From Nitrosarchaeum sp. (lineage in GTDB: Archaea; Thermoproteota; Nitrososphaeria; Nitrososphaerales; Nitrosopumilaceae), in the NCBI RefSeq assembly GCF_035968265.1, contig NZ_JAVYIM010000006.1:124001-188000 (forward strand): a stretch of DNA of 64,000 bases, read 5' to 3'. The notes under the pieces are model-generated. The model worked only from the letters and a program-made list of their open reading frames with translations. It searched no databases and was not told where the DNA came from. Of this stretch, positions 1-64,000 are shown piece after piece (positions within the stretch are counted from its first letter, which is position 1; each line of letters starts with the position of its first letter). Position numbers and translations under genes: made by a program.

Positions 1-21
1 TGAGAAAATTAAATTGGATTT

Positions 22-531
22 ATGTCAGAGATAAAAATGTCAAAAACTCTTGCTGATAATAATAACAAAAAGTCTCAAAACCATAAAAATCACGAAGAAA
101 AAATTACGGTTGAAAAATTAAGTATTTCTGCACGACGTAAACTTGTTCATTCTTTAGATCTTCAAGGATTCTCAAATCAAGAGATAGCAAAACAATTGAA
201 TGTTAGTTTGTCTACTATTGAAAAAGATCTTAATGAAATGAAACAAAATATCAGAGAATGGTTTTCTCAATTAGGTTCTGAAGAAAGATACCTTGCATTT
301 ATTGATGCAGTAATTCACATTGATCTTTCAACAAAACAACTATGGAAAATGGCAAGAGAAGAAAAGGATCAAAAAGAAAAAATTAAACTTTTAGATCAAA
401 TTACCAATAATGCTGTAAAAAAAGCAGGACTCTTTAAAACTTCAGAGGCATATCTTACTACATATTATTTTAAACAAAAAGATACTTCACCAAGAGAAAT
501 AGCACGAGAAGAATTACGAGACATGCTATGA
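22..531 (+). CDS. HTH protein of unknown function
   Basis: A 169-residue protein that I do not recognise as a named family. Residues about 35-75 look like a sigma-region-4/LuxR-type helix-turn-helix, with the stretch FSNQEIAKQLNVSLSTIEKD, so DNA binding is likely. The rest is helical and charged, with no membrane segment or cysteines. An in-frame TAA lies just upstream, so ATG 22 is the longest start; a second ATG at 37 is possible. It sits ahead of a type I restriction operon on the same strand and may be cargo or a regulator of that accessory region. The HTH-plus-helix layout also resembles some phage terminase small subunits. Confidence 0.6.
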   Translation: MSEIKMSKTLADNNNKKSQNHKNHEEKITVEKLSISARRKLVHSLDLQGFSNQEIAKQLNVSLSTIEKDLNEMKQNIREWFSQLGSEERYLAFIDAVIHIDLSTKQLWKMAREEKDQKEKIKLLDQITNNAVKKAGLFKTSEAYLTTYYFKQKDTSPREIAREELRDML

Positions 532-665
532 TTTTAGATTCTATTTTTCCGCATAAATTTTCACTAAAAATGAATAATTTCTTACAATGTTAAAAAATTA
601 TGAACTTGATAGTATAATCTTCAATAAATGATCTTATTTTTAGACTAGTCATATACATCTGATTT

Positions 666-3326
666 GTGGGAAAACCAGGACCTGACTCAAACGAAGGAAG
701 AGCACGAATAATTGATAAACTGCTTGAAGAGGCAGGTTGGGAAATCATCAGAGAAGGAGACCATATTCCAGACAAAGGAAATTACGCAGTTGAGGAATTT
801 CAGACAGACTCTGGTCCAATGGATTATGCGTTAATCATTGACGGTAAAGTCTTGGGTGATGTTGAGGCAAAGCCCGAAACAACTGGAGTTCCATCTGTTT
901 TACAACAAAATGAACGATATTCAAAAGGTTACACTAAAGGAAAATTAGAATATGATGGAGGATACCACATACCGTTTCTTTATGCATCAAATGGAAATAT
1001 AATTTGGTATAGAGATGCACGAACAAAAAGAAACATTCAGCGAGAAATAGAACAATTCCATACACCAGAAGCAATACTGGAATTTCTTGAAAGAGATGTA
1101 GAGAAATCATATCAATGGCTACAAGAAAACCCAATAGAAATTTCAGGAATCAGGGAATATCAAAAAGATGCAATAGAAAGTGTCGAACATGCAATAATGG
1201 ACAACAAAAGAAAATTACTTTTGGCAATGGCAACAGGAACTGGTAAAACGTTTACTGCTGCTGAAATGATTTATAGGCTATTAAAATCAAAGACTGCAAA
1301 AAGAATTTTGTTTCTTGTCGACAGACGAGTTTTAGCTGCACAAGCAGTAAGAGAGTTTGCAGCATTTGAGCCAGAGCCAGGACAAAAATTGGACAAACTA
1401 TATGAGGTGTATTCTCAAAGATTCAGAAAAGAAGACATTGGAGATGAAGACTTTGATCCCAGAGTTTTACCAAATGAATATCTGACAGATCCAAAATCAA
1501 ATCATACTTTTATTTATGTGTCTACTATTCAACGAATGCAGATCAATCTCTTTGGAGGATATGGAATAATTCCTGGAAGAGGCGACGAAGACATTGAAGA
1601 TGATGCAGACAAACTAGACATTCCTATTCATGCCTTTGATGTAGTAATTGCAGACGAGTGTCATCGTGGATACACATCATCTGAAGAATCAAAATGGCGT
1701 GATGTGTTGGATCATTTTGACGCAATCAAAATTGGCTTGACTGCAACTCCTGCCAAACACACTACAGCATACTTCAAAAATGTCGTTTATCACTATCCTG
1801 TAGAAAGGGCAGTCTTAGATGGCTATCTGGTTGATTGGGCTCTAGTCAAGATAGAATCAGGCATACGCATGAACGGTACATTCCTAAAAGAAGGTGAGGC
1901 TGTAGAGTTTATCGATACTGAGACTGGAAAAACAAAGTATGATGAATTAGAAGATGAGCGTGAAATCACAACCACACAGCTGGAAAAACAGGCTACAGTT
2001 CCTGACACAAACAAAAAGATTGTCGCAGAATTTGGAAAGTTTGCAAGAAAGTTTGAAGAACAAAACGGTAGATTTCCAAAGACTATAGTTTTTGCAACAC
2101 AAGATATGCCTCATGTCTCACATGCAGAAAAACTAGTTGAATTACTAGGTGACGAATTTTCAGAAAAAGGTGCAGACTTTGTTAAAAAAATAACAGGAAA
2201 ATCAGACAGACCGTTACAATTAATTCGATTCTTTAGAAATAGACCGATAGAACCTGCTATTGCAGTTACTGTCGATTTGTTATCAACTGGTGTTGATATT
2301 CCAACAGCGGAAGCAATATTGTTTGTCAGACCTGTTAAATCAAGAATACTCTTTGAGCAAATGTTAGGAAGAGGAACAAGACTAGCTAAAGATATAGCAA
2401 AAACCCATTTCACAGTTCTTGATGCAGTGGGAGTAGTAGATTATTTCAAAAATGCAACAACTTTTCCAGATCCTTTACCTGCAAAGCCATCAAGAAGCAA
2501 TAAAGAAGTGATAAATGATTTAGCAAATAACAAAAACCGAGATTATAATACAAAAATTCTAACAAGAAGGTTACAAAGAATATCAAAAAATATTTCATTT
2601 GCAGGAAGACAACAATTTGAATTACTTACGAATCAAGATATTGGAAAATTTGCAAAAAACCTAGCTCAAAATTTGGAAGATGATTTTTCAAATACTATCA
2701 AAATATTACAAAACGATCAGTTTCAATATGAAATGGAAAATTACCCGAGAATCAAAAATGATTTCATTGTAGCTCTGGAAGAAGAAGATACCGTAATATC
2801 AACATCTTTTCCAATTGTAGTTAGTGGGATGGAATACAAACCATCTGACTATCTTCAGATGTTTAAAAAATACATAAAGAAAAATCCTGATAAAATTGAG
2901 GCTCTTTCAGTTCTTCTAAAACGACCTAGAGACCTTAATACTGATTTACTAGAGGATTTACGCAAAAAACTAGCCTTGAGTAAGGGTCAATACACAGAAG
3001 AGCATCTAAAACGAGCCTATGGAACCAATCTAGCCGACATTATTGGCATGATTAGAAGTGCAATATCTGATGAACCATTACTTACCACAAAAGAACGAGT
3101 AGAAAGAGCACTAAACTTAGTTGTTAAAGGAAAAAAATTATCAGACCAAGAAAATCAATGGATTGGTTTTATCTCTAATCATTTAGAATCAAATCTTTTA
3201 ATTGAAAAACAGCACTTCAAAACAATTCCATTTTCAACTAAGGGTGGATGGAAAAAAGCAAATGAAGACTTTGGTGGACAGCTAGAAGAGATTATAGTAA
3301 AGATAAATGAAACGATGGCATCTTGA
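666..3326 (+). CDS. hsdR: Type I restriction enzyme, R (motor/nuclease) subunit
   Basis: This 886-residue protein is the ATP-driven translocase and endonuclease subunit of a type I restriction complex. An N-terminal PD-(D/E)XK nuclease is suggested by D53 and the EAK at 67-69. It is followed by superfamily 2 helicase motifs: Walker A MATGTGKT at 188-195, DECH at 330-333, TATP near 359-362, and a C-terminal helicase domain ending near GRGTRLAKD. The start is GTG at 666. Its stop overlaps the TTG start of hsdM by four bases, so R, M and S are probably co-translated. No frameshift is seen and the length is near normal for the shorter EcoKI-like HsdR group. Confidence 0.95.
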   Translation: MGKPGPDSNEGRARIIDKLLEEAGWEIIREGDHIPDKGNYAVEEFQTDSGPMDYALIIDGKVLGDVEAKPETTGVPSVLQQNERYSKGYTKGKLEYDGGYHIPFLYASNGNIIWYRDARTKRNIQREIEQFHTPEAILEFLERDVEKSYQWLQENPIEISGIREYQKDAIESVEHAIMDNKRKLLLAMATGTGKTFTAAEMIYRLLKSKTAKRILFLVDRRVLAAQAVREFAAFEPEPGQKLDKLYEVYSQRFRKEDIGDEDFDPRVLPNEYLTDPKSNHTFIYVSTIQRMQINLFGGYGIIPGRGDEDIEDDADKLDIPIHAFDVVIADECHRGYTSSEESKWRDVLDHFDAIKIGLTATPAKHTTAYFKNVVYHYPVERAVLDGYLVDWALVKIESGIRMNGTFLKEGEAVEFIDTETGKTKYDELEDEREITTTQLEKQATVPDTNKKIVAEFGKFARKFEEQNGRFPKTIVFATQDMPHVSHAEKLVELLGDEFSEKGADFVKKITGKSDRPLQLIRFFRNRPIEPAIAVTVDLLSTGVDIPTAEAILFVRPVKSRILFEQMLGRGTRLAKDIAKTHFTVLDAVGVVDYFKNATTFPDPLPAKPSRSNKEVINDLANNKNRDYNTKILTRRLQRISKNISFAGRQQFELLTNQDIGKFAKNLAQNLEDDFSNTIKILQNDQFQYEMENYPRIKNDFIVALEEEDTVISTSFPIVVSGMEYKPSDYLQMFKKYIKKNPDKIEALSVLLKRPRDLNTDLLEDLRKKLALSKGQYTEEHLKRAYGTNLADIIGMIRSAISDEPLLTTKERVERALNLVVKGKKLSDQENQWIGFISNHLESNLLIEKQHFKTIPFSTKGGWKKANEDFGGQLEEIIVKINETMAS

Positions 3327-4702
3327 CTGACGTAGTAGCAAAACTATGGGGATTCTGTGACTATTTACGTCATGATGGAATGAATTACGGTCTTTACATT
3401 GAACAATTAACATATCTATTATTTTTAAAAATGACATCTGAAAAGGAAATCAAACTTCCTAAAGGATGTAATTGGAATGAATTGATACAATATTCTGGTT
3501 CTGATCTTTTAGATGAATATGAAAAAGTTCTCAAAGTGTTAGGAAAAGAAAAAGGAAATCTTGGCGATATTTTTATTGGATCAAAATCTCAATTCAAAAA
3601 AGCTGTAAATCTCAAAAAACTTCTTAATTTAATGGATGAAATTGAATGGACGGAAATTGATGTAGATATTAAAGGCGCAGCCTATGAGGGATTATTAGAA
3701 AAATATGCCGCTGATGAGAAAGGTGCTGGTCAATATTTTACACCAAGACCATTAATTCGTTCTATTGTTAGATGTGTCCAACCTGATTTTGTAAAAATTC
3801 CAGACTATACTATTCATGATCCTGCATGTGGTACATGTGGATTTTTAATTGGTGCTTTTGAATGGATCAAAAAACAAAATGATGGTGGATCAAAGCTTAA
3901 AGTTTCTGATAGAGAACGACTAATTAAAAAAACATTTTCTGGTGGAGAGCTAGTAGAAAGTACACGAAGATTAGGCTTGATGAACTGCTTTTTGCATGAA
4001 ATTGAGCCTCAAATCTATCTTGATAGCTCTATTTCTGATGGACCACATGTTAGCAAACGTTACAACCTTATCCTTACAAATCCACCATTTGGTTCAAGTG
4101 GTGCTGGTAGTGAATCTGGAAGAGCTGATTTTCTATATCAAACTACCAACAAACAACTGAATTTTGTTCAACATGTTATGACCATTTTAAAACCTGGTGG
4201 TCAATGTGCTATGATAGTTCCAGATAATGTATTGTTTGATAGTTCAGGTGAAGGAATTAGACAAAATCTCCTGAAACAATGTGACTTACATACAATTCTA
4301 AGACTACCTGATGGAACTTTTGTTCCTTATGCAAATGCCAAAGCAAATGTTCTTTTTTTTATAAAAGGTAGACAAACAAAGCAAACTTGGATTTATGATC
4401 TAAGAACAAACATTCCAAATATTAGAAAAGGAAATCAATTATCAGAAAAATTATTTTCTGATTTTGAAAAATGCTATCTTCAAAAACCACGAAATAAAAC
4501 TGAAAGATTCAAATCATTTTCATATGATGATTTACTAAAAAAGGACAAAACATCTTTAGATATTTTTTGCTTAAAAGATGAGTCACTAGCAAACACAAAA
4601 AATCTATTATCTCCACAAGAAATTGCAGAAGATATTAGAGATGATCTTAAAACTGCACTTAATCTAGTTAATGAGTTGATAACAAATATTGAAAAAAAAT
4701 AA
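3323..4702 (+). CDS. hsdM: Type I DNA methyltransferase, M subunit
   Basis: 459 residues. This is the N6-adenine DNA methyltransferase that modifies the sites recognised by the type I complex and pairs with HsdS. The helical HsdM N-terminal domain covers about residues 5-120. The SAM-binding motif DPACGTCGF is at 166-174 and the catalytic NPPF at 253-256. The start is TTG at 3323, overlapping the hsdR stop. The end overlaps the hsdS start by 14 bases. All catalytic motifs are intact, so the enzyme is expected to be active. Confidence 0.95.
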   Translation: MTDVVAKLWGFCDYLRHDGMNYGLYIEQLTYLLFLKMTSEKEIKLPKGCNWNELIQYSGSDLLDEYEKVLKVLGKEKGNLGDIFIGSKSQFKKAVNLKKLLNLMDEIEWTEIDVDIKGAAYEGLLEKYAADEKGAGQYFTPRPLIRSIVRCVQPDFVKIPDYTIHDPACGTCGFLIGAFEWIKKQNDGGSKLKVSDRERLIKKTFSGGELVESTRRLGLMNCFLHEIEPQIYLDSSISDGPHVSKRYNLILTNPPFGSSGAGSESGRADFLYQTTNKQLNFVQHVMTILKPGGQCAMIVPDNVLFDSSGEGIRQNLLKQCDLHTILRLPDGTFVPYANAKANVLFFIKGRQTKQTWIYDLRTNIPNIRKGNQLSEKLFSDFEKCYLQKPRNKTERFKSFSYDDLLKKDKTSLDIFCLKDESLANTKNLLSPQEIAEDIRDDLKTALNLVNELITNIEKK

Positions 4703-6140
4703 TCTACCTGATGGTTGGATACAAACAGACATCGGTTCAATCTGTCTTGATTCACAATATGGTTGGACTACAAGCGCAAATGAAACAGGCAAAATAAAAT
4801 TTCTAAGAACAACTGATATAACATCTGGCTCAATTAATTGGAAAACTGTACCATATTGTAAAAATAATCCCGATGATTTAGAAAAATATTTACTAAAAGA
4901 TGGAGATATAGTTATTTCAAGAGCTGGTTCAGTAGGAGTTAGTTATCTTGTTGAGTCTCCACCAAAAGCTGTTTTTGCCTCTTATCTAATTCGATTTAAA
5001 CCATTGATTAATCCAAAATTTTTTAGTTATTTTTTACAAAGTAATCAATATTGGGATTCTATTTCTGAAAAAAAAGCAGGAATTGCATTACAAAATGTTA
5101 ATGCCACAAAGTTGAAACAAATATTATTTCCATTAGCACCGTTAAATGAACAAAAAAGGATTGTTACAAAAATTGAAGTATTATTCTCAAAGATTGATTC
5201 CGTTACAATATTGTTGAATAAAATAAAACTACAATTAAGACGATATGAAGAATCTCTTCTAAATTCTGCATTTGAAGGTACATTAACATCAAATTGGAGA
5301 AAAAATAATCCTAATCTTAAATCATCTTTTGATTTGATTAATGAAATTCAGGTAATGAGAAATAAGCAATTTGAATTTGAAAAAGATAAAAATAAACAAA
5401 ATAAATTGAAAAAAACTTCCCAAATTTACATACTTGGTAAACATTCGCAAATCAATTCTTGGATGAATGTTAAATTAGAAAATTTAGTCTATATTGCAGG
5501 TAGAATTGGCTGGAGAGGTCTAAAAGCTGATGAATATACAACAAAAGGACCTTTATTTTTATCGGCTTATAATTTGACAGATGGAGGGCTTGTTGATTTT
5601 AATCAAGTAAATCATATTTCAAAGGAACGATATGATGAAAGTCCAGAAATACAATTACAAAATAATGATATTTTATTGATCAAGGATGGTTCAGGCATAG
5701 GAAAAATCTCAATAGTGAAAAATCTTACTCAACAAGCTACAGTTAATTCATCATTATTAGTTATTCGAAGCAATGAAGCATTTATTCCAGAATTTCTTTT
5801 TTATTTTCTTTATGGACCTAAATTACAAAACATAGTTAAAGAAAGAATTACTGGAAGTGCAATACCTCATCTTTTCCAAAGAGACATTAAACAATTTCAA
5901 CTTTCCTTACCTCCTTTAGAAGAACAGCAAATGATAGTCAAAATAATTGAAAATAGTTTAACTAATATTCGAAAAACAGAAGAACATATTTCAAATGAAT
6001 TATTAAAAATTCGGGGATTAAAAATGTCTATTCTTAAACAAGCATTTGAAGGTAAACTTATTCCTCAAGATTCAAATGATGAATCTGCTAATGTATTATT
6101 GGAAAAAATAAAGAAGAAGCAAAATATGATTAAAAATTAA
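4689..6140 (+). CDS. hsdS: Type I restriction specificity subunit
   Basis: 483 residues. It sets the DNA target of the HsdR/M/S complex. Two target recognition domains are visible: residues about 5-160 and about 260-420. Each is followed by a conserved helical spacer that starts with a PL-EQ-type motif (APLNEQKRIVTKIE and LPPLEEQQMIVKII). Each half also ends in an AFEG motif (AFEGTL and AFEGKL). This two-half design implies a bipartite recognition site. The start is probably TTG at 4689 inside hsdM. The gene ends four bases into the convergent recombinase gene. Very low GC in this gene fits the variable nature of specificity subunits. Confidence 0.93.
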   Translation: MKKNNLPDGWIQTDIGSICLDSQYGWTTSANETGKIKFLRTTDITSGSINWKTVPYCKNNPDDLEKYLLKDGDIVISRAGSVGVSYLVESPPKAVFASYLIRFKPLINPKFFSYFLQSNQYWDSISEKKAGIALQNVNATKLKQILFPLAPLNEQKRIVTKIEVLFSKIDSVTILLNKIKLQLRRYEESLLNSAFEGTLTSNWRKNNPNLKSSFDLINEIQVMRNKQFEFEKDKNKQNKLKKTSQIYILGKHSQINSWMNVKLENLVYIAGRIGWRGLKADEYTTKGPLFLSAYNLTDGGLVDFNQVNHISKERYDESPEIQLQNNDILLIKDGSGIGKISIVKNLTQQATVNSSLLVIRSNEAFIPEFLFYFLYGPKLQNIVKERITGSAIPHLFQRDIKQFQLSLPPLEEQQMIVKIIENSLTNIRKTEEHISNELLKIRGLKMSILKQAFEGKLIPQDSNDESANVLLEKIKKKQNMIKN

Positions 6141-7288
6141 GTAGTTAACTCAACAAATTTTTCAAACGATGAATCTTTTTGCATTAGAAAACTTTTGAGC
6201 TTGGAATAGGTCTCTTCAATTTCAGCTTGTTTTATCTTAGTTTTTTCTAATTCTTCTTCAATCTTTGAATAATCAGAAATTGTAAGATATGGCTCTGATT
6301 TCAGATATAGTCTAACTGTTTCTTTTTCTGATAATGTGTAATATGTGTCCAAATAACCATGATGACCCATTAAAGCATGGGCAAAATTCTCGCCTGAATT
6401 GTTGCTTACTATAGTGTAAAAGTACTCTCTGAGGGCATGAAAATGAACGATTTTTCTTCCATTTTTACCAATTTCGTTAAATTCAGGAATTTTCTTTAAT
6501 TGCATGTAAAGGAGATTTTGTAGCAGATCAACAGATGCTCTTTGCTCATCTATTCCCTCTTTTCTGATATATTTCCCGATTGATGTTCTGCTGAAAATAT
6601 TGACAATTTTTAGATGAGTATTTGATTGGTCTTCCTTCCAATCGAAATATCTTCTAAGATAATCCTTTAGAATTACAGTAGCTTCTGATGAAAGATATGT
6701 TTCTCTTTCCTCTCTTGTTTTTGTTATCTCTGCTCTAATTCTAATTTTGGTTGGTGTACAAGAAAAATCAATATCTGATAATCGCAGTCCAGCTATTTCA
6801 CCAACACGCATTCCTGATGATAATGCAACTAAAAATGCAGTTTTTAGCTTTAACGAAAGAACACTCAAAATTCTAATTAAGATCTCTTTAGTCAATGGAT
6901 CTTTTCTAATTCTCTGAATCTTTGGAAGTCTAACATATTGCTTACACTTTTCTGAATAGATCTCCATTCCTAAATGAATCAGGTAACCCTTTACAGCATG
7001 AAAGAACTGCTTGACAGAGTTTGGCTTTAGATTCGCCTTGTCTAGAAATATCAAATAGCCTTTTAGAACCTGATAGACATCTTCATTTCCTTTGGTTATT
7101 TGCTCACATAATTGAATTTCATCACAACTGTATCTTTCCCTAAGAAATTTCCTAAAGCCATTGGTATTGCTGATTATTGCACTTTTGTAACCACGTACGG
7201 TTGCATTGCTGTGTGATACCGAGTAACAAGAGTCTAAAAATTCCTCCAAAGCTTGTTCAGCATTTTTGTAGTTGACACGATTAGACAT
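6137..7288 (-). CDS. Tyrosine recombinase/integrase (XerC/phage integrase family)
   Basis: 383 residues. It is a site-specific recombinase with an N-terminal SAM-like core-binding domain (about 10-110) and a catalytic domain. The catalytic set is visible: R161 in SSGMRVGEI, K190 in EITKT, H284 and R287 in HALREY, H309 or H310 in LMGHHGY, and Y316 or Y317. A predicted coiled tail follows residue 340. It is convergent with hsdS, overlapping it by four bases, which ties it to the restriction island. No tRNA or clear att repeat is seen nearby. It may mobilise the island or be a chromosomal recombinase. A 20-base imperfect palindrome abuts its start codon. Confidence 0.88.
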   Translation of the reverse strand: MSNRVNYKNAEQALEEFLDSCYSVSHSNATVRGYKSAIISNTNGFRKFLRERYSCDEIQLCEQITKGNEDVYQVLKGYLIFLDKANLKPNSVKQFFHAVKGYLIHLGMEIYSEKCKQYVRLPKIQRIRKDPLTKEILIRILSVLSLKLKTAFLVALSSGMRVGEIAGLRLSDIDFSCTPTKIRIRAEITKTREERETYLSSEATVILKDYLRRYFDWKEDQSNTHLKIVNIFSRTSIGKYIRKEGIDEQRASVDLLQNLLYMQLKKIPEFNEIGKNGRKIVHFHALREYFYTIVSNNSGENFAHALMGHHGYLDTYYTLSEKETVRLYLKSEPYLTISDYSKIEEELEKTKIKQAEIEETYSKLKSFLMQKDSSFEKFVELTT

Positions 7289-7308
7289 CAGACTATCTAG
7301 ATAATCTG
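7289..7308. promoter_or_regulatory. Imperfect palindrome abutting the integrase start
   Basis: Twenty bases directly before the recombinase ATG form an inverted repeat of CAGAYTATC-TA-GATARTCTG form, with one mismatched pair. It lies between a T-rich TATA-like stretch (about 7311-7318) and the start codon. That position suits an operator at the transcription start or a recombinase core site. Function is inferred from position and symmetry only. Confidence 0.4.
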
Positions 7309-7357
7309 ATTGTTAAAAAGCCCTAATCGTTATCTTTAGTGAATCTTGGAACTAACC

Positions 7358-7894
7358 CTAATTGATTGTGATCTCAATTTCCTTAGAATTGCTTTTAACA
7401 TTTCCAGGTTCTGTATAGTCATGTTTTTGCCATGAGGCAAATACCTCAGCACCGATCTTATGCTTGCCTTTTCCTAACTCAGAAGCTTTAATGATAATTT
7501 TTTCATTAAAATCAAACAACTCTTGTCTTACCTCTTCTTCCGATAATCGAATAAATGGCTCAAAATTTTTGGCTACTTGAACCCATATTCTTCTATCTTT
7601 ATGGGGATTAACCAATTTGGGATTTCGTGTCCAAAAAATTGCTGCCTTTCTATAAGTGTCAATAGTTTTACCGACCTCCTTTTTTCTAAATCCTCCAGAA
7701 GTCAGTTTTATGCCATATTTCATCTTAAATGACACATCATTGTTGTTATACGCTTTAGTCCAATTTGCCTCATTGAAGGCCTCTCTAATTCCCCCATCTA
7801 CTTTAAAACTGACATTTACTTCAATGCTGTCGTTTAATGCGTATTCATCTTTGGTTTTCACCATGCCAATATCTGAAATCTTACTTTCTGTCAT
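7358..7894 (-). CDS. Conserved-looking protein of unknown function
   Basis: 178 residues, not recognised. There is no signal peptide, membrane segment or cysteine cluster. Alternating hydrophobic and charged residues across the first and last thirds suggest a mainly beta fold, perhaps a sandwich. The centre is basic and aromatic (WTRNPKLVNPHKDRRIW). It is transcribed away from rpoL with a 51-base divergent spacer, and it lies upstream of the recombinase on the same strand. It could be the last gene of the accessory region or a core gene. A carbohydrate- or partner-binding role is possible, but nothing in the sequence settles it. Confidence 0.65.
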   Translation of the reverse strand: MTESKISDIGMVKTKDEYALNDSIEVNVSFKVDGGIREAFNEANWTKAYNNNDVSFKMKYGIKLTSGGFRKKEVGKTIDTYRKAAIFWTRNPKLVNPHKDRRIWVQVAKNFEPFIRLSEEEVRQELFDFNEKIIIKASELGKGKHKIGAEVFASWQKHDYTEPGNVKSNSKEIEITIN

Positions 7895-7911
7895 TCTGTC
7901 CGCTCATAATG

Positions 7912-7919
7912 ATTTATAT
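7912..7919 (+). promoter_or_regulatory. TATA box of rpoL
   Basis: The sequence atttatat is centred about 30 bases before the rpoL ATG. That spacing predicts a leaderless or near-leaderless transcript. Confidence 0.55.
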
Positions 7920-7945
7920 CCACAATAAGTGCTTTTTCCGAATAC

Positions 7946-8224
7946 ATGAATGCTCAAGTAATCAGTTCAGAACCTAAGGAAATTAGCCTTTCTATTACGG
8001 AAACTGATATAGGAATTTTATACATAATTCAACATGAGCTTTTAAAGGAATCAAATATTGATTTTGCAGGCGTTATTGTGAAACACCCTCTCACTAATGA
8101 GTGCTGGATGAGAATAAACTCAAACACAAAACCTTTGCAAGAAATCAAAAAAGCAACAGATTCTGCAATAAAAATGGCTAATGAATTTAAACAATTATTT
8201 AATTCAAAAATTAAGGTAAATTAG
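7946..8224 (+). CDS. rpoL: DNA-directed RNA polymerase subunit L (Rpb11-like)
   Basis: 92 residues. This is the Rpo11 assembly subunit that dimerises with subunit D to form the platform of archaeal RNA polymerase. The family pattern is clear: a helix with DIGILYIIQHELL, then the strand FAGVIVKHPLTNECWMRI, then a long C-terminal helix. Length is normal. It is followed without any gap by tfs and then pcn, a gene cluster that links transcription and replication in archaea. Confidence 0.92.
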   Translation: MNAQVISSEPKEISLSITETDIGILYIIQHELLKESNIDFAGVIVKHPLTNECWMRINSNTKPLQEIKKATDSAIKMANEFKQLFNSKIKVN

Positions 8225-8536
8225 ATGAAATTTTGCCCCAAATGTGAGGTCAAATTAAAAAAAAGCGATTCTGGTCTCCAATGTCCAAAATGCAATTATG
8301 TTGAAGGAAATGAAACTATGCAAACAAAAACTGTGGTTGAGGAAGAGGAATCACAATTCAACGTATTATCAGAAAATGAAGGAACTGAAACATTACCTAC
8401 GATAAAAATTGAATGTGAAAAATGTGGTAACGATGAAGCAGTTTGGTGGATGTTACAAACTAGAAGTGCTGATGAACCTACAACTCAATTCTATCGATGT
8501 TCTAAATGCAGATACACTTGGCGTAATTACGCATAA
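8225..8536 (+). CDS. tfs: Transcription factor S (TFIIS/RPB9-like cleavage factor)
   Basis: 103 residues with two zinc ribbons. TFS rescues backtracked RNA polymerase by stimulating transcript cleavage. The N-terminal ribbon uses CPKC (4-7) and CPKC (about 20-23). The C-terminal ribbon uses CEKC and CSKC. The catalytic loop reads RSADEP, which supplies the acidic pair needed for cleavage. The ATG directly follows the rpoL stop, so the two are co-transcribed. All eight cysteines are present. Confidence 0.94.
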   Translation: MKFCPKCEVKLKKSDSGLQCPKCNYVEGNETMQTKTVVEEEESQFNVLSENEGTETLPTIKIECEKCGNDEAVWWMLQTRSADEPTTQFYRCSKCRYTWRNYA

Positions 8537-8571
8537 CGTTTAACTGGAACATAAAACCCAAAAGATTTAGT

Positions 8572-9318
8572 TTGACTTTCGAAGCAAAAACAAGCGGTTC
8601 AGATGATCTTAAAGCAATCATCTCAGCAATATCTACACTTGTAGAAGAAGCTACTTTTGTTGCAACAGCTGAAGGAATTACTTTTAGGGGAATGGATCCA
8701 TCTCATGTAGCTTTAATAGATATTTCTTGGCCTAATTCTGCATTTGAAAAATATGAATGTGATAGTGATATAAAATTTGGAGTTAGAATAGATGAATTTT
8801 CTAAATTAATTAAAAGAGCCGATAAAAAAGATAGTATTGAAATTAGTATTTCTGAACAAAACATGTTACTTGTAACAGTTGGTAAAAATAAAAAATACAA
8901 AATGCGTTTAATTGAAAGTTCAGCAACTGATACTCCTTTACCAAAAATTCCATACGATTCTAAAATTACTTTATCGTCCTCTAGATTTGATAAGATTTTA
9001 GGGGATGTTCAAGTTGTATCTGATTATTTGACTATTCATACATCTGATTCCAAAGCCGATTTTTCAGGAAAAGGTGATTCAGGTGAAGTTGTAATTGATC
9101 TAGAGAAAGATACAGATGAAATTGGTGAAATCTCTTCAAAAGAGGATAGTGTTGGTACCTATAGCCTCGAATATCTCAATCCTGTAGTTAAAGCAGTAGG
9201 TACTACCGCAGGTCAAATTACATGTGAATTTTCTAGTGCAAAACCTCTAAGAATTGAATTCAAAGTAGCAAACATAGGCAGAATCCACTTTTATCTGGCT
9301 CCACGAGTAGAAAGTTAA
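8572..9318 (+). CDS. pcn: DNA polymerase sliding clamp (PCNA)
   Basis: 248 residues. The ring-forming clamp tethers replicative polymerases, ligase and FEN1 to DNA. The fold signature is seen at the N-terminus (FRGMDPSHVALIDI, about 41-54) and at the C-terminus (PLRIEFKVANIGRIHFYLAPR). The length matches a canonical homotrimeric PCNA. The start is TTG at 8572, since no ATG precedes the conserved N-terminus. It lies 35 bases after tfs and may share its transcript. Confidence 0.95.
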   Translation: MTFEAKTSGSDDLKAIISAISTLVEEATFVATAEGITFRGMDPSHVALIDISWPNSAFEKYECDSDIKFGVRIDEFSKLIKRADKKDSIEISISEQNMLLVTVGKNKKYKMRLIESSATDTPLPKIPYDSKITLSSSRFDKILGDVQVVSDYLTIHTSDSKADFSGKGDSGEVVIDLEKDTDEIGEISSKEDSVGTYSLEYLNPVVKAVGTTAGQITCEFSSAKPLRIEFKVANIGRIHFYLAPRVES

Positions 9319-9353
9319 AGCATTTAAAGATTAACTGATTCAGGTACTTTGAA

Positions 9354-10757
9354 TTGAGACTTGTAATAAAATACGGTGGAACATCAATTTCATCGGCAAA
9401 AGATATTCAAACTGTAGCAAATTATGTTAGTACGCTATCCAAACATAATGAAATAGTAATAGTCTGCTCGGCTACCAGTGGTACCACTGATGATTTAATT
9501 GAAATATCTCAATCTATAAAAAATGAGAATAAAAATAAAGCCATACAACTAGCATCAAAAATTATCAATAGACATAAACAACTTGCAAAGCAGACAATAA
9601 AAAAATCCACAATTAGAAAAAAATTATTAGAAAAATTAGATGTAGATTTTAGAGAACTTGTTGCATTAATTGAAGGAATGGTATTGTTGGGAGAAGTAAC
9701 TGCCAGATCTATGGATTATTTGATCTCATTTGGAGAACGTCTTTCAATAAAATTGATCTCTTTTGCAATTAACGATTTGAATAAAAAATCAATATACCTA
9801 ACAGGTAAAGAAGTCGGAATTGTCACAGATTCTAATTTTGGAGAATCTATACCGTTAATGGATACTACAAGATTAAGAGTTTCTAAAACAATCGATCAGC
9901 AATTTACCAAGAAAACAATCCCAGTAATAGGAGGTTTTACAGGAGCCGATCAACATGGACACATAACTACATTTGGTAGAGGTGGTTCAGATTATACAGC
10001 TACAATTATCGGTACATGCATCAAAGCTGATGAAATATGGTTAATGAGTGATATAGATGGATTAATGACTGCAGATCCAAAAATAGTAAAAAATGCAAAA
10101 TTACTCAAAGAGGTTTCTTATGTCGAAGCAATTGAGATGGCTTTGTTTGGAGCTAAACAAATTCATCCACGCACATTTGAGCCATTATTGACAAAAAAAA
10201 TTCCTATGAAGATTCGAAATTCCTTTAATGTAAAAAATGAAGGAACACTTGTAACTGATTCACCTTCAATTTCTACAAAAAATACTGTAAAATGTGTGAG
10301 CAGCATTCGTCATAATGGATTAATCGATATACGTGGTGGTAGTATGGTTGGCAATCCTGGAACTGCTGCAAAAATCTTTGCAACACTAGCCAAAGCTGGT
10401 ATCAATGTAATGATGATATCTCAAAATCCCTCAGAATCTAGTATCACTATAGTAGTCAAGAATACTGATTTAGATAAAGCAGTTAATGCATTAGAAATGG
10501 AACTTTTAGGAAAAATAATTAAAAAACTAGAAGTAACTACAGATGTTGCAATTATTGCTCTAATTGGTTTAGGAATGCGAGGAACTGTAGGCGTTGCATC
10601 TAAAGTCTTTGGAGCAATCCAAAAAAATAATGTAAACGTAGCAATGATTACTCAAGGTTCATCAGAACTAAATCTTGCATTTGTTGTCAAAAATTCTGAT
10701 ACTAATGTGGCAGTTCAGGCTTTACATGATGCATTTGAACTGGATAAAATTAACTAG
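9354..10757 (+). CDS. lysC: Aspartate kinase
   Basis: 467 residues. It phosphorylates aspartate, the first step toward threonine, methionine and lysine-type amino acids. The kinase signature KYGGTSISS is at residues 6-14. The substrate and nucleotide segment GRGGSDYTATIIG is near residue 220. Two C-terminal ACT domains (about 320-465; GNPGTAAKIFATLAKAGINV and a second copy VASKVFGAIQKNNVNVAMI) suggest feedback control by an amino acid. The start is TTG. The enzyme stands alone, with no fused homoserine dehydrogenase. Confidence 0.93.
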   Translation: MRLVIKYGGTSISSAKDIQTVANYVSTLSKHNEIVIVCSATSGTTDDLIEISQSIKNENKNKAIQLASKIINRHKQLAKQTIKKSTIRKKLLEKLDVDFRELVALIEGMVLLGEVTARSMDYLISFGERLSIKLISFAINDLNKKSIYLTGKEVGIVTDSNFGESIPLMDTTRLRVSKTIDQQFTKKTIPVIGGFTGADQHGHITTFGRGGSDYTATIIGTCIKADEIWLMSDIDGLMTADPKIVKNAKLLKEVSYVEAIEMALFGAKQIHPRTFEPLLTKKIPMKIRNSFNVKNEGTLVTDSPSISTKNTVKCVSSIRHNGLIDIRGGSMVGNPGTAAKIFATLAKAGINVMMISQNPSESSITIVVKNTDLDKAVNALEMELLGKIIKKLEVTTDVAIIALIGLGMRGTVGVASKVFGAIQKNNVNVAMITQGSSELNLAFVVKNSDTNVAVQALHDAFELDKIN

Positions 10758-10788
10758 AGATAAAATCATTTAAGGGGAGCAACTTCAC

Positions 10789-12258
10789 ATGATTTCATTG
10801 AATAGATTTGTAATTATCGTAATTGTAGGAATTTTTGTTTCAGGGATTCTTACAATTTCCTTTATCTCTAACAGCTATGTTGATGCAAATTCTACTAAAA
10901 AAATTAATTTTACCAAAACTATTATTTCATCACAAGATCCAGGTCAAGGGCACGAAAATCATCAACTATCATTAATTTTATCGCCAAATGAGGGTACTCT
11001 TTATGATGGTTCTATGACATTTACATCAAATGAGCTTGTAGATGTTGTTGTTTTACACGAAATTACTAATAATGATGTCAAAGGCCAACCGACTTGGACT
11101 ATTGATGGAAAAACTATCTACGCAATGTCTTTAATCGATCTTAAATCAAAATCAGATTCATTTGAATTTACTGGAGCTGCTTTGGCATTACATTCTTCTA
11201 ATTCAAAAGAGTTTACTGCAACTGTAAGTGTTGACGGTTGGATTAGAGGTCAACCAACCGATGTAATTATGCAAAAAATACAAGTTGAAAAAGATCCATC
11301 ATTAATGTTATCTAGAGTAAATGTAGAAGCAACTATCCCAATGCATGAAGGACTATACAAAGGAAATTCTATTTTTTATATTATAACAGATACTAGTAGA
11401 GAAGATTATTCTAAAAAAATTAGTGAAAAACAAGAATGGACAGTACAAACTTCTCACTTAATTGAAAAAATGCCTGAAGAGGTTCTACAAAAAATATTCA
11501 TTTTTAATAACGGTGTTAGAGGAAATGGAATTTATGGACATCAAAAAGAAATTTTTTCAAGTACTCCAGTTCAAGAATCAAAGTATAGTGCACTAAATTC
11601 CGTAATTGAAGTTTCATGGAAAAAAGGTCAAAATGCAAAAGTTCTAGAATCTTTTGAAGATGTAATTGATGCTGAAAAAGATGGGAGAATCGAATTTACT
11701 AAAACTGGAGTAGTAATTAATTCTCCTCAAATAATTTGGCCTAATGGACAAATGTTAGTAAGAAATGATACCCAAATTACTGATGATTTAACGTTTAGTG
11801 GAGGTCAAATTACTAAAATTAACAAAGATGAGATGACAGTAACTTTTGTTGCTCATCGTATGTGGGGCCCAGATGGTAAAACAATCTATTCTATTGTAAC
11901 TGATGCAACTCCTTCTAATCCATCAGAAATAATGGGAATTCCATTTTCTCCTGTATATGACAATCTAATTGCAAATTCTTCTGCAGCTGATCTTTTTCAA
12001 TTTCAAAATGGCATTAAAGGCTCAGGTTATTTAGGGTATCAACCAGGAATATCAAGTGTAAATTCTGATCAGGAAAATTATAGTCCTATATGGCGTATCT
12101 ATAATGTTGAATGGCATAATCCTGAAGATGCAAAAATACTCCAAACCATATCTGATATTGATTCTTTCAAATCAAAAGACCTCATTTCAGTAAGTTTAGC
12201 TCGTCCCATGAATAGTCATCATATCATAAATGGTCCCCTCATAGATCCATTCCAATAA
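10789..12258 (+). CDS. Exported protein with a duplicated C-terminal domain
   Basis: 489 residues, not assigned to a function. An N-terminal hydrophobic segment (about 7-30) acts as a signal peptide or membrane anchor. Residues about 184-320 and 345-487 are two copies of one domain. Both share a YxIxTD strand, an F-F-NG--G-G--G segment, a Y(S/T)-x-V-W strand, an A-(I/V)L-S/T motif and a final N-P-I/L-P/D motif. The N-terminal third forms a separate domain. A GGGGAG ribosome site lies nine bases before the ATG, which fits translation within a transcript that includes lysC. A periplasmic or surface role is inferred; metal binding by its histidines is possible. Confidence 0.7.
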   Translation: MISLNRFVIIVIVGIFVSGILTISFISNSYVDANSTKKINFTKTIISSQDPGQGHENHQLSLILSPNEGTLYDGSMTFTSNELVDVVVLHEITNNDVKGQPTWTIDGKTIYAMSLIDLKSKSDSFEFTGAALALHSSNSKEFTATVSVDGWIRGQPTDVIMQKIQVEKDPSLMLSRVNVEATIPMHEGLYKGNSIFYIITDTSREDYSKKISEKQEWTVQTSHLIEKMPEEVLQKIFIFNNGVRGNGIYGHQKEIFSSTPVQESKYSALNSVIEVSWKKGQNAKVLESFEDVIDAEKDGRIEFTKTGVVINSPQIIWPNGQMLVRNDTQITDDLTFSGGQITKINKDEMTVTFVAHRMWGPDGKTIYSIVTDATPSNPSEIMGIPFSPVYDNLIANSSAADLFQFQNGIKGSGYLGYQPGISSVNSDQENYSPIWRIYNVEWHNPEDAKILQTISDIDSFKSKDLISVSLARPMNSHHIINGPLIDPFQ

Positions 12259-12309
12259 AAATAAAATCACTAAACGGATAAATTACTTGAAAGAAAATTT
12301 AATGTTAAA

Positions 12310-13107
12310 TTGACTGGTAAACTCTACATTGTCGGCGTTGGTCCTGGACATCATGATCATATGACATTTCGTGCTAAAGAAGTGATTGAAGAAAGTGATA
12401 CAATTGTTGGATATGAAACATATGTTAACCTAGTACAAGATCTTATTGAAGGAAAAACAGTTCATCGTTATGCCATGACTCAAGAAGTTGAACGTGCTCA
12501 TCAATGTATTGATCTGGCAAAATCTGGAAAAATAGTTTCACTTGTTTCTAGTGGTGACCCAGGAATTTATGGAATGGCTGGATTAATTTATGAAACACTT
12601 GCAGCAACAAATTGGAATCCTAAAGATGGTCTGCAAGTTGAAATAGTTCCTGGCGTTTCTGCATTGAACTCATGTGCATCAATTATTGGTTCACCACTTA
12701 TGACTGATTTTGCAGTTGTAAGTATGAGTGATTTATTGGTACCATGGGAAATAATAACAAAAAGAGTTGAAGCTGCTGCACAAGGTGATTTTGTAATTGT
12801 AATTTATAATCCAGCAAGTAAAAAAAGAATACATCAACTGGTAGATACTAGAAAAATTCTATTAAAGTATAGAAAACCAACTACACCTGTTGCAATAATT
12901 AAAGGTGCATTTAGAGAGTCACAAACTATTGTAATGACCGACTTGGAAAATCTTCCAAATCATTCTGATCAATTGGGAATGATAAGTACAGTAATCATCG
13001 GAAACTCATCTACTTACACTTACAAGGATTTAATGATTAATCCGAGAGGATACAAATCAAAATATAATCTAGAAGAACAAACAAACCCCAATCTTAAAAT
13101 TCAATAA
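12310..13107 (+). CDS. cobJ: Precorrin-3B/cobalt-factor III C17-methyltransferase
   Basis: 265 residues. The enzyme transfers a methyl group to C17 and drives ring contraction in corrin synthesis. The tetrapyrrole methylase fold is clear: GVGPGHHDHMT near the start, then LVSSGDPGIYGMA (about 76-88), VEIVPGVSALNSCA (about 115-128) and VIYNPASKKR (about 160). The start is TTG. It overlaps the convergent tyrS by seven bases. Ammonia-oxidising archaea are known cobalamin producers, which fits this gene and the bluB-like gene downstream. Confidence 0.9.
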   Translation: MTGKLYIVGVGPGHHDHMTFRAKEVIEESDTIVGYETYVNLVQDLIEGKTVHRYAMTQEVERAHQCIDLAKSGKIVSLVSSGDPGIYGMAGLIYETLAATNWNPKDGLQVEIVPGVSALNSCASIIGSPLMTDFAVVSMSDLLVPWEIITKRVEAAAQGDFVIVIYNPASKKRIHQLVDTRKILLKYRKPTTPVAIIKGAFRESQTIVMTDLENLPNHSDQLGMISTVIIGNSSTYTYKDLMINPRGYKSKYNLEEQTNPNLKIQ

Positions 13108-14141
13108 TTTTTCTTAATTGCGTTAAACAACTCTTCACTAAGGTTTAATTTTTCTCGGATTGGCGAAATCACTTTAACTAGATATTCTCCTACTGTTTGT
13201 TTTAGATCAGTTGGATGTAATTTTTTTTCTGCAAAATCAGATTCTAATTGATTATAATTTGCATATGTCATGTTTCCACCAAATTTTTCTGGTCTTTCTA
13301 CATTAATTTCATTAAACTCATGGAAAATTACATTTTTTGAAATTTCTAATAATGGATTATTCTGAATATTTGCTTCTTCACACCATGCTTTTTTGATCTT
13401 TGTTCTAATTTCATCATCAGAATTATGAATAAAAACTCCTGAATTTGGATCTGACTTACTCATTTTTGTTGATTCCCCATTTGCATTTGCTGGTTTTGTT
13501 AAACCTGGTAATAGTTTATGATGAACAGCTACTGGAACTTTCCATCCCATTTTAGGAAAAATCTCTCTTACAAGCATGTGTATTTTTCTTTGATCCATTC
13601 CAGCATGAGCGATATCTACACCTAAAGAATGAATATCAACAGCTTGCATTGCCGGATAAAGTAACTTAGCTACATCTATTTTTGTATCGTCTTCTGAGCG
13701 CCCCATGATTGTAAGGGTTCTCATAGTTCTAGCTATTGACATGTGTTTTGTAAATTTAACAAGATTAGCCCAATACTCTGTTTTTTCTTCATACAATTTT
13801 GATCCTAAAACAATTTCTACATTTGGACAAACTAACTTGAAAGCATCTTGGTAATATTTTGAAACTTTTTCAATGGTTTCCCAATTTCCACCTAACTTAT
13901 CATTAATTATAGTGTGCCAATCTGCAAGAAAAACTGTACATTTAACACCTGCTTTAATAAAATCATTAATTTTGAAACCGGTACTAATTAAGCTACCAAG
14001 ATGTAAAAATCCAGAAATCTCTAAACCAATGTAATGCTTTGGGGATGAATTTGTTTTGAATAATTCTAATAATTCTTCATGCGTAACAATCTCTTCAGTT
14101 GGGGGTCTTTCAATTAATTCAATTTTTTCAGTGATATCCAA
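13101..14141 (-). CDS. tyrS: Tyrosyl-tRNA synthetase
   Basis: 346 residues. It charges tRNA-Tyr. The class I motifs are present: an HIGH-like YIGLEISGFLHLG at 37-49 and KMSKSDPN near 226. The segment AHAGMDQRKIHMLVREIFP and the ending RPEKFGGNMT...LHPTDLKQTVGEYL match archaeal TyrRS rather than TrpRS. A TATA-like element lies about 30 bases upstream on the minus strand, which supports ATG at 14141. Length is slightly above the compact archaeal form. Confidence 0.92.
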   Translation of the reverse strand: MDITEKIELIERPPTEEIVTHEELLELFKTNSSPKHYIGLEISGFLHLGSLISTGFKINDFIKAGVKCTVFLADWHTIINDKLGGNWETIEKVSKYYQDAFKLVCPNVEIVLGSKLYEEKTEYWANLVKFTKHMSIARTMRTLTIMGRSEDDTKIDVAKLLYPAMQAVDIHSLGVDIAHAGMDQRKIHMLVREIFPKMGWKVPVAVHHKLLPGLTKPANANGESTKMSKSDPNSGVFIHNSDDEIRTKIKKAWCEEANIQNNPLLEISKNVIFHEFNEINVERPEKFGGNMTYANYNQLESDFAEKKLHPTDLKQTVGEYLVKVISPIREKLNLSEELFNAIKKNY

Positions 14142-14167
14142 ATCAAAACAACTTCTGAGATGTAGGT

Positions 14168-14175
14168 CTATAAAG
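14168..14175 (-). promoter_or_regulatory. TATA box of tyrS
   Basis: CTTTATAG on the minus strand lies about 30 bases ahead of the tyrS ATG, the spacing expected for a leaderless archaeal promoter. Confidence 0.45.
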
Positions 14176-14239
14176 TTATTTGAAATATGATTTAGTTCAT
14201 ATTTGCAATATTTGAATTATTAAATGAATTATCAATAAT

Positions 14240-14443
14240 ATGACACTCGAAGAAGGATTAGAACTAATTGAAAACTACAAAAAAGGATTACAAAAATTTT
14301 TAGATGTACTACCTGAACAAGCAGTTCAGTTAGGCTCTGAAATGATCAAAACACTAACAATAAATTCAAAAAATGAAATTGCAAATTTGGAAGCAATAGA
14401 AAAAGCATTAAAACGTACATCTAAATCAGGACTATCTAAATAA
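14240..14443 (+). CDS. Small helical protein of unknown function
   Basis: 67 residues, mostly alpha-helical, with no cysteines and no membrane segment. It is not recognised. The sequence is amphipathic (GLELIENYKKGLQKFLDVL) and ends in a basic tail, so a protein- or nucleic-acid-binding helix pair is possible. It lies between tyrS and a winged-helix-like gene on the plus strand. Codon use matches the neighbours and the frame is clean from ATG to TAA. Confidence 0.55.
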   Translation: MTLEEGLELIENYKKGLQKFLDVLPEQAVQLGSEMIKTLTINSKNEIANLEAIEKALKRTSKSGLSK

Positions 14444-14496
14444 TTGAGTTTTTTATTATTTAGAAGTATGAAAAATATAGGAATTGAATTATAATT

Positions 14497-14847
14497 ATGA
14501 CTGAAGATAAATGGAGTAGAAGCGAACAAAGAATTATTTCAATTATAGAAAAATTTACAACTTATAAAAATTGGATTTCTTTTATGCATTTATCAATAGA
14601 AGCAAAAATTGATCATCAAACGTTAACGAATCACATTGATTTGTTAATTAAAAGAGGTACAATAACAGAATATAGAGGAAAAAATAAATCAAGATTATTT
14701 TGTATTTCCGGACATAGTGATGATATAGAATATAATGAACAATTTCGAGATTTTACTCAAAGAGATCTACTAACTAAAGAAGAAGCAAATGAAAAACTTT
14801 CTAAATTATACAAATTAGGAACTGATAATCTTTACCATAAATTTTAA
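14497..14847 (+). CDS. Small winged-helix-like DNA-binding protein
   Basis: 116 residues. Residues about 8-70 read as a winged helix: WSRSEQRIISIIEKF, a recognition-helix segment KIDHQTLTNHIDLLIKRG, then a wing TITEYRGKNKSRLFCI. The C-terminal part is helical and acidic. It is probably a transcription regulator of a lineage-specific family, with targets unknown. The gene begins 53 bases after the 67-residue protein, so the two may be co-expressed. Confidence 0.6.
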   Translation: MTEDKWSRSEQRIISIIEKFTTYKNWISFMHLSIEAKIDHQTLTNHIDLLIKRGTITEYRGKNKSRLFCISGHSDDIEYNEQFRDFTQRDLLTKEEANEKLSKLYKLGTDNLYHKF

Positions 14848-14876
14848 TCATTAATTAAATTTTTAAAAACAACATT

Positions 14877-15062
14877 TCACTTACAATTTTTTTTATGTTT
14901 TCTTAGATCTTCTGAAGAATCAAATTCTGAACCACATGCTCTGCATTTTTCCTTTTTTTTGTTGTGTGCAACTTCTTGATGTTTTTTTAGCCTTTCAGGA
15001 TCTGTTAGTACTGTTCCACATTTTTTACATTTTGTTTCATTAGAACTACCAAACAATCCCAT
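14877..15062 (-). CDS. Two-finger C2H2-type zinc protein
   Basis: 61 residues containing two zinc fingers. Finger one is C-x2-C-x12-H-x4-H starting at CKKC. Finger two is C-x2-C-x12-H-x3-C starting at CRAC. The linker is lysine-rich. Such small fingers bind nucleic acid or protein, and C2H2 fingers are scarce in archaea apart from a few small families. It is transcribed divergently from the next gene, and the two share the DNA just upstream of their starts. Confidence 0.75.
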   Translation of the reverse strand: MGLFGSSNETKCKKCGTVLTDPERLKKHQEVAHNKKKEKCRACGSEFDSSEDLRKHKKNCK

Positions 15063-15195
15063 GTTTAGTATAGTATCATCTAGTAGAAAAACTAATTTCC
15101 TCTTCCCAAGCCATTTAATTCTTAAAAATTCTTACAAAGGTAACAATTGTCAATTTACAAGATTATCTTTTGGGAATGCTTTCATAGGCGAAACT

Positions 15196-15585
15196 GTGAA
15201 TAGAATTGTGGTATCTAAACACTTTGAGGAACAATTTTATCAATTTTGTACTGAGAACAATATCAAATGGGATGAAAAAAAGAGACGATGGAATAAACCA
15301 TTTCATCCTAAAATTAAAAATATTTGGATTAAATCTGAGAAGGGTGATTTTCTAAATTCTATACGTCCAAAAGAAAAAGGATACTATGATTCCAAATTTT
15401 TAGGATGGGAATTGGGAGTCATTAAGAAAGAATATTGTTTTTGGTGTGGTAGAATTATTGAGGAAACAAGAAAAAATGATCCACGTTCAGAAACTGTAAA
15501 ATTTTGTAATCAAACCCACAGAAAAGCATTTGGTAAAGTTAAAGCTGACCAAGAAAAGCTAGGAAAATTATTTGCATCTAAATAA
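15196..15585 (+). CDS. Small basic zinc-binding protein of unknown function
   Basis: 129 residues from GTG 15196. I prefer this start to the more upstream ATG at 15061, because that ATG overlaps the divergent zinc-finger gene's start codon and the first 45 residues look non-conserved and non-coding. The protein has a C-x2-C near the middle (CFWCGR) followed about 22 residues later by FCNQTHRKAF, giving a C-C-C-H zinc site. The body is rich in lysine and tryptophan. The zinc site with a basic surface suggests nucleic-acid binding, but the family is not recognised. Confidence 0.6.
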   Translation: MNRIVVSKHFEEQFYQFCTENNIKWDEKKRRWNKPFHPKIKNIWIKSEKGDFLNSIRPKEKGYYDSKFLGWELGVIKKEYCFWCGRIIEETRKNDPRSETVKFCNQTHRKAFGKVKADQEKLGKLFASK

Positions 15586-15598
15586 AAATTATAATCCA

Positions 15599-16159
15599 CT
15601 ATTCTAAGACTTTTCTTGGTTTAGTACTAAGATAAAATGCGTGGGCACTAATTATGAATGCAGCAAGAAAAACCTTTGTTGCAAAAACCAAGTTCCATGG
15701 TCTATTTTGGTCGGGATATGCAATTGATAACATGTCAATATTGGGAGCATTACCTTTAATCATACCTGCTGTGATCTCTGCGTTTAAAACTGTAAAATTG
15801 TATAATACCTCATACAATGTAATAATTGCAAATCCTAACAACATAAGCTGAAGTAATGCCATTCTCCATCCAATGATCTTATTTCCAGCAGTTCTTCTCC
15901 ATCCTATTCTTGAAACGCAATACCATCCAATAATTGTAGAAAAGAATATCCAAGTAGAAACCCTGGCAAAATTTTCAAATGGTATGAAAGTATTCTGAAT
16001 TGCTTCTCCCATAACATATTTTCCATTCTCCATCCATTCTATCATAGTGATGTATACTCCAAAAACAAGACTTGAGACCATGACAAATCCACAAACATAG
16101 AAAATGTATAGGAAAACTTTGTAACCTGGATCTGATTTTTCAAGATGATGTTGACTCAT
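15599..16159 (-). CDS. Four-helix membrane protein of unknown function
   Basis: 186 residues with four hydrophobic segments, near 15-37, 68-86, 97-118 and 158-178. A 40-residue loop lies between the last two, with conserved-looking PDQNRPWN. A short basic C-terminus ends the protein. I do not recognise it. The arrangement is like a small subunit of a membrane redox or transport complex, and a respiratory accessory role is only a guess. It is monocistronic and convergent with the zinc-binding gene. Confidence 0.65.
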   Translation of the reverse strand: MSQHHLEKSDPGYKVFLYIFYVCGFVMVSSLVFGVYITMIEWMENGKYVMGEAIQNTFIPFENFARVSTWIFFSTIIGWYCVSRIGWRRTAGNKIIGWRMALLQLMLLGFAIITLYEVLYNFTVLNAEITAGMIKGNAPNIDMLSIAYPDQNRPWNLVFATKVFLAAFIISAHAFYLSTKPRKVLE

Positions 16160-16238
16160 TATGCGAATTTCCTAATTTTGAAATATAAAAATTCATGCCT
16201 ATTTCATGAGATTTATAGACTAGTTTTAAAGAGATTCT

Positions 16239-17330
16239 TTGTTGAAAATTGCAATTAATGTTCCATTTGTAGGTAGAGATGAAATCACTGCAGTTACTTC
16301 AATTCTTAAAAATGGTTCACTTACATCGGCAGCCAATCATGGAGGAAAACATGTACAAGCTTTTGAAAAATCAGCATCTTTATTCTTAAAATCAAAATAT
16401 GTAGTTGCTGTAAATTCTGGTACTGCTGCTTTACAAGCTGCACTTTATGCTCTAGATATCAAAAAAGGTGATGAAGTACTAGTTCCTTCATTTACATTTG
16501 TTGCAACTGCCAATTCTGTTGTCTCTACTGGAGCAAAACCGGTCTTTGTTGATATATTAAAAGAAAATTATACTATGGATCCTGATGATCTACAAAAAAA
16601 GATTACAAAAAAGACTAGAGCAATTATGCCTGTACACCTTTATGGTAATGTAGCATATATTGATAAGATTTTAGAAATCGCAAAAAAACATAATTTGCCT
16701 GTAATAGAGGATTCTGCCCAATCTTTAGGTTCTACTTACAAAGGAAAACATGCAGGAACTTTTTCTGATTTAGGTTGTTGGAGTATGTATCCTGCTAAAG
16801 TAATGACATCTGGTGAAGGAGGATTTGTTGCAACTAACAATAAAAAATTACGTGATAAATTATTGATGATCAGAAATCATGGAATGGTTCATGGGTATGA
16901 TACTAAAATATTTGGATTAAATCTTAGATTACCAGAAATAAGTGCTGCCATTGCAACAGTACAAATGAAAAAACTTCCTGAATTTCTAAAAACCAGACAA
17001 AAAAACGCAAATCTATTGTCAAAACTTATTTCTGATTTGAACATTATTTTACCACATCAAAGAAAAAATGAAAATGTGAACTGGTATCTTTACACAATAG
17101 CAACTTCAAAACGAGATAAAATTTTGAAAAAACTTAATGAAAAAGGAATTGGTGCAGCTTCTTACTATCCTACCCCAGTTCACAAAACACCATTTTACCA
17201 ACAAAAAATCAAACTTCCTGTAACTGAATGGGCATCATCTCATACTCTGTCTCTGCCAATACATCCTAAAGTTACTAGTAAAAATATTGAATTTATTGCA
17301 AAATCTCTTCGTGATCTAGTCAATGAATAG
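16239..17330 (+). CDS. DegT/DnrJ/EryC1/StrS-family aminotransferase
   Basis: 363 residues. It is a PLP enzyme of the sugar aminotransferase family, which aminates keto-sugars linked to nucleotides for surface glycans. NSGTAALQAAL (about 59-69), VIEDSAQSLGS (about 155-165, with D158) and the PLP lysine K187 in YPAKVMTSGEGG are all visible. The start is TTG. Its last bases overlap the start of the MtrA-like gene by eight bases, so the two are translationally coupled. Its sugar substrate cannot be read from sequence. No other glycan genes lie nearby. Confidence 0.88.
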   Translation: MLKIAINVPFVGRDEITAVTSILKNGSLTSAANHGGKHVQAFEKSASLFLKSKYVVAVNSGTAALQAALYALDIKKGDEVLVPSFTFVATANSVVSTGAKPVFVDILKENYTMDPDDLQKKITKKTRAIMPVHLYGNVAYIDKILEIAKKHNLPVIEDSAQSLGSTYKGKHAGTFSDLGCWSMYPAKVMTSGEGGFVATNNKKLRDKLLMIRNHGMVHGYDTKIFGLNLRLPEISAAIATVQMKKLPEFLKTRQKNANLLSKLISDLNIILPHQRKNENVNWYLYTIATSKRDKILKKLNEKGIGAASYYPTPVHKTPFYQQKIKLPVTEWASSHTLSLPIHPKVTSKNIEFIAKSLRDLVNE

Positions 17331-17793
17331 TATTGGAAATGCAATTGGAGAATTATGCAAGATTATACTGCCAATTCCAGAAGAATCATACCTAGGAAAT
17401 CCTGATTCTGCTATAGCAATTTGTACACTTTCAAGCATGGATTTACTTAAAAAAATCTCAAGTTCTGAACTTTTAAATCATATTTCTATTGCTGGAAGAT
17501 TACTTTCTGAAAACAAGGGAATTGATTCTATAGTTAAATATCTTAACCAAAATAAAAAAGTAAAGATGCTTATAGTTTGTGGTAAAGAAGTTTGGGGTCA
17601 TAAAGCTGGTCATTCATTAATTAAATTATATGAAAATGGAATCAATGATCATGGGAAAATAATAAACTCAATAAGTCCTGATCCTTTTCTTACTTCAACA
17701 AAATCTGAGATAAATTATTTTCAGAATGAAATCAACCTAGTCAATATAATCAATGAAACCAATCTTGAAACAATTAAAAAATATGTAAACTAG
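17323..17793 (+). CDS. MtrA-like protein (methyltransferase subunit A homologue)
   Basis: 156 residues. It resembles the soluble corrinoid domain of MtrA, the cobamide-carrying subunit of the methanogen methyl-transfer complex. Family features are NPDSAIAICTLSS (26-38), AGRLLSENKGID (57-68) and LIVCGKEVWGHKAGHS (83-98). H93 is the candidate corrinoid ligand. The membrane anchor of methanogen MtrA is missing, and no other mtr gene is in the window. Tight coupling to the DegT aminotransferase is odd. A corrinoid role is inferred from family knowledge and fits the cobalamin genes here. It ends four bases into the convergent dUTPase gene. Confidence 0.75.
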   Translation: MNSIGNAIGELCKIILPIPEESYLGNPDSAIAICTLSSMDLLKKISSSELLNHISIAGRLLSENKGIDSIVKYLNQNKKVKMLIVCGKEVWGHKAGHSLIKLYENGINDHGKIINSISPDPFLTSTKSEINYFQNEINLVNIINETNLETIKKYVN

Positions 17794-18134
17794 TATCCGT
17801 TTCTTTGTCTTTCTCGATTAATCTCATTTTTCTTTTTATATTCTTCAAGAATATCATCTGGAGTCAAATTTAGTTCTAATGATGCCTGTACCACAAAATG
17901 CCAAATATCAATTAATTCTTCTCTTGCTTCTGATACATTAAATGGAACTGGAGTTTTCCACCATTTCCAATTCGTAGTTCTTTGTAGTTCTACTGCTTCA
18001 TGTATTATTGCTGTAGATAATGCAGAAATTCTTCCCTCAGAATCTTTTGGATATCGATCCAACTTCATCATTTCTGATAACCCCTTTTGTAATTTGAATA
18101 TAGTTTCTAAACGATCTTCATTTTTTTCAGACAT
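17790..18134 (-). CDS. Dimeric-type dUTPase / all-alpha NTP pyrophosphohydrolase
   Basis: 114 residues. It probably hydrolyses dUTP or a related nucleotide to the monophosphate. The motifs EAVELQRTTNWKWWK, EELIDIWHFV and YKKKNEINRERQRNGY follow the all-alpha dimeric dUTPase/MazG pattern, with the acidic metal ligands (E-x2-E and E-x2-D) kept. It is shorter than phage dimeric dUTPases but close to archaeal MazG-like ones. It would limit uracil in DNA. A strict dUTP specificity is likely but not certain. Confidence 0.78.
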   Translation of the reverse strand: MSEKNEDRLETIFKLQKGLSEMMKLDRYPKDSEGRISALSTAIIHEAVELQRTTNWKWWKTPVPFNVSEAREELIDIWHFVVQASLELNLTPDDILEEYKKKNEINRERQRNGY

Positions 18135-18183
18135 ATCTTAGAATATACAACCCAATTGCGGAAATGATCAAACTTAAATCTTT

Positions 18184-19077
18184 TTAGAAACGAATCATTT
18201 TTTCATATAATTTAACACGTTTCATGATATCTGTTTTTTTAATTTGAAGTAATCCATCTAATCCATATCTTTCAACAGCAAATGAACCTAAAACATTTCC
18301 ATAAACAACAGCTTTTTTGATCTCTGATAACTTGACTGAATTTTTACTAGCTAAATACCCTATCATGGCTCCAGCAAACGAATCTCCTGCACCTGTTGGA
18401 TCTACTACATCTTCTAATGAGAATCCTGCTGATGGAAATATTACATCATCAAAAAACATCATTGATCCATGCTCTCCTTTTTTAATAATTACGTATTTTG
18501 CACCCCATTCCATCATTTTTTTTGCACATTTTATTAGATTGAATTCTTTTGTTAGTAATTTAGCTTCTTCGTCATTTATGACCACAGCATCTACAGCTTT
18601 GATCATCTTAATCACAGATTCACGTTTTGTAGAAATCCAGAATTCTATGGTATCGCACATTGAAAACTTTACTTTATCAAATTCTTTAATTAACATTAAA
18701 TTTTGATCAGGATCATTATTTGCTAGATACACAAATTGCGATTTTTTATATTCTTCTGGAACAGTCGGTTTAAAATCTGCCAATACATTTAACTCAGTCT
18801 TCAAAGTTTCTCTTGTGCTAAGTGTTTTATCATAACTACCGTCATAACGAAATGTCTTACCATCTTTTATAGTAAATCCTCGTAAATCAAGATGTTTTGC
18901 TAAAATCTGATAATATCTTTCAGGAAAATCTTTTCCAACTACCGCTATTAGTCCGGTATCGACAAAATTACTTGCTGATATTGCTGCAAATGTAGCAGCA
19001 CCACCTAAAACATTTTTTAAATTTTTTTTTGGTGTTCTAATTGTATCTAAGGCAGTAGAACCAAAAACAGTTAACAT
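18184..19077 (-). CDS. PfkB-family carbohydrate or nucleoside kinase
   Basis: 297 residues. It is a ribokinase-fold kinase that moves phosphate from ATP to a sugar or nucleoside hydroxyl. The N-terminal GGAATFAAISASNF segment binds substrate. The C-terminal DPTGAGDSFAGAMIGYLA (about 226-243) holds the catalytic Asp and anion hole. The substrate cannot be assigned; adenosine/nucleoside and sugar kinases both fit. It is transcribed just ahead of the dUTPase gene and just after the LEA-type gene is read, all on the minus strand. Confidence 0.85.
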   Translation of the reverse strand: MLTVFGSTALDTIRTPKKNLKNVLGGAATFAAISASNFVDTGLIAVVGKDFPERYYQILAKHLDLRGFTIKDGKTFRYDGSYDKTLSTRETLKTELNVLADFKPTVPEEYKKSQFVYLANNDPDQNLMLIKEFDKVKFSMCDTIEFWISTKRESVIKMIKAVDAVVINDEEAKLLTKEFNLIKCAKKMMEWGAKYVIIKKGEHGSMMFFDDVIFPSAGFSLEDVVDPTGAGDSFAGAMIGYLASKNSVKLSEIKKAVVYGNVLGSFAVERYGLDGLLQIKKTDIMKRVKLYEKMIRF

Positions 19078-19088
19078 TCTTTAAAAAA

Positions 19089-19541
19089 CTAATTTTCACG
19101 TATAAATTCTCTTGCTTGATCAGGTGATGGGTAATATACAAATGGTACATCAATCGAAGTAAAAATCACATCATATTTTATGACACCACTTATTTTTACT
19201 ATTGAATCTTCTTGCGTATTTACATTAGAATCTCTCATATACGTACCGCTTACAGAACTACTTCCTAATGCTGGAAGTACAAATGATTCTAAATCTCCCC
19301 TTCCTATCATTTCCTCATTCGCTACTACAAAAAACTCTGTTTTACCAGCAGTCAAATACAATAATGATGGATTACTAAACTCTAGTACAACGTCATGAAT
19401 TGCTCCACTTTCATTCTCTTCAAGAAGATCACTTTGAGTAATTTTCACGCCTATTTGTGAGGCTAATACATACTGTGAATATGCAAATAGACTTAACGCT
19501 ATAACAATAATTATGATTACTTTCTTGGCTTTGGAAACCAT
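19089..19541 (-). CDS. Exported LEA14-like protein
   Basis: 150 residues with an N-terminal hydrophobic segment (about 8-28) that acts as a signal or anchor. The rest is a single beta-rich domain. The pattern D-VLEFSNPSLLYLTAGKTEFFV and a later IKVSG-like strand resemble LEA type 2/LEA14 (WHy-like) domains. Two further proteins of this kind occur in the window (25341-25835 and 53455-54033). Function is unknown; a surface or stress role is suggested by the family only. It may share a transcript with the PfkB kinase, which starts 12 bases downstream. Confidence 0.6.
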   Translation of the reverse strand: MVSKAKKVIIIIVIALSLFAYSQYVLASQIGVKITQSDLLEENESGAIHDVVLEFSNPSLLYLTAGKTEFFVVANEEMIGRGDLESFVLPALGSSSVSGTYMRDSNVNTQEDSIVKISGVIKYDVIFTSIDVPFVYYPSPDQAREFIREN

Positions 19542-19607
19542 ACATCACGATATCTCAAGATCGCTTTTTAACTCAATAGGAAAAAAATCCCATTTCTATG
19601 TGTAAAA

Positions 19608-19657
19608 GTTTTGATCTAATCTCGAAGCTGATTAGAGCTAGCAGAATAAATCAAAAC
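19608..19657. promoter_or_regulatory. Nested inverted repeat upstream of 19672 gene
   Basis: GTTTTGAT (19608-19615) pairs with ATCAAAAC (19650-19657). Inside them CTAATC (19616-19621) pairs with GATTAG (19630-19635). The right half also contains AATAAAT, placed about 26 bases before the GTG start, so it could be the TATA box inside an operator. Alternatively the whole could fold as a small RNA. Confidence 0.35.
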
Positions 19658-19671
19658 CTTACGATTTATGG

Positions 19672-20166
19672 GTGATGGCTAGGATAAAACTCAAACTTGG
19701 TGAGAGTGAAATTGAGGTCGAGTCTAGAGATTTCTATGTTGATAATCAAACTTTAGGTGAAATTATTGAAAATATATCAAGTCACATACATGCAAATCAG
19801 GCAAAAATTATCTATGAAAATTCAAATGAAGTTTCTACAAAGCCAAATGAATCAATACAGTCTAACCAATTTGGTCTTGAATATTTAGATGATGCAGAAG
19901 CATTTGAGCCAGAATTTAATGAACCAAAAACAATTCCACCTCACGAAATCAAAGCAAAATTAAGAATTTTAGAAACTAGTAAATTCTTTGATTCTCCTAG
20001 AACCGTAACAGAAACCGTCCAACAACTTCGAGAATATGGTTGGAGCGCTAGTCCCTTAGACGTATCAAAAGCTTTAGCAAAAATGGCATCTAATAGAGAA
20101 ATTCTAAAAAATTCAAAAGAGAATAGAGCCCATTATTTTGTTGAAAACGCATTAGTGTCTAACTAA
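19672..20166 (+). CDS. Protein with C-terminal winged-helix-like domain
   Basis: 164 residues from GTG-ATG. The first 40 residues (IKLKLGESEIEVESRDFYV) form a small beta unit. The middle is acidic and low-complexity. The last 65 residues (LRILETSKFFDSPRTVTETV...EILKNSKENRAHYFVEN) resemble a winged helix. This layout is known in archaeal proteins of unknown function. A DNA- or chromatin-binding role is plausible. It overlaps the convergent zinc-ribbon gene by eight bases. Confidence 0.65.
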   Translation: MMARIKLKLGESEIEVESRDFYVDNQTLGEIIENISSHIHANQAKIIYENSNEVSTKPNESIQSNQFGLEYLDDAEAFEPEFNEPKTIPPHEIKAKLRILETSKFFDSPRTVTETVQQLREYGWSASPLDVSKALAKMASNREILKNSKENRAHYFVENALVSN

Positions 20167-20350
20167 TTTTATACTCACACTTTTCACAACTCTCAAAAAT
20201 TTCTCCATCTAAATGATCAAAATGTGTGTTACACTGATTACATGTGTGATGCATATCGAAATATCCATCTTTCTCAATCTGTCCAATTCTATTTGATTCA
20301 AGATTAGTACTTTTACATTTGATACAATGACATCCACATTCAATTTTCAT
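20159..20350 (-). CDS. Small zinc-ribbon protein
   Basis: 63 residues with nine cysteines and several histidines: C5, C7, C9 and C12 near the N-terminus, CNQC in the middle and CEKC near the end. This suggests one or two zinc sites, like a TFIIB- or transposase-type ribbon. No catalytic motif is seen. It is convergent with the preceding gene and divergent from the 51-residue cysteine protein at 20401, so it sits in a cluster of small metal-binding proteins. Confidence 0.65.
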   Translation of the reverse strand: MKIECGCHCIKCKSTNLESNRIGQIEKDGYFDMHHTCNQCNTHFDHLDGEIFESCEKCEYKIS

Positions 20351-20400
20351 TTATTTATTCTCCGATAATCTATGTATAGTTGTTTTACATATACAAATCA

Positions 20401-20556
20401 TTGGGAAAGAAACGGGAAATCCCACTTGAGATTGATGATCATTTTAAGTTGTATGGAAAAGAACCCTGGGAAGTAGATTATGGCGAAAAATGTGTAATCT
20501 GTAATGTTCGGATTGATGAATACGGTTTTTGTTCTTGTGGTTCAGGTGGAGAATAG
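20401..20556 (+). CDS. 51-residue cysteine-rich small protein
   Basis: A short frame from TTG 20401 to TAG encodes 51 residues. The N-terminal half is charged (GKKREIPLEIDDHFKLYGKE). The C-terminal half holds CVIC (31-34) and CSC (44-46), giving four cysteines for one zinc ion. The upstream sequence is AT-rich with a TATA-like tttacatat. The clear zinc-ribbon spacing and balanced composition make a real gene likely, although it is too short for common gene finders. Confidence 0.6.
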   Translation: MGKKREIPLEIDDHFKLYGKEPWEVDYGEKCVICNVRIDEYGFCSCGSGGE

Positions 20557-20608
20557 TTTTACATTATCTAATAAACAAATCCATTCATAGTTTATTTAGA
20601 TATTAAAT

Positions 20609-21598
20609 CTAATCTATATTTTGAGTATGATTATCTTCAATATCTTTTGAAGTCACTGATGATTTTTTCTTCATGATAACAATGGTAACGACAACTCCAA
20701 CTATGATTGATACTACAAGTAAAGCAATGATGTTCTGATTAATGCTTGATACTAGGGGTAAATCTTGTATGTTTGGGTTTACTTGATCAGTGTTTTTTGA
20801 ATCTATGATTGATACCATACCCGTAGTATCAGATCTTACATTAATCCATACATGTGTTCCATTATTGATGTATCCATGAAAGTATATTCTTTCATTATCT
20901 ACTAATACATCATATGATTCTGGTAATATTTGAAGAGGAACTACCAATGTTAGAAATTGATTTTCTCCATTAACATGAAAATTAATTCCTTTAGTTAATT
21001 GATTAAAATTAAATTCATCTATTTCTGCAAACGATCTAATTTCAATTAAAAAATCTTTATTATTATATTTTATATTTTTTAATATTTTTGATTCATTAAT
21101 GGAATACTCTAGAATCATTTGACAACCATGACATGCAATTCCTTTTCTCTCTCCCAAATACACTGGTTTATCATTTACAAAAACCAGATCTACTTCATTT
21201 GGAAATATAAAATTAGTTGTTTGAAGATATCTAAAATCTAAAGTCCATACATTATTTTTTAGAACTAGAACATCCTCAAGATCATATTGTACAACTATGT
21301 TTTGTTGTGATGGTAAAACAATAATACCATCGTTATCTCCAATAGATCCAAACTGCTTCTCGTTTCCTTCAACATCAGTAACACTAAGATTACTTACCAA
21401 TCCATCTATCAATTGTAACTGTTTAGGCGAATTTGCCGCAATGACTTCATGTACAACGTGAATTTGATTCGATTCATTAATTATTACATTAACTGTTTTT
21501 TGCTTTGCTTCCTCGCCAATAGATACTTGGGCATAAACTGTAGGAATTGCTATAATGAATAACAGTATTATAAAAAAACCAATCTGCTTTATTTTCAT
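20609..21598 (-). CDS. Membrane-anchored exported protein, unknown function
   Basis: 329 residues with an N-terminal signal segment (about 7-23, ending VYA) and a C-terminal transmembrane helix (about 285-309) followed by KKKSS and an acidic tail. The outer part is beta-rich with a CHGC pair near residue 155, perhaps a disulfide or metal site. Domain order fits a type I membrane protein facing the pseudoperiplasm. It directly follows the cyclophilin gene (adjacent stop and start), so the two form an operon. Confidence 0.7.
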   Translation of the reverse strand: MKIKQIGFFIILLFIIAIPTVYAQVSIGEEAKQKTVNVIINESNQIHVVHEVIAANSPKQLQLIDGLVSNLSVTDVEGNEKQFGSIGDNDGIIVLPSQQNIVVQYDLEDVLVLKNNVWTLDFRYLQTTNFIFPNEVDLVFVNDKPVYLGERKGIACHGCQMILEYSINESKILKNIKYNNKDFLIEIRSFAEIDEFNFNQLTKGINFHVNGENQFLTLVVPLQILPESYDVLVDNERIYFHGYINNGTHVWINVRSDTTGMVSIIDSKNTDQVNPNIQDLPLVSSINQNIIALLVVSIIVGVVVTIVIMKKKSSVTSKDIEDNHTQNID

Positions 21599-22075
21599 TT
21601 ATTCCACTTTAACGTGAATCATTTTTGCTTCTTGAAGAGGACAATCATTACCATCTCTTTGTAACTTTACAATTTTATCTGCAACATCCATCCCTTCTGT
21701 CACTTCTCCAAAAACCGTATATTGTCTATCGAGGAAAGTACTGTCAGTAGTAACAATGAAGAATTGTGAGCCTGCACTGTTTGGATCTTGTGCTCTAGCC
21801 ATAGAAACAATCCCACGATGATGTGATCTGGAACTAAATTCAGCTTTAATTGTATAGCCTGGTCCACCTGTTCCCCAAGTACTCTTATTTCCACTTTTTG
21901 TGTTAGGGTCTCCTCCCTGAATCATAAATCCGGGAATAACTCTATGAAAAAGAGTACCGTCATAGAATCCATCTTTTGCTAATTTCTCAAAATTTCTTAC
22001 AGTTTCTGGAGCCAAATCAGGAAGTAATTTAAATACAATTGTTCCCAAGTTTGTTTCAATAATTGCTGTACTCAA
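21599..22075 (-). CDS. Cyclophilin-type peptidyl-prolyl isomerase
   Basis: 158 residues. It catalyses proline cis-trans isomerisation in the cytosol. The cyclophilin core is visible: FEKLAKDGFYDGTLFHRVIPGFMIQGGDP (split over about 29-57), then GTGGPGYTIKAEF and MARAQDPNSAGSQFFI. The catalytic Arg in FHRV and the Gln in MIQGG are kept. The start is TTG at 22075 and there is no signal peptide. Length is typical of the short prokaryotic form. It sits ahead of a membrane-anchored exported protein that it might help to fold. Confidence 0.92.
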   Translation of the reverse strand: MSTAIIETNLGTIVFKLLPDLAPETVRNFEKLAKDGFYDGTLFHRVIPGFMIQGGDPNTKSGNKSTWGTGGPGYTIKAEFSSRSHHRGIVSMARAQDPNSAGSQFFIVTTDSTFLDRQYTVFGEVTEGMDVADKIVKLQRDGNDCPLQEAKMIHVKVE

Positions 22076-22288
22076 TGAGAACTATCAACAGCATTATCAT
22101 AAGAGTCTTTTTGTGTAAAGTAAATTAAAATTTTTATAGTCTATTATTTTTTTTTGAAAAATTCATAATAATCTGTACGTTTTTCGTTAATACAATATTA
22201 TTTAATAGTTAGTGAATACCCTAAATGAAAAATTTTTCCAACTATTAATACTTGAATTAAAAATTAAATTATGTCAAAAAGTTATAGT

Positions 22289-22297
22289 CTTATATAG
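22289..22297 (+). promoter_or_regulatory. TATA box of 22320 gene
   Basis: cttatatag lies about 27 bases before the TTG start at 22320, predicting a leaderless transcript. The rest of the gap 22076-22288 is AT-rich and shows no other clear element. Confidence 0.55.
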
Positions 22298-22319
22298 AAC
22301 AACTAAAATTTAGAATTCG

Positions 22320-22541
22320 TTGAATCGTACAAACCAAAGCACGATCATTAAAGAAGCAATTAATTCTTATCTTGACAAAGGTGTAACAGACAAGCAAGAT
22401 ATCTATACCAAAGTTGTAGATGAACTTGGTGTCCCAAGACCTACTGTAAGAAGGGTCGCAAGAGATTTGAGAACTGAATTACTCCAGAAAATCCAGATCT
22501 TACAATCAGATATGCCTAAAACATCTAACGAAGACGAATAA
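22320..22541 (+). CDS. Small conserved HTH-type protein
   Basis: 73 residues from TTG. The sequence KEAINSYLDKGVTDKQDIYTKVVDELGVPRPTVRRVARDLR (about 10-50) reads as a compact helix-turn-helix, with PRPTVRRVARDL as recognition helix. A strong TATA-like box and a T-rich tract after the stop imply an independent, well-expressed transcript. It is probably a small nucleoid or transcription factor of the ammonia-oxidising archaea, but its targets are unknown. Confidence 0.75.
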   Translation: MNRTNQSTIIKEAINSYLDKGVTDKQDIYTKVVDELGVPRPTVRRVARDLRTELLQKIQILQSDMPKTSNEDE

Positions 22542-22565
22542 ACAGACTCTTTTTTTCTTTTTACT
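22542..22565 (+). terminator. Poly-T termination tract
   Basis: A run of about 14 thymines broken by single cytosines begins ten bases after the stop of the small HTH gene. Archaeal RNA polymerase ends at such T tracts without needing a hairpin. Confidence 0.5.
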
Positions 22566-22624
22566 TAATATCAAATTTTGACATTAGCATTACTGTTATA
22601 AACAATGAATTTTTCAAATAAATT

Positions 22625-23116
22625 ATGGGATACCTTGGAAACCATTTAGCAACAGTGGTTACTGGAGTCTTTGCAGCTGTACTTACTGGATTATGGCCTT
22701 ATTTCTTAGAGAACTATGGTCAAAATATTATAAATTCAATATTCCTTTTTGCTGTACCTATTACTTGGTTCCTTGCATTTACTTGCTGGATTTCTCAAAA
22801 GAGCGCTGATTACATGCATAAATATGAAGCTCACTCAAGTCATAGCGAAAAAAAAAGCTTGAGTAGTTCACAAACAACTCAAATTTACACATCAGATGGA
22901 AAACAAGTCAGTCCTAATGAAATTAAAGTAGCACAAAATGAATTATCTGGAGAATTAAACACACTCAAAGAAAGTGTAAAACTAAAAGATAGTGAAATTG
23001 AAAGACTAAATCAAGAAATTTCAAATTTGCAAACTTTAGTTCAGATTGAATCATTAAAAACCGAACTTGCAAATCTTAAGATGTTGGCATCTAAAAGTAA
23101 AACAAAAAGCAAATAG
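22625..23116 (+). CDS. Membrane protein with C-terminal coiled coil
   Basis: 163 residues. Two membrane segments are seen (about 8-26 and 37-58). They are followed by a serine-rich linker and a long coiled coil (about 100-155) with heptad-like leucines (LSGELNTLKESVKLKDSEIE...). A lysine-rich tail ends it. It is probably anchored with the coil in the cytosol. No enzymatic motif is visible; a scaffold or division-related role is possible. Confidence 0.65.
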   Translation: MGYLGNHLATVVTGVFAAVLTGLWPYFLENYGQNIINSIFLFAVPITWFLAFTCWISQKSADYMHKYEAHSSHSEKKSLSSSQTTQIYTSDGKQVSPNEIKVAQNELSGELNTLKESVKLKDSEIERLNQEISNLQTLVQIESLKTELANLKMLASKSKTKSK

Positions 23117-23118
23117 AT

Positions 23119-23244
23119 CTACTTGTTACAATGACTACATATTATACCATGATTGCTCTTACAACCTGGGCAGCTAACAGCACCACCATAATGGCATTTA
23201 CATGAGCATAACTCAGTCGGATCTTTTTCCATATCTAGTATCAT
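23119..23244 (-). CDS. 41-residue cysteine-rich small protein
   Basis: A short minus-strand frame from ATG 23244 to TAG 23119 encodes 41 residues. Eight are cysteines and three are histidines: C13, C15, C17, C25, C28, C36 and C39, plus H18, H32 and H38. The pattern C-x-C-x-C...C-x2-C...C-x2-C is typical of tiny two-zinc proteins. It ends just after the membrane/coiled-coil gene on the other strand. Real coding is likely because the cysteine spacing would not persist by chance. Confidence 0.6.
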   Translation of the reverse strand: MILDMEKDPTELCSCKCHYGGAVSCPGCKSNHGIICSHCNK

Positions 23245-23284
23245 TTCTACGTCATGTTAATATTTGACTGTTTAATTTTTACCT

Positions 23285-23782
23285 TTGATGAATTGGAATA
23301 AATCTTTTAAACCAAATAATGTAATTACAGATATGTCTAAAAATATTATCTTTGCAAGTATTATTACATCAATAATATTTACTGCTGTTTTATCAACTAA
23401 CGTTTCATTTGCTGAATCAATAAATTCACAAACAGAAATTACTCCAATTAATAATTCCATTGGACTTGAAAAAACAACTTTACAAATGCATATTTCTGAA
23501 AATAATAAACTCCCTTGGGGATTCGTTGAAGGAAAAATTGCAAATCATGTTGCTGGTCATCCTGTGATTATTCAGATATTTGATAACGACGAAATTATTC
23601 CAGGAAACAGTATTGGTGCAGTACACTTTGCACAAACTGTAATAAATGAAGATGGCTCATATGAATACAAATTTAGGGTGTTAGATTCCAATAATGGAAA
23701 AATAACTAAAATCTTTGATGGAAATTATACCGTTAAAATTTTCAAAGTTGTATACTTACAACCTAATCTTGATGTAATTTAG
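23285..23782 (+). CDS. Exported small protein of unknown function
   Basis: 165 residues. A signal segment covers about 18-42 and ends VSFAES. The mature part is one beta-rich domain (LHMHISENNKLPWGFVEGKI...YTVKIFKVVYL) that looks like an immunoglobulin-type or carboxypeptidase-regulatory-like fold. The start could be TTG 23285 or ATG 23288, three bases apart; a TATA-like tract at about 23255-23263 fits either. Its 3' end overlaps the convergent flavoprotein gene by 20 bases. Confidence 0.65.
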   Translation: MMNWNKSFKPNNVITDMSKNIIFASIITSIIFTAVLSTNVSFAESINSQTEITPINNSIGLEKTTLQMHISENNKLPWGFVEGKIANHVAGHPVIIQIFDNDEIIPGNSIGAVHFAQTVINEDGSYEYKFRVLDSNNGKITKIFDGNYTVKIFKVVYLQPNLDVI

Positions 23783-24293
23783 AGGCTATTTTCAAAGTCT
23801 CATCTACCATATCTCTTAATCTTTTCTTATCCTCTTCTTTTGATATAGTGTTTTCTGATATTGATTCTGTTGTGAGAAACACCGCTTTAGGATTGGTAAT
23901 TACTCTAAAATATGATAATAATTGTGTGATGAGTGTTTGAACATCAATAAATCCGATATTACTTGCGGCTAAAATTGTTATACCTGCCACTTTACCTTCA
24001 GTTTTTTTATAATTGATATATTCAAACAAATTTTTCAGTGCAGAACTAAAAAATGAATTGTAAATTGGAGATCCAATTAACCAAACATCTGCATCCATAA
24101 TATCACTGGCTGCATTTTTTGTTCGTTCGTTATATTCTTCTTCTGGTCCTCTATAACATTCAATTTGTCCGTCTGAAAGATTGATAAATTTTGTATCTGC
24201 GTTTTTTGATTTAGTATATTCAAAAACATATTTCATTATCACTTGAGTATTTGCATTTTTTCTAGGACTACCTGAAATTACTACCACTTTCAT
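23763..24293 (-). CDS. NADPH-dependent FMN reductase / flavodoxin-like protein
   Basis: About 176 residues from ATG 24293. It is a flavoprotein that probably reduces FMN, quinones or other acceptors. The phosphate-binding loop VVISGSPRKNANT near the N-terminus and the WLIGSPIYNSFFSSALKNLFEY segment are family signatures. A TATA-like box at 24314-24323 places transcription start at about 24294, so I prefer this ATG to the one at 24305. Physiological substrate unknown. Confidence 0.8.
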   Translation of the reverse strand: MKVVVISGSPRKNANTQVIMKYVFEYTKSKNADTKFINLSDGQIECYRGPEEEYNERTKNAASDIMDADVWLIGSPIYNSFFSSALKNLFEYINYKKTEGKVAGITILAASNIGFIDVQTLITQLLSYFRVITNPKAVFLTTESISENTISKEEDKKRLRDMVDETLKIASKLHQD

Positions 24294-24313
24294 AATTCTG
24301 ACCATTTACAACT

Positions 24314-24323
24314 GTATTTAAGT
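24314..24323 (-). promoter_or_regulatory. TATA box of the FMN reductase-like gene
   Basis: acttaaatac on the minus strand lies about 26 bases ahead of ATG 24293. It decides between two nearby start codons. Confidence 0.45.
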
Positions 24324-24346
24324 TACAATAATAATTTTTTAAAAAA

Positions 24347-24440
24347 CGGGCTTGGAGGGCTTCGATCCCTCGACCTGTAACTTAGGAGGCTACTGCGCTA
24401 TCCAAGTTTCGCGTCTTAAATGACTCTGCGCCACAAGCCC
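24347..24440 (-). tRNA. tRNA-Arg (anticodon CCT) with D-loop intron
   Basis: The acceptor stem GGGCTTG/CAAGCCC, T stem GAGGG/CCCTC with loop ATCGAAG, and anticodon stem GTAGC/GTTAC with loop CTCCTAA are all present. The anticodon CCT reads AGG (Arg). The D arm has GCGC/GCGC stems, but its loop is 29 nt long. Removing about 19 nt (24404-24422) leaves a 75-nt normal tRNA, so a non-canonical archaeal intron in the D loop is the best explanation. The discriminator base is G. A TATA-like box lies about 26 bases upstream. Confidence 0.85.
24404..24422 (-). other. Putative tRNA-Arg D-loop intron
   Basis: About 19 nt inserted between AGAGT and GGATA of the D loop. Exact ends are uncertain by a few bases because a bulge-helix-bulge motif could be drawn more than one way. 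Archaeal splicing endonuclease would be expected to remove it. Confidence 0.55.
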
Positions 24441-24460
24441 AGCAAAAAAAAACATTTGTA

Positions 24461-24471
24461 ATTATTTAAGC
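24461..24471 (-). promoter_or_regulatory. TATA box of tRNA-Arg
   Basis: gcttaaataat on the minus strand, about 26 bases before the tRNA 5' end. It overlaps the stop codon of the bluB-like gene. Confidence 0.5.
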
Positions 24472-25176
24472 GTAATCAAGATTAGTTTTGATCATCTCTT
24501 GAATTTGATTCCATTCTACATTCTCAGTATCTTGCCATTTTTCAAAGTATACTACATCCTTCAGATCAAGTCTTGGAAGCCATCCTGCCGTTTCAAGATC
24601 TGGTTTTTGTGCAAATTCATCTACATATCCTAAACATAGATATGCTATCGGAACAACATGTTCTGGTAATTCTAAAACTTCCTTAAGTGCATCATTTGAA
24701 AGAATGCTTACCCATCCAAGTCCAATTCCTTCAGTTCTTGCAGCAAGCCATAAGTTTTGAACTGCACAGCAAACACTGTATAATCCTGCCTCGGGAATAC
24801 TTGTTCTACCAATCACAAATGGACCAAATTTAGTTGGATCATATGTTACACATAGATTAATAGGAGATTCTAAAATTCCTTCAAGTTTAAACGAAAGATA
24901 TTTTGATCTTTTTGGTTCTTCAATTAATTTCGACGAACGATTTTTTTCTTGCTCAAATGAATCTTTTATCTTCTTTTTTGTAATCATTTCTTTTATCAAA
25001 ATAAAATTCCATGGCTGAGAAAAACCAACAGACGGTGCATGGTGTGCGGCATTAAGAATTCTAGCTAAAACATCATCATCAATAGATCTTGATGTAAAAT
25101 GTGATCTGACATCTCTTCTAGAATAAATTGCCTTATAGAGGCCTTTTTTTTCCTCTTCTGTAAAATCTTCTGTCAA
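24466..25176 (-). CDS. bluB: BluB-like nitroreductase (DMB synthase)
   Basis: 236 residues. BluB uses reduced FMN and oxygen to make 5,6-dimethylbenzimidazole, the lower ligand of vitamin B12. The family signature is close: an SRRDVRSHF motif near residue 18 and AAHHAPSVGFSQPWNFIL near 48-65, then EGIGLGWVSIL. This separates it from general nitroreductases. The start is TTG, and the sequence has no gaps. It stands between two tRNA genes, away from cobJ, but both would serve cobalamin production. Strict BluB activity rather than another flavin reductase is likely, not proven. Confidence 0.8.
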   Translation of the reverse strand: MTEDFTEEEKKGLYKAIYSRRDVRSHFTSRSIDDDVLARILNAAHHAPSVGFSQPWNFILIKEMITKKKIKDSFEQEKNRSSKLIEEPKRSKYLSFKLEGILESPINLCVTYDPTKFGPFVIGRTSIPEAGLYSVCCAVQNLWLAARTEGIGLGWVSILSNDALKEVLELPEHVVPIAYLCLGYVDEFAQKPDLETAGWLPRLDLKDVVYFEKWQDTENVEWNQIQEMIKTNLDYA

Positions 25177-25259
25177 CTCTTAGTCGTCTTCCTTCTTTTT
25201 ATTCAATCCTTTCTTTTGTTAAACGTTAATAATGTCTGCACCTAATCTTTTACTTCAAT

Positions 25260-25333
25260 GGGCCGGTAGTCTAGCCGGTTAGGATACTGCCCCGACATGG
25301 CAGTGATCGTGAGTTCGAATCTCACTCGGCCCA
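25260..25333 (+). tRNA. tRNA-Val (anticodon GAC)
   Basis: A complete 74-nt cloverleaf. Acceptor GGGCCGG/TCGGCCC has one G-T pair. The anticodon stem is CTGCC/GGCAG with loop CCGACAT (25292-25298), giving anticodon GAC. The T arm is GTGAG-TTCGAAT-CTCAC and the discriminator base is A. Position 33 is C rather than the usual U. The 3' CCA is not encoded. No intron is seen. Confidence 0.88.
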
Positions 25334-25340
25334 CTTTATC

Positions 25341-25835
25341 TTAAGTTGAAGACTTGAACTCTTTTTCTATTAAGCTCCAAGACGTTTCTGTAGTTATGAT
25401 TCCTTCAGCACTAAAACTATTGATTCTGCCATCCAAAACTGCTTGATATGTTTCTGAATTTAATTCAGATTTTATTAAAACGAAAGTGTTTTTCAAAGGA
25501 ATTTCTGAATCCGGATAAAACACTGCCCTGCCAGGCATGGCAATATCTTCAGTGGAATATTGACCAGAACCCAACAACTGATCATCTGCATAAAGCTGGT
25601 ATCCGATAACAGGAACTGTAAAAGTTTTTTCACTTGGATTTTTTACAAGAAAAACAATTTCTAATTTTGCAGAATTTTCAATTGTATTAACATCTTTTAC
25701 TTCTACACTAAATAATTGAATTTCAACTTGTTCTAACTGTGAATTATCCAGACTGGCATACCAGATGATTATACCCATCAATCCAAATAATCCTGCTATA
25801 GAAGCATACACTATCATTTTACTTTGTAATCCCAA
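25341..25835 (-). CDS. Membrane-anchored LEA14-like protein
   Basis: 164 residues. An N-terminal membrane anchor (about 8-26) is followed by one beta domain. The strand AKLEIVFLVKNPSEKTFTVPVIGYQLYADDQLLGSGQY matches the N-P turn and layout of LEA type 2 domains. The same pattern is seen in the proteins at 19089-19541 and 53455-54033. Function unknown. It is monocistronic, starting about 80 bases from a divergent CopD-like gene. Confidence 0.65.
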   Translation of the reverse strand: MGLQSKMIVYASIAGLFGLMGIIIWYASLDNSQLEQVEIQLFSVEVKDVNTIENSAKLEIVFLVKNPSEKTFTVPVIGYQLYADDQLLGSGQYSTEDIAMPGRAVFYPDSEIPLKNTFVLIKSELNSETYQAVLDGRINSFSAEGIITTETSWSLIEKEFKSST

Positions 25836-25917
25836 TTCAATGATATCAGATTATGAACAACTAAAAAACGTTGTCAAGATCCAAATACATAATATTTGAT
25901 TTGAAATATGAAACAGT

Positions 25918-26415
25918 ATGACTCCATTAGAACAAGCAATAATTATGTGGATTCATCTTCTTGCAGCTGCAATCTGGGTGGGTGGCTCTCTTTTTATTGG
26001 AATTGTTTTTTCACCACTTCTAAAAACAATGTATGGTTCAATTGAAGAAAGATTACAAATTATGATTAAAGTTGGTAAGAGATTCAACAAAATTGCTGTT
26101 CCATCATTAATTATTCTAATGGGAACTGGTTTGTACAATTCACATGTACTGTTGAGTAAACCTGATCTGTTAATGGCAACAAGCTATGGTAATTTTCTTG
26201 TAATAAAAATAATTTTAGTCATTGCATTGATCATTACATATGTCATACATGTTAGAGTAATTAGAAAAGATGTAGAAGAAAAAATAATGTCAAAACAAAT
26301 GTCAACTCAACAAATTCAAAAACTAAGAAAAAAAATTATCATACTTGGAGAAATTACTGTAATCCTATCTGTAGCAATTCTATTCTTTGCATCATTACTA
26401 GATGCTGGCGTATGA
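25918..26415 (+). CDS. CopD-like four-helix membrane protein
   Basis: 165 residues with four membrane segments (about 8-30, 55-75, 90-113 and 140-160). The first holds WIHLLAAAIWVGGSLFIG, where the histidine and WxGG resemble the CopD copper-resistance domain and related haem- or copper-linked membrane proteins. A loop after helix three is basic. A copper role would suit an organism reliant on copper enzymes, but that is inference. It overlaps the convergent rtcA by 18 bases. Confidence 0.7.
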   Translation: MTPLEQAIIMWIHLLAAAIWVGGSLFIGIVFSPLLKTMYGSIEERLQIMIKVGKRFNKIAVPSLIILMGTGLYNSHVLLSKPDLLMATSYGNFLVIKIILVIALIITYVIHVRVIRKDVEEKIMSKQMSTQQIQKLRKKIIILGEITVILSVAILFFASLLDAGV

Positions 26416-27420
26416 AATACCCTCAATCCTAATCTCAAAACCGTCATTTAGTTTACCTACTCCATATTTACAACCGGTTATTTTTGAAGCCACAAACAAA
26501 TTTGTCTCTAAATGTTTTGAAATATTTTTAACTCTAAAAACTGTCATTCCATTAGTAAGACATGCTGGTAAAACAAGCATGTCTGCTAGTCGTTCATCAA
26601 CGCCAAGATTATTTTTAATGAAACTTTCTAGATCCAAATTAAATTGCTCAGTTTTTTTATCAAAAATTGAATCAATCCCAATTATTGATTCATCATCCAC
26701 ACTACAAATCAACAAGGATGCTCCTGAATCAATAGCAATTTCTTCATTAATTTGAGATTGAACATTAAATTTTTTTTCAATTAATTTTTTTTCAAAACTT
26801 TCAACATTTCTTTTAATTAATTCATTTGGTAAATTAGAAAACGAACAAAATAATTTTACATTTTTTGTTTTTCTTTGATTTAGTGTAATTGATTTTACTT
26901 TGGATGGTAAAACTTCCAAATTTATTTCTCCACCACCTTTAGGATAATAACCACGTCTAATTACTCTCATTGAAAATTTAATTCCCATTCTTGAATATGC
27001 TTCTCTCAAAACATGTTGAGTATAATCAATTGTAGGACTCCAAAGAGTATCTGTACCTCCTTTGATTGTTAAATTTATTTTTTTTTGACATATTGCAGCT
27101 ACTGGAATCAATACCTGCAGTATCAGAGATATACTTCCTGCAGTTCCAACATCTTCAATTAGATTACAACTTTTGACATTTCTTGGAATGAATTTTAAAG
27201 TTGTAGATCCTATTTTTGCTCCTTCCACATCTGCATCACAAATTTTTTGTAGAATTTTAATTGCTGTAAGATGTTGTGGTCTTAATCCTGAAATATTTCT
27301 ATTTTTTCTTATATTTTCTATTATTACAGCTCGTTTTGTAATGCATGACAATGTAATTGCAGTACGAATTATTTGTCCTCCACCCTCACCAAATTCACCG
27401 TTAATTTTTAGAAATTCCAT
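26398..27420 (-). CDS. rtcA: RNA 3'-terminal phosphate cyclase
   Basis: 340 residues. The enzyme uses ATP to turn RNA 3'-phosphates into 2',3'-cyclic phosphates. Family motifs are EGGGQIIRTAITLS near the N-terminus, GLRPQHLTAIKILQ (about 45-58), the GTAGSISLILQVLIP segment and a KGGG in RRGYYPKGGGEI. A C-terminal KHLETN motif likely supplies the nucleophilic histidine. Full length. No rtcB lies next to it in this window. Confidence 0.92.
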   Translation of the reverse strand: MEFLKINGEFGEGGGQIIRTAITLSCITKRAVIIENIRKNRNISGLRPQHLTAIKILQKICDADVEGAKIGSTTLKFIPRNVKSCNLIEDVGTAGSISLILQVLIPVAAICQKKINLTIKGGTDTLWSPTIDYTQHVLREAYSRMGIKFSMRVIRRGYYPKGGGEINLEVLPSKVKSITLNQRKTKNVKLFCSFSNLPNELIKRNVESFEKKLIEKKFNVQSQINEEIAIDSGASLLICSVDDESIIGIDSIFDKKTEQFNLDLESFIKNNLGVDERLADMLVLPACLTNGMTVFRVKNISKHLETNLFVASKITGCKYGVGKLNDGFEIRIEGISYASI

Positions 27421-27484
27421 GTATTTTCCTATAATTCAGCACTTTATGATAGTTTTTTAAAAAGAAATTATCTAATTATTTTGT

Positions 27485-27979
27485 ATGGATGGATTACTCA
27501 TAGGGAGATTTCAACCATTTCACTTAGGTCATTTAGATGCTTTACATTTTGCATTATCCAAAGTTGATAAATTATGGGTAGGATTAGGTAGTTCCAATAA
27601 GTCATTAGATAAAAACAATCCATTTTCTGTTGAAGAACGAAAAGAAATGATTCTATCTTCAATTGATGATTCTATGAAACAAAGAATTCAAATCTATTTT
27701 ATTCCCGATCTGGATAATCACATTAAATGGATTGAACTTATCAATACAATAGTTCCAAAATCTGATATTATTTTTACTAATGATGAATTAACTAGACATC
27801 TTTATTCAAAACGTAACGTTACAGTAATGTCAATTCCATTTGTCAAAAGAAACATTCTCTCCGGAACAAATATTCGAAATATGATAATATCCGATCAAAA
27901 ATGGGAAGATCTTGTTCCTGAAGGAACTAAACATTTTTTGAATAAAATTAGTGGTAAACAACGATTGAAAAATCTCTAA
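27485..27979 (+). CDS. nadM: Nicotinamide-nucleotide adenylyltransferase
   Basis: 164 residues. It joins NMN and ATP to form NAD. The archaeal NadM signature GRFQPFHLGHLDAL (about 7-20) contains the H-x-G-H nucleotidyltransferase motif. The C-terminal SGTNIRNMI corresponds to the ISSTxxR phosphate-binding motif. ATG at 27485 is close to a TATA-like tract. Length is typical of the archaeal enzyme. Confidence 0.94.
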   Translation: MDGLLIGRFQPFHLGHLDALHFALSKVDKLWVGLGSSNKSLDKNNPFSVEERKEMILSSIDDSMKQRIQIYFIPDLDNHIKWIELINTIVPKSDIIFTNDELTRHLYSKRNVTVMSIPFVKRNILSGTNIRNMIISDQKWEDLVPEGTKHFLNKISGKQRLKNL

Positions 27980-28022
27980 TTATAAATAAACCTCATTAGA
28001 AAGCTACGCTGGAGATATAAAA

Positions 28023-29168
28023 TTGGAATATTTATCGATGCTTCCTGGTCCTACAAATGTACCTGATAGAGTTATGAGAGCAATGCTTGCTCCAATAATT
28101 AATCACAGAAGCGATGACTTTGTTGAATTATACACAGATGTAGTTGAAAAAACACAACAAGTTTTTCAAACTAAAAATGACATAGTTGCACTATCTGCAT
28201 CAGGAACTGGAGCAGTAGAAGCAAGCGTAATTAATATTGTAAAAAAAGGCGATAAAATCATAATTCCTGTAAATGGGGAATTTAGCGGTAGACTCGCAGA
28301 ATTAATTGAAGCCCAAGGAGCTCATGTAATTAAACTTCAAACCCCTCCTGGAGAAAATGCAACTTTTGATAAAATAAAAGAAGCTTTTGATAATAACAAA
28401 GATGTCAAAGCATTCTATGTTGTTCATAATGAAACATCTACAGGAACAATGGTAAATTATCTAGATAGAATTTCTGATTTAACATCACGTAACGATGCAA
28501 TGTATGTTGTAGATTCTGTTTCTATACTTGGTGGTGTAAATCTCCCAGTTGATAAATGGAATATTGATGTATGTATGACCGGTGCCCAAAAAGCAATCGC
28601 TGCACCTCCTGGAATTTCTCCAATATCTATTAGTGCTAAAGCTAAAAAATACATGATTGCTAACCCTCCACCTACAATGTATTTCAATTTAGCAAGATAT
28701 TTCAAATATTATGAAGAATCAAAACATACTCCATTTACTCCAGCATTGCCTTTACTTTATGCATATAGAGAAGCATTATCAATTATGTTAGAAGAAGGAC
28801 TTGAACATGTATTCAAACGACATAAGATTTGTTCTGATGCCCTATATTCTGGTTTAAGTGCAATAGGCCTAACACCATTTGCAAAAAAAGAAGACCGTTC
28901 AATATCTATTATTGCATTAAATTATTTAGATGGTCTAGAAGACAAAATTTTCAGAGATACATTAGCTGAAAAATTCAGAGTGTTGGTAGCCGGAGGATTT
29001 GGAAATCTCAAAGGTAAAGTCTTCAGAGTAGGATGTATGGGAGAAGTTAACAAATATCATGTTATGAGAACAATATCTGCAATTTCATCAACATTAGCAA
29101 TGATGGGTTATGATGCAGATGCCCAAGCAGGTCTCAAAACAGCTGAAGAAAAACTACAAGCTCTATAA
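28023..29168 (+). CDS. Class V aminotransferase (alanine-glyoxylate/serine type)
   Basis: 381 residues. It is a PLP aminotransferase of the serine-pyruvate/alanine-glyoxylate group. MLPGPTNVPDRVMRA opens the protein, ALSASGTGAVEASV is near 56-69, and VVDSVSILGGV (about 162-172) precedes the PLP lysine K190 in MTGAQKA. The start is TTG. The likely role is glyoxylate/serine-glycine metabolism or phosphoserine-type transamination. The exact donor and acceptor cannot be settled from sequence. It lies 41 bases ahead of the FKBP gene on the same strand. Confidence 0.85.
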   Translation: MEYLSMLPGPTNVPDRVMRAMLAPIINHRSDDFVELYTDVVEKTQQVFQTKNDIVALSASGTGAVEASVINIVKKGDKIIIPVNGEFSGRLAELIEAQGAHVIKLQTPPGENATFDKIKEAFDNNKDVKAFYVVHNETSTGTMVNYLDRISDLTSRNDAMYVVDSVSILGGVNLPVDKWNIDVCMTGAQKAIAAPPGISPISISAKAKKYMIANPPPTMYFNLARYFKYYEESKHTPFTPALPLLYAYREALSIMLEEGLEHVFKRHKICSDALYSGLSAIGLTPFAKKEDRSISIIALNYLDGLEDKIFRDTLAEKFRVLVAGGFGNLKGKVFRVGCMGEVNKYHVMRTISAISSTLAMMGYDADAQAGLKTAEEKLQAL

Positions 29169-29209
29169 TCCATGTTAACTTAATATAAGGAAATTCGAGA
29201 CCGATCACA

Positions 29210-29959
29210 TTGACTTTCAATAAAGGTTCATTGATACTAATTGATTATACTGCTAAGGTTAAAGACAATGCAGAGGTTTTTGATACTACTATAGAAGAAG
29301 ATGCAAAAAAACATTCTATTCATGAATCAAATGTAAAATATCAACCAAAACTTGTTTCAATTGGTGAAGTATCATATCCTGTTCTCAAAGGATTAGATGA
29401 AGCATTAGCTAAAACTTCAGTTGGTGATAAACTTACAATTGAAGTTACACCTGACAAGGGATTTGGAGAACGTGATTCAGGTAAAGTTAGAATGATTCCA
29501 ATTAGAAAACTTGGTGAAGATGCAGAAAAAGTTTCTGTAGGTGATACAATTGAGGTTGATAATAAAAGAGGAATTATAAGATATATTGGTTCAGGAAGAG
29601 TCCAAATCGATTATAATCACAGATACGCAGGTAAAACAATTCTTTATGATGTTAATGTAGTAAAATCACTTGAAACTCCAAATGATAAAGTTGATGGTAT
29701 TCTGAAAAATAGATTACCGTTAGAAGACTCAAAGATTGCATTTGAATTAAAAGATAAAGAAGTAAACATCACAATTCCTGAAGAAATACTACGAGCTGAT
29801 GGGCTTCAAATAATGAAACACTTCATACAATTAGATATTTTCAAATTTGTTCCATCATTAGAGAAAGTCAACTTTATTGAAACACATCTTAACAAACAAA
29901 CTCAGACAAAGAAAGCTGAAACCAAAGAAGAAAAAACACCAGAACCAAAAATAGCTTAA
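29210..29959 (+). CDS. Long-type FKBP peptidyl-prolyl isomerase
   Basis: 249 residues. It is a prolyl isomerase and chaperone. The FKBP core starts at GSLILIDYTAKVKDNAEVFDTT, continues with YPVLKGLDEALAKTSVGDK and has GFGERDSGKVRMIP. An inserted flap (about 90-140) matches the IF domain of SlyD/archaeal FKBP26 proteins. A further C-terminal domain (about 155-235) and a charged tail follow, as in long archaeal FKBPs. TTG start. Cytosolic. Confidence 0.9.
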   Translation: MTFNKGSLILIDYTAKVKDNAEVFDTTIEEDAKKHSIHESNVKYQPKLVSIGEVSYPVLKGLDEALAKTSVGDKLTIEVTPDKGFGERDSGKVRMIPIRKLGEDAEKVSVGDTIEVDNKRGIIRYIGSGRVQIDYNHRYAGKTILYDVNVVKSLETPNDKVDGILKNRLPLEDSKIAFELKDKEVNITIPEEILRADGLQIMKHFIQLDIFKFVPSLEKVNFIETHLNKQTQTKKAETKEEKTPEPKIA

Positions 29960-29960
29960 A

Positions 29961-31025
29961 TCAAATTACATTAGTTACTTTTGCAAGATTCAATGCCTTT
30001 TTCTCTGTCATTTCAATTTCTTTTAAAATAGTGTATCTTTCAGGCCTTAATTCTTGTGCAATCATTAGAGCAGTTACAATTTCTTCAGATTTTAATCCAA
30101 TTTGTTTTGCTGATGTTGGTGCCCCAACATCTTTTAATGTTTTTACAATTTTTTTCCAATCTTGTCCTTGTAACTTTGCCATCATAATAGAACCAATACC
30201 GCATTTCTCTCCATGAAGACCTCTTCCAGGTGCAATTTTATCTAAAGCATGTGAAAAAAGATGTTCTGCTCCTGAACATGGTCTACTACTACCTGCAATA
30301 CAAGATGCAACTCCTGCACTAATCAATGCTTCAACAATTACTCTTACATCTAGTCCATTTTTAGCATAATAACTTGAATTTTCCATAACTATCTTTGCAC
30401 TCATTAATGCTAAATCTGCAGAATATCTCCCGTAATACTCACCTGTTTTTTCATGTCCTAACCGCCAATCCTTAACTGCTATGATATTTGCAATAAGATC
30501 ACCACAACCACTAGCTAATAGTTTTGGAGGTGCTTTACGGATTATGTCAATGTCTACAAATACTCCTAATGGTGCTGATGCAACAATAGAATGAGGTTTA
30601 TCACCAACAATGGACACAAACGGACTTGCCATTCCATCATGTGAAGCAGCAGTTGGTACACTTACAAACGGCTTATCTATGTTAAATGCAATCATTTTAG
30701 CAGTATCTACAGAACGACCTCCTCCAATACCTACAATCAAGTCACTTTGATCTTTTTTTACGTCTTTTTGGATCGTATTTATGGCTGGAATTGTATTGTT
30801 TCCAGACATATGCCAAACAAATTTTATTTTATTGGATTTTAATGAACTTTCAATTTTTTTCTGAATAATTTTTGTTACATTTGTTCCGCTGATTAACGAA
30901 ATTTTTTTTGATTTATTGAGGGAATTAACAAACTTTCCAAAATCACCTATGTTTCTCTCCCCAATCTCGATGAGCCTGGGTAGTTCCATCGTATGCGACT
31001 GCATACGATCATGACTTTTTGTCAT
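29961..31025 (-). CDS. egsA: sn-Glycerol-1-phosphate dehydrogenase
   Basis: 354 residues. It reduces dihydroxyacetone phosphate to glycerol-1-phosphate, the backbone of archaeal membrane lipids. The nucleotide loop VGIGGGRSVDTAKMIA is seen near residue 95. The likely metal ligands lie in AASHDGMASPF (Asp), CSGAEHLFSHALD (His) and GLHGEKCGIG (His). The gene is convergent with the FKBP gene. A TATA-like ttatttaaaag lies about 33 bases upstream of its ATG. Confidence 0.95.
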   Translation of the reverse strand: MTKSHDRMQSHTMELPRLIEIGERNIGDFGKFVNSLNKSKKISLISGTNVTKIIQKKIESSLKSNKIKFVWHMSGNNTIPAINTIQKDVKKDQSDLIVGIGGGRSVDTAKMIAFNIDKPFVSVPTAASHDGMASPFVSIVGDKPHSIVASAPLGVFVDIDIIRKAPPKLLASGCGDLIANIIAVKDWRLGHEKTGEYYGRYSADLALMSAKIVMENSSYYAKNGLDVRVIVEALISAGVASCIAGSSRPCSGAEHLFSHALDKIAPGRGLHGEKCGIGSIMMAKLQGQDWKKIVKTLKDVGAPTSAKQIGLKSEEIVTALMIAQELRPERYTILKEIEMTEKKALNLAKVTNVI

Positions 31026-31052
31026 TATTTATCATTTCAATGGAACAAAAAG

Positions 31053-31063
31053 TTATTTAAAAG
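31053..31063. promoter_or_regulatory. TATA-like tract between egsA and proteasome gene
   Basis: ttatttaaaag is near-symmetrical. It is about 33 bases from the egsA start on the minus strand and about 45 from the proteasome TTG on the plus strand, so it fits egsA better. Confidence 0.35.
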
Positions 31064-31101
31064 GGTGTCATGCATTTCCTAATATCTCTAATAGGTGTAT
31101 T

Positions 31102-31734
31102 TTGTCAAATAATGTTGAAGAAAAAATTCTGCACGGGACTACCACTGTAGGTATCAAGGCTAAAGACGGTGTTGTCTTATGCGCTGATATGAGAGCCAGT
31201 GCTGGATATTTTATTGCAAATAACAACACTATGAAAATTCAAAAAATTGATGCACACGCAGGCTTGACTTTAGCTGGAGGTGTGGCAGATGCTCAAAACA
31301 TTGTAGACATACTTCGTTATCATTCAAATCTTCATAGAGTAGAAAAACAGGGACCGATTTCAATTCATTCTCTTGCTAGACTCTGTTCTCTCATATTTCA
31401 TCAGAATCGTGGTTATCCATTCATGGCAGATATTCTCGTTGGTGGTTATGACGCGAATGGTCCTGCATTATTTAATATCGACATGTTTGGTTCAGTTGAA
31501 CAAAAATCTTATGTAACAACAGGTAGTGGCTCTCCTGTAGCATATGGTTTGTTAGAAGAAGAATATAGATCAGATCTAACAGTAGAAGAAGCAAAAAAAA
31601 TTGCTCTAAGAGCAGTAAAAGCCGCAATAGTTAGAAACATTGGTACAGGCGATGGAATTAACATCGCAGTTATGGATAAAGACGGATTCCGTCTTTTGAC
31701 TGAAGAACAAAAGAAAGCAGTCATCGAACTTTAG
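31102..31734 (+). CDS. psmB: Proteasome beta subunit
   Basis: 210 residues. It is the catalytic subunit of the 20S proteasome. A 12-residue propeptide ends in HG, and self-cleavage would expose Thr13 as nucleophile (TTTVGIKAKDGVV). The D and K catalytic partners (CADMRAS and MKIQKID) follow. YVTTGSGSPVAYGLLEEEY and NIGTGDGINIAV are standard. The start is TTG. It is followed eight bases later by the FttA-type nuclease, hinting at co-expression of protein and RNA turnover genes. Confidence 0.95.
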   Translation: MSNNVEEKILHGTTTVGIKAKDGVVLCADMRASAGYFIANNNTMKIQKIDAHAGLTLAGGVADAQNIVDILRYHSNLHRVEKQGPISIHSLARLCSLIFHQNRGYPFMADILVGGYDANGPALFNIDMFGSVEQKSYVTTGSGSPVAYGLLEEEYRSDLTVEEAKKIALRAVKAAIVRNIGTGDGINIAVMDKDGFRLLTEEQKKAVIEL

Positions 31735-31741
31735 TGATTTA

Positions 31742-33679
31742 ATGCAAAGAAAACAGCAACAAAAAGAATTACCTCCTAGCCAAAATATGATGGCGATCAT
31801 ACTGCAAAGTATACCCAAAGAAGCTAAAGTAACAAAAATTGAATATGAAGGACCAAGAATTGCGTTGTATACAAATTCACCACGTTATTTGATGGAAAAC
31901 AACGAAACAATTTCTAATCTTGTTAATATAATTAAAAAAAGAATTGTTGTACGAACTGATGAATCTATCAGAAAATCAGAAGAAGATGCAAGAAAAATTT
32001 TAGCTGAATGTATTCCAAAAGAAGCAAATTTTCAAGGTGCATTCTTTGATACTGCTACAGGCGAAGTTTCAATTGAAGCTAAAAGACCTTGGTTGCTACA
32101 AAGAGATGCAAAAGAATTCAATCATGCTGAAATAACTGAAAAAATAGGTTGGAAACCCCGTATAAGAAAAGCAACTACAATACCGTCTCGTACTATTCAA
32201 ACAATAAATGCAAATCTTAAACTCACAGCTGTTGAACGAAGCAAGCAATTCAAACAAATTGGAGATGAGATATTTAGACCTCGATTAGCACAAAAATCTG
32301 AGGTATCTCTCATAACACTTGGTGGTTTTAGCCAAGTAGGAAGATCTTGCATGCTCTTATCTACTCCTGAAAGTAAAATCCTAGTTGATTGTGGTATAAA
32401 TCCTGGTGCTAAACACCCAATGGATTCTTTTCCTAGATTAGATTTTCTAGATATTACTTTAGACGAACTTGATGCAATAGTGATTGGACATGCACACTTA
32501 GATCACACTGGATTCTTACCTGCATTGTGTAAATTTGGTTATAAAGGACCAATTTATTGTACTGAGCCAACACTACCAATGATGAATCTTATTCAATTAG
32601 ATGCAATCAAAGTCGCTGCTGCACAAGGTAGAACACCAATTTACTCTGAAAGAGATGTTAAACAAATCATGAAACAAGCAATTACTTTACCATATGGTAC
32701 TGTTACAGATATTTCTCCTGACATTAAATTGGTACTTGCAAATGCAGGTCATATTTTAGGTTCAGCTTTATGTCACTTTCATATTGGCAATGGTGATCAT
32801 AATTTTGTTTATTCTGGTGATATTAAATTTGGAAAAAGTATTTTATTTGAAGCAGCCAGTTGGAATTTCCCTAGAGTTGAAACTCTGTTAATTGAAAGTA
32901 CATACGGTGCAAAAGAAGACATCCAACCAACCAGACAAGAAGTAGAATCTGCTTTCATTAATGCAGTAAATAACACTCTTGCTGATGGAGGGAAAGTTCT
33001 CATTCCCATTCCTGCAGTAGGCCGTGCACAAGAAATCATGATGGTAATTGATCATTATATGAAATCCGGTGAAATGGTTGAAGCTCCTGTTTTTACAGAA
33101 GGAATGATTTCAGAAGCTTCTGCAATTCACGAGGCATATCCTGAATACCTTGCTAGAGAACTAAAACAGAAAATCTTAGAAACTGACGATAATCCATTTG
33201 ATTCGGAATACTTTACAAACATTGAGCACGCTGATACACGAGAAGAACCTATGCGAGATAACTCACCATGTATTATTTTAGCAACATCTGGAATGTTAGA
33301 AGGTGGACCTGTCTTAGAATATTTCAAAAATATTGCTCCTGATAAAAAGAACAAAGTCTTGTTTGTTTCATATCAAGTCAATGGAACTATGGGTCGAAGA
33401 GTATTGGATGGTTCAAAACAAGTTACTATGTTAGGTAAAGAAGGAAAAGTAGAAGTTGTTACAATTAATTGCAGTGTTGAAAAACTGGATGGATTCAGTG
33501 GGCACAGCGATTATAATCAACTAATGTCATTTGTTCAAAGACTAAGACCAAAACTTCGTAGAGTACTAGTAAATCACGGAGAACGACGAAAATCAGAAAA
33601 TTTGGCAATGAATATCAGAAGAATGTTCAGAGTTCCTGCACACTATCCTCAGGTTCAAGAAGCGATCAAATTATTTTAG
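31742..33679 (+). CDS. KH-domain beta-CASP ribonuclease (aCPSF1/FttA)
   Basis: 645 residues. In archaea this metallo-beta-lactamase/beta-CASP nuclease cleaves transcripts and terminates transcription. N-terminal KH domains cover about 1-150. The lactamase core has HAHLDHTG at 250-257, and further metal ligands are seen in GHILGSA and in the GDI segment (YSGDIKFG). The beta-CASP region contains IPAVGRAQEIM and ILATSGMLEGGP. The C-terminal VSYQVNGTMGRR and GFSGHSDYN complete the active site. Full length, so functional. Confidence 0.95.
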   Translation: MQRKQQQKELPPSQNMMAIILQSIPKEAKVTKIEYEGPRIALYTNSPRYLMENNETISNLVNIIKKRIVVRTDESIRKSEEDARKILAECIPKEANFQGAFFDTATGEVSIEAKRPWLLQRDAKEFNHAEITEKIGWKPRIRKATTIPSRTIQTINANLKLTAVERSKQFKQIGDEIFRPRLAQKSEVSLITLGGFSQVGRSCMLLSTPESKILVDCGINPGAKHPMDSFPRLDFLDITLDELDAIVIGHAHLDHTGFLPALCKFGYKGPIYCTEPTLPMMNLIQLDAIKVAAAQGRTPIYSERDVKQIMKQAITLPYGTVTDISPDIKLVLANAGHILGSALCHFHIGNGDHNFVYSGDIKFGKSILFEAASWNFPRVETLLIESTYGAKEDIQPTRQEVESAFINAVNNTLADGGKVLIPIPAVGRAQEIMMVIDHYMKSGEMVEAPVFTEGMISEASAIHEAYPEYLARELKQKILETDDNPFDSEYFTNIEHADTREEPMRDNSPCIILATSGMLEGGPVLEYFKNIAPDKKNKVLFVSYQVNGTMGRRVLDGSKQVTMLGKEGKVEVVTINCSVEKLDGFSGHSDYNQLMSFVQRLRPKLRRVLVNHGERRKSENLAMNIRRMFRVPAHYPQVQEAIKLF

Positions 33680-33949
33680 ATCGTATTCTGGTTTCCAGAT
33701 TTTAATATTTGATGGTGCCACAATAATTCTTTCTTCACCCAATCTTGCAATATCTGCACCTTCAGTTTTTGCAATAGAATACAACTCCTCAACTACTTTT
33801 CTGAGCTGTTCAACATTTTTTTGAGCCAACGGTGTAACTCTAAGAATTAAAATCATTTCTTTTTTGATATCTTCTTTAATAGAATGTACATCACTGATGT
33901 CTCGTATAGTAATGGCTTTCAAATATGTGGGATTTTCCTGTTTTTGCAT
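33671..33949 (-). CDS. SepF-like small protein
   Basis: 92 residues of alpha/beta character. The stretch YLKAITIRDISDVHSIKEDI, the strand MILILRVTPLAQKNVEQLRKVVEELYSIAKTEG (split) and the final GEERIIVAPSNIKIW resemble the SepF-type fold that anchors FtsZ in archaea. The short length leaves little room for the usual N-terminal membrane helix, although the first residues could serve. It overlaps the end of the FttA gene by nine bases. Assignment is from pattern memory and is tentative. Confidence 0.55.
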   Translation of the reverse strand: MQKQENPTYLKAITIRDISDVHSIKEDIKKEMILILRVTPLAQKNVEQLRKVVEELYSIAKTEGADIARLGEERIIVAPSNIKIWKPEYDLK

Positions 33950-34022
33950 CCTTGAAGAAAATGCGATCTACTCCTTCAAAAACTCTTCCTTAGTTTTAAC
34001 TAATTCCAAAAAAAATTCATGC

Positions 34023-35030
34023 CTAAATTCTAAATTTAATATATGATTCTTCTTCAGCATGCTCTGTTGTGATTTCGTTTGTAATGTTGTTTTTAGAAAT
34101 AGTAATTGTTGATTGCATTCCCTTTGGTGCATCTGAATATCTTAAGGTAATAGAAGATGCAAATTTTACATGTATATCTGCATTCTTTCCACGTAAAATT
34201 GAAACTGGCCCCATATGATCACGAGTCTGTAATAAAATATCATCAGGCAATGCAATTGCTTTTATCATTTCATTTTCATCTTTATTCCTGCCAACAACAA
34301 ATTTAGTTTGTTCATCTAATCTGAAATGTCTTCCTACTTTTAGTAAATCAATATCATTTATTGTAGGGGTTTCAGTGTGTGAAAATAAATCTTTTGCACG
34401 CAAGCCAAATGTTGGATCAGTTAAAAGACATCCACCACCAGCATTAGGTGGATTTTCAATTCCGTATTTTTTTGCCATCTCTAATTGTGCTCTTCTTGTT
34501 CTTCCCTTAATCATCCCAAGATTTTCTCTTTTGATCAATCCGTTTTTTTCAGGATCTGTTTCTGGAAGTAGTCCTGCAGATAACGGTCTAACAATTTTTC
34601 CTATCAGACCTGAATCTTTTTCAATAGTTCTTAATGAAGGAGCATGTTGACTCATTGGTCTTTGTCCTAACACTTCTCCTGAAATTATAAATTCCGCACC
34701 GATCTCTTCCATGTGTTTTTTTGCAGCATCAAACATCATAGTCCTACAATCAACACATGGATTAAATCCAGCACCAATACCATGTTTTGGATGTTTTAAC
34801 ATCTCAATGTACTCATCACCAAGATACACAGTTTTTAAATTGACATTAAGATCATCAGCTCTTTCTCTAATCTCAAAACCACAACCTCTTCCACAATCAA
34901 AATCACAAAAAGGCGTTTTTATTGCAACAGCTGAAACTTCAAATCCCTGTTCTTGCATCATTCTAACTGCAAGCTGACTATCTAGACCACCAGATAACAG
35001 AGCAACTACTTTCTTTTTTTCATCCGCCAT
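34023..35030 (-). CDS. PP-loop ATPase, tRNA thiolation-like (MnmA/ThiI type)
   Basis: About 335 residues from ATG 35030; the upstream ATG at 35060 would add ten hydrophobic residues that do not belong to the fold. The PP-loop ALLSGGLDSQLAVRMM opens the protein. Conserved cysteines occur in DFDCGRGCGFE, in FNPCVDCRTM and in GGGCLLTDP. A middle ISGEVLGQRPMSQH segment matches tRNA sulfurtransferases. It likely adenylates and thiolates a tRNA uridine, but which position is not clear. It is divergent from the M24 peptidase gene. Confidence 0.75.
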   Translation of the reverse strand: MADEKKKVVALLSGGLDSQLAVRMMQEQGFEVSAVAIKTPFCDFDCGRGCGFEIRERADDLNVNLKTVYLGDEYIEMLKHPKHGIGAGFNPCVDCRTMMFDAAKKHMEEIGAEFIISGEVLGQRPMSQHAPSLRTIEKDSGLIGKIVRPLSAGLLPETDPEKNGLIKRENLGMIKGRTRRAQLEMAKKYGIENPPNAGGGCLLTDPTFGLRAKDLFSHTETPTINDIDLLKVGRHFRLDEQTKFVVGRNKDENEMIKAIALPDDILLQTRDHMGPVSILRGKNADIHVKFASSITLRYSDAPKGMQSTITISKNNITNEITTEHAEEESYIKFRI

Positions 35031-35079
35031 AATAAAAAAAATCAAAATTGCTGTATACAAACTTTACATCATACATAAA

Positions 35080-36168
35080 TTGAGAATTATTATGATATTT
35101 TTTGTGAAGGAACGAAGAAAAAATCTTCTCAAATTCGCTCAAAAGATCGACTGTGATACACTAATTGCATTTGAGCCTGAAAATTTATTCTACATGACTG
35201 GATTTTGGGGGGAGGCTATTGGTATGTTGGAAAAAGGAGGAAAAACTACCATTATTGCTCCTGAACTTGAAGTAGGTCGTGTTAAAGAAGAATCTGAAGA
35301 CTGTGATGTAATTACGGCAGAACGTGGTATGGGATTAATCTCTTCATTAACCAATAAAATCAAAAAAAAATCTGTCTGCACTGATTGCCAAAATTATTCA
35401 GTAATGACATCTCTCAAAAAAGTTGTCCCTAAGATAATATCATCTACTGAGCCATTTTATGATGCTCGTATTATAAAAGATGAATCTGAGATCAATATTT
35501 TGAAAAAAGCTTCAAAAATAATTGATGAAATGTATGAACTTTGTAATAAAAAAATGAAAGTAGGCCAAAAAGAGTCTGAATTGCAAACAATCTTGATGTC
35601 ATACGCAATGGAACAAAAAATGTTTGATACTGGATACAAATCAACACTTAACCCTTTGATTATAGCTGGAGGATCCAATGGAGCATTACCACATGCACAA
35701 GTAACTGATAGAAAATTCAAAAAAGGAGATCTTGTAGTAGTTGATCTTACATTGAGATACAAAGGATATGTTTCAGATGCAACTAGAACATTTGCAATTG
35801 GAAAAATATCTCCTCAAGAAAAACAAGTCTATGAAATTGTAAAAGAATCACAAAAACTTGGATTAAAATCAGTTAAACCAAATGTTAATTGTAAAGATGT
35901 AGACTCTGCTTGTAGAAAATACATCGAAGAACAAAACTATGGGAAATATTTTATTCATTCAACAGGTCATGGTATTGGACTTGAAGTTCATGAGTTACCA
36001 ACTGTCTCATATCGAAGTGATACAAAATTAAAAGAGAACATGGCTATTACTGTAGAGCCTGGAATCTATATACCGAATAAATTTGGAGTAAGAATTGAAG
36101 ACTCCTTAATTGTAAAAGCCAAACCAATAATTTTGCATAAATTTACAAAAGATCTAATTACTATCTAA
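35080..36168 (+). CDS. M24 family Xaa-Pro aminopeptidase/dipeptidase
   Basis: 362 residues. It removes N-terminal residues next to proline using two metal ions. The creatinase-type N-terminal domain covers about 1-130 and the pita-bread domain about 140-360. The metal ligands are visible: the two aspartates in VVDLTLRYKGYVSDATRTF, the His of HSTGHGIGLEVHELP, and the glutamates of VEPGIYIP and RIEDSL. A TATA-like tgtatacaa near 35051 fits the TTG start at 35080. Confidence 0.92.
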   Translation: MRIIMIFFVKERRKNLLKFAQKIDCDTLIAFEPENLFYMTGFWGEAIGMLEKGGKTTIIAPELEVGRVKEESEDCDVITAERGMGLISSLTNKIKKKSVCTDCQNYSVMTSLKKVVPKIISSTEPFYDARIIKDESEINILKKASKIIDEMYELCNKKMKVGQKESELQTILMSYAMEQKMFDTGYKSTLNPLIIAGGSNGALPHAQVTDRKFKKGDLVVVDLTLRYKGYVSDATRTFAIGKISPQEKQVYEIVKESQKLGLKSVKPNVNCKDVDSACRKYIEEQNYGKYFIHSTGHGIGLEVHELPTVSYRSDTKLKENMAITVEPGIYIPNKFGVRIEDSLIVKAKPIILHKFTKDLITI

Positions 36169-36170
36169 TT

Positions 36171-36659
36171 CTAGTCGTAATAGTTCACAATATCAATTAT
36201 GTGTTTTGCATTTGAGCTTTCAGCCTTGATTTCTTTTGTAATTTGATTTACATTCCAGATATATTCTATATTTCCTTTATATGATTCAAACATCAAAACT
36301 ACTTTATAATTTTCAGTAGAATCGACTTTAGTAATGTTTAGTTCCACTTTTGTTTTTTTGTTATCATATATTTTTTCATCAGGATATTCTTTAGCAATTT
36401 GTTCTTTGATAGCATTCATTACAGTCAATCCTTTTTCATTTGGACCATTATATGACATTAAAATTTCTAAAATTTGTTTTTCTTCATTTGATAAATTATC
36501 TGGAAAACTACTTTCTAAGTCACCTTTTGTTAATTCAGGAATTACAAATACCACAAAAATTGCTACTATGCCTAGATAAATTGGAGCTCTTTTTTTTAGA
36601 AATGACTTAAAATCTGACTTTTTTGGTTCATCTTCTTTCCTTTTGTTATTTTTACCCAT
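36171..36659 (-). CDS. Small membrane-anchored protein, unknown function
   Basis: 162 residues. A lysine-rich N-terminus is followed by one membrane segment (about 30-46) and an outside domain of about 110 residues. The outer part has an alpha-plus-beta look (EKQILEILMSYNGPNEKGLTVMNAI...VVLMFESYKGNIEYIWNV), somewhat like a cystatin or NTF2-type unit. No catalytic motif is seen. It lies convergent with the M24 gene and just downstream of the methyltransferase gene on the same strand. Confidence 0.6.
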   Translation of the reverse strand: MGKNNKRKEDEPKKSDFKSFLKKRAPIYLGIVAIFVVFVIPELTKGDLESSFPDNLSNEEKQILEILMSYNGPNEKGLTVMNAIKEQIAKEYPDEKIYDNKKTKVELNITKVDSTENYKVVLMFESYKGNIEYIWNVNQITKEIKAESSNAKHIIDIVNYYD

Positions 36660-36679
36660 TTCTACTCCTTACTACCAAT

Positions 36680-37522
36680 CTAGTATTTTGCAGTTAAAAT
36701 TAAAACTTGCCAAGGAAATACTATCATTTCATTTCTTTTTGTATATGGAATAGTGTTTTGTTTAACTACCTGTTTCAATTCTCTTCTTTGAGATTTATCT
36801 AATGCATCTAATTTTTCCTTAATTGGTTTAGCAATGTATTTCAGATAATTTTTCCAGTAATCTTCAAAATTTCCAGGACTATAGCTAAATGTAAAATCTT
36901 TTATTGAAATTTTTGAGAATCCTGCATTTTTTATTTCATCGTATAGTGATTTTTTTGTTCCAAATCTATCTAAATTAGGAGTACCAGGTGGTACATAGTC
37001 TGGAATAAATTTTGTAATAGCATCTAAAATACTGCTAAAAAATGGAACTTTGTCTTTATGACCATGAACTGATATTCCTAGTGTTCCCGTTTTTTTGAGG
37101 CTATTTCTGATATTTTTTAATGCTTTTTGTGCATTTGGGAAAAAAAATAATGCATACTGACATGTTATAATGTCAAATTTATGATTAAAATTAAATTTTT
37201 CAGCATCAATATTTATAAAATCTAAATTGGATTTTTTACCATTCCATTTTTTCGCAATATTAATTGCAGTAACTGAAGTATCTGCTCCAATAACACATCC
37301 TGAATTTCCAATTCTATCAAGAATTTTTTTTGTAACTGCACCAGTACCACATGCAAGATCTAAGATAATGTCACCTCTCTTTACATTTACTAGATCAACT
37401 AACTTTGATGTACTTTGAAATGGTCCTTGATTAACACCGGCCCATCTTTTATGATATCTTGGTGCTATTTCATTCCATATCTTGATGTTTCTTTGTTTAT
37501 ACTCAGTATGATCTAGTTTCAT
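36680..37522 (-). CDS. SAM-dependent methyltransferase (class I, UbiE-like)
   Basis: 280 residues with a Rossmann-type SAM site. Motif I is ILDLACGTGAVTKKIL (about 54-69), followed by an acidic GADTS and the FDIITCQYALFFFPN motif. The layout matches UbiE/COQ5-type small-molecule methyltransferases. The C-terminal region has no extra domain. Substrate unknown: quinone, lipid or tetrapyrrole-like targets are all open. The 148 bases upstream hold no clear gene. Confidence 0.82.
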   Translation of the reverse strand: MKLDHTEYKQRNIKIWNEIAPRYHKRWAGVNQGPFQSTSKLVDLVNVKRGDIILDLACGTGAVTKKILDRIGNSGCVIGADTSVTAINIAKKWNGKKSNLDFINIDAEKFNFNHKFDIITCQYALFFFPNAQKALKNIRNSLKKTGTLGISVHGHKDKVPFFSSILDAITKFIPDYVPPGTPNLDRFGTKKSLYDEIKNAGFSKISIKDFTFSYSPGNFEDYWKNYLKYIAKPIKEKLDALDKSQRRELKQVVKQNTIPYTKRNEMIVFPWQVLILTAKY

Positions 37523-37670
37523 TATATTTTTGATATTTGATGATATATTTTATGTAATCTCTTTAAAATCTGATTTAATTGTTCTTCCTGTCTCGTGAAA
37601 ATACATATGTTCAATCTCTTTTAGCTTATCTAATGTTTTTTCGTTTTGTATTTTCTTTAATTTAATTTTA

Positions 37671-39005
37671 TTATATTATGCTACAAGTTTTTTTATTTCT
37701 GATTTTTTCATTTTTTATTTTTATTTTATTCTCAATCTCTTTTATAATTAATTTGGCAATTTTTTCTTTTTTTATCCAACCAGATGAAATCACTTTGTTT
37801 GAATCTATTATCAATATCTCATTACTTTCAGGATTTTTTTTATATCTTTTTGAACCGATGTCATTTGCGATGATCATATCTGCATTTGATTCATTCATTT
37901 TTTTCTTTGCAAGTGCAATTAATTCATTTTTTGGAATATTTGCCTCAGCTTTAAAACCTACCAAGAATACATTTTTCTGATATTTTTTAATAAAATTAAT
38001 TATTTTTGGAGTCTTTTTGAGGCTGATTTTTATTTTATTTTTAGAACTTTTTATTTTATTTTTGCTAGGATTTTCTGGAATGTAGTCTGATATGGCAGCT
38101 GCCATTATTACAATATCAAATTTATTCTGCATCTCTTTTTTTACTACATTAAATATTTCGTTGCTTGTAGAAATTTTAATTATTTTTACTCCTTTTGGTG
38201 GTTTTTCACTTCCTGGACCATAAACTAATGTGACCTTAGCTCCTGACGAAATTAATTCTGAAGCTAATAACATGCCAGTTTTTCCTGAGCTTTGATTTGT
38301 GATTATTCTAACAGGATCAATATACTCAATTGTTGGTCCAGCTGTAATCAAAACTTTTTTATTTTTTAATATCGATGAAAACCCAAATTTTTTTAATACA
38401 TAATTTAAAACATCTTCTGGTTCGGTAGCTTTTGCTTTACCTTCAGTTTGCTGAGGAGCTAGAAATTCAATTTTATTCTTTAAAAAATCAACATTCTTTT
38501 TTACTGCTGCATTTTCATACATAGATGCATGCATGGCAAGGCACATCAAAATTGGAATTTTTGAACCAAACCCTACTGTAAGCACCGTAGATACCGGTGT
38601 ATCGTCAATACCATTAGCTAATTTTCCTAATGTGTTTGCAGTTGCTGGATAAACTATGATAAGATCTGATTGGTTATAGTCTGCTAATTTGATGTGTTCT
38701 AATTCACCTGTTAGCTTTGTTATTACTGCATTTCCTGTTGCCCACTTAAAATAATCTGGCTGTACTAATTTTGTAACCGCATCACTTGTAACACATCTGA
38801 CATCTGCACCATGTCTCATTAGTAATCTTGCTAATTCGATTGCTTTGTATGCTGCTACACTTCCTGCTACACAAAGAACAATTTTTTTCCCAGAAAGTTC
38901 AACTCCATATGAGCTCACAATATCTAATGATGGATGATTCTTTTCCTTAATGATCTTCTTTTTAGCTGCCAATTTGCTCTCGTAGTTTTTTAAATTCATC
39001 TTCAT
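37671..39005 (-). CDS. coaBC: CoaBC: phosphopantothenoylcysteine synthetase/decarboxylase
   Basis: 444 residues. It joins cysteine to 4'-phosphopantothenate and decarboxylates the product, two steps of CoA synthesis. The FMN-binding CoaC domain (about 35-205) has IVLCVAGSVAAYKAIELARLL and LAMHASMYEN. The CoaB domain (about 220-430) has VLITAGPTIEYIDPVRIITNQSSGKTG. It overlaps the end of panB by 44 bases, which ties it to the CoA operon. The C-terminus is lysine-rich. An 8-residue-later start is possible but would not change the domains. Confidence 0.94.
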   Translation of the reverse strand: MKMNLKNYESKLAAKKKIIKEKNHPSLDIVSSYGVELSGKKIVLCVAGSVAAYKAIELARLLMRHGADVRCVTSDAVTKLVQPDYFKWATGNAVITKLTGELEHIKLADYNQSDLIIVYPATANTLGKLANGIDDTPVSTVLTVGFGSKIPILMCLAMHASMYENAAVKKNVDFLKNKIEFLAPQQTEGKAKATEPEDVLNYVLKKFGFSSILKNKKVLITAGPTIEYIDPVRIITNQSSGKTGMLLASELISSGAKVTLVYGPGSEKPPKGVKIIKISTSNEIFNVVKKEMQNKFDIVIMAAAISDYIPENPSKNKIKSSKNKIKISLKKTPKIINFIKKYQKNVFLVGFKAEANIPKNELIALAKKKMNESNADMIIANDIGSKRYKKNPESNEILIIDSNKVISSGWIKKEKIAKLIIKEIENKIKIKNEKIRNKKTCSII

Positions 39006-39801
39006 CCATTGAAAACCAGTTTTCTTGGGCAGGAAATATGCCTGATTCTACTTCTGTTTTATAATTTTCAAGAGATTTTACAATTTCCTCTGATAGATTC
39101 AAATATCTTTTTGCAAATTTTGGTTTGATTTTTTCATACATTCCCAACAAGTCTTGCACAACTAGAACCTGTCCGTTGCAACCAACTCCTGAACCAATTC
39201 CAATCGTTGGTATTCTTACTGTCTCTGAAATTATTTGTGCAACCTCATGACTTACCATTTCTAAAACAATACTGAATACACCAGCTTCTTCAAGCTCTTT
39301 TGCATCTTCGATTAATTTTATTGCAGTGTCTTTTGTTTTCCCCTGTACCTTGTATCCTTCAGATAACATTGTTGTTTGTGGTTGTAATCCAATATGGCCC
39401 ATTACTGGAATGCCGATATCTGTAATTGCACTAATTGTTTCTGACATTGCAATTCCACCTTCTAGTTTTACTGCATCAGCTCCTGCTCGTATTAATCTGC
39501 CGGAATTTTTTATTGCATCCTCAATACTTACTTGATATGACATAAATGGTAAATCTGCAACCAACAAAGCATTTTTCCTTGCTCTACTGACTGCTTCTGT
39601 AAACATACACATTTGATCCATTGTTACTGGTATGGTATTTTCATAGCCAAGCATTACCATGCCCGCACTATCTCCAACAAGTAAAATGTCTATTCCAGCT
39701 TTATCACACAGTGAAGCAAGTGTATAATCATAACTTGTAACGACTGAAATTTTTCTACCATCTTTTTTCATTCGAATAATATCATAGACTGATTTATGCA
39801 A
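38962..39801 (-). CDS. panB: 3-Methyl-2-oxobutanoate hydroxymethyltransferase (PanB)
   Basis: 279 residues. It adds a hydroxymethyl group to ketoisovalerate to give ketopantoate. VTSYDYTLASLCDKAGIDILLVGDS (split, about 20-44), ADLPFMSYQ, ADAVKLEGG and the catalytic glutamate in VLEMVSHEVA are standard. The gene overlaps PPS by eight bases upstream and coaBC downstream. Length is typical of PanB. Confidence 0.95.
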   Translation of the reverse strand: MHKSVYDIIRMKKDGRKISVVTSYDYTLASLCDKAGIDILLVGDSAGMVMLGYENTIPVTMDQMCMFTEAVSRARKNALLVADLPFMSYQVSIEDAIKNSGRLIRAGADAVKLEGGIAMSETISAITDIGIPVMGHIGLQPQTTMLSEGYKVQGKTKDTAIKLIEDAKELEEAGVFSIVLEMVSHEVAQIISETVRIPTIGIGSGVGCNGQVLVVQDLLGMYEKIKPKFAKRYLNLSEEIVKSLENYKTEVESGIFPAQENWFSMDEDEFKKLREQIGS

Positions 39802-40558
39802 AATGAGATCTCCTTGTTAAATTATTTCTAATTTCAATTATGTTATCTGCAAGATTTTTTTTATTATTAAAATTCTTGACGATTTTTTCAAGTGCATTCT
39901 TGTTATTTTTTGATAATTTTTTACAAGTTATAGATAACAATTCTACGGCACGAATCACATTATCAACTATTGTAATATTTGCCGTTTGTGAAGTTCTTGA
40001 AAGTGGATTAAGATCAAATGTTATGACTGTTTTTCCAGCTTTTCTCAGTGCCATGGTTCTATCTCCATCTTCTAATGGAACAATTACAATATCGGCTGCA
40101 AATATTCCATTTTTATCAACTATTCTTCTAGCAGAATCTAATCCTGATAGTGTGGTTGAAAAATTAGAATTTGTACCTAAAATTTCGTTTGCACCATTTT
40201 TTTTAAGAGTCTTTATAATGTTCTTTTTTCGTTTTTCATTAGCATAAAACAAGTTTACTTCAATTTTTGCACCTGAGATTTTGGCAAGATTGATTACTTC
40301 TTTTGGGCACAATGCGGCAATATTTCCATTGATTGAAATGACTGGTAATTTTGCCAAAAGGATTTGTGCTGCAGCAGCATTGATTGCTAGTTTCGCAGCC
40401 TTGCTTGTTTTTTCACCAAGTAAATAATCAAAAGCTTCTCCTCTACCATGTGCTAAGAGACCTTCTTTAGCTACTAATCCCTGCTCAAATCCTAAAACAA
40501 GTTTTTCTCTAATTAAAAGAGATTTAGCTCTAGGATGAGATTTTGGAATTAAAGACAT
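39794..40558 (-). CDS. 4-Phosphopantoate--beta-alanine ligase (archaeal PPS)
   Basis: 254 residues. This archaeal enzyme replaces PanC by joining phosphopantoate and beta-alanine. The sequence IPKSHPRAKSLLIREKL at the N-terminus, the HGRGEAFDYLLGE segment and FAADIVIVPLEDGDRT are diagnostic of the family. Position between pantoate kinase and panB supports it. It is typical of archaea and absent from bacteria, so it marks the lineage as well. Confidence 0.93.
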   Translation of the reverse strand: MSLIPKSHPRAKSLLIREKLVLGFEQGLVAKEGLLAHGRGEAFDYLLGEKTSKAAKLAINAAAAQILLAKLPVISINGNIAALCPKEVINLAKISGAKIEVNLFYANEKRKKNIIKTLKKNGANEILGTNSNFSTTLSGLDSARRIVDKNGIFAADIVIVPLEDGDRTMALRKAGKTVITFDLNPLSRTSQTANITIVDNVIRAVELLSITCKKLSKNNKNALEKIVKNFNNKKNLADNIIEIRNNLTRRSHFA

Positions 40559-40568
40559 CTATATTCAA

Positions 40569-41483
40569 TTAATTATTGAGCACTCTTGCTCCCTGATTAT
40601 CCAATTCTGATTTTATAATTATTGCTTCAGGATATTTTTTTAAAATTTGCAAAACCTTTTCTTCTTTTTCTTTTGGAATCATAGTAAATACAGTTTCACC
40701 AAATAATGCAACGCCACATTTTATTCCATTTGAAGCTAATTCTTGAATTAAATTTTCCATTCTTAATGTCATAACTTGAATATATTTCGCAAATTCTAAT
40801 GACATATCTTCAAAATGTTCATAATTTTTTGATTCTAATAATTTAGTTACCATTTTTCCACCAAGACCATTAATTTGTGGTAAACGTTCTTTGATGAATT
40901 TATTTGTTGAAATTGGGGAAAAACAAATCATGATTATTGTAATTTCTCCAGGATTAATTTTTTCTACTTGACCTATTCCTGGTGCTCCCGGTTTGATTCT
41001 AATTTCAAAACCTCCATGATATGATGCTAAAACATCACCTAATCCTGTATTACAATTTATTTCTGCATTATGAGCAATCTGACCAATCATAGTGTGATCT
41101 AATTTTGTTTTAAGCACATGATCTAATGCATATGATAATGATAACGCGACAGCACTGCTAGAACCTAAACCATATCCAACAGGTATGGTAATCTCATGTC
41201 GAATATCAAAAAACATGTCTTCAAAATTTCCAAGCTTTAAAAATTCATTTAAAACATATTCTGAAACATCTGTCTTATCTGATTCATAACCTATGGTTGT
41301 AATTTTAAAATTAGAATTTTGATTAATTTTTGGTAAAATATTGATATGTGTAGTAACTCCCTCTCTTATTGAAAATCCAGCACCCATGGAACCTATTTTT
41401 TCTGGATTTTTTTGATAGTCTTTTTCTAAGTACGCTTTGAAAAAACCTGTTACATGAGCAGGACAAAATGCAGTCGACTCCAT
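40569..41483 (-). CDS. Pantoate kinase (GHMP family)
   Basis: 304 residues. It phosphorylates pantoate in the archaeal CoA route. An ATP-binding GHMP motif PVGYGLGSSSAVALSLSYAL (about 106-125) is clear. The opening FCPAHVTGFFKAYLEKD and GSMGAGFSIREGV match archaeal PoK. It is the first gene of a four-gene minus-strand operon (PoK-PPS-PanB-CoaBC) with gaps or overlaps of only a few bases. CoA or acetyl-CoA feedback is known for some family members. Confidence 0.9.
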   Translation of the reverse strand: MESTAFCPAHVTGFFKAYLEKDYQKNPEKIGSMGAGFSIREGVTTHINILPKINQNSNFKITTIGYESDKTDVSEYVLNEFLKLGNFEDMFFDIRHEITIPVGYGLGSSSAVALSLSYALDHVLKTKLDHTMIGQIAHNAEINCNTGLGDVLASYHGGFEIRIKPGAPGIGQVEKINPGEITIIMICFSPISTNKFIKERLPQINGLGGKMVTKLLESKNYEHFEDMSLEFAKYIQVMTLRMENLIQELASNGIKCGVALFGETVFTMIPKEKEEKVLQILKKYPEAIIIKSELDNQGARVLNN

Positions 41484-41534
41484 TGATCATAGTTTAAATT
41501 TTACACAAAATATAAGAATATGGCTTAAATTAAT

Positions 41535-41546
41535 TATACTAGTATA
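41535..41546. promoter_or_regulatory. 12-bp perfect palindrome before AbrB-PhoU gene
   Basis: tatact-agtata ends two bases before the TTG start at 41549 and follows a TATA-like cttaaatta (about 41523-41531). Its position at the likely transcription start suggests an operator, perhaps for the AbrB domain encoded just downstream. It also lies in the shared spacer with the divergent CoA operon. Confidence 0.4.
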
Positions 41547-41548
41547 AA

Positions 41549-42529
41549 TTGACTAAATTCATTCGACGCCTACAACGTATAGGTAGCAGCATACTAGTTT
41601 CATTGCCAAAAGAATGGATAGTTGCTAATAATTTAGATAAAGGTAGTCAAATTGAACTTGAGACTGGACAAGATACCATTTCTATTTCTGCAAATAAAGA
41701 AATGCGTCCAACCAAGGAACTTGTAATTTCATATCCATTACCTAAAGATGAAAATATTGTTGCTGATATTACTGGAGCATATCTATTAGGATATGATGTT
41801 ATACTAATCAATTCCAAATCAACTATACCTGGTGTTGATAGAGAACAAATTAGAAATTCTATGCGACGATTAGTTGGAATGGAAATTATTGAAGAAGATG
41901 CCTCCCATATTAACATGCAATTTCTTTTGGATGCTACAACACTTAATCCAGAAAAAATTCTAAAAAGAATGAGCTCTATCGCACTTGGAATGTATGAAGA
42001 TGTATCAAATGGATTAATTTTAAATGATAAATCTAATTTACGAACATTATCAAATAGAGATGTAGAAGTAAACAGACAATATTTTCTTCTTGTACGTTTA
42101 ATCAGAAGTACACTTGTTGACAAAAGATTAGCTAATGTATTTAATCTAGAAAATATAGATATTTTAGATTATAGAGTAGCTGCAAATCTTTTAGAAAATG
42201 CTGGTGATACAATAGTCGAACTTGCTGATTTTATATATAATTCATCTTTGTCTGATCAACACTTGAAAAAAATTTTTGATGTAGTTCAAAATTTTAATGA
42301 TCTCGCAGAAAAGTCTATTGATGCTTTTACAAAACCTGATCGACGTTTAGCTATTGAAGCTATTGCATTACACAAAAAATATCAGGAAAATCTTTCTAAA
42401 CTAAGAAACACAATTGGAAATAAAAAAGAAATTCCAATTGATCTTCTTGATCTTGTTTATATGTTTGAACGAATTACTAAGTCATGGGCAGATGTAGTAG
42501 ATCTTGTAAAACCAATATACAATAAATAA
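41549..42529 (+). CDS. AbrB-PhoU fusion regulator
   Basis: 326 residues. The N-terminal SpoVT/AbrB DNA-binding unit (RRLQRIGSSILVSLPKEWI, about 5-23) is followed by PhoU-like three-helix bundles (about 110-320). Archaeal proteins with this architecture are linked to phosphate control, but their targets vary. TTG start. It is divergent from the CoA operon across 65 bases and convergent with the Nudix gene. A phosphate-responsive role is inference. Confidence 0.85.
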   Translation: MTKFIRRLQRIGSSILVSLPKEWIVANNLDKGSQIELETGQDTISISANKEMRPTKELVISYPLPKDENIVADITGAYLLGYDVILINSKSTIPGVDREQIRNSMRRLVGMEIIEEDASHINMQFLLDATTLNPEKILKRMSSIALGMYEDVSNGLILNDKSNLRTLSNRDVEVNRQYFLLVRLIRSTLVDKRLANVFNLENIDILDYRVAANLLENAGDTIVELADFIYNSSLSDQHLKKIFDVVQNFNDLAEKSIDAFTKPDRRLAIEAIALHKKYQENLSKLRNTIGNKKEIPIDLLDLVYMFERITKSWADVVDLVKPIYNK

Positions 42530-42530
42530 T

Positions 42531-43043
42531 TTAATTTAATTTCTTTTTTAATGCGTATGTTAAAACTGCACAAATTGTCTTTGAATCTTGAATTTTTCCA
42601 TTTTTTATCATCGTAATTACTTTTTTAAAATCCATCTTCACTACAGATAATATTTCATCTTCATCTAGCTTCAAATCTGTATTTTTTTTCAATTCGGACG
42701 CTACAAAACAATGAATAGCCTCAGTATTGTACCCTATAGAAGGATAGTAGCTTATCAACGGTGTCATTTTTTTAGCACTGTATCCTGTTTCTTCTTCTAA
42801 TTCTCTAAAAGCACACTTCTTTGGATCTTCTTTTTTTTCTAATGTACCTGCTGGAATTTCAATAACATAACCGTGGGGATATCTATGTTGTTTTACAAGT
42901 ATCAGTTTATTTTTTTCATCAAATGCTAAAATTGCCGCTGCTCCTCTATGTTCTATCATCTCTCGTTTTACTTTTCTACCTTCAATTACTAAATCATAAA
43001 TGCTAAGACCTAATATTTTACCTTCGTAGATCTTCTTCTTCAT
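42531..43043 (-). CDS. Nudix hydrolase (ADP-ribose pyrophosphatase-like)
   Basis: 170 residues. It probably hydrolyses ADP-ribose or related nucleoside diphosphate sugars. The full Nudix box G-x5-E-x7-REUxEExGU is present at about residues 65-87 (GTLEKKEDPKKCAFRELEEE then TGY). The N-terminal VKREMIEHRGAAAILAF and the KQHRYP segment match the ADP-ribose pyrophosphatase group. It is convergent with the AbrB-PhoU gene, one base apart. Confidence 0.88.
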   Translation of the reverse strand: MKKKIYEGKILGLSIYDLVIEGRKVKREMIEHRGAAAILAFDEKNKLILVKQHRYPHGYVIEIPAGTLEKKEDPKKCAFRELEEETGYSAKKMTPLISYYPSIGYNTEAIHCFVASELKKNTDLKLDEDEILSVVKMDFKKVITMIKNGKIQDSKTICAVLTYALKKKLN

Positions 43044-43068
43044 GTTTGATTCATAATTTGATTAATAT

Positions 43069-43989
43069 TTAATTTGTTTGATACGAAATATGTAGTGTTC
43101 GAGATTTTTTAGCAATATTGATGGCTTGTTCTAACCATTTCATTGGAAATGATATCTCTTTTGGTATGAACAAATCTGCAGATTTTACTCCATTCATGTT
43201 TCTAACTATTTTGGTTAATTCATCCATTTCAAAAATATCACGGCTATACATGAATAACACAATCTGGTTTTTCGCAATAAATGGTATTTGCATAAATGAT
43301 TCAGAAAGTTCATTATTCATTTTGTCTAATGTTTCTTTAAGATTTCCATCAATCCATGCAAGTATGGCATGTGAAATAAAACCTTCAATTTTTCTTGGAT
43401 TATAAATTAATGTAAATTGAATACCGTTATTTTTTTGTAATTTATCAATACATCTTGTAACAGTTTTTGTAGAAATTGACATCTCTTCAGCTATTTTTTC
43501 AATTTTCTGTCTTGGTTCTTTTATTAAATATTCTAAAATTTCTAGATTTGTTTTAGTTAGATTAGAACTATATCCTGGACTTTCTGCTTCAAAAATTGAT
43601 AATACTCTTACATCCTTCATTAGTTTATTTGCAAGTTCTATTTTTTGTTGCAAATTTTCTTTTATTACTATACTACATACTGTGATTCCACCAACACATG
43701 GTACAACAAAAAATGGTTCTCCAACTAACTTGATTTGTTCTAAAATATCTTTGATGTTTTGTCCTGATACTACAATATACAAAACACCTAGTCCTAAAAT
43801 TGGAGGTTCTACTTTAATCGTAAATTTCTCAATTATTTTGGATTCCTGCATTTTTTTAATCCGTGCTCTAATTGCTCCGCCTGATATTCCTAACTCCTTT
43901 CCAATCTGTCTATCTGATTCTCTGCAATTGTTTAGTAGTCGGCTTAGAATTTTGATATCTAAATTGTCCAATATGTCACCTGAATCCAT
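43069..43989 (-). CDS. Lrp/AsnC-type regulator with two HTH units
   Basis: 306 residues. The first HTH is LDIKILSRLLNNCRESDRQI and GISGGAIRARIKKM (about 9-48). A second HTH lies near 150-195 (KIEKIAEEMSISTKTVTRCIDKL). An Lrp-like ligand domain seems to follow the first HTH (IVEKFTIKVEPPILGLGVLY-type strand). It is longer than a standard 150-residue Lrp protein, perhaps a tandem duplication. It is divergent from the ABC permease gene and could control it. Confidence 0.8.
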   Translation of the reverse strand: MDSGDILDNLDIKILSRLLNNCRESDRQIGKELGISGGAIRARIKKMQESKIIEKFTIKVEPPILGLGVLYIVVSGQNIKDILEQIKLVGEPFFVVPCVGGITVCSIVIKENLQQKIELANKLMKDVRVLSIFEAESPGYSSNLTKTNLEILEYLIKEPRQKIEKIAEEMSISTKTVTRCIDKLQKNNGIQFTLIYNPRKIEGFISHAILAWIDGNLKETLDKMNNELSESFMQIPFIAKNQIVLFMYSRDIFEMDELTKIVRNMNGVKSADLFIPKEISFPMKWLEQAINIAKKSRTLHISYQTN

Positions 43990-44016
43990 TTCATGTTGTA
44001 TACAATTAACTAATAA

Positions 44017-44027
44017 GATATAAAAAT
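44017..44027 (-). promoter_or_regulatory. TATA box of the Lrp-like gene
   Basis: The minus-strand sequence atttttatatc lies about 33 bases from the ATG at 43989, suitable for a short leader. The same spacer contains the promoter for the divergent ABC permease gene. Confidence 0.45.
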
Positions 44028-44088
44028 GTCTATACTGTTAGCACTATAGATAATATACATTAAATATCAGACTATTTTTAGTCTTCTC

Positions 44089-45276
44089 ATGGAATATCGA
44101 TTGCGATTAGCAAAAAGAATGCTGTTTAATAAAAAAGGAAGTCTAATCGGAGCTGTTTTAGCTGTTACTATTGGAATTTTGGTAATTCATGTAAATTTTG
44201 TAATTTTTCAGGGATTGTTTGATGCAATTGTTAGAGATATCTCAAATTATAGAAATGGGGATGTTCTAATCACAGATGAAGAAGACTACATCGACAAGTC
44301 TGATCAAGCATTAGTTAGTTGGTTTGAAAGAATCCCGTATGTAGAAGCAGCTACTCCCCGGTTGTCATCAAGTGCATCAATCAATATGACAAAATTTGGT
44401 ACATTACATGAAAAAACAAGAGTTCCTATTGTGGGTGTTGATCCATTTAGAGATATTCAAGCTTCTACAGTTCATGAAACTGTAACAGATGGACAATATG
44501 TTTTTGCTAAAAATTCAATTGTATTAGGTTCTAATGTTGCACGAGATATTGGTGGTGCTGAAGTAGGTGATAGTCTAAAATTAAAAATTGTTGATAGATA
44601 CGGTCAAGATCAAATTAGAAGGTTTGTAGTTACTGGTATAGCACAATCACCAGGTGGACAAGGCTTTGATTATAGTGTCGTTGTACACATTGATACTTTA
44701 CGTGACTTGATGAATAGAAATGGTGAATCAGGTTCAATAATGGTAAAACTAAACGATCCAACTAAAGCAGATGATGTTAAAAATTTCTTTTTAGCTGCTT
44801 TTCCTAACGATGATTTTATTGCAGAAACAATAGAAGAATCAGCTGAAGAACAATTAGCTGGTTTTAGATCTGGTATTGCTATGATAAACATGATTGGCTA
44901 TTTTGGAATGATGTCATCGGCATTTGCTATTGTTACAATTCAAATGATGTTAGTTAATGGAAAAACTAGAGAAATAGGAGTAATGAGATCAATTGGTGCT
45001 ACGCGAAAAGACATCTTGGTTATTTTTATTTTTCAGGGAATGATAATTGGTGCAATAGGAGCTGGAGTTGGTACTGCAGCAGGCTTAGGTTATACATTTT
45101 ATGCAAAGGAGACAAAAATGTCATTCAATAATAGCCTCCCATTGGAAGTAAGTTACAACTGGGAAAAAATAATTCAAACAGCAGTATTATCTTTTATGTT
45201 AGCAATAATTGCTTCATTATATCCGTCGTATAGAGCGACTAAATTATTACCTGTGGAGGCGATGAGAACTGTCTAA
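44089..45276 (+). CDS. ABC transporter permease (MacB/FtsX-LolE type)
   Basis: 395 residues. One N-terminal membrane helix (about 20-42), a large outside domain (about 45-265) and three C-terminal helices (about 275-300, 325-350 and 360-385) give the MacB/LolC topology. The C-terminal FtsX segment contains VNGKTREIGVMRSIGATRKDI. This family exports or releases substrates from the membrane outer face, working as a mechanotransmitter. It pairs with the ATPase gene that overlaps its end. The substrate is unknown. Confidence 0.88.
   Translation: MEYRLRLAKRMLFNKKGSLIGAVLAVTIGILVIHVNFVIFQGLFDAIVRDISNYRNGDVLITDEEDYIDKSDQALVSWFERIPYVEAATPRLSSSASINMTKFGTLHEKTRVPIVGVDPFRDIQASTVHETVTDGQYVFAKNSIVLGSNVARDIGGAEVGDSLKLKIVDRYGQDQIRRFVVTGIAQSPGGQGFDYSVVVHIDTLRDLMNRNGESGSIMVKLNDPTKADDVKNFFLAAFPNDDFIAETIEESAEEQLAGFRSGIAMINMIGYFGMMSSAFAIVTIQMMLVNGKTREIGVMRSIGATRKDILVIFIFQGMIIGAIGAGVGTAAGLGYTFYAKETKMSFNNSLPLEVSYNWEKIIQTAVLSFMLAIIASLYPSYRATKLLPVEAMRTV
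45255..45259 (+). promoter_or_regulatory. GGAGG ribosome-binding site before CTG start
   Basis: GGAGG (in gtggaggcg, about 45255-45259) is placed about ten bases before CTG 45269. It supports internal initiation of the ABC ATPase. Confidence 0.45.
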
Positions 45277-45973
45277 AGTACTTGAAATTAATAATTTAAG
45301 TAAAATTTATGGCACCGGTGAAAACATGGTAAAAGCCCTAGATAATGTATCATTTTCAATTGAAAAAGGAGAATTTGTATTAATTGTAGGTAGCTCTGGT
45401 TCCGGAAAATCTACTTTACTTAACATGATAGGTCTTTTAGATCGTCCTACAAATGGTAAAGTCTTCATAGATGGAATAGATACATCAAATCTATCTGACA
45501 ACCAAATCTCAACATTTAGAAATAAAAAATTAGGATTCATTTTCCAATTTTCAAACCTTTTAACTGATCTGACTGTTCTTGAAAATGTATTACTGCCAAG
45601 AGAAATTGCTGGAACTAATGATTCTGCTGAAAAAAATGCTAGAGAATTATTGAAGGCAGTTGGATTAGAGAATCAAATTAACAAAAGAGCAAATAAAATT
45701 TCAGGTGGACAAGCACAAAGAGCAGCAATTGCTAGAGGTTTGATAAATAACCCTTCAATAGTTCTAGCTGATGAACCAACTGGTAATTTGGATTCTGTAA
45801 CTTCTAAAATAATTGTTGATTTGATGAAATCGATGGCAAAAGAACTGAATCAAACATTCATTATTGTTACTCACGATCAACAACATTTTGGAGAAGCTGA
45901 TCGAATAATTACAATTAAAGATGGCAAAGCATCAGAGGAAGATCAACCATCTGAAATGGAGGTTTTAGTATGA
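45269..45973 (+). CDS. ABC transporter ATP-binding protein (LolD/MacB type)
   Basis: 234 residues if translation starts at CTG 45269. The in-frame ATG at 45326 would cut off the family-conserved first strand: the frame reads SKVLEINNLSKIYGTGENM before that ATG. No ATG, GTG or TTG exists in this frame after the preceding stop, and a GGAGG lies about 10 bases before the CTG. Walker A GSSGSGKST is at 41-49, followed by the signature SGGQAQR, Walker B VLADEPTG and an H-loop THD. It powers the preceding permease, whose gene it overlaps by eight bases. Confidence 0.85.
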   Translation: MSKVLEINNLSKIYGTGENMVKALDNVSFSIEKGEFVLIVGSSGSGKSTLLNMIGLLDRPTNGKVFIDGIDTSNLSDNQISTFRNKKLGFIFQFSNLLTDLTVLENVLLPREIAGTNDSAEKNARELLKAVGLENQINKRANKISGGQAQRAAIARGLINNPSIVLADEPTGNLDSVTSKIIVDLMKSMAKELNQTFIIVTHDQQHFGEADRIITIKDGKASEEDQPSEMEVLV

Positions 45974-47271
45974 TAAATTACAAAATTTTATTTTCATTGA
46001 CTATGTTGTTATTCATTCCATTAATTATTGATGATTCATACGCTCAAATCAAATCTGGTGGTTTTGGCCAATCGCCATTTGAACGAGATTTTGGAGATGT
46101 AAAATTTCTAGAAGGATATTTTGGAACAATTGATAAGAAAATAGAAATTGATCCTGGCGATGATAATGTCCCATTTACTGTAGTATTTGCAAATGTAGGA
46201 ACACAAGATATTACTGGAATTAAAGGCCAACTATCCCTTCCAGTTGGATTTTCTTCAGCAGATGGTCCTGGTTCACTAATAACTGCTAATAGCGATTCCA
46301 ATTCATTAGCTGGTGGTACTTTCTATATGACATTTAATGTTAATATTGATAAAAATATTCAGATTAAACAATATCCGGGTACTGTCAAAGTTGACTATTC
46401 TAGAATAAGAGAATCAGGAGTTAGAACTTCATTTTCCGAATTTACCTTTAAAGTTACAGGAGACAGTATAATCAATGTTAAAGCATTAGACCCATTTCTT
46501 ACGTCTTTAAAATTAAACAATGTTGTAATAGAAATTACAAATGATGGAACTGCACCATTATCTAGTGTAGATATTGTCGCTACTAATACTCAAACAGAAC
46601 TTGCATCTACTTCATCGTCAACTACTAATGTTGAAAACGTAGTAATCTTAGAATCAAACTGGGATGTTGGCAACATAAATCCAAAATCCTCTAGATATCT
46701 TACTGCTACAGTATACGTACCTGGAAATCTTCAACAAGATACATTACGAATTCCATTATCTATTCAATTCTATAATGCACATGGTGATTTACAAACTATT
46801 TCTAAAATTGTTGATTTTTACATTAGAGGATTGATTGAACTTAACATGTATGATGTAGGAGTGATTGAATTATCTAATACACAAATGGTTGTGGGAGAAA
46901 TAATAAACGAAGGAAATGAAAATGCAGTGTTTAGTTTTGTTACAATTGAACCTAGGGGTGACTCAAATATTAAAACTAAAACTCAATTTATTGATGAAAT
47001 TGAAATTGATTCACCTGTACCATTTAACATTCCATTAGAATTTGATGGTGAACCTAGATATGGCGAACACGATATCAAACTAACTGTAAGATACAAAGAT
47101 AGTGTTAGAGATGAAACACTATTTACACATGACGCTACAATATTTGTAAAAGAATCAGAAAAAATTCAATCTGATAATAGTTTTATGTTTATTATTCCAT
47201 TAATAGTAGCCGCTGCAATAGGACTCTATGTTATTCGTAGGCGTAAAAAATCAAAAATTCAGGCTAGTTAA
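45970..47271 (+). CDS. Exported surface-type protein linked to ABC exporter
   Basis: 433 residues. A signal peptide (about 5-24, ending SYAQ) and a C-terminal membrane anchor (about 403-422) followed by RRRKKSK place most of the protein outside. The outer part looks like two or three immunoglobulin-type domains (NVPFTVVFANVGTQDITGI...; NNVVIEITNDGTAPLSSV; MVVGEIINEGNENAVF), resembling archaeal COG1361/CARDB-type proteins. Its ATG overlaps the ATPase stop (ATGA), so it is part of the exporter operon, perhaps as a substrate or accessory protein. Confidence 0.75.
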   Translation: MINYKILFSLTMLLFIPLIIDDSYAQIKSGGFGQSPFERDFGDVKFLEGYFGTIDKKIEIDPGDDNVPFTVVFANVGTQDITGIKGQLSLPVGFSSADGPGSLITANSDSNSLAGGTFYMTFNVNIDKNIQIKQYPGTVKVDYSRIRESGVRTSFSEFTFKVTGDSIINVKALDPFLTSLKLNNVVIEITNDGTAPLSSVDIVATNTQTELASTSSSTTNVENVVILESNWDVGNINPKSSRYLTATVYVPGNLQQDTLRIPLSIQFYNAHGDLQTISKIVDFYIRGLIELNMYDVGVIELSNTQMVVGEIINEGNENAVFSFVTIEPRGDSNIKTKTQFIDEIEIDSPVPFNIPLEFDGEPRYGEHDIKLTVRYKDSVRDETLFTHDATIFVKESEKIQSDNSFMFIIPLIVAAAIGLYVIRRRKKSKIQAS

Positions 47272-47315
47272 AATTAAATTTTAAATTAGAAATAATAGAA
47301 AAAGAACTGTTTAAA

Positions 47316-47648
47316 ATGAGATTATCTACTATTATCATGATTGCAGTTTTAGCTATAGGAAGTATAGTGATCTTTTTTGGTTATATTACAAATCAAAATT
47401 CTCCAGAAACCATTGAACAATTAGATCCATACGAAAAATTACAAAACTACAAAGAAGAACTAGAAAAAATTAACCAATATAATCAAAAACTACTTTTAGA
47501 ATTAGAAGACAAACTGATTAATTCTGATAATTCTAGTTTAAACCAACTAAACCAAGAAATTTCAGTACTCAAACGAGTCATTAATGATAATAAACTGGAA
47601 CTTGAACAAGTTATAAAAAAACTTTCTACGATGAATTCCCCGCCTTAA
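47316..47648 (+). CDS. Single-span membrane protein with coiled coil
   Basis: 110 residues. One N-terminal membrane segment (about 5-23) precedes a coiled coil (about 38-105) rich in E, K, L, N and Q. It may be co-transcribed with the exporter operon, lying 44 bases after it. Function unknown; a scaffold or adaptor role is possible by its shape. No enzymatic motifs. Confidence 0.6.
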   Translation: MRLSTIIMIAVLAIGSIVIFFGYITNQNSPETIEQLDPYEKLQNYKEELEKINQYNQKLLLELEDKLINSDNSSLNQLNQEISVLKRVINDNKLELEQVIKKLSTMNSPP

Positions 47649-47692
47649 GATCGATTAATTCTAATTCCCTATTCTGGGACATTTGCATTATT

Positions 47693-47700
47693 GTTATATG
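47693..47700 (+). promoter_or_regulatory. TATA box for the 22-residue peptide
   Basis: gttatatg lies about 30 bases before ATG 47728, the normal spacing for an archaeal promoter. Confidence 0.4.
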
Positions 47701-47727
47701 ATTAAGTTGAGATGATATGAATCAGGC

Positions 47728-47796
47728 ATGGCAAATAGCATATTTCTATTTCTAGTCGGTAGTATAGTTGGATTCATAACAACACCATTTCTCTGA
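47728..47796 (+). CDS. Tiny hydrophobic membrane peptide (22 residues)
   Basis: ATG 47728 to TGA encodes 22 residues, almost all hydrophobic (FLFLVGSIVGFITTPFL), enough for one membrane helix with a G-x3-G-like spacing. A TATA-like box about 30 bases upstream and a T-rich tract just after the stop (about 47800-47811) make an independent transcript plausible. Similar tiny helices act as regulatory subunits of transporters or oxidases. A chance frame remains possible. Confidence 0.35.
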   Translation: MANSIFLFLVGSIVGFITTPFL

Positions 47797-47844
47797 ATCC
47801 TTTTTTATTTCTAAATTCATATACATAGAAAAAAACCAAAAATC

Positions 47845-48045
47845 ATGCGAAATCATCAAAAATTGACAATCGTTGGTATGATCTTGTTGGCTGCTACCTA
47901 TTTGATTTCTAATCATGAAACAAATCTTCTTGGAATTGGATTTAATTTTGCTTACATTACTGGAATTTCTATGTTGATTGTATTCATTACAAGTTTTGTA
48001 TTATTTGGAAAAGAGAGAATAAAAGAATCAAAATCTAAAAAATAA
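47845..48045 (+). CDS. Small two-helix membrane protein
   Basis: 66 residues with two membrane segments (about 8-24 and 32-54), then a lysine-rich tail. A TATA-like ttcatatacat lies about 25 bases upstream. It resembles a small accessory subunit, but no family is recognised. The high isoleucine and leucine content matches neighbouring membrane proteins. Confidence 0.6.
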   Translation: MRNHQKLTIVGMILLAATYLISNHETNLLGIGFNFAYITGISMLIVFITSFVLFGKERIKESKSKK

Positions 48046-48110
48046 ATTTTTTAGGCATAAAAAATATGAAAATTTTTTAATTTTATTATGGCTAAGATTA
48101 TAAACGAATA

Positions 48111-48512
48111 ATGGATCTTGCGTTTATGCCAATAGATGAGATTGAAGTGCCAAAGGAGTTAAGAGAATTCATGATAGGTGGGGCACATGAAACTATACTT
48201 GGACAAAAAAATGGCGCAAATAAACAATATCGATATGGTAATTTACACATAAGAGAATATGATGATAAATTTCTAGTTCATACTGATAAAATTGATCCTA
48301 GAAAAGATCCATTTGGTCATTTAGTATATGATGCCCCAGAAATTCTAATTGGAATTGCATGTTCAATTTTAGGTGGTTCAAAAATCGCAAAATTATTTCT
48401 TAAGAATAATAAATCCAAAAACTCAACTGTAGCAGCTACTATAACATCTTCTATTATTGCTGGATACATTGGGTATGTTGCAACAAAAAAAGCTAAAAAT
48501 TATTTAGAATAA
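48111..48512 (+). CDS. Protein of unknown function preceding ABC1 kinase
   Basis: 133 residues. The first half is soluble and charged (AFMPIDEIEVPKELREFMIGG...RYGNLHIREYDDKFLVHTDK). The second half contains one or two weak hydrophobic helices (about 78-95 and 105-125). The last codon is two bases from the ABC1 kinase ATG, so the pair is an operon. A link to the kinase or to membrane lipids is inferred by position only. Confidence 0.65.
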   Translation: MDLAFMPIDEIEVPKELREFMIGGAHETILGQKNGANKQYRYGNLHIREYDDKFLVHTDKIDPRKDPFGHLVYDAPEILIGIACSILGGSKIAKLFLKNNKSKNSTVAATITSSIIAGYIGYVATKKAKNYLE

Positions 48513-48514
48513 TA

Positions 48515-50062
48515 ATGTCTAACATAAGAACAATTCAAGTGTTTTACAAACTACTACCTTCAATTTTGGCATTACGAAAAGATAGAAGAAAATGGGTTAA
48601 AACAGAAGGCAAGGACACTGATTTAGAAAAATATCGCAAGAACGCGCGTAAAGTTTTAAACACTTTCATTTCATTAGGACCTGTTTACATAAAATTGGGA
48701 CAGTGGCTTTCATCAAGAGCAGATATTTTACCGCAACCATACTTGGAAGAACTTGCCAAGCTACAAGATAGTGTTCCAGCAGCTCCATTTGATCTGGTAA
48801 AACCAATAATTGAAAATGATATCGGACCACTTGATGAAAAATTTGAAAGCATAAATCAAAATCCTCTCTCTGGTGCATCACTAGGTCAAGTTTATCGAGG
48901 AAGAATATCTGGTCAAGAGATTGTAATTAAAGTAAAAAGACCTGGTATTGAAAAAGTTGTAGAAGAAGATCTTAAAGTCTTAAAAAAAATACTTCCAATA
49001 GCATTAAGATTTGTAGATCCAAACTTACGTTTTTCTGCAAGAGCAATGCTTTCTCAATTTATTGAAACTATTCATGAAGAGATGGATTATACGATAGAAT
49101 CAACAAATCTCAAAAAAATCAAGCAAGACATGAAGAAAAGTAACATAGCGATTCCCTCGGTGTATGATGATTATTCCTCAAAAAATGTACTTACTATGGA
49201 ATACCTTCCTGGTATCAAAATTACCAATATAGAAGCACTTGATGAGAAGGGAATTGATAGGCACAAACTAGTCATTGATGTTCATAAGGTCTTTTTTACC
49301 ATGCTTTTACGTCATTCTTTATTTCATGCAGATCCTCATCCAGGAAACATTTCAGTAACTGACGATGGAAAACTGATTCTTTATGATTATGGAATGGTTG
49401 GGAGATTAGACAATGATACTAGATTAAGACTAATTCGACTTTATCTTGCCCTAGTTGAAAAAGATCCACCTCGAACAGTTAATGCGATGGCGGACCTCGG
49501 AATGCTAACTCCTGATTTTAACCGTTCAGTAATAGAAAAAGGAATAGAATTGGCAGTTCGCGCAATGCATGGAAAAAAGCCTGATGAAATGGAAGTACAA
49601 AGTTTGATGGAACTTGCAAACAAAACAATGAGTAAATTTCCATTTGTTCTTCCAAAAAATTTGGCGCTATACATGAGAATGGCGTCTATCATTGAAGGAA
49701 TTTACAAAACACACAAAGTCGATTTTAAATTTGTCAAAGTACTGAGAGAAATTTTACAAGAAGAACATTTAATCAAAGATGCATACATCGAAGAACTCAA
49801 ATATTCATTTCAAAGATTTGCAAAATCAATTGATGCCACTATCTCAATTGCACCAGAACTTAAGAAATTCATTGATGAAAATAGATCAATCCAACTAAAT
49901 ACAAAACCTAAATCCAATGTTTTGCTTTCTGGAAGTATACTTTCATCTGCAATATTTGTTGGTTCTGCGGTTTTGTATACTACAAATGAATCTCTAGGAA
50001 TTACTGGAATAATTGGTTCTTTGATAATAATGAGTATTTTTACAATATTTAGAAAACGATAA
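48515..50062 (+). CDS. ABC1/UbiB family atypical kinase
   Basis: 515 residues. UbiB-like kinases support quinone synthesis and lipid handling. Signature motifs are GPVYIKLGQWLSSRADILP (about 52-70), the Ala-rich loop SGASLGQVYRG (about 125-135), VIKVKRPG, ETIHEEMDY, MEYLPGIK, the catalytic HADPHPGNIS and LYDYGMVGRLD. Two C-terminal membrane helices (about 470-512) anchor it. Small gap from the preceding unknown gene indicates co-transcription. Ammonia-oxidising archaea use quinones, so a quinone role is plausible. Confidence 0.9.
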   Translation: MSNIRTIQVFYKLLPSILALRKDRRKWVKTEGKDTDLEKYRKNARKVLNTFISLGPVYIKLGQWLSSRADILPQPYLEELAKLQDSVPAAPFDLVKPIIENDIGPLDEKFESINQNPLSGASLGQVYRGRISGQEIVIKVKRPGIEKVVEEDLKVLKKILPIALRFVDPNLRFSARAMLSQFIETIHEEMDYTIESTNLKKIKQDMKKSNIAIPSVYDDYSSKNVLTMEYLPGIKITNIEALDEKGIDRHKLVIDVHKVFFTMLLRHSLFHADPHPGNISVTDDGKLILYDYGMVGRLDNDTRLRLIRLYLALVEKDPPRTVNAMADLGMLTPDFNRSVIEKGIELAVRAMHGKKPDEMEVQSLMELANKTMSKFPFVLPKNLALYMRMASIIEGIYKTHKVDFKFVKVLREILQEEHLIKDAYIEELKYSFQRFAKSIDATISIAPELKKFIDENRSIQLNTKPKSNVLLSGSILSSAIFVGSAVLYTTNESLGITGIIGSLIIMSIFTIFRKR

Positions 50063-50452
50063 TTACTCGATGTGAATATCTTCACCGTGTTTTTTAACTA
50101 AAATTGTAATTGTTAACACGCCGTTATCATATTTTGCGGAACTTACTCCGTTTTCTCCTCTAAGTTCAATCGGCAATCTGATTTTTTTATCTATGACATT
50201 TGGTCTTTGATTGCAGATAATGTTATGATTTTTTTCTTCAGAAATTTCTTTTGATGCGTTTATGGAGAGAATGTTTCCATCCAATGATAATTTTATGTCT
50301 TTTTTTGTAAACCCCGGCATGTCAACGATTAATGTCAATTTGTCATTATCAAGATACATATCTACAGGAGGTAGAACAAATTCGTAAAACTCTCTAGATT
50401 TATTCCCTATTTCTTTGATCATTTCTTTTGCCATTGATTTAACTAGTCCCAT
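50063..50452 (-). CDS. Small heat-shock protein (Hsp20)
   Basis: 129 residues. It is an ATP-independent chaperone that holds unfolded proteins. The alpha-crystallin domain (about 30-115) has DNDKLTLIVDMPGFTKKDIK and the ending LRGENGVSSAKYDNGVLTITILVKK, which contains the A-x-x-x-N-G-V-L motif. The C-terminal I-x-I anchor is present in weak form (HIE). The gene is divergent from tmk and convergent with the ABC1 kinase, ending one base from it. Confidence 0.88.
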   Translation of the reverse strand: MGLVKSMAKEMIKEIGNKSREFYEFVLPPVDMYLDNDKLTLIVDMPGFTKKDIKLSLDGNILSINASKEISEEKNHNIICNQRPNVIDKKIRLPIELRGENGVSSAKYDNGVLTITILVKKHGEDIHIE

Positions 50453-50529
50453 TTTGAGATATGTGCTTAATTTTTAGTTATAAACCTTGATAGATTTTTA
50501 ATCAATTAATTTCTCTGATTTTGTAACTT

Positions 50530-51111
50530 ATGATAATTGTTATTGAGGGTGGAGATCAGGCAGGAAAGAAAACTCAAACTGCATTATTGACAAAAGCATT
50601 AAAGCAAAGAAAAATCAAAACTACTACCTTTAGTTTTCCTGATTATAAGACTCCTGTAGGAAAAGAAATCTCCCAATATCTTGCTGGAAAGAGAAAGTTT
50701 CCACCACAGGTAATTCATTGTCTTTTAGCTGCAAACAGATGGGAAAAATTAAATGAAATTTTAGAAGCACAATCAAAAAATTCTATTGTGATAATGAATC
50801 GGTATTATCACTCAAATCTAATCTATGGTTTAGCAAATGGAATGAAAAGCAAATGGCTAAAAAATCTAGATAATGGTCTCCCAAAGTCTGATCTTGTAAT
50901 TTTACTTGATGTAACTCAAAGAGAATCATTTCGTAGAAAAAAAACTAACAGAGACAAATTTGAAAAAAATGAAGAATTTCTAAGAAAGATATCAAAAATT
51001 TATAGAACTATCGCAAAGAAGGAACACTGGAAAATTATTGATGCATCTAAATCAAAACAAGAAGTCCATGAAAATATTTTAAAAGCAATTTCACAGAAAA
51101 TAGGCTTATGA
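50530..51111 (+). CDS. tmk: Thymidylate kinase
   Basis: 193 residues. It converts dTMP to dTDP. The P-loop reads IEGGDQAGKKTQT (5-17). The DRY-like region appears as NRYYHSNLIYGLANG, and a lid RRKKTNRDKFE follows. The last four bases overlap the start of the HD-domain gene, so the three genes tmk-HD-pyrH are one operon devoted to nucleotide pools. Confidence 0.9.
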   Translation: MIIVIEGGDQAGKKTQTALLTKALKQRKIKTTTFSFPDYKTPVGKEISQYLAGKRKFPPQVIHCLLAANRWEKLNEILEAQSKNSIVIMNRYYHSNLIYGLANGMKSKWLKNLDNGLPKSDLVILLDVTQRESFRRKKTNRDKFEKNEEFLRKISKIYRTIAKKEHWKIIDASKSKQEVHENILKAISQKIGL

Positions 51112-52343
51112 AAAAAAATTATTCAGACATAGTTGATCCAATACATGATTTCATTCGTGTATATGATCATGAATTAAAAATAATTGATAATCCAATCTTT
51201 CAAAGATTAAGACGAATACGTCAACTTTCTGGTGCTCATTTAACATATCCAGCGGCACAACATACTAGATTTGAACATTCTTTGGGTGTAATGCATATTG
51301 CAAGTCAAGCTGGTAAGGCATTAAACGAAAAAGGAATTTTAAAATCTAATGATATTGATCTATTGAGACTTGCAGGACTTTTACATGACATTGGTCATGG
51401 GCCTTTCTCCCATCTTTTTGAGGAGGTTATTCAACAAAAAAAATTTTCCCATGAAGATTTTGGTAAAGAAATTATTTTAAAATCTGAAATTGGTGACATA
51501 CTATCAAAAAATGGCTATGACAAAAAACTTGTTACAAAAATTGCATTTGGAGATTCAAAATTACAATATATGAATGAAATAATTTCTGGAGCATTAAGTG
51601 CTGATATGATGGATTACTTACTAAGAGATGGATATTTTACTGGTGCAGAACATGCACAAATTGATCATAAAAGAATAACACAATCTCTTGATGTACACAA
51701 GAAAAAACTTGCTCTAGAAAGATCAGCACTTTATTCTTTTGAATCTATGATGCACTCTCGTTACCAGATGTTCAAAGCCGTATATTTTCATAAAACAGTA
51801 AGATCTGCTGAAGTAATGCTTTTGGAGGCATTACGATTATCTGACGATGAATTTGGTTTTACGTCATTTAGCATTAAAGAATTTGTCAAACTTACAGACG
51901 AATATGTTTTATCTACACTAATCTCATCAAAATCATCTAAGCTAAAACGTGCTAGACAATTTGCTGAAGATTATCAAAATCGTAAATTGTTAAAATGTGT
52001 ATTTGAACGAATTCTAACTAGCAGAACTAATTTAGGAAAATCTAGAACCGATGAATTAAGAACATCAATTTCCAAAAAATCCAAAGTTGATGAGAGTGAA
52101 ATTTTTGTTGACAGCTCCGTTACTCCATCAATTCCATTAGCTCCGTCCAAAAATGAATCAAAACACATCATTTTGATTTCAAATGAGAATGGAAAATCTA
52201 CTGCTCAAGAGATGCCTATATCTCAAATTCCTGTAGTTTCGGCAATATCTGGTTTCATGAATATTCTTAGAATATACACCCATCAAAAGAATAGAAAAAA
52301 AGTTGAAATTGCCGCAAAATCAATCCTTGGTGGTTTAAAGTAA
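51108..52343 (+). CDS. HD-domain phosphohydrolase (dNTPase/SAMHD1-like)
   Basis: 411 residues. The metal-binding HD set is [14 protein letters not shown] (about 47-60), [14 protein letters not shown] (about 92-105) and a later [12 protein letters not shown] segment. The layout matches dGTPase/SAMHD1-type triphosphohydrolases, which keep dNTP pools in balance. Its position between tmk and pyrH strongly supports a nucleotide role. The extra C-terminal 150 residues are less conserved. Its exact substrate is not known. Confidence 0.85.
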
Positions 52344-53026
52344 TGAAAAAAAGAATTGTAATAAAACTTTCAGGAAGAATTTTTGGTATGGATAATGCAA
52401 AAGTACTCAAGGATTACGCTTCATTTCTAGTCAAAATTAGTAAGATATGCCAACCGATAATTGTGGCAGGTGGAGGAAATATTGCAAGACATTACATTAC
52501 TCATGCAAGATCTTCTGGAGCTGATGAATCTACTTTAGATGAACTTGGAATTGAAATTTCTAGACTAAATGCAAAACTATTGATTTATGCCCTAAAAAAT
52601 AAAGCATACTCACATCCGCCAACAACATTACAAGAAGTTAGACATGCAGTTGATGATGGATTAATTGTAGTTACAGGCGGTTTACATCCTGGACAAAGTA
52701 CCAATGGTACCGCAGCTCTTATTGCAGAAAAAATTAACGCAGAACAATTTCTTAATGCGACTGATGTTGATGGTGTTTATGATATGGACCCTAACAAATT
52801 TAAAAATGCAAAAAAATTCAAACGAATTGAACTAAAGAATTTAAAAAATATGTTGGTTCATGAAGATTCAGTTGCAGGAGGCTATGATTTGATGGATATA
52901 GTGGCTCTAAAAATAATCGAACGCTCTAAAATTAAAACACGAATTATTAAAGCCGACCTCAAAACACTTGAAAAAGCAATCAAAGGTGGAGAGGTAGGAA
53001 CAGAAATAGTTCTCCAATCAAAATAA
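52343..53026 (+). CDS. pyrH: UMP kinase
   Basis: 227 residues. It phosphorylates UMP to UDP. The amino-acid-kinase fold is clear: [10 protein letters not shown] at the N-terminus, [18 protein letters not shown] (about 39-56), the [16 protein letters not shown] segment and [13 protein letters not shown]. It is a typical archaeal type. Its ATG overlaps the stop of the HD gene by one base, supporting operon expression with tmk. Confidence 0.92.
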
Positions 53027-53383
53027 TTATTCTAAGATCTCGTTTTGTACGGTAGGACGACTTTCTGACCAAATCTGAATCTTATTTTCAGGATATTCTG
53101 GAATTCCAGACTCTCTTAATTTATTGTAAATTGTTAGTGCTTCTTTTTTTTCTACTGCCTTTGATTGAGCCTTAGTAAATCCATCCTTATCTGCAATTAT
53201 TGCAACATATCCCTCAGGTGAATTAATTACAGCTACAAAATCTTCCTCTCCAACTGGAAAAAACTCACCATTAATTTTTTTTGTAGTTAGTGTTAACATT
53301 CCAAATCCTGCAACATCAAACATTTTCATTTGAGATTTACTTGCTCTTTGTTTTCCCTGTTGAACTGCTTGGAAATATTGCAT
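53027..53383 (-). CDS. Unknown small protein
   Basis: 118 residues, not recognised. It is a soluble alpha/beta protein with no cysteines. It contains an apparent beta pair around FVAVINSPEGYVAIIADKDGF and a following helical stretch (KAQSKAVEKKEALTIYNKLRES). It begins with a short QYFQAVQQGKQRASKSQ helix. It is convergent with pyrH with no gap. Monocistronic. Function cannot be inferred. Confidence 0.6.
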   Translation of the reverse strand: MQYFQAVQQGKQRASKSQMKMFDVAGFGMLTLTTKKINGEFFPVGEEDFVAVINSPEGYVAIIADKDGFTKAQSKAVEKKEALTIYNKLRESGIPEYPENKIQIWSESRPTVQNEILE

Positions 53384-53454
53384 GATTCATTTTACTCTTT
53401 AATATTATAATAACTATCTCAACATTTAAGATATGTAAAAATTAAGCAAATTCA

Positions 53455-54033
53455 GTGAATTCTAAAATCTTTGTTTTTGTAGCAGTTATTGCTTTAGCAG
53501 CGGCTTTGGGTATGATTCTTCTGTCAGGTTCATCATCTGTTATAAATTCACCAGAAAACACTAATCAAGAAATAAAATCTGATATATCGCAAGAACCAAT
53601 ATCAGCTCAAATACAATCACTAAATGTTGAACTAGATGATATCTCAATAAAAGAAGTTACTCCTAGGGGAGCTACAATTGAAATATCATTTAAGATTAAC
53701 AACCCAAATTCCAATTCTGTAATTGTACAAGTAATGGATTATCAATTATTTGAAACTGGATATTCTAACGTAGAACAAATCTCGGGTGGTCAAATTGGAA
53801 GTAGACCAGAAGGAATGGTAGAATTTGGATCTGATTACTATGTACTACTTGCTGAAAACTCGATTCTTTTAAAAGATAAAATCCAATTGAAAAATACAGG
53901 CAACACTCCCAAGCTATGGTCTGATCTAGAAAGTGACACTGCAAAATGGCGAGTTACTGGCACTGTCTTCTATAATCTCAGTTCAATGACTAGCGGACAA
54001 GAAAACACACTTCATTTTGAATTTGAAAAATAA
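53455..54033 (+). CDS. Exported LEA14-like protein
   Basis: 192 residues from GTG. A signal anchor (about 5-25) is followed by a serine- and glutamine-rich linker and a beta domain. The strand GATIEISFKINNPNSNSVIVQVMDYQLFETG is again of the LEA type 2 kind, with the N-P turn. This is the third such protein in the window. It likely sits outside the membrane. Function unknown. Confidence 0.65.
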   Translation: MNSKIFVFVAVIALAAALGMILLSGSSSVINSPENTNQEIKSDISQEPISAQIQSLNVELDDISIKEVTPRGATIEISFKINNPNSNSVIVQVMDYQLFETGYSNVEQISGGQIGSRPEGMVEFGSDYYVLLAENSILLKDKIQLKNTGNTPKLWSDLESDTAKWRVTGTVFYNLSSMTSGQENTLHFEFEK

Positions 54034-54113
54034 ATAAAACTAAAAATCACTATATAGTATCATAAAAACTAAAAATTATGATAATTTGTTTTTAGATAAA
54101 AAATATTGGCAAA

Positions 54114-54122
54114 ATTATAAAA
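54114..54122 (+). promoter_or_regulatory. Strong TATA box before the 36-residue protein
   Basis: attataaaa lies about 29 bases before ATG 54147, almost a consensus archaeal TATA box. It predicts a leaderless, well-expressed transcript. Confidence 0.6.
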
Positions 54123-54146
54123 GCCCCTGAAGTAGTTTTTTATTAA

Positions 54147-54257
54147 ATGGCAGAAGCAGGAATGGCCGCATTTGGCTCAGCAGTAGGAGTAGCAATTGCA
54201 CTCGCAGTAGTGTGTTTTGCACTTCGTGGTAAAGGACATCCTGAACCACTGGACTAA
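54147..54257 (+). CDS. 36-residue single-span membrane protein
   Basis: ATG 54147 to TAA encodes 36 residues. The composition is mostly Ala, Val, Gly and Leu, with one membrane helix (FGSAVGVAIALAVVCFAL, about 9-26), and a short polar tail RGKGHPEPLD. It has its own strong TATA box and a perfect 7-bp hairpin just after the stop. Its codons are richer in G/C than its neighbours, often a sign of high expression. No family is recognised. It may be a small subunit of a membrane complex such as the nearby ATP synthase, but this is a guess. Confidence 0.65.
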   Translation: MAEAGMAAFGSAVGVAIALAVVCFALRGKGHPEPLD

Positions 54258-54259
54258 TC

Positions 54260-54277
54260 AAAGGAAATTATTCCTTT
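54260..54277 (+). terminator. Hairpin and T tract after the 36-residue gene
   Basis: AAAGGAA-ATTA-TTCCTTT gives a perfect 7-bp stem with a four-base loop, starting three bases after the stop. The T-rich sequence ATATTTTTC follows. It looks like an intrinsic terminator or 3' end stabiliser. Confidence 0.55.
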
Positions 54278-54299
54278 ACAATATTTTTCATTTATCTAA

Positions 54300-54944
54300 C
54301 TAATCTTTACCCAAACCTAGCATTTCTGCTAATGATACCTGCTTGGTATTTTTCTTTGTGATAAAACATCTTTGATAGTATTGACATTCCATACAATCTG
54401 AAGATGGCTCTAAAATTGGAGTCTTTTGTTCTTTAAGAAGATCATTTAGAACTCTTACTCTCCTTATAATTTCTTCAAACATTTTTTTATCACGAGTTAA
54501 CGAAAACATGATCTCTTCTCTATCTCCAGTAATGTAAATAATCACTCCATCTGTTTTATCATAAATCCACATGCAAGCATTGAGATAAAGTAAATCATTT
54601 GCAAGAGGTGATTCTAAACTAGCATTTGTCGGTCTAAATAAAATAATTGAATTATCTGCAATCATATCGGCATGACCTCTTAACTTAATATCATCAATAG
54701 AAAATTCTTTTGGATCACTACCATATTGTAATTTTCGAAGTAGGCCAGAAAGGAGATCATTAAAACCTCGTCTTTCAACCTCTTTAGGATCAATTCTATC
54801 GTAATATGATCTTCTTAGACATTGGACCACTTCTTTTAGGTGAATGGTTTTGATGTCTTTAGCGTCTATTTCAGTCTCTAATTCTCTTCCAATAGAATCG
54901 ACAGCATTTTTTATAATGCTTCTATAATCTCTATCTCCCATCAT
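54300..54944 (-). CDS. Cas4-like PD-(D/E)XK/Fe-S family protein, active site altered
   Basis: 214 residues. Four cysteines in Cas4 order are present: C42 in QCLRRSYYDR, then C184, C187 and C193 in DCMECQYYQRC, so a [4Fe-4S] cluster is likely. GHAD (90-93) corresponds to the first metal-binding Asp of the RecB-type nuclease. The expected acidic residue and Lys of the E-x-K motif appear as FR (103-104). Nuclease activity may therefore be lost or changed. No cas genes or CRISPR array lie in the window. DNA repair or another role is possible. Confidence 0.7.
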   Translation of the reverse strand: MMGDRDYRSIIKNAVDSIGRELETEIDAKDIKTIHLKEVVQCLRRSYYDRIDPKEVERRGFNDLLSGLLRKLQYGSDPKEFSIDDIKLRGHADMIADNSIILFRPTNASLESPLANDLLYLNACMWIYDKTDGVIIYITGDREEIMFSLTRDKKMFEEIIRRVRVLNDLLKEQKTPILEPSSDCMECQYYQRCFITKKNTKQVSLAEMLGLGKD

Positions 54945-54976
54945 GATAAATCACTTAACAAATTCATCTTTATAGA

Positions 54977-55213
54977 TTAGCTCATCACTTTGATCAATAA
55001 TTTTGAAATTTTAGTAGAGAATGCTAATATAATAAAATGGGTTCCAAAACCTAGAATTGCGCCTACTATGATATTTCCTGTTAGAAAATAAATACCAAGA
55101 AATAGTCCTAAAGGAGGCAATGATAAAATCATGGCTAAAAACGTGCTAGCCCAAATAGTATTAGTCAAAACCTCTGTAGTAATTTCGGTTTTTTTCTTTG
55201 GAAATCTGATCAT
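54977..55213 (-). CDS. Small two-helix membrane protein downstream of ATP synthase C
   Basis: 78 residues with two membrane segments (about 20-42 and 47-72). A basic N-terminus RFPKKKTE precedes them. It starts ten bases after the subunit C gene on the same strand, so both are probably co-transcribed. That context suggests an ATP synthase assembly or accessory factor, similar in position and size to AtpI/AtpZ proteins of bacteria. Sequence similarity to these is not claimed. Confidence 0.6.
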   Translation of the reverse strand: MIRFPKKKTEITTEVLTNTIWASTFLAMILSLPPLGLFLGIYFLTGNIIVGAILGFGTHFIILAFSTKISKLLIKVMS

Positions 55214-55223
55214 TTTAAAAATT

Positions 55224-56261
55224 CTATTCTACTTCCAAAATTAACTTTGACATGGTAATTTCAGTTGGTATTTTTTGTTCAACTGCAAATGCAATAGCTG
55301 CTAAATTTCTAACTTCAAATGCCGTTAGTTTAGTAATTCCCACAATTGTTGCAAAACTAAACATTTTTGTGAAAGATCTTATGGCTGTTTGGTAAATTGC
55401 CATTTCAAACGCTCTTTCAAATTCAGCAATAGCATCTAATTCTTTTTCAGTTTGAGGGATCAAAGTTTTATATTTTGTATTGGATAATTCATTAAATGCA
55501 TCTTTAATTGTTGCAGCTGCAATCATTCTTCCAAGTAGTTCTTTTGCGGTAGGAGTTTGAGCAACAATTAGATCTTGAATTTGTTCTTCTTTTAATCCCC
55601 AGAATTTTCCTCTAATTACACTTAGAATATTATAAAAATCTACATCCATTCCAACCAATTTTGTAGCATCTTTATCTGCATAATTTTTCATAGCACCAGC
55701 TAAATGTTGAATTAAAATTTTATCAAAATACGTATCAAAAATTTGGACATTTTTTCTTTCACTGTATAAAGCTGCAGCCTTTGCAATTTCTTCCCCAAAT
55801 TGTACTGAATTCAAGCTTGCAACTGCTTCTTCCAAATCTTTTGAAACTAATGCTTTAATGACGACATCTCTTTGCTTGATTAATTCTTCAGCATGAAGAT
55901 TTACGTGAGTTTCAATTTCTTCTTGAGGTTTACCTAAAGCTTTTCCTTTTAAAATTGATTTTAAATTTGAAACAATGAATTTCATATAATATGCATCTAA
56001 AACACCTGAATTTCCTGATGTTTTTGCAATTGAATAATGTGTATCTGCTAAATGACTTCTAAGTGCAGATTCGATACCTTGTGATGTATATGGTTTTTGT
56101 ACCTCTGAAATAGAATCCCCATAAATTGTATTTTTGATTCTAGTCATTAATTCATCAAGATCCCTTGATTCTGCTAACGTTTGAAAATCAGATTTTTTTA
56201 ATAATTTACCTCGTTTACTATATGATTTTACAGATGCATAGACATTTTTTGCTCCACCCAT
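55224..56261 (-). CDS. atpC: A-type ATP synthase subunit C
   Basis: 345 residues. Subunit C (V-type d/AC39) links the central stalk to the membrane rotor. The N-terminal YASVKSYSKRGKLLKKSDFQTL and the long helical repeats (for example MKFIVSNLKSILKGKALGKPQ and DVDFYNILSVIRGKFW) match the family. It is encoded away from subunits I, E and A, which lie beyond the ammonium transporter. ATG start, with no frameshift. Confidence 0.85.
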   Translation of the reverse strand: MGGAKNVYASVKSYSKRGKLLKKSDFQTLAESRDLDELMTRIKNTIYGDSISEVQKPYTSQGIESALRSHLADTHYSIAKTSGNSGVLDAYYMKFIVSNLKSILKGKALGKPQEEIETHVNLHAEELIKQRDVVIKALVSKDLEEAVASLNSVQFGEEIAKAAALYSERKNVQIFDTYFDKILIQHLAGAMKNYADKDATKLVGMDVDFYNILSVIRGKFWGLKEEQIQDLIVAQTPTAKELLGRMIAAATIKDAFNELSNTKYKTLIPQTEKELDAIAEFERAFEMAIYQTAIRSFTKMFSFATIVGITKLTAFEVRNLAAIAFAVEQKIPTEITMSKLILEVE

Positions 56262-56325
56262 TTATGTAAATTTCAATAGATGCGGATTTTAATGTTTGGC
56301 GATCTGTTCCTAAAAGCCTGATATT

Positions 56326-56991
56326 TTAAGTAATTTTATTAAGAAAACTGATGGTTTCTTCTTTATCCTGCTTTGGTAGATTCAAAAATGTCTCTAAAAT
56401 CTCCTTTTGAATCAATAAAGACTCATCAGAAATCTCCTTTAGTTTTGAGAGTTCAAAGGGTAGTAAGTCTTTAATTTTATTATCACAAAATGCCTTTACA
56501 TATTTTTGAAAAATTGAATAAGTAAAATTTGGGCTGGCCTTTGATAGATTTGTAATAATCACCTCATAATTTTTCTCCTTTGAATCTGCTTGTGAAAAAA
56601 ATTTTTCTAACAATCTGTTTTTATTTCCAACATTACTTAATGATAATGCTACAAGTATTCCTTTTTTTGTTAAATGATAATATGGAATACCTTTTTCTTG
56701 AAGAGCTTTTGGGCCTCGTTTCATAGGTAATCTTCCATCTTCTTCAGCAATTCCAATTGGAATCAAAATTTCATCAAGATCTCGAAAAATTCCAGAATAG
56801 ATATTTTTCCATGCAATCCCATGAATCTTTGCAATTTTCTGAGAAATCCCTGTTCTTGTTCTCTCTGCTGGATTGACATTACTTGCTAATATTGCAATAA
56901 TTGATCTCTGTCTATTTGCTTCCCCTGTTAATTCTTCACCTTTTGTCTTGAAAGTATCAAAAATTGATAATTTTGTACCTGTTTTCTTCAT
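56326..56991 (-). CDS. Winged-helix-like regulator-type protein
   Basis: 221 residues, soluble and basic. The segment GISQKIAKIHGIAWKNIYSGIFRDLDEILIPIG and the following PYYHLTKKGILVALSL (about 50-120) look like a winged-helix DNA-binding module. The rest is helical. It is located between atpC and the divergent amt gene, and could regulate either; that is inference from position. No known family is assigned. Confidence 0.6.
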   Translation of the reverse strand: MKKTGTKLSIFDTFKTKGEELTGEANRQRSIIAILASNVNPAERTRTGISQKIAKIHGIAWKNIYSGIFRDLDEILIPIGIAEEDGRLPMKRGPKALQEKGIPYYHLTKKGILVALSLSNVGNKNRLLEKFFSQADSKEKNYEVIITNLSKASPNFTYSIFQKYVKAFCDNKIKDLLPFELSKLKEISDESLLIQKEILETFLNLPKQDKEETISFLNKIT

Positions 56992-57088
56992 TTAATCACC
57001 AAATGACATAATATTCATTTTCTATGATAATATCAGAATATACTGAAATATAATAATTTACATTTTTACAAGTTTTTACATCTTCAAT

Positions 57089-57099
57089 GCTTAAATAAT
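57089..57099 (+). promoter_or_regulatory. TATA box of amt
   Basis: gcttaaataat lies about 26 bases before the amt ATG, giving a leaderless or near-leaderless mRNA. Confidence 0.5.
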
Positions 57100-57119
57100 T
57101 TTCAATTTCGATTAATTTA

Positions 57120-58682
57120 ATGAATTCTAGGAACCACAAGTATGCTCTATTACTTGTGGCCGCAGTAGCCATTACAGCAGCAGGTGCAATGTCACAAGCA
57201 TTCGCACAAAATGTTAATGATGGTATGGACGGATACGTTGCAGGAACTAGTGGAATCTACACTGGTAATCCTAACGAATGTTGGTATGATGATGGCGAAG
57301 GTAACATGATGCCCTGTAGAATTGATACAGGTGATACAGCATGGATACTAACAGCTACTTCATTGGTACTCTTCATGTCACCCGGAGTCGGCTTCTTTTA
57401 TGGCGGATTAGCCAGATCAAAGAACGTCGTCAACGTACTTGGTATGACCATAATTGTTATGGGACTTATCTCAGTACAATGGGTTCTATGGGGATATTCT
57501 CTAGCATTTGGTCCAATTGACAGTGATGCAAACATGTTCATGGGCTCACTTCAATATGTTGGCTTCAATGACGTCTCTCACTATGCACCATTAGGTGAAG
57601 CAGGTCCATGTGCAGACACATGGTCAGCGGCTTACCAGATGAATGCGATGGTGGAAGCAGATCAATGTAGTCAAGGTTGGCCAGGTACTGTACCTCATCA
57701 ATTATTCGCAATGTTCCAAGCAACATTCGCAATTATTACACCAATTCTAATTATTGGTGGATTAATTGATAGAATTAAGTTCAGCGCATTGATAATCTTC
57801 ATACTCCTATGGGCTACCTTCGTTTACGATCCAGTTGCACACTGGGTTTGGGGCGGTGGTTATATCGGAGGAGGCGCATTAGATCTTAATCCTGACTTAT
57901 CTCCATCGTTTGCATTAGACTTTGCTGGTGGTACTGTAGTACACATTACTTCTGGATTCTCTGCATTGGCAGGTGCCTTAATCCTTGGCAGAAGACTTGG
58001 ATATGGTAAAGTGCCAATGGAACCACACAACATCCCAATGGTAGTCCTCGGAGCAGGAATACTCTGGTTTGGATGGTTTGGTTTTAACGCAGGAAGCGAA
58101 GTAATGGTAGACGGCATTACCGTAAGCGCATGGACAGTTACAAATACTGCAACAGGTATGGCTGCTCTTACTTGGGTCTTGATGTCATGGGCACATACAG
58201 GAAAACCAAGTATTGTAGGAGCTGCATCAGGTGCAGTAGCAGGTTTAGTAGCTATCACTCCAGCTTCAGGTTGGGTAGGTCCAATGGCTTCAATTATAAT
58301 CGGTATTGCAGCTGGAACAGTTTGTTATGCAGCTGTAACATTCAAAAACGCACGTAAATGGGACGACGCATTAGATGTATGGGGAGTACACGGAATGGGC
58401 GGTCTTACTGGTGCAATTTTGACTGGTACATTAGCTAGTCCACACATTTGGGATACCGGTGACGGTATTGGTGCATGGACTGGTACTGCAGAAGGAATGG
58501 AACAGCAAGCAATTAGCATCATTGGTGCAGCAATCTCAGTAGGTTATGCATTTGGTGTTACGATTGTAATTCTCAAAATAATGGATGCCGTTTGGCCAGG
58601 TGGAATCAGGGTCACTCCAAAAGAAGAGGAGATCGGTCTTGATTTGGCACAGCACGGAGAAAGAGCATACGTTAACGAATAA
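57120..58682 (+). CDS. amt: Ammonium transporter (Amt family)
   Basis: 520 residues. It takes up ammonium or ammonia, the energy source of these archaea. A signal peptide (about 8-30, ending AFAQ) and an outside N-terminal extension with Cys54 and Cys66 precede about eleven membrane helices. The family motifs are DFAGGTVVHITSGFSALAGA and WGVHGMGGLTGAILTG, holding the twin pore histidines. The coding sequence is richer in C-ending codons than the window as a whole, suggesting high expression. It has its own TATA box and a hairpin/T-tract terminator. Confidence 0.96.
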   Translation: MNSRNHKYALLLVAAVAITAAGAMSQAFAQNVNDGMDGYVAGTSGIYTGNPNECWYDDGEGNMMPCRIDTGDTAWILTATSLVLFMSPGVGFFYGGLARSKNVVNVLGMTIIVMGLISVQWVLWGYSLAFGPIDSDANMFMGSLQYVGFNDVSHYAPLGEAGPCADTWSAAYQMNAMVEADQCSQGWPGTVPHQLFAMFQATFAIITPILIIGGLIDRIKFSALIIFILLWATFVYDPVAHWVWGGGYIGGGALDLNPDLSPSFALDFAGGTVVHITSGFSALAGALILGRRLGYGKVPMEPHNIPMVVLGAGILWFGWFGFNAGSEVMVDGITVSAWTVTNTATGMAALTWVLMSWAHTGKPSIVGAASGAVAGLVAITPASGWVGPMASIIIGIAAGTVCYAAVTFKNARKWDDALDVWGVHGMGGLTGAILTGTLASPHIWDTGDGIGAWTGTAEGMEQQAISIIGAAISVGYAFGVTIVILKIMDAVWPGGIRVTPKEEEIGLDLAQHGERAYVNE

Positions 58683-58710
58683 GGAAACTTCCTTTTTCTT
58701 TTATTTTTAT
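58682..58710 (+). terminator. Hairpin plus T tract after amt
   Basis: AAGGA-AACT-TCCTT forms a short stem right at the stop codon and is followed by a T-rich run (about 58693-58710). It closely resembles the hairpin after the 36-residue gene at 54260. Confidence 0.55.
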
Positions 58711-58754
58711 TATTCAATACAAATCAATTTAGATTTGATCATTTTATCCAAATC

Positions 58755-59531
58755 ATGTTAATTTCTACATCTGACCTTAACTCAATTCTAAATGATCCTA
58801 ATATCATAATTGTGGATACTCGTTCATTTAAGGAATATTCTGAAAGTCATATTCCTAATGCTGTAAATTTAGATCTGTTTGCATTTCATTGGATTGATAC
58901 TACAAAAGAAGGAATTGAAAATTTTAACAGTCAAACTACAACTCTTCTTTCCTTTCTTGGAGTGACACCTGAAAAAAAAGTGATCTTTTATGATGCTGTT
59001 TCTGGAATGCTTGCAGCTAGAGGTGTATGGATATTACTTTATTTTTCACATCAAAATGTCTACATGTTAGATGGTGGAATAACAAAATGGAAAAAAGAAA
59101 ATCTGTCACTTGAAACAAAACCAAATGGATTCAAACCATCCAAATTTACAGGAAAGATTAATCCTAATATAATTTCTGGATTTGAATACATCAGAGATAA
59201 TCTAAATAATGTAAAAATTATTGATGCTCGTTCTACAGGAGAATATACTGGAAGTGTAATTAGAGCCGCTCAATCTGGACACATCCCAAACTCAATCAAT
59301 ATTGATTGGAATGAAAACCTCGAAAAAGATGGTACTTTTAAGACTAATTCAGAACTGTCAAAACTATATGATTTTCCAAAGGATTCAGAAATTATTACTT
59401 ATTGTCAGGGTGCTTATAGAGCAGCAAATTCTTTTCTTGCTTTAAAAAAACTAGGATTTCATAAAGTACGCGTATATCTTGGTTCTTGGGGAGAATGGGG
59501 AAATAAACCAGAATTGCCCGTTGAAAAATAA
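58755..59531 (+). CDS. Thiosulfate/3-mercaptopyruvate sulfurtransferase (rhodanese)
   Basis: 258 residues with two rhodanese domains. The N-terminal one (about 5-120) has Asp in the position of the catalytic Cys (FYDAVSGMLAARG), so it is structural. The C-terminal one (about 140-255) has the active Cys in TYCQGAYRAANSF. It moves sulfane sulfur to cyanide, thioredoxin or other acceptors. The exact donor, thiosulfate or mercaptopyruvate, is not resolved. It lies between amt and the ATP synthase subunit I gene. Confidence 0.9.
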   Translation: MLISTSDLNSILNDPNIIIVDTRSFKEYSESHIPNAVNLDLFAFHWIDTTKEGIENFNSQTTTLLSFLGVTPEKKVIFYDAVSGMLAARGVWILLYFSHQNVYMLDGGITKWKKENLSLETKPNGFKPSKFTGKINPNIISGFEYIRDNLNNVKIIDARSTGEYTGSVIRAAQSGHIPNSINIDWNENLEKDGTFKTNSELSKLYDFPKDSEIITYCQGAYRAANSFLALKKLGFHKVRVYLGSWGEWGNKPELPVEK

Positions 59532-59570
59532 TGATTTTATTTTAAACTCAGATTATTTTAAATCAAAAAT

Positions 59571-61670
59571 TTATTTTTTCTTCCAAATAAATTGGTTGTA
59601 AATTAGTTCTGGTCTGATTTGTCTGAATGGCTGAGAACCACCTACATACCATTTTGTAAAGAATTCGTATAAGTGTAATCTGAGTGACTGGATATACACG
59701 ATCAACCCTTCAATCATCATAATTCCCAAGTTTCCACCAATAATCATTGCCATAGCTCCGCCAGATTCTGCACCGCCCAAAGATGCAAATGCATTATTTA
59801 CTGTCATTAACAATGCAGCATGTACAAGTAACATAATTCCAAGTCGAGCATAACTAATTGTGTGAGCTAAACTTTCTACGGTTTTACCAAGCAATACTTC
59901 CATGAGAACACTCGCAGGATCTCCTCCGCTTTCTGGATGTTTCTTTGCATGTAAAATACCCCCAACCATCATCAGTACCATTGATGCGATAACAATGATA
60001 ACTGCAATTCTTGTAACGATCCAAACCTGTGCCCAATCTCCAAGAAATATTGTAACCCAAGGAACAGCTTCAGTATGTACTTTTGAATACATGTTCATCA
60101 CATCATATTGTGAACCAATAGCACACATCATTATGACAACAATACCTCCATAGAGTGTAATGTTTGGAATTGCTTCAGTAAACATTACAAGTTTGTGTCC
60201 TTCTGCAGCTAATCTTCTGATTCGCAAAACCATAGCCCACACTAGATGAACAATTCCAATGAATAATGACACTTTGAGTATATTGATGACTTGATCAAAC
60301 GTAAGTTCAGCAACACTAAGAATTCCAACAATCCAACTAACTGGATATAGTACTCCTCCTTCTTCTAAAAGTCCTTCAAATGGACCCATATGAGAAATAT
60401 GATATCCAAACATCTCTCCAGTACCTACACCTGCTATTGCAGCTGATGCACCAGAGATTGCAATGAGCATTCCCCATCTTGCTAAATCGCCCTGTCCTTT
60501 TACTTTGAATAACAATCCTAATCCCATTAATAATAATCCGTGACCCATATCTGCAAACATCAATCCATAAAAAATTGGCCACATTAGTGCAATCATAGGA
60601 GTTGGATCCGGCTCTCCTTTCTTTGGAATACCCTGGCTTTTTGTAATAACCTCAAAAGTTCTTACAAATTTCTTATTTTCAAATAACGTAGGTAATTCCT
60701 CTACATGTTTTGGATCAGTAACATCTTCAATTATTGACATCCATTGTTTTGTAGAATCTTTAAACTTGACTTCCATTCTTTTTGGAATATATCCTTGTAT
60801 TACTGCAAAATTTTTAGTACCTCCAGGTTTTCTTAACATTTCAAGAACATCTTTTGCAACTAATGCTTTTTCATGAATAGCAAGAATATCTTGTCGAATT
60901 TTCTTTTTGTATTTTAAAAGTTCTTTAGATATTGAAGTTTGTTTTGTGGTTAATTCTTTAATTTTGGATTCGGCCAACGCATAAGCTTCACTAGGAACTT
61001 GTGGAAATCCCTCTGGAATCTTAAATGAATTAGAATTAAAGCTTCTTAGGATCTTGAAAACTTTTTCAGAATCTTCAATATCGGAAATTACTAAAAGTGC
61101 AGTTTTGTCTTTGCTTTCTAAATCGTATTTGTATATTGCAATGCCTTCAAGTGAACGACTAATTTCTTCATAGTCTGAAGAATTAATTACAAAAAGATTT
61201 GTAAAAAAATATCTCATTAATCCAAATCCGGTAAGATCTAGATTCATTTTTCTAATTACTTCCAAAGTATCCTTGAGTGATTTGTATTCCTCAATAGCAA
61301 GTCTAGTGTTTTGTGCATCCTCTAATAATTTAGCAGGTTCATCGATAATTGATGGAGTTGTTTTTCTCAAATCATTTATCATATGTTCAATTTCATCAAT
61401 TTCGTAATTTTTTTTCTTGATTACTGTACCTTTGAAGAGTATCTCCATAATTCCTACTGTTAATGGAATTCCCATACCCTTGACCACATCATCAATTGAT
61501 TGGAATATTTTTTGTGCATCTAATAGTAAATCATCAATTTCAGGTGTTACTTGATCACTTGATGAATCAATTTTATGAAACCATTCAAACTCTGTTAATC
61601 TAGATATTGCCTGTGGAGATTCACTTCTTGGCAAAACTATAGTTCCCAGTTTTAGATCGGCGGTTCCCAA
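59571..61670 (-). CDS. atpI: A-type ATP synthase subunit I
   Basis: 699 residues. The V-type a-like subunit forms the stator half-channel for protons or sodium ions. A long soluble N-terminal region (about 1-340) contains coiled coils. About seven or eight membrane helices follow from residue 360 (FYGLMFADMGHGLLLMGLGLLF marks the start of the membrane part). The conserved ETVESLAHTISYARLG-type helix appears as KTVESLAHTISYARLGI, including the critical Arg. TTG start. It is divergent from subunit E, with promoters in the shared 92-base spacer. Confidence 0.93.
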   Translation of the reverse strand: MGTADLKLGTIVLPRSESPQAISRLTEFEWFHKIDSSSDQVTPEIDDLLLDAQKIFQSIDDVVKGMGIPLTVGIMEILFKGTVIKKKNYEIDEIEHMINDLRKTTPSIIDEPAKLLEDAQNTRLAIEEYKSLKDTLEVIRKMNLDLTGFGLMRYFFTNLFVINSSDYEEISRSLEGIAIYKYDLESKDKTALLVISDIEDSEKVFKILRSFNSNSFKIPEGFPQVPSEAYALAESKIKELTTKQTSISKELLKYKKKIRQDILAIHEKALVAKDVLEMLRKPGGTKNFAVIQGYIPKRMEVKFKDSTKQWMSIIEDVTDPKHVEELPTLFENKKFVRTFEVITKSQGIPKKGEPDPTPMIALMWPIFYGLMFADMGHGLLLMGLGLLFKVKGQGDLARWGMLIAISGASAAIAGVGTGEMFGYHISHMGPFEGLLEEGGVLYPVSWIVGILSVAELTFDQVINILKVSLFIGIVHLVWAMVLRIRRLAAEGHKLVMFTEAIPNITLYGGIVVIMMCAIGSQYDVMNMYSKVHTEAVPWVTIFLGDWAQVWIVTRIAVIIVIASMVLMMVGGILHAKKHPESGGDPASVLMEVLLGKTVESLAHTISYARLGIMLLVHAALLMTVNNAFASLGGAESGGAMAMIIGGNLGIMMIEGLIVYIQSLRLHLYEFFTKWYVGGSQPFRQIRPELIYNQFIWKKK

Positions 61671-61731
61671 GACATTCCTGTGTAATTTTATTTAGTTTAA
61701 TATCTTTCCAAAATTGCCCTTTTTCCCAAAC

Positions 61732-61740
61732 ATTAAAATC
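61732..61740 (+). promoter_or_regulatory. TATA-like box before the ATP synthase E-A genes
   Basis: attaaaatc lies about 27 bases before the TTG at 61763, in the divergent spacer between subunit I and subunit E. Confidence 0.4.
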
Positions 61741-61762
61741 TATTATGAATTAACGCGTCACA

Positions 61763-62362
61763 TTGGGATCTAATTCTGCATTAGAACAAACAATCGACAA
61801 AATACTTACAAAAACCGAGAAAGATGTTTTGTCAAATATCCGATCTGCCCTGACCGAATCTAATCAAACCCTTGATGATTCTATTCCTAAACTGGAGCGA
61901 GAATATGATAAAATTATCTCAGATGGCAAAAAAGAGGCAGATAAAATAGAAAAACAGCTTATTGGAAGCTCCGATCTTGAGGCCAGAAATAACAGACTTT
62001 TGGCATTGGAAAAAGCAGTAGACGATGTATTTACAAAAGCAATTGAACAAATTTCAAATACAAATCGTAATGATAATTATTCTAAACTAATGACAACCTT
62101 ATTGGATGAAGCAACTACAATTTTAGGTACAACCAAAGTTGTAATTTCAACAAATTCTAAAGACAAAAACATAGTCCAATCTTTATTATCCAAATATTCT
62201 GGTGCAGAACTATCTCCAGAACCGATTACCTGTATGGGAGGTATTACGGTAAAATCAAAAGATGGCGGAATGAAATTTGATAATACTATTGATGCAAGAA
62301 TACAGCGTATGAAGCCTTTAATAAGGAAAGAAATTGCCACAAAATTCGGAGTAGGTAATTAG
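61763..62362 (+). CDS. atpE: A-type ATP synthase subunit E
   Basis: 199 residues. Subunit E is part of the peripheral stalk that holds the catalytic head. The N-terminal half is a long helix ([18 protein letters not shown]...[12 protein letters not shown]). The C-terminal half is the globular cap with [24 protein letters not shown], a clear family signature. TTG start. It is followed after one base by subunit A, so the two are in the same operon. Confidence 0.9.
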
Positions 62363-62363
62363 T

Positions 62364-64000
62364 ATGGCAGCTCAAGGTAGAATTGTTTGGGTCAGCGGTC
62401 CTGCAGTAAAGGCCGATGGAATGTCTGATGCCAAAATGTATGAAACTGTAGTTGTTGGTAACTCAAAATTAGTTGGCGAAGTTATTCGTCTGACTGGCGA
62501 TGTCGCATTTATTCAAGTTTACGAGTCAACAAGTGGACTAAAACCAGGTGAACCTGTAGTTGGTACAGGAAACCCACTTAGCGTTTTATTAGGTCCAGGT
62601 ATTATTGGACAAATTTACGATGGAATTCAAAGACCATTAAAAGAATTATCAAAAGCTTCTGGTTCATTCATTGGTAGAGGTATTACTACAACTCCTGTTG
62701 ACATGGTAAAGAAATTCCACTTTGTGCCATCTGTTAGTAACGGTGATGAAGTCGCTGCAGGAAATGTTCTTGGAACTGTTCAGGAAACTGATCTTATTCT
62801 TCATTCTATTATGGTTCCACCAGATCATCCTGGCGGAAAGCTCTCAAATATGGTAAGTGAAGGAGATTATAATTTAGAAACTGTATTAGCTACAACTGAA
62901 AAGAATGGACAAAAAATTCAACTTAAAATGTATCACAGATGGCCTGTTAGAAAACCACGTCCATACCATACACGATACGATCCAACAGTTCCACTTCTTA
63001 CCGGACAACGTGTAATTGATACATTCTTCCCAATTGCTAAAGGAGGAACTGGTTCTATCCCAGGAGCATTTGGAACAGGAAAAACTGTTACATTACATCA
63101 GATTGCAAAATGGGCTGATTCTCAAGTTGTAGTTTACATCGGATGCGGTGAAAGAGGAAACGAAATGACTGAAGTACTCGTTGAATTTCCACATCTTAAA
63201 GATCCACGTAGTGGCAAACCACTTATGGATAGAACAGTTTTGGTTGCAAACACAAGTAACATGCCAGTAGCTGCAAGAGAAGCAAGTATCTACACTGGTG
63301 TAACAATTGCAGAATATTACAGAGATATGGGTTATGACGTCGTACTTGTAGCTGATTCTACTAGCAGATGGGCAGAATCACTCAGAGAAATGAGTGGAAG
63401 ATTAGAAGAGATGCCTGCAGAAGAAGGATATCCATCATATCTTGCATCAAGATTAGCAGAATTTTATGAAAGAGCAGGACGTGTTAAAGCAGTAGGCAGT
63501 CCTGATCGTGACGGCTCTGTTACACTAGTTGGAGCAGTTTCACCATCAGGTGGAGATTTCACTGAACCTGTAACAACACATACCATGAGATTTATCAAAA
63601 CATTTTGGGCTTTAGATGCAAAACTTGCTTACTCTAGACACTATCCATCAATTAACTGGATGAACAGCTATTCTGGTTATCTTGGAGATATTGCAAAATG
63701 GTGGGGTGAGAATATCAATAGTGATTGGTTATCACTAAGAAGTGAAGCTTATGGTGTATTACAAAGAGAGGATACACTAAAAGAAATTGTTAGACTCTTA
63801 GGTCCTGAAGCATTACCTGATGAAGAAAAACTAATTCTTGAAGTTGCAAGAATGTTAAAGATTGGTCTATTACAACAAAACTCATTTGATGATGTTGATA
63901 CCTATTGCAGTCCTCAAAAGCAGTACAAATTATTAAAATTATCAGTAGAATTTTACAAGCGAGGTCAACAAGCACTTAAAGAAGGCGCATCATTAGCTGA
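62364..64000 (+). CDS. atpA: A-type ATP synthase subunit A (partial, continues past window)
   Basis: The frame is open from ATG 62364 to the window end (545 complete codons). Subunit A is the catalytic ATP-hydrolysing/synthesising subunit. The P-loop GAFGTGKTV (about 234-242), the [11 protein letters not shown] segment and [30 protein letters not shown] (split) are diagnostic. The subunit A-specific insertion (about 115-190) is present. No intein or frameshift is seen. The end lies outside the window, so only about 40-50 residues are missing compared with the usual length. Confidence 0.95.

Follow-up and report, generated by a model that had tools for sequence, protein, structure and literature searches.

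The window, a stretch of 64,000 nucleotides of Nitrosarchaeum sp., carries a run of three genes on the forward strand, namely a permease, an ABC ATPase and a third gene, each overlapping the next. The ATPase frame has no ATG, GTG or TTG at its expected beginning, and its very probable start codon is a CTG. The features of the run are the following.

44089..45276, + strand: MacB/LolC/FtsX-type permease ending ...PVEAMRTV and a stop codon; Pfam MacB_PCD and FtsX above cut-off
45255..45259, + strand: Shine-Dalgarno sequence GGAGG within the permease's Val-Glu-Ala codons, 9 nt 5' of the CTG
45263..45265, + strand: in-frame TGA that bars an ATPase start any farther upstream
45269..45973, + strand: LolD/MacB-type ABC ATPase, 234 codons; matches to LolD, ABC_tran and MJ0796
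45269..45271, + strand: CTG, very probable start codon of the ATPase, from a codon census over 166 family junctions
45269..45276, + strand: 8 nt shared by the ATPase start and the permease stop (CTGTCTAA); permease TAA at 45274-45276
45326..45328, + strand: earliest canonical codon of the frame, a Met inside the ATPase, judged a non-start (Met in 2 of 165 rows)
45970..47271, + strand: third gene, 433 codons, weak NEW3-like match; ATGA overlap with the ATPase stop

The ATPase matched TIGR02211 (LolD) best among the NCBIfam models with an E-value of 6e-78. The score of 261.3 bits stayed under the curated cut-off of 307.75 and the protein is therefore named LolD-like and not LolD. It reached 122.4 bits on ABC_tran (PF00005; gathering cut-off 25), and its translation holds the Walker A motif GSSGSGKST and the signature SGGQ. 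The top match among solved structures was MJ0796 (1f3o) with 1.3e-59. Strand 1 and a tyrosine of the ATPase align with this protein, beginning at MJ0796 residue 2. The tyrosine, encoded at 45308-45310, is aligned to Tyr 11 of MJ0796, which we take to be the A-loop residue that stacks on adenine. The permease scored 121 bits on NCBIfam lolCE, far below the cut-off of 362, and the third gene 21.4 bits on Pfam NPCBM_assoc (E 2.9e-4; cut-off 24.4).

Directly behind TGA 45263-45265 the ATPase frame opens with GAA 45266 and CTG 45269, and no stop interrupts it until TGA 45971-45973. A preliminary description of this DNA had given the same coordinates for the ATPase and its CTG, and had placed a GGAGG about ten bases before the latter, inside the permease gene. 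Both were right, the gap being 9 nt. It had further called CTG the sole initiation-like codon after the preceding stop. CTG is indeed the only NTG codon of the frame before ATG 45326, the earliest in-frame ATG/GTG/TTG, but table 11 also permits ATT 45287 and ATT 45305 as starts. These two lie farther from GGAGG than the CTG, and starting there would trim the conserved strand 1.

The start column across Nitrosopumilaceae

Within the window genome (1.53 Mb, 8 contigs) there is one close copy of the ATPase, the remaining matches having E-values of 6e-28 or weaker. A match at E 1e-70 or better exists in 217 of the 250 family genomes, and the junction DNA was read for a large sample, not for all of the 217. 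The sample comprised 80 named loci, 16 of the 18 members of the genus, 30 members of the family drawn from 17 genera, the 30 best of a further search (overlapping with the former) and 71 stretches taken by coordinates, including a few outgroups. Of 227 loci, 216 were aligned at E 1e-40, while the other 11 were paralogues from the window genome; 177 of the aligned rows were distinct over 360 nt. Ten distant rows with 49-56% identity were dropped. They belong to other families or phyla, except for the paralogue L106, which comes from a Nitrosarchaeum record. L220, from another family, was set aside, which left 166 distinct family junctions. Named loci were counted as family by similarity, with titles mostly of Nitrosopumilaceae genera and a few that are not (L030, L047). 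The rows represent junctions and not genomes, as at least two genomes contribute two copies, and near-duplicates may remain. One second copy of the gene pair (L219, genome G046) is about 70% identical and has GTG at the start column, and the other copy (L147) has ATG.

The codon 9 nt after GAGG was CTG in 116 of the 166 junctions, ATG in 28, TTG in 17, GTG in 3 and ACG in 2. The preliminary description had proposed to check whether relatives have ATG, GTG or TTG at this place, and 28, 3 and 17 rows, respectively, carry them exactly at the CTG column. This first census relied on a DNA pattern that demanded AGG at a fixed spacing, and two rows were assigned by hand: L121, for which a wrong upstream AGG had been picked, and L225 (GGAGG-9 nt-ACG), which the script had left unassigned. 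When the permease peptide motif P.EA.R alone was used for a recount, 164 of the 166 rows could be placed, all of them in the ATPase frame, with CTG in 115, ATG in 27, TTG in 17, GTG in 3 and ACG in 2. L108 and L203 do not contain P.EA.R and are hence absent from the recount. GAGG was present 9 nt before the start codon in 165 of 165 rows and the start/stop overlap was 8 nt in 164 of 165, the exception being L157 with an N in place of the stop. Sequencing error was rejected as the source of the CTG, which recurs in strain or culture records (L063, L072), in a single cell (L052) and in many metagenome bins.

On a FastTree tree of the permease and ATPase proteins, at least 19 changes among the four NTG states were counted. 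When the junction columns and seven long or sparse rows were left out, the tree gave at least 16 changes, with NTG in 159 of 160 rows, and 15 changes for CTG versus the rest; all of these counts carry no direction. Switches in such numbers (at least 16-19) mean that CTG and ATG/TTG/GTG replace each other at one and the same place. CTG occurs on many deep branches and is therefore probably old in the family.

The two ACG rows are the G+C-rich L216 (genome G246; 0.642) and L225 (G022; G+C content judged by eye). A synonymous T to C exchange in the permease would convert an ATG start to ACG. It is possible that ACG serves as a further non-canonical start in both; they could also start elsewhere, for instance at a CTG farther downstream in L225. 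Among seven rows from other families of the order (L220-L224, L226, L227), the layout was kept in two, with ATT in L220 and TTG in L221. The ATT of L220 (G291) lies in the same register after GGAGG and overlaps the permease stop.

In 165 rows, which are related and do not represent independent draws, each codon of the permease tail was examined. The middle base of the start codon is a wobble base of the permease, and it was T in all 126 four-fold rows; counting every row, T stood there in 164 of 165. Elsewhere in the tails, the T-ending fraction was 0.35 for Thr (ACT) and 0.25 for Ser (TCT of TCN). The Glu wobble in GGAGG was G in 165 of 165 rows compared to 0.32 elsewhere; the next highest value among the other 14 two-fold columns listed was 57%. 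Counted by the peptide motif without the DNA pattern, this Glu codon was GAG in 164 of 164 rows. The Val wobble in GGAGG was G in 155 of 163 rows compared to 0.26 elsewhere. Ranking the 22 four-fold columns of the last 60 codons placed the start T first (1.0) and the Val wobble second (0.95), followed by a column with 0.78. Permease coding alone does not account for this near-fixation of wobble bases; a start codon and its ribosome-binding site do.

The window contains 73 ORFs, counting the ATPase, for which two or more of five syntenic regions supplied relatives; by eye, no second clear case was seen among them. Only in the ATPase is the first canonical start preceded by a long coding-like stretch that is neither antisense nor overlap. 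Another 100 kb of this genome holds 87 ORFs, and the 14 of them that stayed open upstream in all relatives compared, likewise judged by eye, included no clear CTG case either. ORFs with position-biased upstream stretches were dismissed as antisense: 38455 and 38755 oppose an ORF of 444 codons, 62889 and 63096 one of at least 545 codons, and the ORF at contig position 42506 one of 264 codons. The surveyed ORFs are not all genes and were examined only if five to six or more codons precede the first canonical start, so that short or diverged CTG cases would escape. With a second clear case absent among 159 other ORFs, the CTG start looks gene-specific, and a genome-wide habit of CUG starts was not seen in the surveyed ORFs. 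The GGAGG is itself unusual here: of 72 first ATGs in the window, taken as a crude proxy for starts, only 4 follow an SD-like core. Elsewhere in the window, a frame of 92 codons has 33 nt (7913-7945) ahead of its first ATG that are identical in three of the four relatives compared and show two differences in the fourth; they are either a strongly conserved leader or part of a longer protein.

Probable initiation at the CTG and competing readings

Very probably, the ATPase is translated from CTG 45269, with GGAGG setting CUG in the P site and Met-tRNAi reading it. Judged by the aligned junctions, the start site would almost certainly lie at the CTG column, and we strongly infer that CUG itself is decoded as methionine. 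A stop is found at the same distance upstream in 96 of the 116 CTG rows. A motif search located the A-loop aromatic in 164 of 165 rows, as Tyr in 143 and Phe in 21. Of the 116 CTG rows, 61 have no ATG, GTG or TTG from the upstream stop to this aromatic and 55 have some, in 41 of these 55 only downstream of the CTG. A canonical codon in the open frame upstream occurs in 14 of the 116. Downstream of the CTG, the first canonical codon follows within three codons in 6 rows and after 4-10 codons in 45 (51 of 116 together). The stretch from CTG to Walker A is free of ATG, GTG and TTG in 38 of the 116 rows and free of ATG in 103. From the sequence, CTG rows with such canonical codons might use another start; none of these codons is fixed across the family.

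Given the CTG start, there is a serious, if somewhat doubtful, case that the CTG is passive and kept only by a preference of the permease for Thr or Ser at its penultimate position. The 116 CTG rows have Thr there in 95 cases, Ser in 17 and Ala in 4, as such a preference would have it. Lineages with other starts have Asn or Tyr (ATG), Val, Phe or Ile (TTG) and Ser or Gly (GTG) at this position, and Thr or Ser is therefore not essential there. Moreover, GTG could retain Ser, as it does in two rows. The genomes are mostly A+T-rich and a C to T exchange would yield TTG, yet 15 of the 17 TTG rows fall in one clade. Either the permease prefers a small residue at this position, or the CTG itself is selected, for example as a weak start. 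The CTG may perhaps also be kept to set the ATPase level against that of the permease. We tentatively suggest a wider version of this idea, with the CUG of Nitrosopumilaceae as a selected throttle: the SD sequence and coupling would load the ribosome, CUG would set the ATPase:permease ratio, and ACG or ATT would serve relatives, so that initiation would extend beyond AUG, GUG and UUG.

The remaining readings dispense with the CTG as start. A +1 shift at GTC TAA could fuse the permease to the ATPase and make a start codon unneeded, and the 8-nt overlap of the two frames in 164 of 165 rows would allow for it. This is highly improbable, as the stop codons vary (TAA 71, TGA 56, TAG 38) and the final sense codon is Val, Gly or Ala, so that no fixed slippery site is seen. 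A frameshift also needs no NTG and leaves both the swaps with ATG, TTG and GTG and the fixed four-fold T unexplained.

A start at another weak codon downstream, such as GTA 45278 or ATT 45287, is most unlikely, too. Such codons are present in the window, and ATT is listed in table 11; these two are 9 and 18 nt more distant from GGAGG, the ATT start would cut strand 1, and neither codon swaps with ATG, TTG or GTG in relatives.

That the ATPase begins at ATG 45326 with 215 residues, as a tool limited to ATG/GTG/TTG gives from the earliest such codon, is scarcely credible, because Met stands at this column in just 2 of 165 rows, strand 1 and the A-loop Tyr, both aligned to MJ0796, would be deleted, and the 20 codons before 45326 differ from those of four relatives mostly at third positions (11/7/24 summed; 2/3/2 for genome G002 alone). 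The preliminary description had placed a conserved first strand upstream of this ATG and had named relatives without it as evidence against the CTG start; the relatives keep strand 1, and the Met at 45326 is not conserved.

Proposed mechanism and comparison with known systems

For translation from CTG 45269, a 30S subunit, or a ribosome that has just finished the permease at TAA 45274-45276, would be positioned by pairing of GGAGG with the 16S tail. A 16S 3' end ...GGATCACCTCCT complementary to the SD sequence is present in the same genome; the two mismatches of the match precede the tail. CUG would come to the P site and Met-tRNAi would accept it despite the mismatch at the first position. 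The product would be the LolD/MacB-type ATPase of 234 residues with the N-terminus (M)SKVLEINNLSKIYG, presumably with methionine as its first residue. Translation of the ATPase is probably coupled to that of the permease, and the overlap between stop and start is as short as a termination-reinitiation pair calls for (8 nt in 164 of 165 rows). Placement led by the SD sequence together with coupling should reduce the demand on the start codon, and the weak codon may be tolerated thanks to both.

The bases of the SD sequence are predicted to be slightly less open than their flanks (0.33 versus about 0.5). RNA structure was rejected as the cause of the conservation, with only modest pairing around the site. 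A relaxed initiator tRNA was rejected as an explanation of the CUG start, as the anticodon stem-loop GCGGGCTCATAACCCGC looks normal with its G-C pairs intact. The probable initiator tRNA (L298, contig C8, 31098-31154 of the window genome) is a partial Rfam match with 31 bits over model positions 8-63. Its D-arm side seems unusually long, perhaps due to an intron.

A CUG start that persists across these abundant ammonia oxidisers, although a single mutation would give a canonical codon, offers a clean system for studying start choice by archaeal ribosomes. In practical terms, a gene caller limited to ATG/GTG/TTG would lose strand 1 and the A-loop of the ATPase in many of these genomes.

The ATPase sequence and the permease domains resemble LolCDE/MacB ABC transporters and MJ0796 (1f3o, 1l2t); unlike LolD and LolCE, the window proteins fall under both NCBIfam cut-offs. 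With the coupled short-overlap pairs of PMC10666635, as excerpted, the locus shares an overlap of 8 nt and genes whose products should form one complex. According to the same excerpts, coupling in Haloferax reporters dropped steeply with intergenic distance, and -8 overlaps are a recognised class, rated less efficient at coupling than shorter ones. The starts discussed there are NTG codons in general and the rare ATT, in contrast to the conserved CTG here.

In the accessible text of the archaeal review PMC7531240, AUG, GUG and UUG are given and the word CUG is absent. The matches listed in a literature search, with subscription journals mostly outside its reach, included no report of a CUG/CTG or non-AUG start in archaea. 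The GTC start of Streptomyces sigR is, in the excerpts of PMC5472188, likewise highly unusual and tied to regulation of translation; it differs in belonging to a bacterium, in the codon and in its repression via IF3. Closer in decoding is the rare CUG initiation of bacteria, which, in the excerpts of PMC11497404 and PMC5622118, shares CUG and the initiator tRNA with a mismatch at the first position. CUG makes up 0.024% of bacterial initiation codons there, and 2 of 61,358 reconstructed AUG starts of bacteria and archaea became CUG. In E. coli, CUG reached 0.86% of AUG (PMC11497404, as excerpted), so that either archaea would tolerate CUG better at this locus or the ATPase would be made at a low rate. 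CUG starts are rare in the bacterial genes that these excerpts cover, whereas here CUG prevails at the start of one gene across an archaeal family.
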